From the NCBI GenBank assembly GCA_017526445.1, contig JAFXRI010000029.1, forward strand, positions 1-32,964: a stretch of DNA of 32,964 bases, written 5' to 3'. Shown here in pieces: positions 1 to 32,964 of the stretch. Origin of the DNA: Ruminococcus sp. Lineage in GTDB: Bacteria > Bacillota > Clostridia > Oscillospirales > Ruminococcaceae. The first letter of the stretch is position 1; each line of letters begins with the position of its first letter. The notes beneath the pieces were generated by a model that made no database searches, was not told the DNA's origin, and saw only the letters and a list, made by a program, of their open reading frames with translations. The position numbers and the translations under genes are program-made.

Positions 1-143
1 AAATTTTCCTTGCCGGGCGAAAAGCGAATTGGTCTTCGCTCGCCCGCCTGCGTCAAATTTATGCACTCTGACGAAAAATCTCAGCTCAACTTTATTGAGC
101 TTGCGCGTGATCTGACGCACAGGGGTTGTGCGGTATTGCCTTA
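1..143 (-). repeat. Edge repeat element, left copy (structured, non-coding)
   Basis: Read on the minus strand from 143 down to 1, this stretch aligns almost base for base with 32746-32890 read on the plus strand, with scattered substitutions and a few one-base gaps; I estimate roughly 80-85% identity by eye. The first 24 bases of the element also recur exactly at 13527-13550. It can fold: AGCTCAA (83-89) pairs with TTGAGCT (95-101), and GCACA (117-121 region) pairs with TGTGC just after it. No convincing coding frame is seen. The element starts with TAAGGCAA and probably continues beyond the left edge of the window. Confidence 0.8.
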
Positions 144-172
144 GGGAAGCTGTCTGATCGGCGGCTTCCCTT
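143..172. other. Hairpin between repeat and glgA
   Basis: AGGGAAGC (about 143-150) and GCTTCCCT (164-171) form an 8 bp stem with a 13-base loop. No T-run follows on the plus strand, so it is at best a weak terminator of something upstream, or the foot of the repeat. No clear sigma-A promoter for glgA can be read between here and the gene. Confidence 0.4.
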
Positions 173-213
173 GAAATCTATATATAAATCTCAGTATGAA
201 AGAAGGTATGACG

Positions 214-1626
214 ATGAATATACTTTATACTGCAAGTGAGGCGCTGCCCTATATCGCATCGGGCGGACTCGCCGATGTAGCCGGATCACTCCCCGCAGCT
301 ATCAATGCCGAGGGTCACGACTGCCGCGTGGTGATACCCTACTATAGCCAGATCAGGCAGGAGCTCAAGGACGAGCTCACATATCTTACAAACTTCACAG
401 TGCCCGTTGCATGGAGAAATCAGTACTGCGGTGTCTTTGTGGGACATCAGAACGGTGTCACCTACTACCTGCTGGACAATGAGTATTACTTCGCAAGAAA
501 CGGCCTGTACGGCTTCTATGACGATGCCGAGAGATATATCTTCTTCTCCCGCGCCGTGCTGGAGCTGCTGCATTATATCGACTTCAAGCCCCAGATCATC
601 AACGCCAACGACTGGCAGACTGCGCTGGTGCCCGTTTACTATGATATTTTCTACCGCTATCAGTCGGGCTATGAGGATATCAAGACCGTCTTCACTATCC
701 ATAATATACAGTATCAGGGACAGTACGGCCTGGAGATCATAAACGACCTTATGGGCATCCCGCTCTATCATACCGATCTGCTTTCATATGACGGAGACGT
801 TAACTTTATGAAGGCCGCTATCGAGGTGTCGGATAAGGTGACCACGGTCTCTCCGAGCTATGCCTGGGAGATACTCGATCCCTGGTATTCTCACGGCCTT
901 GACAGGATCCTTGTGCATAAGCAGTATAAGCTCTGCGGCTTCCTGAACGGTATAGATCAGAAGGTCTATGATCCTGCGACAGATCCCAACCTGCCGAAGA
1001 ATTATTCTGCAAGAAGCAAAGCCGGCAAGGCTGTCTGCAAGCAGAAGCTCCTGGAGGAGCTGGGAATGGCTCCCGGCGACGAGCCGATCATCGGCATCGT
1101 TACAAGATTCGTTTCCCATAAAGGACTGGATCTCATCAAGTATGTCTTTGAGGACATCATCAGACTGGGATATAAGTTTGCGATACTCGGTTCCGGCGAG
1201 AAGATCTATGAGGACTTCTTCTCCGAGATGCATTACCGCTATCCGGACAGAGTGGGCCTTACTCTCGGCTTCGTTCCCGAGCTGTCCAAGAGGATCTATG
1301 CCGGTGCGGATATGTTCCTGATGCCCTCGCAGTCTGAACCCTGCGGCCTCGCTCAGATGATCGCTCTTCGCTACGGTACTATCCCGATCGTAAGAGAAAC
1401 AGGCGGCCTGAGAGATTCTATCCGCGATGCCGGCGACGACGGCGGCAACGGCTTCACTTTCAAGACCTATAATGCCCACGATATGCTCGATGCCTGCACA
1501 AGGGCAAGAGTGTATTACGACGATAAGAAGCGCTGGAAGAAGCTGGTCGATCTTGCTATGAAGCAGGACTTCAGCTGGAAGAAATCCGCTCAGCTCTATA
1601 TCGGGCTCTACAGTGATATCCATTGA
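214..1626 (+). CDS. glgA: Glycogen synthase (ADP-glucose type, GT5)
   Basis: This enzyme transfers glucose from ADP-glucose to the non-reducing end of alpha-1,4-glucan in bacterial glycogen synthesis. The 470-residue product has the full GT5 layout: the N-terminal half opens with ILYTASEALPYIASGGLADV, and the C-terminal GT-B half carries the PSQSEPCGLAQMIALRYG and RETGGLRDSI motifs that bind the sugar nucleotide. Length is normal for the family. Two upstream in-frame ATGs exist (196, 208), but GAAAGAAGG ends seven bases before the ATG at 214 and the protein family begins at MxILYxASE, so 214 is preferred. The lysine of the usual KTGGL motif is alanine (residue 15). The gene stands alone and is closed by a strong terminator at 1641; no other glg gene is in the window. 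Confidence 0.95.
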   Translation: MNILYTASEALPYIASGGLADVAGSLPAAINAEGHDCRVVIPYYSQIRQELKDELTYLTNFTVPVAWRNQYCGVFVGHQNGVTYYLLDNEYYFARNGLYGFYDDAERYIFFSRAVLELLHYIDFKPQIINANDWQTALVPVYYDIFYRYQSGYEDIKTVFTIHNIQYQGQYGLEIINDLMGIPLYHTDLLSYDGDVNFMKAAIEVSDKVTTVSPSYAWEILDPWYSHGLDRILVHKQYKLCGFLNGIDQKVYDPATDPNLPKNYSARSKAGKAVCKQKLLEELGMAPGDEPIIGIVTRFVSHKGLDLIKYVFEDIIRLGYKFAILGSGEKIYEDFFSEMHYRYPDRVGLTLGFVPELSKRIYAGADMFLMPSQSEPCGLAQMIALRYGTIPIVRETGGLRDSIRDAGDDGGNGFTFKTYNAHDMLDACTRARVYYDDKKRWKKLVDLAMKQDFSWKKSAQLYIGLYSDIH

Positions 1627-1640
1627 TGAATATGCTCTGG

Positions 1641-1669
1641 CTCCCGCCGTTCTCCGGCGGGAGTTTTTT
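1641..1669 (+). terminator. Rho-independent terminator of glgA
   Basis: CTCCCGCCG pairs with CGGCGGGAG across a five-base TTCTC loop, followed by TTTTTT. It separates glgA from the MoxR operon. Confidence 0.92.
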
Positions 1670-1691
1670 CTTATTGCTGATTTTTTTGTAT

Positions 1692-1720
1692 TTGACATTG
1701 TCCGCGAAATATAGTATAAT
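1692..1720 (+). promoter_or_regulatory. Sigma-A promoter of the MoxR-DUF58-transglutaminase operon
   Basis: TTGACA (1692-1697) and TATAAT (1715-1720) are both perfect consensus boxes with a 17-base spacer. The start codon of the first gene is 38 bases further on. Confidence 0.92.
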
Positions 1721-1758
1721 AAAAGAAATACTTGATCATATATCGGAGGACTGATAGA

Positions 1759-2700
1759 ATGGCCAACAAGACCGAAATGCTTATACAGAATATAGAGAAG
1801 ATAATCGTCGGGAAAAGACCGTCGATAGAAAAGGTTCTGGCAGCCATGCTCTGCGGCGGCCATGTGCTTATTGAGGACGTGCCCGGCGTCGGCAAGACCA
1901 AGCTGGTCTCCGCTATGGCCAAGTCAGTGGCCGGAAAGTTCAACCGCATACAGCTTACTCCCGATATCATGCCATCGGATATTGTGGGCTTCTCAATGAT
2001 TAATCCCGATACAAGAGAACTGGAGTATAAGCAGGGCGCCGCCGTCTGCAACTTTATGCTTGCTGACGAGATCAACCGCGCCAGCCCCAAGTCTCAGTCC
2101 AGCCTGCTTGAAGTAATGGAAGAGCATCAGATCTCTCTGGACGGCAAGACCTTTGATCTGCCCTCGCCTTTTATGGTGCTCGCTACACAGAACCCTGTGG
2201 AGACTTACGGTACTTATCATCTGCCCGAGGCTCAGATGGACAGGTTCCTTATGAAGATTACTATGGGCTATCCCACTGTGCAGGAGGAGCTGGAGATCAT
2301 CGACCGTGCCGAGACCGGACAGGAGCAGGTGGCGAATATCGACGCTGTTATGACTATCGAGGACGTTCAGCAAATGATCGCCGAGGCCGCTCAGGTAAGA
2401 GCCGTCCCTGCAATAAAACAGTATATAATCGAGCTGGTAACAGCTACGAGAAATTCGGAGTATGTTAAGCTGGGCGTGTCACCGCGAGGAAGTATAGCCC
2501 TGCTGAAGGCATCGAAGGCCTATGCCTACGTCAAGGGCAGAGACTATGTCGTCCCCGATGACGTGAAGGATATAATGGTCAGCGTGCTCTCTCACAGACT
2601 TATGCTCTCGCCCAAGGGCAAGAGTGCGTTTGATTCTAATGAGCAGGCGCTGGAGGCTATCGCCATGACAGTCACTGCACCTGCAAACGGCGGGAACTGA
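1759..2700 (+). CDS. MoxR-family AAA+ ATPase
   Basis: This is a cytoplasmic AAA+ ATPase of the MoxR type, a group that acts as chaperones helping to mature or activate partner complexes. The 313-residue protein has a Walker A motif (EDVPGVGKT, residues 39-47), a Walker B in FMLADEINRASP, sensor 1 in LATQNPVETYGTYHLPEAQMDRF, and the C-terminal lid with the SPRGSIALL motif, in normal order and length. The start at 1759 is set by GGAGGA eight bases upstream. It is the first gene of a three-gene operon (MoxR, DUF58, transmembrane transglutaminase), a linkage found across many bacteria. The family and operon are clear; the physiological target is not known from sequence. Confidence 0.93.
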   Translation: MANKTEMLIQNIEKIIVGKRPSIEKVLAAMLCGGHVLIEDVPGVGKTKLVSAMAKSVAGKFNRIQLTPDIMPSDIVGFSMINPDTRELEYKQGAAVCNFMLADEINRASPKSQSSLLEVMEEHQISLDGKTFDLPSPFMVLATQNPVETYGTYHLPEAQMDRFLMKITMGYPTVQEELEIIDRAETGQEQVANIDAVMTIEDVQQMIAEAAQVRAVPAIKQYIIELVTATRNSEYVKLGVSPRGSIALLKASKAYAYVKGRDYVVPDDVKDIMVSVLSHRLMLSPKGKSAFDSNEQALEAIAMTVTAPANGGN

Positions 2701-2701
2701 T

Positions 2702-3859
2702 ATGAAAAGTTTGTTCGGATACCTGTTCTGTATCGCGATAGCAGTGCTGATGGCAGTGATGATAGACGGCACCGGCGGAGTGCTCATTGCTCTGATACTG
2801 ATATTGGCGCTGGGGCTTTCGATGTTCGTGAGGTATTATCTGAGAAATAAGCTCACGGTGTCTATCGACTGCACTCATAAGCTGCTGTCGAAGGGCGATA
2901 CGGTAGATGTCAATGTTAAGGTGCTGAAGCATACAAGATTTCCTTCCCCGATAATCGAGATAGTGCTGGAGGGCTCCGAGCAGCTTTCCGCTGTAAAAGA
3001 ATCCGGGGTAAGGTTCTCCATGCTCCCCAACAGACAGGCACAGAGTACCGTCATAAGCTTCCGTGCCGTGCATTCGGGGCTGTCGTATATAAAGGTCAGG
3101 AGTTTCCATATCACCGATTTTCTCGGCATAGCCCATAATTCTGAGATAGCGCTTGACCAAAGCTCTGAGATAGTCCTGAAAATAATGCCGGATGTCCACG
3201 ACACAGGTACACAGATGGATGTTATCAGGACAGCCACAGATAATATAGGCTTTGACGATTCGGAGGAGGAGACTTCGGAGACTGCTCTTGCTTCTACCGG
3301 TATGCCGGGCTACGAGCACAGGAATTACTCCCCTGGCGACCCGCTGAAAAAGATAAACTGGAAGCTTTCCTCAAAGCGCGGCATCTATATGGTAAGGCTC
3401 GATGAGAAGCTTTCCGTAACGAGCCAGGTGTTTATCCTCGATGTCCCCAGGCCGGGAATGATCCCGGCAGGCTTCTGCGAAAAGGCCGATCTTATCGTCG
3501 AGGGTGCGCTTGCAATGATGTCAATGCTCACGATGCAGGGGCTGGAGACAGATTTCTACTACTACATCAGGGGCTGGCACTGTATGCCGATAAAGACTCA
3601 GGGGGATGTGTATCTCCTTGCCGAGCAGCTCGCCGGGTTCGAGCCTTATGAATCTCAGGAGCGCCTGCCGGCCGAGGCTCTCAAATCAGGCATCGCAGTC
3701 TGCTTTACCACCGCGGAAAATGACGGCAGCAAACTTGCCGAGCAGCTGTTCTCATATCACAATGTGACCTTTGTCGTCGGCGAAAACAGCGGGTTCACGT
3801 CGTCGAGAGGAGATTTCTGGACCTGCTCGAAGGACTTTGAATTCAAACATCTGAATTAA
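2702..3859 (+). CDS. DUF58 membrane-anchored protein
   Basis: A 385-residue protein that begins two hydrophobic stretches (about residues 4-20 and 24-42), which should anchor it in the membrane with the rest facing the cytoplasm. The DUF58 signature lies near residues 205-235: YEHRNYSPGDPLKKINWK followed by SSKRGIYMVRLDEK. DUF58 proteins have a von Willebrand A-like C-terminal half and regularly sit next to a MoxR ATPase, as here, one base after the moxR stop codon. The likely role is as partner of the ATPase and of the transglutaminase behind it. The biochemical function is not established. Confidence 0.9.
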   Translation: MKSLFGYLFCIAIAVLMAVMIDGTGGVLIALILILALGLSMFVRYYLRNKLTVSIDCTHKLLSKGDTVDVNVKVLKHTRFPSPIIEIVLEGSEQLSAVKESGVRFSMLPNRQAQSTVISFRAVHSGLSYIKVRSFHITDFLGIAHNSEIALDQSSEIVLKIMPDVHDTGTQMDVIRTATDNIGFDDSEEETSETALASTGMPGYEHRNYSPGDPLKKINWKLSSKRGIYMVRLDEKLSVTSQVFILDVPRPGMIPAGFCEKADLIVEGALAMMSMLTMQGLETDFYYYIRGWHCMPIKTQGDVYLLAEQLAGFEPYESQERLPAEALKSGIAVCFTTAENDGSKLAEQLFSYHNVTFVVGENSGFTSSRGDFWTCSKDFEFKHLN

Positions 3860-3875
3860 GGTGTGCAATACTATA

Positions 3876-6095
3876 ATGGAACTGAAAAAGAACATAAAGG
3901 GGTTTATCAGCCGCAGCACCCTTCCGATATTGCTCGGCTGCATAATAGTAAATATGGTCGTCAAGTGCTATTACTATGAGCAGGCGACCGTTTTGACTGT
4001 GCTCTTTGCAGCCGTTGCAACAGGTCTTTTCTGGTTGTTCGACAGGCTTAAAGACCATAAGCTGGTGGGGGCTCTGGTATATTTTGCTATGCTGGGCTCT
4101 ATCGGCTTTCTGGCATCAAGACTGATGAGTTTGGGCTGGTCAAGCACCAACATTATGTTTACCGACTGGTTCTACCTTAACCGCGATACAGCAGGCTTCA
4201 ATATCTATTACTTCCTGCTGGTGTATATCTTCGGAGGATTTTTCCTTGTCTCGATCATCTATTATTTTACAAGGATAAGGTTCCGCAGTCTGGGACTTAT
4301 GCTGTGTCTGCTGTTTCCATTTGTGATCTATGCCAAGCGTTCCGATGTTATGTCGGGATATCAGGTGACGCTTATCATCACCGTCTTTCTGGCGATAGTC
4401 GTACACCTCCGTCAGCAGCAGGGCAAACCTGCGAGCGTGCTCGCGGTACACGACCTTGCTTATGTGGTGACAGTGGCGCTCTTCGTTTCGCTGGCAGGCG
4501 CCGTGTCGATGCTGCTCCCGAAGCCGGAGGTCAAGTCGGTGCTGGAGCGTGACTCCCATGCCTTCGACATCACTCCCTTCAGAGATGCCAGAACTACATA
4601 TTCCAGGTATTCAAATACCTCATCGGCCCGTTTCGGAGCAAGCTATTCGGGCGAGGTCCTTTTCAGCTGTGAGTCGGATTATGATACGGATGTCTATTAT
4701 CTCAAACGTCAGTCGTATGATTATTTTTCCGGCGATACCTGGCATAACGACCGTGACCGCGCCGCAGAGAAGTATGTCAATACAGATTATTACTCCAGGA
4801 TAAATATAAACCGCAGTGAGTATTACGAGGCGCTGAAAGCTCTCGCCGAGAGCGGAAAGTATATGGATCACGGCCTTGATCCCAAGCGCTTTACCGTCAG
4901 GGATATGACGGTACATTACTTCAGAGTGTTTGACGATACCTTCCGGGGCGTGTATGTCCCTGCCCCTTCAGGTGTCATAGCAAAGCGCTTTACTGAGTCA
5001 ATGGATGATCCCTATTATCTGTACGGCGACGGAGAGATAACCGTCAGGAACGTGGACAGAGACTATGACTATACCGTCAGCTATTATCCCCAGACTGATG
5101 AGTATGTCAGCTTTGCGAGTGCCCTCGGAATGACCGGCGACGATTACTATACTATGCTGCTTGAAGCAAAGAAGGACGGCGCTGCTGTCGATAAGCTTAT
5201 CGAGCAGTACACCCTTGCCGTTGAGAATTATACCGGCGGTATAGAGTACGATCCGCGGATGAAGGAGCTCGCTGAGCAGATCACTGCAGGGCAGACCTCC
5301 GATTACGCCAAGGCCAGGGCTCTTGAGCAGTACTATAAGACCGCCGGCTTCACCTACGATATCGATTATGAGCCGGATGATACCTCGATAGAGTATTTCC
5401 TGTTCGAGAGCAAGACAGGCAGCTGTACCAGCTATGCGACTTCAATGGCTATGATGGCCCGTATCTTAGGGCTGCCCGCAAGATATGTTGAGGGCTTTGC
5501 CGCCTATGAGCGCAATGAAGACGGTGAGCTGGAGGTGCATGACTCCAATGCCCACGCCTATGTCGAGGTGTTTATCCCCGGAGCAGGCTGGCTCGATTTT
5601 GACCCCACTATCACAGAATATGTCCGTAACAGCGGCGGAGCAGGCGGCGGTATCGGCGGAGTGTTCTCGTCTCTCGGACAGATTTTCAGCAGAGTGTTCG
5701 TGTTCATAGCAGTTATCGTATTCATTGTGATCGTGATGCTCCTCGACCGGATACTCGAGTTCATATTCAGGATAGGCCAGCACTTCACCAAGGGTGACAA
5801 GAGAATAATACGGCTTTATGCAAGAGTCGTAAAGCTGCTTGAATACTCCGGAGGAGACGATCTTTCCTCGTATACGGCAAATATGCTGATCGATTATGCA
5901 AGACAGTATAACAATGCGGATATCGGACCGATAGCGCGGCTGTTCGAGCGTACCTGCTTCGGCTCCCAGCCTATGGAGGACGAAAAGTATAAAGAGATCT
6001 ATGCTCATTACAGATCGGTATATAAGTTCCTGAGAAAGCGCCCATCTCCCAAAAAGCAGAAAAGTTCCGGGGCGGCTGCAGGAGCCGGCAGCTGA
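3876..6095 (+). CDS. Transmembrane transglutaminase-like protein (TgpA/DUF3488 type)
   Basis: A 739-residue membrane protein. The first about 210 residues contain roughly six hydrophobic segments, followed by a long extracytoplasmic region, a transglutaminase core, one more membrane segment (VFVFIAVIVFIVIVMLL, about residues 608-624) and a basic cytoplasmic tail of about 110 residues. The core keeps the papain-like triad: Cys517 in GSCTSYATSMAMMARILG, His560 in DSNAHAYVEV and Asp576 in GWLDFDPT. Such proteins may act as cell-surface proteases or cross-linkers; the substrate is unknown. An upstream GTG (3861) is possible, but the ATG at 3876 begins with a typical cytoplasmic leader (MELKKNIKGF). 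It closes the MoxR operon. Confidence 0.88.
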   Translation: MELKKNIKGFISRSTLPILLGCIIVNMVVKCYYYEQATVLTVLFAAVATGLFWLFDRLKDHKLVGALVYFAMLGSIGFLASRLMSLGWSSTNIMFTDWFYLNRDTAGFNIYYFLLVYIFGGFFLVSIIYYFTRIRFRSLGLMLCLLFPFVIYAKRSDVMSGYQVTLIITVFLAIVVHLRQQQGKPASVLAVHDLAYVVTVALFVSLAGAVSMLLPKPEVKSVLERDSHAFDITPFRDARTTYSRYSNTSSARFGASYSGEVLFSCESDYDTDVYYLKRQSYDYFSGDTWHNDRDRAAEKYVNTDYYSRININRSEYYEALKALAESGKYMDHGLDPKRFTVRDMTVHYFRVFDDTFRGVYVPAPSGVIAKRFTESMDDPYYLYGDGEITVRNVDRDYDYTVSYYPQTDEYVSFASALGMTGDDYYTMLLEAKKDGAAVDKLIEQYTLAVENYTGGIEYDPRMKELAEQITAGQTSDYAKARALEQYYKTAGFTYDIDYEPDDTSIEYFLFESKTGSCTSYATSMAMMARILGLPARYVEGFAAYERNEDGELEVHDSNAHAYVEVFIPGAGWLDFDPTITEYVRNSGGAGGGIGGVFSSLGQIFSRVFVFIAVIVFIVIVMLLDRILEFIFRIGQHFTKGDKRIIRLYARVVKLLEYSGGDDLSSYTANMLIDYARQYNNADIGPIARLFERTCFGSQPMEDEKYKEIYAHYRSVYKFLRKRPSPKKQKSSGAAAGAGS

Positions 6096-6119
6096 GAATA
6101 AGCTTATCAGACCATAAAT

Positions 6120-6154
6120 AAAGCCGATGCGCATATTCAGCGCATCGGCTTTTA
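6120..6154. terminator. Bidirectional terminator between transglutaminase and dapB
   Basis: AAGCCGATGCGC (6121-6132) pairs with GCGCATCGGCTT (6140-6151) across a seven-base loop. T-rich sequence follows on the plus strand, and A-rich sequence precedes it (Ts on the minus strand). It serves the two convergent operons. Confidence 0.9.
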
Positions 6155-6183
6155 TTGTACGGAAAAGTGTGAGCTTTCGGATA

Positions 6184-6933
6184 TCAGCCCAGCATATCGC
6201 TCATCGAGTAAAGTCCGGCGGGCTTTCCGCTGAGGAATACGGCAGCGTTCACAGCGCCGACAGCGAATACCGACTTGGAATGAGCCTCGTGCTTCAGAGT
6301 AATGACCTCGTCACGGCCGGCGAAAATGATCTCGTGCTCGCCGACGATGGTGCCTCCGCGAATGGAGTGCATACCGATCTCAGTCTTGCTTCTCTTGGCA
6401 CGTACAGAGTGGCGGTCATATACATAGGTGTAGGGCTTGTCCAGCTCGGCATTGATCGCATCTGCCAGCATCAGGGCAGTGCCGCTGGGAGCATCCAGCT
6501 TCTGGTTGTGGTGCTTCTCAACGATCTCGATATCGAACTGTCCGCCGAGTACAGCTACAGCCTTCTTCGCCAGCTCAGCCATAAGGTTGATGCCCAGCGA
6601 CATATTGAAGGTGAAGAAAATGGGTATCTGCCCGGAAGCCTTGTGGATCTGCGCTATCTGCTCCTGTGAGTAGCCTGTGGAGCCGATGACAACAGCCGTC
6701 CCGTTGGCCTGCGCGTAGCCGAGAATGTCATCCAGGGACGAGGGGTGCGAGAAGTCGATAATGACGTCAGGCTTTTCCTTCAGATCGTTCACGCTGTGGA
6801 ATATGGGGAAAGCAGCGCCGCCGTCCAGCTTGTCGATACCGGCTATGACCTGGCAGTCGCTCCTGCCTTCGATGATTTCGGCAATAACTCTGCCCATTTT
6901 GCCGCAGGCGCCGACTATTACAACATTTTTCAT
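6184..6933 (-). CDS. dapB: 4-hydroxy-tetrahydrodipicolinate reductase
   Basis: DapB reduces hydroxy-tetrahydrodipicolinate to tetrahydrodipicolinate with NAD(P)H in the diaminopimelate/lysine pathway. The 249-residue product has the Rossmann start VVIVGACGKMGRVIAEII, the IDFSHPSS and GSTGYS substrate and cofactor loops, and the catalytic EKHHNQKLDAPSGTA motif. An ATG nine bases further upstream (6942) abuts the AAAGG box directly, so 6933 is favoured. It lies 59 bases after dapA and ends the lysine-riboswitch operon. Confidence 0.95.
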   Translation of the reverse strand: MKNVVIVGACGKMGRVIAEIIEGRSDCQVIAGIDKLDGGAAFPIFHSVNDLKEKPDVIIDFSHPSSLDDILGYAQANGTAVVIGSTGYSQEQIAQIHKASGQIPIFFTFNMSLGINLMAELAKKAVAVLGGQFDIEIVEKHHNQKLDAPSGTALMLADAINAELDKPYTYVYDRHSVRAKRSKTEIGMHSIRGGTIVGEHEIIFAGRDEVITLKHEAHSKSVFAVGAVNAAVFLSGKPAGLYSMSDMLG

Positions 6934-6992
6934 ACTAAACATCCTTTCCGGTAAAGAAAAGGGGCGAACGAGCCGCCCCGGATCTTTGTAGC

Positions 6993-7883
6993 TTACTTGA
7001 TAAGTCCGACCTTCTTCATTGTAGCCTCGAGCTTCTGCCTGCCGGCATCGCTCATCTCGCTGAGCGGCATCCTGCAAGGCCCGGCCTTGTAGCCCATAAC
7101 GTTGAGGGCGTGCTTAACAGGGATCGGGTTCACGTCACAGAACAGATCCTTTGCAAGCTGCTGTACCTTGAACATCTTCTCCCTTGCCTCGGGATATCTG
7201 TTCTCAAGGCAGAGCTCTGCGATCTCGTGAGTCTCAAAGGGCATAACGTTGGAAAGCACAGAGATAACGCCCTTTGCACCCAGAGCCATGATCGGGATGA
7301 TCTGGTCGTCGTTGCCGGAATAAATGTCCAGATCGTCGCCTACCATGGAAGCGATCATAGCGATCTGGCTGATGTTGCCGCTGGCTTCCTTGATAGCCAC
7401 GATGTTGGGTATCTTAGCCAGTTCAACACAGGTCTCGGGAGTGATGTTCACGCCTGTTCTCGAAGCAACGCTGTAAACGATGATCGGGAGAGAAACGCTC
7501 TCAGCGATAGTCTTGTAGTGCTGAACAAGACCGGCCTGCGAACACTTGTTGTAGTAAGGCGTTACCAGTAGCAGAGCATCAGCGCCCAGCTTCTCGGCCT
7601 CCTTGGAAAGCTCTACCGCATACCTGGTGTCGTTTGAACCGGTGCCTGCAATAACGGGTACTCTGCCGGCTGTCTTTTCAACAGCAAATCTGATGCACTC
7701 GATATGCTCCTCGTCGGACATAGTAGCGCTCTCACCTGTTGTGCCGCAGATGATGATAGCGTCGGTGCCGTTGTCGATATTGAAATCAATAAGTCTTCCC
7801 AGCTCTCCGTAGTTTATGCTGCCGTCCTCATTGAAGGGGGTGACGATGGCAACGCCGGCGCCTGTGAAAATTGTCTTTTTCAT
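6993..7883 (-). CDS. dapA: 4-hydroxy-tetrahydrodipicolinate synthase
   Basis: DapA condenses pyruvate with aspartate semialdehyde, the first committed step toward diaminopimelate and lysine. The 296-residue product is a TIM-barrel aldolase of normal length: it shows GVAIVTPFNEDG at the start, ICGTTGES for the carboxylate pocket, a tyrosine in IIVYSVASRTG, and the Schiff-base lysine in IVAIKEASGN. AAGGAG lies eight to nine bases before the ATG at 7883. It lies downstream of asd on the same strand, with an unrelated lipoprotein gene wedged between, and ahead of dapB. Confidence 0.96.
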   Translation of the reverse strand: MKKTIFTGAGVAIVTPFNEDGSINYGELGRLIDFNIDNGTDAIIICGTTGESATMSDEEHIECIRFAVEKTAGRVPVIAGTGSNDTRYAVELSKEAEKLGADALLLVTPYYNKCSQAGLVQHYKTIAESVSLPIIVYSVASRTGVNITPETCVELAKIPNIVAIKEASGNISQIAMIASMVGDDLDIYSGNDDQIIPIMALGAKGVISVLSNVMPFETHEIAELCLENRYPEAREKMFKVQQLAKDLFCDVNPIPVKHALNVMGYKAGPCRMPLSEMSDAGRQKLEATMKKVGLIK

Positions 7884-7946
7884 AGGAAATAACTCCTTCC
7901 ATAGTTATTTGCAAGCTTTAATTTCATTATTTACTCAGATTAATCA

Positions 7947-8480
7947 TCATGAATTAAAGCCACTACCCCAATTTGTGTCCGTTGAATACATACCATTGTT
8001 TTTCCTTTCGTATGAAAGCTTAGCAGTAGTATTCAGATAGGAAACTTCCCAAAAGATTGCTATTTCTTGCACCTTTGAAGAATTATTGCCAACTGTGGCA
8101 ACTAAATCTTCGCTATACATTTTAATAACCTCTTTTGAAGTAGATGCACTATTCTTCTGATCCCATTTTAGGTTCAATAAGACAATATAGTCATCTGTAG
8201 TTTCTGTTCCTGCATCTTCATTAATTGTTATAGAGGAAATGGTAGTTTGGTCATCAAATTTAGAACTAATCCTATCACGAATTATTCTCTCAATTTCACC
8301 TTTTGAGTTATCATCTTTATAGGTTAATTCATCATCATTCTTTTCTGCGCTACTTATACTTGAACTTGAATTAGAAGTCGAAGCTGATTTTGAATTTGAA
8401 CTTGTTTTTGAACTACCAAGACAAGATGAAAATGATATCATTATAGAGATGCAAAGAATCAAGCATAATGATTTCTTCAT
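7947..8480 (-). CDS. AT-rich putative lipoprotein inserted in the lysine operon
   Basis: A 177-residue protein of unknown function. It has a type II signal peptide: MKKS, a hydrophobic core (LCLILCISIMISF) and a lipobox-like FSSC, after which comes a Ser/Thr/Asn-rich linker typical of lipoproteins. The mature part (about residues 50-177) has no motif I recognise. GAGGAG sits six bases before the ATG at 8480; an upstream in-frame start (8519) would spoil the signal peptide. The DNA is clearly more AT-rich than both neighbours and codon use differs (many AAT, TCA, ATA-type codons), so the gene is likely acquired. It lies between asd and dapA, and no terminator or strong promoter of its own is seen, so it may be cotranscribed under the lysine riboswitch. 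Confidence 0.75.
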   Translation of the reverse strand: MKKSLCLILCISIMISFSSCLGSSKTSSNSKSASTSNSSSSISSAEKNDDELTYKDDNSKGEIERIIRDRISSKFDDQTTISSITINEDAGTETTDDYIVLLNLKWDQKNSASTSKEVIKMYSEDLVATVGNNSSKVQEIAIFWEVSYLNTTAKLSYERKNNGMYSTDTNWGSGFNS

Positions 8481-8550
8481 AAAAAACTCCTCAATATAAT
8501 TTGAATCTGAAAAGCACAAGAATAAAAGCAGTTATCAAAATGAAAAAATA

Positions 8551-9633
8551 TCAGTCAAAGTAGCCCTTTGCAGCCAGCAGCTCAGCCAGCAGAACAGCGC
8601 CGCCTGCAGCACCTCTCAGCGTGTTGTGAGAGAGGCATACGAACTTGTAGTCGTACTGCGTATCCTCGCGGAGACGGCCGATGGATACAGCCATACCGCC
8701 TTCAAGGTCGCGGTCGAGCTTGGCCTGAGGCCTGTTGTCCTCCTCGAAGTAGTTGAGGAACTGCTTGGGAGCGGAGGGCAGCTCCAGCTCCTGAGGAACG
8801 CCGGAGAACTTCTTCCATGCATCCAGTATCTGCTCCTTCGTGGGCTTTTTCTCAAAGCTTACGAATACAGCAGCCGTGTGGCCGTCGGAAACGGGAACTC
8901 TCAGGCACTGTGCCGTGATCGAGGGCTCCGTTGCGGGAACGATCTTGTCTCCTTCGATCCTGCCCCAGATCTTCAGAGGCTCCTTCTCGCTCTTCTCCTC
9001 CTCACCGCCGATGTAGGGGATAACATTGTCGATGATCTCGGGCATCGTCTCAAAGGTCCTGCCTGCACCGGAGATAGCCTGATACGTGCATACCAGAGCC
9101 TTCGTTACCTTGTACTCGTCCATAAGGGGGGCAAGGGCGGGAACATAGCTCTGCAGCGAGCAGTTGGACTTGACTGCGATAAAGCCCCTTTTCGTGCCGA
9201 GACGCTTTCTCTGAGCAGGGATGATCTCGATGTGCTCAGGGTTCAGTTCGGGGATGACCATAGGAACATCATCCGTAAATCTGTGAGCGGAGTTGTTGGA
9301 TACGATAGGGCACTCGGCCTTGGCGTACTTCTCCTCAAGAGCACGGATCTCATCCTTCTTCATATCAACTGCACAGAAGCAGAAATCGACCATAGAAGCG
9401 ATCTTCTCGATATCCTCCTCAGCGTTGAGGATCACCATATCTTTCATCGACTCGGGCATAGGATCCTTCAGCTTCCACTTGGAACCTGCTGCCTCGGCAT
9501 AGGTCTTGCCGGCGCTCCTTGCAGATGCAGCCAGAACTGCAACGTCAAACCAGGGATGCTTGTCAAGGATCAGAGAAAACCTCTGACCTACCATTCCCGT
9601 TGCACCGATGATACCTACCTTAAACTTTTTCAT
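8551..9633 (-). CDS. asd: Aspartate-semialdehyde dehydrogenase (archaeal/fungal-like subtype)
   Basis: Asd reduces aspartyl phosphate to aspartate semialdehyde, the branch point to lysine, threonine and methionine. The 360-residue protein has the NADP-binding start VGIIGATGMVGQRF, the active-site cysteine near residue 158 in VKSNCSLQS, and the base histidine in RVPVSDGHTAAV. Its spacing and motifs resemble the subtype described in archaea and fungi rather than the enterobacterial enzyme; this is by eye. The start at 9633 is preceded by AAAGGGTG about eleven bases away. It is the first gene behind the lysine riboswitch. Confidence 0.93.
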   Translation of the reverse strand: MKKFKVGIIGATGMVGQRFSLILDKHPWFDVAVLAASARSAGKTYAEAAGSKWKLKDPMPESMKDMVILNAEEDIEKIASMVDFCFCAVDMKKDEIRALEEKYAKAECPIVSNNSAHRFTDDVPMVIPELNPEHIEIIPAQRKRLGTKRGFIAVKSNCSLQSYVPALAPLMDEYKVTKALVCTYQAISGAGRTFETMPEIIDNVIPYIGGEEEKSEKEPLKIWGRIEGDKIVPATEPSITAQCLRVPVSDGHTAAVFVSFEKKPTKEQILDAWKKFSGVPQELELPSAPKQFLNYFEEDNRPQAKLDRDLEGGMAVSIGRLREDTQYDYKFVCLSHNTLRGAAGGAVLLAELLAAKGYFD

Positions 9634-9736
9634 ACTTGATACACCCTTTCTGTATGCTATGCTATGTGCTATTTGCCCAAATCACAAAATTGCAGAACTC
9701 AAAAATTGCGCATAACATAAAATTTACAGAGATAAT

Positions 9737-9760
9737 AAAAAAACCGGTTGCAAACCGGCG
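9737..9760 (-). terminator. Lysine-riboswitch expression-platform terminator
   Basis: On the minus strand, CCGGTT and AACCGG flank a TGC loop and are followed by a run of seven Ts. It lies between the aptamer and asd, where attenuation upon lysine binding would be expected. Confidence 0.85.
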
Positions 9761-9801
9761 CATCATACAATATAATAGAAATGTTGACATAAGTATTTGA
9801 T

Positions 9802-9983
9802 TATGCCGATAGCACTCCATCACAAGTATGATGACAACCGAAACTCTCTTAAAGCAGCGGTCAGCTTCGGGCTTCCGACACCCGTGCTTCGGCGATCGTG
9901 CCTTTCGCGTTCCCCATAAGCTCCGGGAGCCCTGACATAAAGCCGGAAAACGTTACTCATCTTGATCGCGCCTCTATCTCTTG
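9802..9983 (-). promoter_or_regulatory. Lysine riboswitch (L box)
   Basis: Read on the minus strand the leader has the conserved blocks of the lysine aptamer in order: AGAGATAGAGGCGCGA, then AAGATGAGTAAC, then GAAAGGCACGATCGCCGAAGC, split here around the conserved GCCGAAG, and last GTGATGGAGTGCTATCGG. GATAG (plus 9974-9978) and CTATC (plus 9808-9812) close the P1 stem. The terminator at 9737-9760 follows, so high lysine should stop transcription into asd, the lipoprotein gene, dapA and dapB. Confidence 0.93.
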
Positions 9984-9989
9984 CCACAT

Positions 9990-10018
9990 ATCATAGCAGA
10001 TATTTTAAGGTTTGTCAA
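9990..10018 (-). promoter_or_regulatory. Sigma-A promoter of the lysine operon
   Basis: On the minus strand TTGACA (10018-10013) and TATGAT (9995-9990) are separated by 17 bases, placing the transcript start just before the aptamer. Confidence 0.9.
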
Positions 10019-10085
10019 TAGCGAAACGAAAAATTTTTGAAATTTTTAGATTTTTACAGTTTTACAGTATTACACGGAGGATAAT

Positions 10086-11129
10086 ATGCTCGATATAAAC
10101 AATATGAAAAAGTCCGACTTCTTCTACGACCTGCCGGAGGAGCTTATAGCCCAGACGCCTATCGAGCCCCGCAACGCATCCAGGATGCTGGTGCTCGGGC
10201 GGGACAGCGGAGAGATAACGCACGATCACTTTTATAATCTATGCGGTCATCTCAGAAAGGGTGACCTGCTGGTGCTCAATGACAGCCGTGTACTGCCTGC
10301 GCGTATCTACGGCGAGAAGGAGGACAACGGCACCTTCATTGAATTCCTGCTGCTGGAGCAGAAAGAGAATATGGTCTGGGAGATACTTTGCCGTCCCGGC
10401 AAGAAAGCAAAGGTCGGCACCCGTTTCACCTTCGGGGGAGGAAAGCTCAGGGCTGAGATCACCGACGTCCTGGAGGACGGCAACCGCATTGCACGCTTCG
10501 AGTGCGAGGGCAGCTTCTTCGCAGCACTTGACGAGATCGGCCAGATGCCGCTGCCTCCCTACATAAAAGAAAAGCTGGAGGATAAGGAGCGCTATCAGAC
10601 AGTCTATTCTCACGAACTGGGCTCTGCTGCCGCCCCTACGGCGGGGCTTCACTTTACAAAGGAGATGCTCGCCGATATCGAGAGCAGGGGCATAAATATA
10701 GCCTATGTCACCCTCCACGTCGGGCTCGGGACCTTCCGCCCGGTCAAGGAGGATAAGGTGCTGGATCACAAGATGCACTCGGAGCATTATGAGCTCCCCG
10801 AACGCACCGCAGCCCTCATAAACGATACAAAGAAAAACGGCGGCCGCGTCATCGCCGTGGGAACAACATCCTGCCGCACACTTGAAAGCGTTGCTTCGCT
10901 GTATAACGAGATCAGGCCCTGCGAGGGCTATACCGATATATTCATCTATCCCGGGTATGAGTTCAAGGTGCTGGACGGGCTCATAACGAATTTCCACCTG
11001 CCGGAGAGTACGCTGATAATGCTTGTTTCGGCTTTTGCGGGATATGAGAATACAATGAATGCATACAGTATCGCTGTTAAGGAAAAATACAGATTCTTTT
11101 CCTTCGGGGACAGTATGCTGATAATATGA
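10086..11129 (+). CDS. queA: S-adenosylmethionine:tRNA ribosyltransferase-isomerase
   Basis: QueA moves the ribosyl part of SAM onto preQ1 in tRNA to make epoxyqueuosine. The 347-residue protein has the family features: [19 protein letters not shown] near the start, [15 protein letters not shown], the [13 protein letters not shown] motif, [13 protein letters not shown] and the C-terminal [26 protein letters not shown] ends five bases before the ATG at 10086. It heads a run of four plus-strand genes that ends with tgt, the enzyme acting just before it in the same pathway. Its own promoter is not clear; TTGAAA at 10037 could be a -35 box but the -10 is poor. Confidence 0.96.
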
Positions 11130-11147
11130 GACAAGGAGGCGCTGAGA

Positions 11148-11882
11148 ATGGAATACAAGAAAGGGCTTGGCTGGAAAGCCTGCTTCGACGAGGAAAGAAA
11201 TATCTACACTGCCGAGCGCAGCTGGAGAGGCTCTTATCACCTTTACGAAATAAACAAGGAGATATATGATCGCCTTGACAAGAACGGTCAGGAGGGCGAA
11301 AGTCCCGACGAGCTGATAAGCAATGGGCGCCTGCTTTTTGAATCTGACGACGATTATTACACCTCGCCGTATTGCATCGCTCACGATGAAAAATATTATG
11401 AGCTCGCACCCTGGTCTGATGCCAGAAGACGTGCCGAAGCTATTGCAGAGTATTACAGGAAGAAAAATGAGGAAGATCAGACTCAGAAAGAAAAGGGTCA
11501 GAAGCTCATACAGATGTCGTCTTTGTACAAGGCCGTCCTCGATGCAGACAGAGCACCGGTAGTTCTCTGCGAGTGGGGGCATAAGATAGTTTATATGAAC
11601 CCTGCGGCTATCAGGAGATACGCAAAATGGGGCGGAGAAAAGTTGATCGGCAAGTCGCTCCTTGACTGCCATAATGAGGAATCGCAGAAGAAGATACACC
11701 GTGTGCTCGACTGGTTCATGCTGTCCAGGGACAACAATATCGTCTATACGTTCAGGAACGACAAGGAAAACAAGGACGTCTATATGGTGGCTCTCCGCGA
11801 CGACGACGGAGCACTTATCGGGTACTATGAAAAGCACGAGTACCGTGACCGCGAGACGATGAAGCTGTACTGTATGGAGTAA
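11148..11882 (+). CDS. PAS-domain protein with unknown N-terminal domain
   Basis: A 244-residue soluble protein. Residues about 130-235 look like a PAS domain: an AVLDADRAPVVLCEWG start, IVYMNPAAIRRYAKWGG, IGKSLLDCHNEESQKKI and a terminal strand pair in VYMVALRDDDGALIGYYEKH. The N-terminal about 110 residues are acidic and aromatic-rich and I do not recognise them. No kinase, DNA-binding or output domain is attached. AAGGAGG lies nine bases before the ATG at 11148. It sits 18 bases behind queA and six bases ahead of the acetyltransferase gene, so it is probably cotranscribed with the queuosine genes. The ligand and partner are unknown. Confidence 0.75.
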   Translation: MEYKKGLGWKACFDEERNIYTAERSWRGSYHLYEINKEIYDRLDKNGQEGESPDELISNGRLLFESDDDYYTSPYCIAHDEKYYELAPWSDARRRAEAIAEYYRKKNEEDQTQKEKGQKLIQMSSLYKAVLDADRAPVVLCEWGHKIVYMNPAAIRRYAKWGGEKLIGKSLLDCHNEESQKKIHRVLDWFMLSRDNNIVYTFRNDKENKDVYMVALRDDDGALIGYYEKHEYRDRETMKLYCME

Positions 11883-11887
11883 GTACC

Positions 11888-12340
11888 GTGGAGATCATAA
11901 GCTTTTTTGATTCTCCGGACAGGGAGTACTGGCTCTCGAAGCTCCGGCAGTGCGACTGGCGTGCGGGAGCTTTTCTATGCGAACTGATAGACGGGGACAA
12001 GTTTTTTGAGACGCTGGGAAACACCTCAAAGCTTCTGCTCCTGACCGACGGCGACCGTCTTGTTTCATTCTGCACACTGTCCGCCAGGGACGAGATACAG
12101 GATACCGAACTTACCCCCTGGATAGGCTTTGTCTATACCTTCCCGGAGTACCGCGGACACAGATGCTTCGGTCGTCTTCTGAACGAAGCGAAAAGGCTTG
12201 CCGCCGAAGCGGGCTTTGAAAAGATATACCTGTCCACCGACCATATCGGGCTTTACGAAAAATACGGATTTGAGTTTGCCGGTACCGCTGTGACCGTTTA
12301 CGGCGACAGGACACGTTACTATACTGCCGGTACCGAATAA
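11888..12340 (+). CDS. GNAT-family N-acetyltransferase
   Basis: A 150-residue protein of GNAT size. The acetyl-CoA loop is seen in FVYTFPEYRGHRCFGRLLNEAKRLAAE (about residues 86-112), and the C-terminal IGLYEKYGFEFAG is the usual GNAT motif B region. The start is a GTG at 11888, with GGAG about seven bases upstream inside the end of the previous gene. The substrate cannot be told from sequence. It lies between the PAS gene and tgt with gaps under ten bases, which marks it as part of the queA-tgt transcript. Confidence 0.85.
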   Translation: MEIISFFDSPDREYWLSKLRQCDWRAGAFLCELIDGDKFFETLGNTSKLLLLTDGDRLVSFCTLSARDEIQDTELTPWIGFVYTFPEYRGHRCFGRLLNEAKRLAAEAGFEKIYLSTDHIGLYEKYGFEFAGTAVTVYGDRTRYYTAGTE

Positions 12341-13489
<1,149 letters not shown>

Positions 13490-13526
13490 ACGGCTCTGCC
13501 GCTGCTAATAAACTGAAAGAAGAAAT

Positions 13527-13550
13527 TAAGGCAATACCGCACAACCCCTG
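13527..13550 (+). repeat. Truncated copy of the edge repeat
   Basis: These 24 bases match the beginning of the left edge repeat (143 to 120 on the minus strand) exactly, and differ at two positions from the right copy at 32746. The similarity stops abruptly at 13551, where a small open frame begins. Confidence 0.8.
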
Positions 13551-13553
13551 CTC

Positions 13554-13790
13554 GTGGGCTGGACTTTGTTTACAAGATTCCATTTCAAGAACTTTGAAAA
13601 GAAAAGAGCCAAACAGGAGAAGGTTTACTGCGATGCCAATGTGACCCGATACACCTCAGACGGCGGCTCGGTAAAGTGTGAGTTTGTTATTCTCGGACTT
13701 GCGGATAATTGTATCTTTGCGGATATGAACTTTCAAAACGGTATCCCGGGATATTATCTTGAATTTATTGATGAAGACTTTTATGTCTGA
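13554..13790 (+). pseudogene. Small ORF, probably a 5'-truncated gene
   Basis: A 78-residue open frame starting at a GTG with no ribosome binding site; the bases upstream belong to the repeat fragment. The frame itself looks coding (charged and aromatic residues, ends GYYLEFIDEDFYV), so I read it as the 3' part of a gene whose start was removed when the repeat joined. An internal TTG (13566) is an alternative start. No family is recognised. The next gene follows 14 bases on. Confidence 0.5.
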
Positions 13791-13804
13791 AAGGAAGAAC
13801 AGAA

Positions 13805-14476
13805 ATGAAAAAGGAAAAAGAATCACCCCTAAAAGCTGCGGTTCAAGGCATCCTTACATTTTTGCTGATGCTGTTTTGCCTTGCTATGATATTTATGCCG
13901 TTTGCGTCACTCGGTATGTTTCTGGAAGGATATACGAAGATCGGAGCTGTCTTGCTGGGAATCTTCATTTTACAGATCATTATCGTTGTAGTCTACTTCA
14001 AGCACGATTCAAAAACCCGTAAAGCGAAAGAGGAAGCATACAGGGCTGAAAATGTCAGTATGTTCGAGATAGACTGCGGCAGACTCGGTATGCTTACTGT
14101 TGAGTACGACAAGGTCAGAAATGTAACTACCCTCAATAACGGCTTCCCGGCGATCTTCAGCGACAATGAAGTGCCTCAGCTGAACTCTTACGGAGAAGCT
14201 CTCAGCGGAAGAAAGGTAGAGCGCATCGCTGACAGACTGATCGAAGACCGTGACCGTATCATTGAAAAGGTAACCGAGAAATACAATATGGAGATCCGAA
14301 CCAAAGACGACCCCGATATCACAGGCTTGAGCCTTGATGAAATAAGTATCGAGGACAGCGGTGAAACTGTGGTATGCAGTTTTGAAGTTATCGGTAATCC
14401 GCATGAAGGTCTGTCGGTAAATGCGGTGTATTATGCCGATAAGGAAAAATTTGTGGTAGAAATGGAGGAATACTGA
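13805..14476 (+). CDS. Membrane protein of unknown function
   Basis: A 223-residue protein with two hydrophobic segments (about residues 12-37 and 43-64) after a basic start, then a soluble C-terminal domain of about 150 residues that should face the cytoplasm. The tail region (residues about 165-223) is acidic and ends with paired strands (VVCSFEVIG, SVNAVYYAD, KFVVEMEEY). AAGGAAGAACAGAA precedes the ATG at 13805. It may form a unit with the truncated frame before it, since the stop of that frame is only 14 bases upstream. I do not recognise a family. Confidence 0.7.
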   Translation: MKKEKESPLKAAVQGILTFLLMLFCLAMIFMPFASLGMFLEGYTKIGAVLLGIFILQIIIVVVYFKHDSKTRKAKEEAYRAENVSMFEIDCGRLGMLTVEYDKVRNVTTLNNGFPAIFSDNEVPQLNSYGEALSGRKVERIADRLIEDRDRIIEKVTEKYNMEIRTKDDPDITGLSLDEISIEDSGETVVCSFEVIGNPHEGLSVNAVYYADKEKFVVEMEEY

Positions 14477-14477
14477 T

Positions 14478-15131
14478 ATGTACAGACTTGCGATATTTGA
14501 TCTGGACGGCACTCTTGCCGACTCGCTCCGAGATCTGGCAGAGGCTGTGAACAACTCTCTTGCCTCCTTCGGGTATCCCACCCATACGGTGGAGGCGTAT
14601 AAGTATTTCGTCGGCAACGGTGCGAAAAAGCTCTGTGAGCGTGCGCTCCCAGAGGACAAAAAGACAGACGCTGAGATACAGCGCCTGCTCACACACTTCG
14701 GTGAGTATTACAGCACCCACTGCTTCGACCATACTGTTCCCTATGACGGTATGCAGGATACGGTGAAGCGGCTGACAGAAGCCGGCGTCATCTGCGCAGT
14801 GGCCTCCAACAAGCCGGACGATTTCTCGCAGATAGTTGTTGAAAGGCTTTACGGCAGCGGACTTTTCTCACTTGTAAGAGGCAAGCGGGATGGTGTGCCC
14901 ACTAAGCCCTCGCCTGATATAGTTTATGACATCTGCCGTGAGCTGGATATCCCGTCCGGGGAAGCCGTGTTCATCGGAGACAGCTGTGTTGACGTGCAGA
15001 CCGCACATAACGCCGGCCTGCCCTGTATCGGCTGCGTGTGGGGCTTCCGCGGCGAGCAGGAGCTCAGGGACAGCGGCTGTGACATTCTCGCTTACAAGCC
15101 GGAAGAATTGTTTGATCTGATAAGGAGATAA
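14478..15131 (+). CDS. HAD-family hydrolase, phosphoglycolate phosphatase-like
   Basis: A 217-residue HAD-superfamily phosphatase. Motif I is IFDLDGTLADS (Asp nucleophile and acid), motif II is the Ser/Asn of CAVASNKPDD, motif III the lysine in PTKPSPD, and motif IV GDSCVDVQTAHNAG. The helical cap after motif I and the length match the phosphoglycolate phosphatase/PpaX group, but HAD substrates cannot be assigned from motifs alone. It begins two bases after the stop of the preceding membrane protein and is followed one base later by another membrane protein. Confidence 0.88.
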   Translation: MYRLAIFDLDGTLADSLRDLAEAVNNSLASFGYPTHTVEAYKYFVGNGAKKLCERALPEDKKTDAEIQRLLTHFGEYYSTHCFDHTVPYDGMQDTVKRLTEAGVICAVASNKPDDFSQIVVERLYGSGLFSLVRGKRDGVPTKPSPDIVYDICRELDIPSGEAVFIGDSCVDVQTAHNAGLPCIGCVWGFRGEQELRDSGCDILAYKPEELFDLIRR

Positions 15132-15132
15132 G

Positions 15133-15747
15133 ATGCTTTTATACGAATACCCTCCCAGACTTGGACGTGCGCAGAAGCAGCAGAAGGCGGCTCACGACAT
15201 CGCCGAGCACAAGAAGATGCACAAAGCGCTCCTCCGCGGTCTCATCATCGGGTGTATCATATGCGTGGCCGCTCTCTTCGTGCCGAATGCAGTCATAAAG
15301 ATACTGCTCCTGCTGATCGGTGCCGGCAATATCGCCGTGGCGTTCCTGCTGTACAGGTTCTCGGCTATGAGCCGGGATACCGAGTGCTATACGCGCATAT
15401 ATGACGACCGCCTTGAACATAAGCAGGGGAGCCTTATCACTAAAAGATACTTCTCTGTCACGGTCAGGTATGAGGATGTGATAAGGTCGGAGCAGACGCC
15501 TCAGGGCAGCGTGACGTTTTATTTTGACGAGTCGGCCTCCCCGGAGACAGAGTGCGCCGGCAGAAAGCAGCTCGCTGAGCTTTCGCAGCATAAGCTGACT
15601 CTTACCTTCCAGGATACCGGGGCAAAGCTTTATCTGATAAATGAACTCTATGAGCAGATCAAGTACCCGAAGAAAGAGTATAACGTCATCGAGGACGAGG
15701 AAGATGAGGACGACCTTTGGGATCCGCTCCATAAGCACGGATTGTAA
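15133..15747 (+). CDS. Two-helix membrane protein with a PH-like C-terminal domain
   Basis: A 204-residue protein with a basic N-terminus, two close membrane helices (about residues 36-55 and 58-74), and a strand-rich cytoplasmic part (CYTRIYDDRLEHKQGSLITKR, VTVRYEDVIRSEQT) that resembles bacterial PH or YcxB-like domains: a membrane hairpin followed by a 'strand-rich conversion' module. The C-terminal tail is strongly acidic (IEDEEDEDDLWD). The function is not known. It directly follows the HAD gene. The assignment of the PH-like fold is tentative. Confidence 0.72.
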   Translation: MLLYEYPPRLGRAQKQQKAAHDIAEHKKMHKALLRGLIIGCIICVAALFVPNAVIKILLLLIGAGNIAVAFLLYRFSAMSRDTECYTRIYDDRLEHKQGSLITKRYFSVTVRYEDVIRSEQTPQGSVTFYFDESASPETECAGRKQLAELSQHKLTLTFQDTGAKLYLINELYEQIKYPKKEYNVIEDEEDEDDLWDPLHKHGL

Positions 15748-15764
15748 ATTTTTTGTTGCGGCTC

Positions 15765-15793
15765 TTGCAAATGCAGAAGGGCTGTGATATAAT
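15765..15793 (+). promoter_or_regulatory. Promoter of the pheS-pheT operon
   Basis: TTGCAA (15765-15770) and TATAAT (15788-15793) have a 17-base spacer, and TGA just before the -10 makes it an extended -10 promoter. The T-box leader follows. Confidence 0.85.
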
Positions 15794-15818
15794 GCATTTG
15801 TATATATGTAAACACGCT

Positions 15819-16048
15819 GACCAAGTATAGTAAGCTAAGTCATAGCGCTTTTCAGAGAGGGCTGCATTTGCTGTGAGCAGCTCAGGCCGGACGGTGCCGA
15901 ATTTCACTTGCGAGTGGTCTCGCCGAAGCATTCGTTGTAAGCGGGAACGTTGAAGCTGCGTTAAGGCTGCGGGAGTGTTGGCTCCTTTGACGATAGGTGG
16001 TATAGCAAGCATCAGTCTTGTCCTGTTTTGTCGGGGCAAGGCTTTTTT
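15819..16048 (+). promoter_or_regulatory. T-box leader, phenylalanine specificity
   Basis: GACCA (15819-15823) pairs with TGGTC (15915-15919) to close Stem I. AGTA follows the 5' strand (loop E side), and on the 3' side TTC-A (15903-15906) fits a UUC specifier codon with its usual 3' purine, matching tRNA-Phe. The T-box sequence is GGTGGTATAGC near 15995-16005 (consensus GGUGGNACCGCG, slightly variant). It is followed by the terminator at 16014-16048. Uncharged tRNA-Phe should favour antitermination and turn on pheS-pheT. Confidence 0.87.
16014..16048 (+). terminator. T-box attenuator terminator
   Basis: AGTCTTGTCC pairs with GGGCAAGGCT (one G-T pair within the stem) and is followed by six Ts. 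It is the intrinsic terminator competing with the T-box antiterminator. Confidence 0.87.
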
Positions 16049-16112
16049 GTATCCGCAAAACTGCCGCATAACAAACGAAGATCATTATTATTGTCAGGAG
16101 GATATGATTAGT

Positions 16113-17132
16113 ATGAAAGAACAGCTCAGAAGCATTGAAGAGCGTGCTAAGGCGGAGCTTGAAAAAGTCTCCGACATAAAGCTGCTCGAGGAGATCAGAG
16201 TAAGATTCCTTGGCAAGAAAGGTGAGCTCACTGCGATACTCAAGCAGATGGGCAAGCTCTCAGCCGAGGAAAGACCGGTGATCGGTCAGCTGGCCAATAC
16301 CGTCCGCGCAGATATCGAAGCTGCCGTGACAGAGAAGCAGAAGCAGATGAAAGCCGCCCTCGCGGAGAAGATGCTCGCTGCCGAGACTCTCGACGTTACC
16401 CTGCCCGGAAAGGCTCCTAAGGTGGGCAGACCTCACCCGCTGAACGCAGTCCTCGCAGAGGTCGAGGAAGTATTCCTCGGTATGGGCTTTGACATCGTGG
16501 AAGGCCCGGAGGTCGAGAGCGATTACTATTGCTTCGAGGCGCTGAATATGCCTAAGCACCATCCCGCAAGAGATACTCAGGATACATTCTATATAAACGA
16601 GAACGTCCTGCTGAGAACGCAGACTTCCTCCGTTCAGATCAGAACTATGGAGAAGATGAAGCCGCCTATCAGGATAATCTCCCCCGGCAGAGTTTACCGC
16701 TCCGATGCAGTGGATGCTACACATTCTCCGCTTTTCCACCAGATCGAGGGCCTTGTTATCGATAAGGGCGTTACTATGGCAGACCTCAAGGGAACACTTG
16801 AACTGCTGATGAAAAGACTTTACGGCGAGGATACACAGATACGTCTCCGCCCGCATCATTTCCCCTATACCGAGCCTTCGGCAGAGGTCGATCTTATGTG
16901 CTTCAACTGCCACGGCAAGGGCTGCTCTATGTGTAAGCAGGAGGGCTATGTTGAGCTCCTCGGCGCAGGTATGGTACACCCCAAGGTGCTCGAAGAGTGC
17001 GGGATAGATCCCGAGGTTTATTCGGGATTTGCCTTCGGTATCGGACTTGAGCGTATCACTATGGGCAGATACAGCATCAACGATATGCGCCTGCTCTATG
17101 AGAACGATATGAGATTTCTGGAGCAGTTTTAA
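16113..17132 (+). CDS. pheS: Phenylalanyl-tRNA synthetase alpha subunit
   Basis: PheS carries the class II catalytic core of the alpha2-beta2 phenylalanyl-tRNA synthetase. The 339-residue protein has an N-terminal coiled coil (about residues 1-85), then motif 1 near GRPHPLNAVLAEVEEVFLGMGF, motif 2 in RIISPGRVYRSDAVDATH with SPLFHQIEGLVID, the FPYTEPSAEVD loop and motif 3 GFAFGIGLERITMGRY. An ATG at 16104 is only two bases after AGGAGG, so 16113 (eleven bases) is the likelier start. The gene is under T-box control. Confidence 0.96.
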   Translation: MKEQLRSIEERAKAELEKVSDIKLLEEIRVRFLGKKGELTAILKQMGKLSAEERPVIGQLANTVRADIEAAVTEKQKQMKAALAEKMLAAETLDVTLPGKAPKVGRPHPLNAVLAEVEEVFLGMGFDIVEGPEVESDYYCFEALNMPKHHPARDTQDTFYINENVLLRTQTSSVQIRTMEKMKPPIRIISPGRVYRSDAVDATHSPLFHQIEGLVIDKGVTMADLKGTLELLMKRLYGEDTQIRLRPHHFPYTEPSAEVDLMCFNCHGKGCSMCKQEGYVELLGAGMVHPKVLEECGIDPEVYSGFAFGIGLERITMGRYSINDMRLLYENDMRFLEQF

Positions 17133-17147
17133 TTAGGGAGTTATCTT

Positions 17148-17825
17148 ATGAAAAATATCAAGAGCGTGATACTTCCCAAATACAGCAGCCCCGGTTATGA
17201 GCCGGTAGCATTCGGCGTTCACAGGAACAGCCTGGCGGGCAATTACTGCATATGTCTTACCGCCGACGATATGAACGAGTTCATTCTGGACGCGCTTCTT
17301 CCGCAGTACGGTCTGAATTGCACCAATGACTATTACGGGCAGGAGATCGTTACGGAGAACGGGACTGTATGTATCGCAGAATTTGAAACGAGCAAAGACA
17401 GTCTGGCCGATCTGCAAAGGATAATGAATTTCGCTTCCGCTGTGGGAAAGGAAATAGCCGATTATGAAGTGAACGGCAATGTCCTGCTGTGTGTCAGGAC
17501 CGGTGAGGTCAGCTTTACGGCAGGAGGGGCAGCCAGGACCGTCCCCGTATTCAGTGTCCGCACGGACGGCAGCGGTATGCTGAGCTTTGAGCCCCGATAC
17601 CCCGATATACCCTTTACAGCAGAAATGGGCAGATGTATCGCATCAAAAGACATTCCGGCGGAGATGGATTACAAAGCGGTGCTAATCCAGGGCTTCCGTG
17701 CTTATATGATACTCGAATATAAGGGCGTAACGCTTGGGTTTGAATACGGATTTGATGAAAAAGCATTCCTCGGAATGATAAAGGGAAAGCTGTTCATTGA
17801 ACGTCTGCGGGGATATATACGCTGA
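17148..17825 (+). CDS. Unknown protein encoded between pheS and pheT
   Basis: A 225-residue protein with no signal peptide or membrane segment, and no recognised family. It is rich in short beta-strand-like stretches and aromatic residues. GGGAG sits about eight bases before the ATG at 17148. Only 15 bases separate it from pheS, and 49 from pheT, with no terminator in either gap, so it should be cotranscribed under the phenylalanine T-box. pheS and pheT are normally adjacent, so the gene is an insertion relative to the usual order. Base composition is similar to the neighbours. Function unknown. Confidence 0.72.
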   Translation: MKNIKSVILPKYSSPGYEPVAFGVHRNSLAGNYCICLTADDMNEFILDALLPQYGLNCTNDYYGQEIVTENGTVCIAEFETSKDSLADLQRIMNFASAVGKEIADYEVNGNVLLCVRTGEVSFTAGGAARTVPVFSVRTDGSGMLSFEPRYPDIPFTAEMGRCIASKDIPAEMDYKAVLIQGFRAYMILEYKGVTLGFEYGFDEKAFLGMIKGKLFIERLRGYIR

Positions 17826-17874
17826 AAATACGGTATAGCTGATCTGATAATAAAAGAAATGAGGATTTGATAAT

Positions 17875-20286
17875 ATGGATCTTTCAATGAGATGGCTCAA
17901 AGACTATGTTGATCTGAAAGCCGATGTTAAACAGTTCTGCTCGGATATCACTATCTCGGGCTCTAAGGTGGAATGTTACAGCGAGGAGGGCGCTTATCTC
18001 TCCAACGTAGTTGTCGGCAGGGTAGAGGCTATCGAGCGACATCCCGATTCCGACCATATGTGGATAACACAGATAAATGTCGGCGAGGATGAGCTCGTTC
18101 AGATCGTCACCGGCGCACAGAACGTCAAGCAGGGGGATTATGTCCCTGTTGCCAAGCATAAGTCCACCGTCCTCCATGAGGGCAAGGAGGTAAAGATCAC
18201 CAAGGGCAAGCTCAGAGGAGTCGCTTCCAACGGTATGCTCTGCTCACTGGCTGAACTCGGACTAACTGTCCACGATTTTCCCTATGCTATCGAGGATGGC
18301 ATATTCATCCTCGGCGACGACTGTGATAAAACTTTAGGCAAAGACATCCGCGAGGCTATCGGTTTCAACGATACCACAGTCGAGTTCGAGATAACCTCCA
18401 ACCGTCCCGACTGTCTTGCCGTTATCGGCCTTGCAAGAGAAACAGCCGCTACATATAATATACCCCTGAACGTAAAGAAACCTGAATATAAAGGCGTTGA
18501 CGGCGATGTCAATGATTATCTCAAGGTCGCTATCCATAATACCGACCTCTGCAAAAGATATATCGGCGCTATCGTGAAGAACGTTAAGATCGAACCCTCT
18601 CCCCGCTGGATGAGAGAGCGCCTGCGTGCCTGCGGAGTACGTCCTATCAACAACTTCGTTGATATCACCAACTTCGTTATGCTCGAATACGGCAGACCTA
18701 TGCACGCCTTTGACCTGCGCTATGTTGAGGGCGGCGAGATCAACGTAAGAAATGCCGCACCCGGCGAGACGATCACTACTCTCGACGGCGTTGAGCGTCA
18801 GCTCTCCCCCGAGATGCTGGTCATCGCCGATGCCAAGAAGCCCGTTGCCGTTGCCGGCGTTATGGGCGGCGAGTACAGCGGTATCATGGACGACACTACA
18901 ACTGTCGTGTTCGAGTCTGCCTGCTTCGACGGCGCATCCGTAAGAACAACTGCCAAGAAGCTCGGTATGAGAACGGATGCTTCCGCAAGATACGAGAAGG
19001 GGCTTGATCCCCATGAGTGCTATGAGGCCCTGATGCGTGCCTGCCAGCTGGTCGAGGAACTGGGTGCAGGCGAGGTCATCCATAACTATATCGACTGCAA
19101 TTATCAGTCGGAGGAGCCTAAGAAAGTGGACTTCTCTGCCGAGTGGATCAACCGCTTCCTGGGCACCGATATCCCCGAGGCTCAGATGATCGACTATCTG
19201 AACAGACTGGGCATAAAGGTCGAGAACGGCAAGGCTGTCTCCCCCTGGTACAGGATAGACCTTGAGGTCAAGGCCGATATCGCCGAGGAAGTCGCAAGAC
19301 TCTATGACTACAATAACATCCCCGATACTATCATCCGCGGCGTAGCCAACGCTAAGCTCACCGATAAGCAGAAGTTCGAGCGCAGCATCAAGGAAGCTGT
19401 CCTCGCAATGGGCGTGAATGAGATCGCTACCTTCTCCTTCATCTCCCCCAAGTATTTCGACAAGATCAGACTGCCCGAGGATTCCAAACTCCGCAGGACT
19501 GTCACCATTATGAACCCTCTGGGCGAGGATACCTCTGTTATGAGAACAACGATCATCCCCTCTGTGTGCGAGGTCCTCGCAAGGAACTACAGCTACCGCA
19601 ACCCCGAGGCTTATGTGTTCGAGATGGGCAATGAGTATCTCCCCGTTGAGGGTGAGGAGCTCCCGGCCGAGCCTGTACGTCTCGGCATAGGCGTATATGA
19701 TACAAAGGACAGCTTTGATTTCTTCGACCTCAAGGGCATCGTGGAGGGCGTCCTGAAAAAGGCCGGCGTTAAGGAATATGAGATCAGCCGCCCGGATGAC
19801 AGCTGTATCTTTGACGAGAAGGTCTCCTTCCACCCCGGCAGAGCAGCAGTAGTCACCGCCGACGGCGAGCAGCTGGGCATCTTCGGCGAGCTGCATCCCG
19901 AGGTCTGCGAGAATTACGGCATCGGCACAAGAGCCTACGCCGCTAAGATCAATATCCCCGAGCTTATGGCTAAGGGCACTCCCGAGAAGACCTATTCTCC
20001 TCTGCCCAGGTATCCCGCTACCACACGCGATATATCAGTTGCCTGTGACGCTTCTCTCCCCGTAGCTGAGCTTGAAAAGGCAATAAGACAGGCCGTCGGC
20101 TCTATACTTGAAAAGGTCACCCTTTTCGACGTCTATACAGGCGAGCAGATCGAGGCCGGCAAGAAGTCCGTTTCTTATTCCATCTCTATGCGTTCCCACG
20201 AGGGCACCCTTACCGACGAGCAGGCTGACAAGGCAATGGACAAAGTCGTTAAGGCCCTTGCCGATCTCGGAGCTGAAAGAAGATAA
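17875..20286 (+). CDS. pheT: Phenylalanyl-tRNA synthetase beta subunit
   Basis: PheT is the beta subunit, which supplies tRNA binding and editing. The 803-residue length is normal for Firmicutes. The order is: a tRNA-binding OB domain (about residues 40-150, VVGRVEAIERHPDSDHMWIT), B3/B4 editing domain (about 205-400), B5 domain (about 400-475), catalytic-like core (ISPKYFD to HPEVCENYGIG, about 490-695) and a C-terminal anticodon-binding FDX-ACB domain starting near YSPLPRYPATTRDIS. AGGA lies ahead of the ATG at 17875. It is the last gene of the T-box operon. Confidence 0.97.
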   Translation: MDLSMRWLKDYVDLKADVKQFCSDITISGSKVECYSEEGAYLSNVVVGRVEAIERHPDSDHMWITQINVGEDELVQIVTGAQNVKQGDYVPVAKHKSTVLHEGKEVKITKGKLRGVASNGMLCSLAELGLTVHDFPYAIEDGIFILGDDCDKTLGKDIREAIGFNDTTVEFEITSNRPDCLAVIGLARETAATYNIPLNVKKPEYKGVDGDVNDYLKVAIHNTDLCKRYIGAIVKNVKIEPSPRWMRERLRACGVRPINNFVDITNFVMLEYGRPMHAFDLRYVEGGEINVRNAAPGETITTLDGVERQLSPEMLVIADAKKPVAVAGVMGGEYSGIMDDTTTVVFESACFDGASVRTTAKKLGMRTDASARYEKGLDPHECYEALMRACQLVEELGAGEVIHNYIDCNYQSEEPKKVDFSAEWINRFLGTDIPEAQMIDYLNRLGIKVENGKAVSPWYRIDLEVKADIAEEVARLYDYNNIPDTIIRGVANAKLTDKQKFERSIKEAVLAMGVNEIATFSFISPKYFDKIRLPEDSKLRRTVTIMNPLGEDTSVMRTTIIPSVCEVLARNYSYRNPEAYVFEMGNEYLPVEGEELPAEPVRLGIGVYDTKDSFDFFDLKGIVEGVLKKAGVKEYEISRPDDSCIFDEKVSFHPGRAAVVTADGEQLGIFGELHPEVCENYGIGTRAYAAKINIPELMAKGTPEKTYSPLPRYPATTRDISVACDASLPVAELEKAIRQAVGSILEKVTLFDVYTGEQIEAGKKSVSYSISMRSHEGTLTDEQADKAMDKVVKALADLGAERR

Positions 20287-20348
20287 GACAGCTTATACAA
20301 AAACCATCGGAACAGTTTGTGCAGCTTACCCAATTTTCTTAAAAACTC

Positions 20349-20377
20349 TTGTTATTTGCCGCCTTATGGTATATAAT
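20349..20377 (+). promoter_or_regulatory. Promoter of ireB
   Basis: TTGTTA (20349-20354) and a perfect TATAAT (20372-20377) are spaced 17 bases apart in the 150-base gap behind pheT, which holds no other feature. No terminator for pheT can be read here. Confidence 0.75.
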
Positions 20378-20436
20378 GAGAATAGGTCAATAGTTTGTAC
20401 AGTTTACTGTGCGGTTGACATTAAGGAGATGATACT

Positions 20437-20682
20437 ATGCACGAACAGACAATGGAGTTTTCAGTCGTAAGGGATAATAAATCAGAGATCAAAAAGAACC
20501 TGACTATCATCTACGACGCTCTTAAAGAAAAGGGTTACAACCCTATAAATCAGATAGTTGGATATATCCTTTCGGAGGATCCGACCTACATAACCACCTA
20601 CAACAGCGCAAGAAGCCTTGTGCGTCATATCGACAGAGATGAACTGCTGCAGGAGCTTGTAAGGTCTTATCTCGATGTCTGA
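20437..20682 (+). CDS. ireB: IreB-family regulatory phosphoprotein
   Basis: An 81-residue protein of the UPF0297/IreB (YrzL) family, which is phosphorylated by the Ser/Thr kinase PrkC/IreK in Firmicutes and has a role in cell-wall stress and cephalosporin tolerance in enterococci. The family core is plain: [26 protein letters not shown] followed by [38 protein letters not shown] precedes the ATG. A candidate phosphoacceptor is Thr5. In many relatives the gene is next to ruvX; here it stands alone between pheT and pyk with its own promoter and terminator. Confidence 0.92.
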
Positions 20683-20696
20683 TCTGAATTAAAAAT

Positions 20697-20732
20697 AAGC
20701 GGAACGGATCGCTTTGATCTGTTCCGCTTTTT
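20697..20732. terminator. Bidirectional terminator between ireB and pyk
   Basis: AAGCGGAACGGATC and GATCTGTTCCGCTT pair around GCTTT with one G-T mismatch-type pair; T-run follows on the plus strand and AAAAAT precedes it. It serves both convergent genes. Confidence 0.88.
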
Positions 20733-20758
20733 GATTTGCGTCCGCAGGGGGGAGAGCT

Positions 20759-22180
20759 TTATTTAACAGTCTCCACCTTGATAAGGTTCGTTGTTCCGCT
20801 GCGGCCGAGAGGTACTCCCGCCGTAACTACCACAAGATCTCCCTCTTTGAGATAGCCCAGTTTCTTGGAAACGTCTATTGCGTGCTCGATCAGCTCGTCA
20901 GTGCTGTTCTTTTCTTCGATGAGGCCCGGCTTTACGCCCCAGGACATATTCATATGCCTGCATATGGTCTCGTCAGTGGTCAGACCTATTATCGGGCAGT
21001 CAGGACGGAACTTGGAAAGCTGTCTCGCAGTGGCACCGCTCTTGGTGACGGTCATTACCGCAGCCGCCCCCAGATCGTGAGCCGTGGTAACTGTGGCGTG
21101 GGATATGGCCTCAGTGACAGATTCGCTCTTGGGATCGTCACGCATACGGAACCGCTTCTTGTAATCTATGTCCTGCTCGGTGGTCTCGGCAATGAGAGCC
21201 ATAGTCTTTACCGCCTCGATAGGATATGAGCCTGCCGCAGTCTCGCCCGAGAGCATTATCGCTGAGGTGCCGTCATAGATAGCGTTGGCGACGTCGGTTA
21301 TCTCCGCTCTCGTCGGGCGGGGATTGGTCATCATAGATTCCAGCATCTGAGTGGCTGTTACCACCTGCTTGCCTGCATTGTAGGCCTTGTGGATAAGATC
21401 CTTCTGGATCGCAGGGATCTGCTCAAAAGGTATCTCAACTCCCATATCACCTCTTGCCACCATTATGCCGTCGGCAGCCTCAAGTATCTCGTCGATGTTC
21501 TCAACGCCCTCAGCATTCTCAATCTTGGCGATTATCCTCGGGTTGTTCCAGCCCAGAGACTGGGTGAACTTTCTGAGGTAGATAACATCCGCACCCGTCC
21601 GCACGAAAGAGGCGGCGATGAAATCAAAGCCCATCTTTGCACCGAAAGCCAGATCGTTCATATCCGCATCGGAGATATAAGGCATAGAGAGCTTGGCCCC
21701 CGGTACGTTGATACCCTTGTGGTCGGAGAGCTTTCCTCCGTGCTTTACCTCGCAGATTATATCCGTCCCGCTTACCGAGCTGACAGTCAGCTCAATGACT
21801 CCGTCATTTATAAGGATGCGCGAGCCGGCCGAGACATCCTTCGGCAGATGCTCGAATGTTATGGATGCGATCTCGTTCGTTCCCTCAACGTCACGCGTGG
21901 TGAGGGTGAAGGTGTCACCGTCCTTTATCTCTACAGGCTTGTGATCTTTGAAATCCCTGAGCCTTATCTCCGGCCCCTTGGTGTCCAGCAGACAGGCGAC
22001 ATTCAGCCCCAGCTCACTGCTGAGACGGCGCACAGTCTCAAAACGCTGCTTGTGGACCTCGTGATCCGAGTGGGAGAAGTTGAACCTTGCAACATCCATA
22101 CCCGAGAGCATAAGCTCCTTCAGAACGTTTTCGTCATCTGTGGACGGACCTATAGTACAAACGATCTTTGTTTTTCTCAT
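20759..22180 (-). CDS. pyk: Pyruvate kinase
   Basis: Pyruvate kinase turns phosphoenolpyruvate and ADP into pyruvate and ATP at the end of glycolysis. The 473-residue protein has the usual single-unit length without the extra C-terminal PEP-utiliser domain. Motifs are TKIVCTIGPSTDD (start), DTKGPEIRL with the glutamate of potassium-dependent enzymes, the catalytic KIENAEGVENIDEI, MVARGDMGVEIP and the switch loop NPRPTRAEITDVANAIYDGT. A GTG at 22189 abuts the Shine-Dalgarno, so the ATG at 22180 (GAAAGG eleven bases away) is preferred. It has its own promoter. Confidence 0.97.
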   Translation of the reverse strand: MRKTKIVCTIGPSTDDENVLKELMLSGMDVARFNFSHSDHEVHKQRFETVRRLSSELGLNVACLLDTKGPEIRLRDFKDHKPVEIKDGDTFTLTTRDVEGTNEIASITFEHLPKDVSAGSRILINDGVIELTVSSVSGTDIICEVKHGGKLSDHKGINVPGAKLSMPYISDADMNDLAFGAKMGFDFIAASFVRTGADVIYLRKFTQSLGWNNPRIIAKIENAEGVENIDEILEAADGIMVARGDMGVEIPFEQIPAIQKDLIHKAYNAGKQVVTATQMLESMMTNPRPTRAEITDVANAIYDGTSAIMLSGETAAGSYPIEAVKTMALIAETTEQDIDYKKRFRMRDDPKSESVTEAISHATVTTAHDLGAAAVMTVTKSGATARQLSKFRPDCPIIGLTTDETICRHMNMSWGVKPGLIEEKNSTDELIEHAIDVSKKLGYLKEGDLVVVTAGVPLGRSGTTNLIKVETVK

Positions 22181-22217
22181 AAAAGACACTGCCTTTCAAA
22201 ATGTGTTTCCACAAGAT

Positions 22218-22246
22218 ATTATATACCATAAGTCCCGATTAGTCAA
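22218..22246 (-). promoter_or_regulatory. Promoter of pyk
   Basis: On the minus strand TTGACT (22246-22241) and TATAAT (22223-22218) are 17 bases apart. Confidence 0.88.
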
Positions 22247-22257
22247 TGCCGTGAAAC

Positions 22258-22294
22258 AAAAAAGGCTGTGCAGCCCCAAAAGCCGCACAGCCTG
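22258..22294 (-). terminator. Terminator of the rubrerythrin gene
   Basis: On the minus strand AGGCTGTGCGGC and GCTGCACAGCC form a stem around a small loop and end in a run of Ts. It separates rubrerythrin from pyk. Confidence 0.88.
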
Positions 22295-22306
22295 TGATGT
22301 ATGATA

Positions 22307-22855
22307 TTACTTGAAATATCTGTCGTAGAGCCCCTTGAAGCCGCAGCCGTGACGTGCCTCGTCCTTTGCCATCTCATGAACTGTGTCGTGGATAGCATCG
22401 TAGCCCAGTTCCTTAGCTCTTCTTGCCAGCTTCATCTTGCCCTCGCAGGCACCGTTTTCAGCCATATATCTGAGCTCAAGGTTCTTCTTGGTGGAGGGTG
22501 TTACGACCTCGCCCAGCAGCTCTGCAAACTTGGCAGCGTGCTCGGCTTCCTCCCATGCAGCCTTCTCATAGTACAGACCTACCTCGGGATAACCCTCTCT
22601 GTAAGCAACTCTTGCCATTGCAAGATACATCCCGACTTCGCTGCACTCGCCGTTGAAGTTGTCCTTCAGATCAGCAACTACTTCAGGATCCAGTCCCTGA
22701 GCAATGCCGACCTTGTGCTGATCGGCCCATACGAGCTCAGCAGCTTCCTCCATCTTGTTGAACTTTTCTCCGGGCACTTTGCACTGCGGACAGAATTCCG
22801 GAGCAGTCTCTCCCTCGTAGATATAGCCGCATACTGAACAAACCCATTTTGCCAT
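22307..22855 (-). CDS. Rubrerythrin, N-terminal-rubredoxin ('reverse') type
   Basis: Rubrerythrins are di-iron peroxidases that detoxify hydrogen peroxide in anaerobes. The 182-residue protein begins with a rubredoxin-like metal site: CSVCG (Cys6, Cys9) and CPQCK (near residue 25), followed by a four-helix di-iron domain with Glu/His ligands in [22 protein letters not shown] and [12 protein letters not shown]. Putting the rubredoxin domain first is the 'reverse' arrangement known from clostridia. AAAGGAGG lies seven bases before the ATG at 22855; an upstream frame start at 22888 lacks support. It has its own promoter and terminator. Confidence 0.93.
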
Positions 22856-22911
22856 AATATGACCTCCTTTAATAATGTACGGATACAATAAACAGTATCT
22901 CTTATCTATTG

Positions 22912-22940
22912 ATTATACCATATCTGACTAACAATGTCAA
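22912..22940 (-). promoter_or_regulatory. Promoter of the rubrerythrin gene
   Basis: On the minus strand a perfect TTGACA (22940-22935) and TATAAT (22917-22912) are 17 bases apart. No operator such as a PerR box is evident at a glance. Confidence 0.9.
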
Positions 22941-23048
22941 CGAACGCAGATGGCAAAAAAGGGGTAGGTCTTTTATGCATATTTCACAACGCCCGGCAGC
23001 AGGAGGAGAGCTTTTTGCAAATTTGTAAAAAAAATACCTGTGGGGTAC

Positions 23049-23077
23049 TTGACAAATCAGAGAAAATGGGGTAAACT
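23049..23077 (+). promoter_or_regulatory. Promoter of the hrcA operon
   Basis: TTGACA (23049-23054) and TAAACT (23072-23077) are separated by 17 bases. The CIRCE operator begins five bases later, placing the transcription start at its edge. Confidence 0.85.
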
Positions 23078-23081
23078 ATAC

Positions 23082-23108
23082 TTAGCACTCAAAGGGTGTG
23101 AGTGCTAA
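23082..23108 (+). promoter_or_regulatory. CIRCE operator (perfect)
   Basis: TTAGCACTC (23082-23090) and GAGTGCTAA (23100-23108) are separated by nine bases. Both halves match the HrcA operator consensus exactly. HrcA binding here should repress the hrcA-grpE-dnaK-dnaJ genes until heat stress. Confidence 0.95.
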
Positions 23109-23131
23109 CACTCAAAAAGCTCAAGTGCTAA
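23105..23131 (+). promoter_or_regulatory. Second, imperfect CIRCE overlapping the first
   Basis: CTAACACTC (23105-23113), nine bases, then AAGTGCTAA (23123-23131). The right half matches 8 of 9 consensus bases and the left 7 of 9. The element shares four bases with the first CIRCE, so the two dyads are fused. Confidence 0.65.
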
Positions 23132-23154
23132 CCGTGTGGAGGGAAGTGTGACTT

Positions 23155-24183
23155 ATGGATAGCAGAAAGCTGAAGATACTGACAGCAGTCGTTGATGAAT
23201 ATATCACGACGGGCGAGCCGGTCGGTTCCAAAGCTATTATGAGCCACGTCAAAGCCTCATCTGCTACGATCCGCAATGAGATGGCCGAGCTTGAAAAGCA
23301 GGGCTACCTCGAACAGCCCCATACTTCCGCGGGCAGAGTCCCTACCTATAACGGGTTCAGGCTCTATGTTGACAGCCTTGTGCAGACGGATCCGCTGACG
23401 GACGAAGAAAAGGCCAAACTCGATGCGATGATACCTGCCACGGCAGTGACCGAGGAGGAGCTTGTGAATTCTGCATCGGTGGCGTTGGCCGAGCTAACTA
23501 AGTGTGCATCTGTCGTCGCCAGCCAGGCGCCTAAGTTCTCTATGATCTCCAAGGTCGAGGTCATACCCACAGGCAAGCGGATGTATGTGATACTGATGAT
23601 AACTTCCAACGGCACGATCAAGAATAAGGTCTGCCGGCTGGAATTTGATCTTACCAGTGAGCAGCTGGAGTTCTTCGATAACTTTATGCAGAAAAACCTG
23701 CACGGTGTTTCGGTGGATGAGCTGTCGGATAAGATGTTCGATGACCTGACCGCGGCGATGGGAGCGTATATGATGTCCCTCGCGCCGCTTATGTCGGAGC
23801 TCCTGGAGCTTTCAAAGGAGTTTGTTTCTCAGGAGGTCTCGGTGGCAGGGGCCAAGAACCTGCTGGCCTGCAAGGACTTCGACCAGCACGAGATCATAAG
23901 CTTCCTTGATAATAAACGGGAGATGATGCAGTTCATCAACGAGAGCTTCTCGGGACTCCAGGTGCTTTTCGCTCCCGAGAGCGACGGATTCGTTATCAGC
24001 AATTCCTCGCTTATCGCCGCTCCGTTCAAAAAGGACGGCAAACAGATCGGCACTCTCGGACTTTTAGGACCTATGAGACTTGACTATGCCAAGTTCATCC
24101 CCTATATCGAGTATTTCTCCGAGAGGATAACCGAGCTGCTCACCGACAGCGAGGACGCAGATGATAAAGACAGTAATAAATAA
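23155..24183 (+). CDS. hrcA: Heat-inducible transcription repressor HrcA
   Basis: HrcA represses class I heat-shock genes by binding CIRCE; GroE is its usual activity control. The 342-residue protein has an N-terminal winged helix (KILTAVVDEYITTGEPVGSKAI, ATIRNEMAELEKQGYLEQPHTSAGRVPT) and the GAF-like and inserted dimerisation domains. Length is normal. GGAGGGAAG lies eight bases before the ATG at 23155. It sits first in the operon behind its own tandem operator, followed by grpE, dnaK and dnaJ. Confidence 0.96.
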   Translation: MDSRKLKILTAVVDEYITTGEPVGSKAIMSHVKASSATIRNEMAELEKQGYLEQPHTSAGRVPTYNGFRLYVDSLVQTDPLTDEEKAKLDAMIPATAVTEEELVNSASVALAELTKCASVVASQAPKFSMISKVEVIPTGKRMYVILMITSNGTIKNKVCRLEFDLTSEQLEFFDNFMQKNLHGVSVDELSDKMFDDLTAAMGAYMMSLAPLMSELLELSKEFVSQEVSVAGAKNLLACKDFDQHEIISFLDNKREMMQFINESFSGLQVLFAPESDGFVISNSSLIAAPFKKDGKQIGTLGLLGPMRLDYAKFIPYIEYFSERITELLTDSEDADDKDSNK

Positions 24184-24202
24184 GGAAAGTGAGGCGATCC
24201 CG

Positions 24203-24775
24203 GTGGCAGAGACAAACGAAGAAAAGGACCTTGAAGAAACTAAGGAGACACAGGAAGAGACACAGGATACCCCGGCAGATCAGGATGTTACAGAGGAGGC
24301 AGAACAAAAGAAAGAAGATGAAGCTCCCGAGCAGACAGAAGAAGAGAAGCTCAGAGCTGAGCTTGAAGCCGCCAATGACAAATATCTGCGGCTGATGGCT
24401 GAGTACGACAATTTCAGGAAGCGCAGCGCTAAGGAGCGGCTGGAGCTTTCAAATTCCGTCAAGGGAGATACCGTGGGAGAGATACTTCCCCTTTTCGACA
24501 ACTTCGAGCGTGCGCTTGCAGCCGAGACCGAGGACCTTGCATATAAGCAGGGCGTCGAGATGATATTCAAGCAGTTCGGCGATATGCTCACCAAGCTGGG
24601 AGTAAAGGCTATGGACCTCGTCGGAAAAGAGTTCGATCCCAACACAGCAATGGCAGTAAGCTCCATAGAAGATGACGAGCTGGGCGAGAATGTAGTGGCG
24701 CAGGTGCTGCAAAACGGCTACACCCTCGGCGATAAGGTCATCCGCCACGCAATGGTCGTGGTCGCAAACCCCTGA
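24203..24775 (+). CDS. grpE: GrpE nucleotide exchange factor
   Basis: GrpE releases ADP from DnaK. The 190-residue protein has an acidic N-terminus, a long coiled coil (EEEKLRAELEAANDKYLRLMAEYDNFRKR), and the GrpE head with GVKAMDLVGKEFDPNTAMAV and the C-terminal LQNGYTLGDKVIRHAMVVVA signature. The GTG at 24203 has GAGG eight bases upstream. An in-frame ATG at 24161 overlapping hrcA is an alternative and would add 14 residues. It follows hrcA directly. Confidence 0.9.
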   Translation: MAETNEEKDLEETKETQEETQDTPADQDVTEEAEQKKEDEAPEQTEEEKLRAELEAANDKYLRLMAEYDNFRKRSAKERLELSNSVKGDTVGEILPLFDNFERALAAETEDLAYKQGVEMIFKQFGDMLTKLGVKAMDLVGKEFDPNTAMAVSSIEDDELGENVVAQVLQNGYTLGDKVIRHAMVVVANP

Positions 24776-24874
24776 GGCCCATCGGATAAGATGTCCGCTC
24801 GCGCAGGATGCCTGCGGCACCGGCAGGGCTCATAATTAATGTAAATAATGCTATATTGAAAGGAAGAATGACTT

Positions 24875-26749
24875 ATGGCAAAGATTATAGGTATTGACTT
24901 AGGTACAACAAACAGCTGCGTAGCAGTAATGGAGGGCGGCGAAGCCGTCGTTATCCCCAACAGCGAAGGCGCAAGAACTACTCCTTCCGTTGTCGGCGTT
25001 TCCAAAAACGGCGACAGACTGGTAGGCCAGGTTGCCAAGAGACAGGCTGTTACTAACTTTGATAACACAGTTATCTCTATCAAGAGACATATGGGATCGG
25101 ACTATAAGGCTCAGATGGGCGGCAAGAGCTATACTCCCCAGGAGATCAGCGCTATGATCCTCCAGAAGCTCAAGGCCGATGCCGAGGCATATCTCGGCGA
25201 GACCGTGACCGAGGCCGTTATCACCGTTCCTGCATACTTCACCGACGCTCAGCGTCAGGCTACCAAGGACGCCGGACAGATCGCCGGCCTTAACGTAAAG
25301 CGTATCATCAATGAGCCGACAGCCGCGGCCCTTTCTTACGGTATCGATAAGGAAGAGGACCAGAAGGTCATGGTCTATGACCTGGGCGGCGGTACTTTCG
25401 ATGTGTCTATCATCGAAATGGGCGACGGCGTTACCGAGGTCCTCGCAACAGCAGGCAATAACAAGCTGGGCGGCGATGACTTCGACCAGCGCATCATCGA
25501 CTGGATGATCAGAGAGTTCAAGAGCGCCGAGGGCGTTGACCTCTCCGGAGATAAGATGGCTATGCAGAGACTCAAGGAAGCAGCAGAAAAGGCTAAGATC
25601 GAGCTGTCCTCGACTCCTTCCTCTACTATCTCCCTGCCCTTCATCACAGCCGATGCTACAGGCCCCAAGCACCTGGAGATGACTCTTACTCAGGCTAAGT
25701 TCAACGAAATGACCGCTGATCTTGTCGAGATGACTATGGGCCCTGTAAGACAGGCACTCTCCGATTCCGGACTTACAGCAAATGACCTGCAGAAAGTCCT
25801 TATGGTCGGCGGTTCTTCGAGAATACCCGCTGTTCAGGAGGCTGTAAAGAAGTTCATCGGCAAGGAGCCCTTCAAGGGCATCAACCCCGATGAGTGCGTA
25901 GCTCTCGGTGCCGCATATCAGGGCGGCGTGCTCGGCGGCGATGTCAAGGAAGGCCTGCTGCTGCTGGACGTTACTCCTCTGTCCCTCTCTATCGAGACCG
26001 CAGGCGGCGTAGCTACCAAGATGATCGAGAGAAATACTACCATCCCTACAAAGAAGACTCAGGTGTTCTCCACCTATGCGGATAATCAGACTGCCGTTGA
26101 TATCAACGTCCTCCAGGGTGAGCGTGAGTTCGCTAAGGATAATAAGCAGCTGGGTATGTTCCGTCTCGACGGTATCGCCCCCGCTCCGAGAGGCATCCCT
26201 CAGATCGAGGTAACATTCGATATCGACGCCAACGGTATCGTTCACGTTTCCGCTAAGGATCTGGGTACCGGCAAGGAGCAGAATATCACTATCACTTCTT
26301 CCACCAATATGTCCAAGGAGGATATAGATAAGGCCGTCAAGGAGGCAGAGGCTTTCGCTGCCGAGGACGCCAAGAAGAAGGAAGAAGTCGATGAGAGAAA
26401 TAAAGCCGATCAGATGTGCTTCCAGGTCGAGAAGGCTATGAACGAGTTCGGCGATAAGGTAACAGCCGATGAGAAGAGCACCGTTCAGGCTAAGATCGAT
26501 GCACTGAAGGAAGCTCTCAAGGGTACCGATATCGAGGCCGTAAAGGCTAAGAATAAGGAGCTGGAGGATGCATTCCAGCCTGTAGCCACAAGGATCTATC
26601 AGGCAGCTGCACAGGCACAGCAGGCAGCCGGCGGCGCCCAGGGCTTTGATCCCAACAATATGGGCGGCATGAACGGCGGCGCTGCACAGGGCGGCTCCGG
26701 CAACGGCGGTGACGATGTCATAGATGCTGAGTTCACCGACGCAGAATGA
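24875..26749 (+). CDS. dnaK: Chaperone DnaK (Hsp70)
   Basis: DnaK is the ATP-driven Hsp70 chaperone. The 624-residue protein starts [19 protein letters not shown], has the phosphate loop [13 protein letters not shown] and [11 protein letters not shown] in the nucleotide domain, and the substrate domain from about residue 360 ([17 protein letters not shown]). The tail is Gly/Asn/Gln-rich and ends [10 protein letters not shown]. Length is usual for Gram-positive DnaK. AAAGGAAG lies upstream of the ATG. It follows grpE after 99 bases and precedes dnaJ. Confidence 0.98.
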
Positions 26750-26779
26750 TCTGTGAAACGATAAGATGAATGACCGCAG

Positions 26780-26820
26780 ACCGCAGGGCAGAAATGCTCT
26801 GCGGTTTAGTGGGATTTTTT
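26780..26820 (+). terminator. Weak terminator behind dnaK
   Basis: ACCGCAGGGCA pairs with TGCTCTGCGGT around GAAA. The T-tract is interrupted (TTTAGTGGGATTTTTT), so partial read-through into dnaJ is plausible, which would make dnaJ less abundant than dnaK. Confidence 0.65.
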
Positions 26821-26825
26821 AACAA

Positions 26826-26898
26826 TGTACAGTTGATAGTGGATAGTTGATAATGAGCCGCGTTCCTTCGTTATCAGCTCTCTGCCATCAACTGCATA
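26826..26898 (+). repeat. Imperfect palindromic repeat before dnaJ
   Basis: The left arm (26831-26853, ending GATAGTTGATAAT) and right arm (26871-26895) are imperfect inverted copies, giving a long hairpin. Its left end, ACAATGTACAGTT, resembles ACAATGCACAGTT at the element before pflB, so it may be a small dispersed element. Confidence 0.5.
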
Positions 26899-26916
26899 TC
26901 AGTGAGGAGAATGCTT

Positions 26917-28059
26917 ATGGCAGACAAGAGAGATTATTATGAGGTGCTGGGAGTGCAGAAGTCAGCCTCGGACGACGAGATCAAAAAGTCGTTCAGAAAG
27001 CTTGCAAGACAGTATCACCCCGACCTGCATCCGGATGATAAGGATGCGGAAGCCAAATTCAAGGAGATAAATGAGGCGTATGAGGTCCTCTCGGATAAGG
27101 ATAAGCGTGCGAAGTATGACCAGTTCGGCCACGCAGCATTCGATCCGTCTTACGGCGGAGGCGGCGCAGGAGCAGGCGGCTTCGGCGGCTTTGCTGATAT
27201 GGGCGATATCTTTGACTCCATATTCGGCGGCTTCGGCGGCTTTGGAGGACGTTCCTCCAACCCCAATGCCCCCAGACGCGGCGCAGATATCGAGACCTCT
27301 GTTACAATAGATTTTATGGAGGCCTGCTCAGGCAAGAAAATGAACGTAAGGCTCAACCGCAGTGAACAGTGCCCCGATTGCCGCGGCACAGGCGCTGCTG
27401 CCGGAACTCAGCCCAAGACCTGCCCCGACTGTAACGGTACAGGCACAAGGCGCGTTACTCAGCGAACACCCTTTGGCAATATCTCCCAGCAGACTACCTG
27501 CTCGCGCTGCGGAGGCAAGGGCAAGATCATCGACTCTCCCTGCCGTACCTGCTCGGGCAGCGGTACCGTCAGAAAGACTCAGGAGCGCGAGGTGGAGATC
27601 CCCGCGGGCGTGGATGACGGACAGACTCTCAGGATACAGGGCGGCGGCCACGCCGGCAAGAACGGCGGCCCCAGCGGCGACCTCCATATCCGTGTGGATG
27701 TGCGCCCCGATCCTATCTTCGAGCGTGACGGCTACGATGTGTGGACTGAGGTCCCCCTTACTTATACCCAGGCAGCTTTGGGCGCCGAGATCATCGTTCC
27801 CACCGTGGACGGCAAGGTCAAGTATATCGTCCCCGAGGGTACTCAGGCAGGCACCGTGTTCAGGCTCCGCGGCAAGGGCATAAAGCGCCTCTACCGCTCC
27901 GACAGGGGAGACCATTACGTCAAGGTCAGCGTCGAGATACCTAAAAACCTCTCCAAGGATCAGAAGCAGAAGCTGAAAGCCTTTGAGGATTCGCTGGGCG
28001 AGAAGAACTATCAGAAGCGTCAGAGCTTCTTTGATAAGCTTAAAGATAAATTCAAGTAA
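26917..28059 (+). CDS. dnaJ: Chaperone DnaJ (Hsp40)
   Basis: DnaJ stimulates DnaK ATPase activity. The 380-residue protein has the J domain with the HPD triad (QYHPDLHP), a Gly/Phe-rich linker ([11 protein letters not shown]), four zinc-binding CxxCxGxG repeats ([32 protein letters not shown]) and the C-terminal substrate domain. GAGGAG lies seven bases before the ATG at 26917; in-frame starts at 26902 and 26911 lie within or next to the ribosome site and are less likely. It follows the dnaK terminator. Confidence 0.97.
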
Positions 28060-28076
28060 GAACGGAGGCGGAAAGT

Positions 28077-28418
28077 ATGCCGAAGCTGATAAAACAGTAT
28101 GCCTGTGCGGCGCTCGACAGTGCAGTAAAGCGTGACGGAAGTCTTGCCGGAGACTGGGAGTGGCGTGAGAAGTATATCGGCAGGGAAGGCGTGCTTTCCG
28201 TGTACGAAAGCGTCAGCCTGTCCCCGGGACAGCACTTCATCCATATGGAGTATTGCGGCGGCCTGAAGCTGAGACCTGCCGACGATGCCCCCCGGGAACT
28301 GGAGGTCACCGGTACAGTCTCTTATTTCCGTACCGGCACCGGTGAGCTCACCGATGCAGGGGACGAGCTCTGGCTCAGAACAAAGAACAGCGAGTATGTG
28401 TTCAAGCTGTTGGATTGA
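28077..28418 (+). CDS. Unknown small protein behind dnaJ
   Basis: A 113-residue protein with no signal peptide or membrane segment. AACGGAGGCGGAAAGT precedes the ATG at 28077, 17 bases after dnaJ, so it is likely cotranscribed with dnaJ. It looks strand-rich and is not a recognised family. The reading frame stays open past the TGA stop at 28416 for 24 more codons, to TAA at 28491-28493, with coding-like composition. The annotated end may therefore reflect a nonsense change or a read-through stop. Confidence 0.65.
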   Translation: MPKLIKQYACAALDSAVKRDGSLAGDWEWREKYIGREGVLSVYESVSLSPGQHFIHMEYCGGLKLRPADDAPRELEVTGTVSYFRTGTGELTDAGDELWLRTKNSEYVFKLLD

Positions 28419-28507
28419 GTCCCGGACCTGCCGGCAGCCGCTGTTACCGACGAGCTTTCAGAGCTTGAACAGAGCCTGGATATGCTCTGTTAAACCACAT
28501 ATATTAG

Positions 28508-28582
28508 ACAATGCACAGTTCGCATATTACATATCCGCCCTGCCGCGGTACTGTTTTTTGAGAATTGTGCATTGTGCATTGT
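28508..28582. repeat. Imperfect inverted repeat before pflB
   Basis: ACAATGCACAGTT (28508-28520) is mirrored by the end of AATTGTGCATTGTGCATTGT (28563-28582), giving a large hairpin with a direct GTGCATT duplication. No protein or known RNA is seen. The left arm resembles the start of the element at 26826. Confidence 0.5.
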
Positions 28583-28622
28583 AATCAGCGTATATGCGCC
28601 GGTTTATTATATGCAAATACCA

Positions 28623-28651
28623 TTGACACAGGCGGGTTTATGTGTTATTAT
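28623..28651 (+). promoter_or_regulatory. Promoter of the pyruvate formate-lyase operon
   Basis: TTGACA (28623-28628) and TATTAT (28646-28651) are 17 bases apart; a TATAAT at 28649 would give a 20-base spacer. The 5' leader is about 70 bases long. No Rex or FNR-type site stands out by eye. Confidence 0.8.
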
Positions 28652-28730
28652 AATATTTGGGTAAATATATAGTGGCGGTAAGCATTGCTCCATACTATAT
28701 ATAGTGTCATTTTCTGAAAGGATGATCATT

Positions 28731-30800
28731 ATGTTCGGTGAGTTCATGCCCGAGTGGGAAGGCTTTGAAGGAGGAAGATGGAGCAAGTCGGCAGTAGATG
28801 TGCGCGACTTCATCCAGAAAAACTATACTCCCTATTACGGAGATGAGTGCTTCCTTACTCCTCCTACCGCAGCGACCAAAAAGCTTTGGGAGCAGGTCAT
28901 GGGCCTTGCAAAACAGGAGCGTGAGGCCGGCGGAGTCCTGGATATGGATACCAAGATCGTTTCTACGATCACATCGCATAAGGCAGGGTATCTTAATAAG
29001 GACCTGGAAAAGATCGTCGGGTTACAAACGGATAAACCCTTCAAGCGTGCGCTGCAGCCCTTCGGCGGCATAAGGATGGCTCAGAATGCCTGCACTCAGA
29101 ACGGCTATGAGGTGGATCCCGAGATCGTCAAGATCTTCACCGAATACAGGAAGACACATAATCAGGGCGTGTTCGATGCCTATACTCCCGAGATGAGAAT
29201 GGCAAGGAAGTCGGCTATAATCACCGGCCTGCCCGATGCCTACGGCCGCGGCCGTATCATCGGCGACTACAGACGTGTGGCACTCTACGGCGTTGACCTC
29301 CTGATCGAGGATAAGCAGAACCAGCTCGCTACCGCCCTTGTCAGAATGACTTCAAAAACTATCCAGCTGCGTGAGGAGCTTGCCGAGCAGGTAAGGGCTC
29401 TCGGACAGCTCAAGGAACTTGGTGCTATCTACGGGCTGGATATATCCCGCCCCGCAAAGACCGCGCAGGAGGCTGTGCAGTGGCTCTATTTCGGCTATCT
29501 GGCCGCAGTCAAGGAGCAGAACGGCGCCGCAATGTCGCTGGGACGCACATCTACTTTCCTGGATATATATATAGAGCGCGACCTGCAGAACGGCATCATC
29601 ACCGAGCAGGAAGCTCAGGAGCTCATAGATCACTTTATTATGAAGCTCAGGCTCGTTAAGTTCGCCCGCACTCCCGAGTATAACTCACTGTTCTCCGGAG
29701 ATCCTACCTGGGTGACCGAGTCAATCGGCGGCGTCGGCATCGACGGTACACCGCTGGTAACAAAGAACTCTTTCAGATATCTGCATACCCTCGATAACCT
29801 CGGCACTGCACCGGAGCCTAATATGACCGTGCTGTGGAGCACCAAGCTCCCGCAGGAGTTCAAGCGCTTCTGTGCGAAAATGTCTATCAAGACTTCGTCG
29901 ATACAGTACGAGAACGACGACCTTATGCGTGCTACTCACGGCGACGATTACGCTATCGCCTGCTGCGTGTCCTCAATGCGCATCGGCAAGGAGATGCAGT
30001 TCTTCGGCGCAAGAGCCAACCTCGCCAAGTGCCTGCTCTATGCCATAAACGGCGGCGTTGACGAAAGACTGAAGGTCCAGGTCGGACCTAAGTACCGCCC
30101 CGTGGAAGGGGATTACCTCGACTACGACGATGTTATGCAGAAGTACGACGATATGATGGAGTGGCTGGCAGGGCTCTATGTCAATACCCTCAATATCATA
30201 CACTATATGCACGATAAGTATTGCTATGAAAAGATTCAGATGGCGCTCCACGACAGAGATGTCAAGCGCTACTTCGCAACAGGTATCGCCGGCCTTTCCG
30301 TAGTCGCCGATTCCCTCTCAGCGATAAAGTATGCCAAAGTAAAATGCATCAGAGACGAGAACGGCATAGTAGTCGATTATGACGTAGAGGGCGATTTCCC
30401 CAAGTACGGCAATAACGACGACCGCGTTGACAGCATCGCCGTGGACCTTGTCACCCGCTTTATGAATAAGATCAGAAAGCACCATACCTACCGTATGAGC
30501 GTGCCTACAATGTCGATACTGACCATAACTTCCAATGTGGTCTATGGAAAGAAGACAGGCAATACCCCCGACGGCAGAAAGCAGGGCGTGCCCCTCGCTC
30601 CCGGTGCTAATCCTATGCACGGCCGCGACTCCCACGGCGCAGCCGCATCACTCTCATCAGTTGCAAAACTGCCTTGGAGAAGTGCCCAGGACGGTATATC
30701 CAATACCTTCTCCATAATCCCCGACGCGCTTGGCAAGGACCAGCAGGTCTTTGTCGGAGATATAGATATCGAAAGCATTGCAAAGGAGCTGAATGAGTAA
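28731..30800 (+). CDS. pflB: Pyruvate formate-lyase core subunit lacking its glycyl-radical domain
   Basis: Pyruvate formate-lyase (PFL) makes acetyl-CoA and formate from pyruvate in fermentation, using a glycyl radical. This 689-residue protein has the PFL body ([20 protein letters not shown] start, active-site Cys411-Cys412 in [20 protein letters not shown], and the [20 protein letters not shown] stretch) but ends at [13 protein letters not shown], before the last about 65 residues of a normal PFL. There is no RVSGYA motif, and no frame continues it. E. coli PFL has 760 residues, with the radical glycine at 734. The missing domain is encoded as a separate protein at 31027. GAAAGGATG precedes the ATG at 28731. 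The protein should not be active alone. Confidence 0.95.
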
Positions 30801-31024
30801 TGGGAATGCTGGTAACACGCGACGACGAGGAAGGCGAGCTGGACGAGCTCGTGAGTATGATCGACAGACTTTTTGAAGAGGGCGACGGACACCTGACCAT
30901 AGATGTGGACGAGACCGCATCCGGTATCAGAGTCAACCGTTACGGCACATCCGACTGCGGTAAGCTCGGTGCCTGTGCTCAGCCAACAGAAGATGCTGAT
31001 GACAGTCAGAACAGGGAGGAATGA
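30800..31024 (+). CDS. Small subunit resembling half of the glycyl-radical domain, glycine lost
   Basis: A 74-residue acidic protein. Its residues 14-36 align without gaps with residues 11-33 of the next protein: nine identities (Asp, Leu, Val, Asp, Glu, Gly, His, Leu, Val) and many conservative changes, around the HLNVNV strand motif (here HLTIDV). After that it diverges and has no RVSGYA glycine loop; two cysteines (DCGKLGAC) and an acidic tail follow. It begins at TAATG, so its ATG overlaps the pflB stop by one base, with AAAGGAG inside the end of pflB. Its stop overlaps the start region of the next gene. It looks like a duplicated, degenerated or repurposed domain. Role not known. Confidence 0.75.
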
Positions 31025-31026
31025 TC

Positions 31027-31278
31027 ATGTCGAATAATATACCCAATGACAAGCAGGTGGATAACCTTGTGGATCTGCTGGACGGATATGTGGAAAAAGG
31101 CGGACACCACCTTAATGTGAATGTGTTTACAAGAGAGACTCTGCTGGACGCTCAGGCCCACCCCGAGAAGTATCCTCAGCTTACAGTAAGAGTATCCGGC
31201 TATGCCGTGAATTTCGTAAAGCTCACTAAGGAACAGCAGGACGACGTCATCTCCAGAACGTTCCACGAACAGATCTGA
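31027..31278 (+). CDS. Separate glycyl-radical domain of pyruvate formate-lyase
   Basis: An 83-residue protein equal to the C-terminal domain of PFL. It contains [36 protein letters not shown] and [18 protein letters not shown]. Gly58, in RVSGYA, is the expected radical-bearing residue, and 25 residues follow it, close to the 26 after Gly734 in E. coli PFL. Unlike E. coli YfiD/GrcA, it has no long N-terminal extra domain, and the partner lacks its own glycine domain. AGGGAGGA lies six bases before the ATG at 31027; an ATG at 31021 overlaps that box and the previous stop. The domain is inferred to dock onto the core. Confidence 0.93.
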
Positions 31279-31300
31279 GTATTGTGCGAGGTAGAAGAAT

Positions 31301-31948
31301 ATGGAAATCAGAAAAGCGATCATTATCGCAGCAGCTGCGCTGACAGCCTGCGCTGCAATGGCCGGCTGTTCGTCAAAGGACAGCTCATCCTCGAAGAAGT
31401 CCGATACCGTATCGTCAGCAGCGGAGGTGTCTGCTGCGGAAAGCGTCCCCGCTGAAAGCACAGCAAGTGAAGCGGAGAGCAAAGCTGAGTCTCAGGCCGC
31501 TCCCAAGGCAGACGGCAATTCCTTTGATACCGGCAAGCTCACTTTCACCGCACCCGACGGCTGGGGGATAGTTTCTACTCCCGACTCGCTGAAGAAGTAC
31601 GACGGCAAGACCAATCCTTATTCCGTGTATATAATCAAGGGCGGCAAGGAGGACTCAGATGTCCTCAAGTTCCCCTATATATGGCTGACATATTATCCTC
31701 CGGGCAAGAACTATTCGGTCTCTAAGGCGTTTTATGAAAACGTGAAGGATATTGCCCCCACAGAGATCGGAGGCAGGACCTGGGAGGGCTTCTCCTTCGA
31801 AAGCGCCGGCACTCCCGCACTGACGCTCACAGCTCCCGATGCCGAGGGCGAATGGGCCTGCACTATGGTGCTTGAAAACGGCGGTTCCAAGATCGCACTT
31901 GAAGACGCCGACGTTCAGGAAATACTCGCCGGCATCGCAGTAAAATAA
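31301..31948 (+). CDS. Putative lipoprotein behind the PFL operon
   Basis: A 215-residue protein with a type II signal peptide: MEIRKA, hydrophobic stretch, and a canonical lipobox AMAGC (Cys23). A Ser/Ala/Glu-rich linker (about residues 24-68) is followed by a folded domain starting DTGKLTFTAPDGWGIVSTPDS, which has a strand-rich pattern common in Firmicute surface lipoproteins. Function unknown. It lies 22 bases after the glycyl-radical-domain gene with no terminator between, so it is likely cotranscribed, and is followed by a strong terminator. Confidence 0.85.
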   Translation: MEIRKAIIIAAAALTACAAMAGCSSKDSSSSKKSDTVSSAAEVSAAESVPAESTASEAESKAESQAAPKADGNSFDTGKLTFTAPDGWGIVSTPDSLKKYDGKTNPYSVYIIKGGKEDSDVLKFPYIWLTYYPPGKNYSVSKAFYENVKDIAPTEIGGRTWEGFSFESAGTPALTLTAPDAEGEWACTMVLENGGSKIALEDADVQEILAGIAVK

Positions 31949-31962
31949 CCCGTAAAATAATC

Positions 31963-31994
31963 AACGTCCCGCTGTTCTGCAGCGGGACGTTTTG
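31963..31994 (+). terminator. Terminator of the PFL/lipoprotein operon
   Basis: AACGTCCCGCTG pairs with CAGCGGGACGTT around TTCTG, followed by TTTTG. It can also serve the convergent transferase gene in the other direction. Confidence 0.88.
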
Positions 31995-32004
31995 CTTCAT
32001 CAGA

Positions 32005-32634
32005 TCAGTCTTTCCCCTCAAACTTCCATTCCCTCATATCTGCCGTGAAGCTTTCAGCACAGCAGATGCTTATGAAGTATTCTCCTATTCGGTGCTCGCT
32101 GAAATGTACTCCCTGTTCCGCATCTCCCCCGGGAACAGCGTTGTACTTATCGGGATCATTGATGAATCCCGTGCCGAGCAGCTTGACATAGCTCTCTTTC
32201 CTCGCCCAGAGACGGGTATATGCCGCATCACGGTCCGGGAAACTCCCGGCATAGCATCGCTCTGCATCACAGAAGGCTATCCTTGCAGCAGCAGGCTCAA
32301 AGTGCGTCTTTTGCTGTATGTCTATCCCCACCGGGACTTCCGCCACAGCACATACAGCGATCTCCCCGTCGTGGGAGATGCTGAAATGTATCCCGGGACA
32401 GCCTTTCAGATACGGCTTGCCCTGCTCTGAGACACCCAGCCGCAGATCAGCCGCACCCGCCTGCCTGAGCATATCCGCCGCCAGCAGCCCTGCCCCGAGA
32501 CAAAGGCGCTTGTCCTTGTCCTGACGAAGAGTATTTATCTTTTCGGCCCTATCATCCCATATAAGCTCCCTCAGACCTTTTTCAAAAAGCGGCCCGTCCC
32601 TCAGCGGCGAGACATCAAAATAACAGCAGTTCAA
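32005..32634 (-). CDS. Sfp-type 4'-phosphopantetheinyl transferase
   Basis: The enzyme attaches phosphopantetheine from CoA to a serine of carrier proteins. The 209-residue protein is the size of Sfp-type enzymes and has the diagnostic blocks GKPYLKGCPGIHFSISHDGE, VGIDIQ and LWARKESYVKLLGTGF. Which carrier protein it serves is not known; no synthase gene is here. The start is a TTG (32634), as an in-frame stop lies three codons upstream and no ATG is in frame early in the protein. GGAGGG lies about 13 bases upstream, which is long. A consensus promoter sits further upstream. Confidence 0.88.
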   Translation of the reverse strand: MNCCYFDVSPLRDGPLFEKGLRELIWDDRAEKINTLRQDKDKRLCLGAGLLAADMLRQAGAADLRLGVSEQGKPYLKGCPGIHFSISHDGEIAVCAVAEVPVGIDIQQKTHFEPAAARIAFCDAERCYAGSFPDRDAAYTRLWARKESYVKLLGTGFINDPDKYNAVPGGDAEQGVHFSEHRIGEYFISICCAESFTADMREWKFEGKD

Positions 32635-32670
32635 AAGCGTAGCTCATCCCTCCCGATGTATTACTCCATA

Positions 32671-32699
32671 ACTATAACACGGTTCAGCACCCTTGTCAA
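32671..32699 (-). promoter_or_regulatory. Promoter of the phosphopantetheinyl transferase gene
   Basis: On the minus strand TTGACA (32699-32694) and TATAGT (32676-32671) are 17 bases apart. Confidence 0.85.
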
Positions 32700-32745
32700 G
32701 GGACCTGAAAGGGGAGAGACAAGCACCGCCTGACTCCACCGATAT

Positions 32746-32890
32746 TAAGGCAACACCGCACAACTCCTGTGCGTCAGATCGCGCGCAAGCTCAACAAAGT
32801 TGAGCTGAGATTTTCGTCAGATCGCCTAAATTCGACGCAGGCTTGCAAGCGAAGTTCACTTCGCTTTACGCAACGTCAAGGAGAATTGAC
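32746..32890 (+). repeat. Edge repeat element, right copy
   Basis: This copy, plus strand from TAAGGCAACACCGCAC onward, matches the left copy at 143-1 (minus strand) along its length, so the two face inward as an inverted pair. AGCTCAAC (32788-32795) pairs with GTTGAGCT (32799-32806) around AAA. The loop sequences differ between copies while the stem is kept. The element probably continues into the window edge, where a further dyad (GACGTCATC and GATGACGT, about 32887-32907) is seen. No coding frame is convincing. Confidence 0.8.
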
Positions 32891-32964
32891 GTCATCTTTG
32901 ATGACGTTGGTGATCATGACGGATAAGCCGGTCGTCAAGCAGGCTTGACACGGCAGATGACGTG

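Follow-up and report, generated by a model that had tools for sequence, protein, structure and literature searches.

A pyruvate formate-lyase divided between separate genes in Ruminococcus and its relatives, with a probable third, cysteine-bearing element

Introduction

Anaerobes convert pyruvate to acetyl-CoA and formate to a large extent by pyruvate formate-lyase (PFL), an enzyme that is vulnerable to cleavage by oxygen at its glycyl radical. The small proteins YfiD/GrcA and Y06I of phage T4 repair the full-length enzyme after it has been cleaved in this way. According to one report, the radical of Escherichia coli PFL is borne by Gly734 (PMC12338860). In another study, a small protein of the YfiD type can render a cut PFL active, the E. 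coli enzyme cut at residue 695 reaching wild-type activity once activated with YfiD; YfiD binding by this cut enzyme was below detection, however, and its activation was 32-fold lower than that of a form retaining residues 696–733 (PMC8683613). A literature search confined largely to open-access papers, with few subscription journals or preprints, yielded no account of a PFL that is split by nature.

Here, we describe a PFL locus of Ruminococcus sp. (contig JAFXRI010000029.1; the window denotes the whole analysed stretch of 32,964 nucleotides) together with its relatives, in which the fermentation enzyme of gut Ruminococcus relatives comes in pieces and the fragile radical part is a small protein of its own.

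Organization of the locus

In the window (G000:C56), the gene of the PFL core is followed by a third gene of 74 amino acids and then by the gene of an 83-aa glycyl radical domain (GRD) protein. The features are as follows.

28623..28651, + strand: sigma-70-like promoter (putative), TTGACA-17-TATTAT with TG ahead of the second hexamer, 11 of 12 consensus positions
28731..30800, + strand: PFL core, 689 aa, without GRD; alternative start at an in-frame GTG, 28704
29961..29966, + strand: codons of the active-site pair Cys411-Cys412 (ACCVSSM, read from the sequence)
30800..31024, + strand: third gene, 74 aa, a degenerate copy of the GRD N-half with a C-terminal Cys motif and without the radical glycine
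30956..30976, + strand: Cys53 to Cys59 of the third protein, from conservation across 55 sequences
31027..31278, + strand: separate GRD protein, 83 aa, GrcA3 family; alternative start at an in-frame ATG, 31021
31198..31200, + strand: codon of the radical Gly58 (RVSGYA), corresponding to E. coli Gly734 by alignment

The ATG of the third gene overlaps the stop codon of the core (TAATG). The promoter-like site lies 80 bases 5' of the core, and its function is putative, six such sites occurring in the stretch against 3.4 expected from shuffles. The dnaK and dnaJ genes (24875–28059) are located directly 5' of the operon.

The core and the GRD protein are complementary in their coverage of the PFL chain. 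The core scored 1137.2 bits against TIGR01255 (cut-off 994.2), matching positions 1–667 of 744. In phmmer comparisons with E. coli PFL (1h16) it covered residues 9–680 and the GRD protein residues 681–757, so that the junction lies at 680/681 with zero overlap. The TIGR01255 family has the GRD on the same chain; here, the core ends at E. coli residue 680 and the domain is found on a second protein. The CCVS stretch was invariant in all 28 aligned cores that carry a cysteine tail (see below). The GRD protein, with its RVSGYA motif and SRTFHE terminus, scored 168.9 bits against NF038360 (GrcA3; cut-off 158), a model that was also matched by 22 of 22 aligned GRD relatives (E up to 0.001). Since the match of YfiD (6owr) begins only at GRD residue 24, GrcA3 is the full domain and not a repair fragment.

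These coordinates and residues agree with the initial annotation, which had described a 689-residue PFL body with Cys411-Cys412 that stops before the GRD, and an 83-residue RVSGYA protein with the standard C-terminus in the same operon. It had also placed a gap of 0.2 kb between the two, and they are indeed separate genes, but the 74-aa gene that occupies the gap had been overlooked.

Distribution of the split and other PFL genes in the same genomes

Of 16 genomes of the genus searched with PF01228, 15 had the split, and the one without it is only 66% complete. Ruminococcus bicirculans 80/3 also carries the split, on its chromosome II, the sequence of which is complete. Homologous core/domain pairs, for which the initial annotation had proposed a search, do occur in related genomes. 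The nearest 80 loci comprised 78 split and 2 fused ones (Anoxybacillus), which is not a frequency in nature, these relatives being the best 80 of at least 587 from a core scan of genome contigs and nearest by construction. In an even draw of 299 genomes across the phylum, 89 had a PFL above the cut-off, and two of these 89, the window's included, were split. A class sample of 391 genomes held at least 22 with a separate GRD, a lower bound that leans on weak GRD matches. The split was borne by Ruminococcus, Lachnospiraceae, Erysipelotrichaceae, Gastranaerophilales, Atopobiaceae and one Spirochaetales MAG. Both the split and its conservation are read directly from these sequences, and the architecture is widespread and not peculiar to this genome. 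At one locus (L068), no GRD was present within 2967 bases. The split PFL on a contig labelled Muribaculaceae (L060) is nearly identical in its core branch to that of a Melainabacteria locus (L058), which suggests a mis-binned contig or a recent transfer.

According to the initial annotation, another full-length pflB in the genome would make the pair a relic. None was found in the window's own assembly, which is 78% complete: apart from the core, PF02901 matched a single protein there, identified as an HpsG-type sulfopropanediol dehydratase (G000:C41:12154-14457, L120), with an activase-like gene beside it. This HpsG-type enzyme has GVAGYS, while its relatives L004 and L005 show the usual RVAGYS. 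Fifteen further genomes were reached via named loci, one of them the fused Anoxybacillus and the other 14 split-bearing. Searched whole, 13 of these 14 had no full-length PFL, so the split looks obligatory there, and the split enzyme looks to be the sole PFL in most examined bearers. The earlier view of an obligatory split is supported in part, by these 13 genomes, by a core without a GRD of its own, by the partner gene in the same operon and by the conservation of the pair. A strict obligation everywhere is contradicted by two genomes in which a full-length PFL stands alongside the split one, namely Claveliimonas bilis (G696, locus L041) and G559 of the class sample. The window's assembly has one PFLA above the cut-off, on contig C24, and among 75 loci inspected for a PFL activase motif, 50 had it 3' of the GRD.

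The third gene and the cysteine tails

Of the 78 split loci, 46 have the third gene, and within the genus it occurs in every one of the 14 split genomes examined (all 15 except G003); in one genome (G455) it lies 3' rather than 5' of the GRD. The N-half of its protein is homologous to the N-half of the GRD (profile-profile probability 95%, E 2.5e-8), aligning to the first 29 conserved GRD columns and resembling residues 678–711 of E. coli PFL, and in whole genomes the family profile also picks up GRDs with E down to 3e-6. RVSGYA is absent from the third protein; where the GRD has the radical glycine, it carries C-x(4-8)-C-x2-P (C...AC..P). Among 55 sequences, Cys59 and Pro62 were invariant and Cys53 and Ala58 were conserved in at least 90%, the first Cys being lost in the genus members L007 and L009. 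Members carry two to four Cys, many of them only two, and the Lachnospiraceae forms have four (GCTDCSRTPLACSVP). The gene is under purifying selection: of 12 pairs compared, 11 gave a dN/dS of about 0.04–0.23 and the last could not be estimated, with dS often exceeding 1. A chance ORF is ruled out by this low dN/dS and by its retention in 46 of 78 loci.

No curated family model accounts for the third protein. The window's copy (P0003) had no Pfam match, and a Pfam scan of 55 members gave scattered weak matches only (best E 0.011, each in one to four members). A PDB profile search with the family returned meaningless matches only (best E 0.025), NCBIfam gave only GrcA3, below its cut-off, and one query with the L107 protein found no match in phages or plasmids. 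At L103, the core-GRD gap of 982 bases contains, in addition to the third gene, a stretch with ORFs repeating a peptide like KSIGRQPVNEQAKA, that is, a repeated DNA element inside the operon.

At 30 split loci where no third gene was seen, the C-terminus of the core is extended and contains two or more Cys (e.g., CSNGACGTPTLFEGLDAE). The 78 loci divide into 46 with the third gene and no tail Cys, 30 with the Cys tail, none with both, one with neither (L064) and one undecided (L085), where the contig ends 63 bases after the core; at L086 only 231 bases follow the core, and the absence of the third gene there is weak. A similar picture came from the 22 class genomes with a separate GRD: ten had the third gene, nine the Cys tail, three neither (G458, G496 and G559, of which G496 and G559 are long branches), and none was seen with both; in this tally, the core of G506 lies outside the fetched stretch and some genomes are of the same or nearly the same species as those of the 80 loci. 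The four split systems with neither element show that the split can work without the third element, which is thus not indispensable, or that another element serves there.

When the motif of the third protein was turned into a model, this reached at least 10 bits in 12 of the 30 Cys tails as against none of 600 shuffled tails and none of 50 tails without a Cys pair (a control in which the window's core counts twice). The other 18 Cys tails are short (e.g., GCCED) and fall below 10 bits. The motif was missing from the linkers of all 42 distinct fused PFL sequences.

Trees were built only from loci with a pattern-matched core, with identical rows dropped and 41 fused rows entered. On a tree of 126 rows, the split rows and one fused row formed a single clade of 86 rows (SH-aLRT 100). 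Two changes were needed between fused and split and 11 between third gene and Cys tail, and a second tree of 138 rows under another model again required 2 and 11. The fused row inside the split clade is L233 (G635), in which the core is joined directly to the GRD; it has neither a Cys tail nor a third gene nearby, and its genome was unmatched by the third-protein profile. It is a re-fusion within the split clade with loss of both elements, although this is one case only. When supported branches alone are counted, the alternation offers five independent pairs (sign test, median p 0.125); it is therefore a strong pattern that is not significant on those branches, and its weight rests on the 11 changes of the best tree.

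Alternative explanations

One objection to the split is that a sequencing or assembly error, or recoding of a stop codon, breaks an ordinary PFL. Core and GRD do stand in the same frame at a few loci (L055, L061, L076, L080, L083 and others), but an error of the kind that the initial annotation had feared is not borne out: the same split recurs in all but one of the 16 genus genomes and all but two of the 80 loci, and a conserved gene lies between core and GRD. Recoding is ruled out by that intervening gene and by the core stop codons, which are mixed (53 TAA, 17 TGA and 9 TAG; n=79) and so argue against it. In addition, the separate GRD has a ribosome-binding-like site of its own, a 4-mer with an in-frame start preceding it in every one of 76 cases, that of the window among them (such a 4-mer occurs at 11% of single random positions, and several starts could be tried per gene). 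We give this objection next to no credence. It is also very improbable that the GRD protein serves to rescue a full-length PFL as YfiD/GrcA does, with the core a relic or secondary copy. The NCBI name of the family, autonomous glycyl radical cofactor GrcA3, speaks for a spare part, as does the fused PFL in G696 and G559; against it, a fused PFL that could be rescued is missing from 13 of the 14 split-bearing genomes searched, the core passes the PFL cut-off and has the Cys pair, and the GRD protein begins exactly where the core ends.

The third element might bind a metal or an Fe-S cluster and tune radical transfer, like the [4Fe-4S] small subunits of benzylsuccinate synthase (BSS), also a glycyl radical enzyme; its small size, its cysteines and the four Cys of the Lachnospiraceae forms would suit such a role; we nevertheless consider it unlikely, as the homology of the third protein is to the GRD, neither the BSS small subunits nor any meaningful PDB chain matched it, many members have only two Cys, and fused PFLs do without it. 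Another role that we rate as unlikely is that of an inhibitor or decoy, which would compete with the GRD and keep the core off when the radical subunit or reductant is scarce. A GRD-like N-half without the glycine would take the same site, and the gene is translationally coupled to the core (TAATG), but a free inhibitor would hardly alternate with a Cys tail in cis, a pattern that fits a permanent component better.

Proposed mechanism and significance

The locus probably encodes a naturally split PFL, made of a core, a docking radical subunit and a third element, either a separate protein or a Cys tail, that may serve as placeholder or docking element. That the third protein is homologous to the GRD N-half and alternates with the tails is seen in the sequences, while docking, activation and exchange, as well as where the third element sits and how its chemistry works, are inferred. 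The core protein would carry the barrel and the Cys pair, and the GrcA3-type protein the whole GRD. The PFL activase would install the radical, and the GRD would dock into the core to give the active enzyme; with a helix that is absent from YfiD, this GRD should dock unaided better than YfiD does. When oxygen cuts at the glycine, the small part alone would be replaced, an exchange step proposed by analogy with YfiD. The third protein or Cys tail might sit where the first helix and strand of the GRD go, keeping a vacant core prepared to receive the GRD, and its cysteines may form a thiol or metal guard near the mouth of the active site. This placement is proposed because the third protein resembles E. 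coli residues 678–711, which overlap the docking-relevant residues 696–733 of the cut-enzyme study (PMC8683613).

A bolder version, in which a three-part PFL of many gut Firmicutes runs through a cycle of plug, dissociable radical subunit, damage and exchange, is conceivable though doubtful. The Cys-bearing mimic of the N-half would then fill the site, guard the active-site cysteines and hand the core to a fresh radical subunit, and a Cys tail in cis would have replaced the mimic repeatedly. To our knowledge, such a cycle occurs in no described glycyl radical enzyme.

With a radical part that is always a separate 9-kDa protein, the question of repair, so far one of cut E. coli PFL and YfiD, becomes that of a normal enzyme cycle, and the third element offers a testable and so far unnamed partner. 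The case also carries two warnings for annotation: what is labelled an accessory cofactor may in fact be a subunit that the enzyme cannot do without, and an apparently truncated PFL in a genome may be whole.

Comparison with known systems

The enzyme shares with PflB (E. coli 1h16; TIGR01255) a core above the cut-off, the Cys pair, the glycine motif and complementary chain coverage. PflB is one chain, whereas here there are two and a third Cys-bearing element that is absent from the 42 distinct fused sequences.

With YfiD/GrcA and Y06I of phage T4, it has in common that the glycyl radical loop is located on a small protein of its own; in contrast to YfiD/GrcA, the core here is without the domain, and the small protein also has the N-terminal helix of the GRD. 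A full-length PFL in the same genome, as befits a spare part, was lacking in the window's own assembly and in 13 of 14 others and was present in G696 and G559. Among phages, one protein family (PHROG 21327) extends over 760 positions and so over a full-length PFL. Matches to the GRD with up to 79% identity also occur in short, unannotated phage records of faecal origin, which may be bacterial contamination. The name of NF038360, GrcA3, implies an accessory cofactor, while the present data suggest that the protein is the regular radical subunit of a PFL without GRD.

Two PDB chains annotated as formate acetyltransferase are also similar. The first, 38lb_A (739 aa), is a close homologue that runs past ALGK into VMFGECDMCEM, resembling a Cys tail, and has no GRD; the second, 38la_A (687 aa; a natural chain or a construct), ends at LGKED. 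The GRD protein search matched no GRD chain of 38la or 38lb, and no paper on them was found. Judged by their sequences, both look like GRD-less cores, one of them Cys-tailed, so that others would already have such enzymes in hand.

As for small partners, BSS-beta and BSS-gamma are likewise Cys-bearing companions of a glycyl radical enzyme, but they are [4Fe-4S] proteins of HiPIP-like fold beside a full-length subunit (PMC12590467), and they have no sequence match to the third protein, also among PDB sequences. The third element is more novel than the split enzyme itself.
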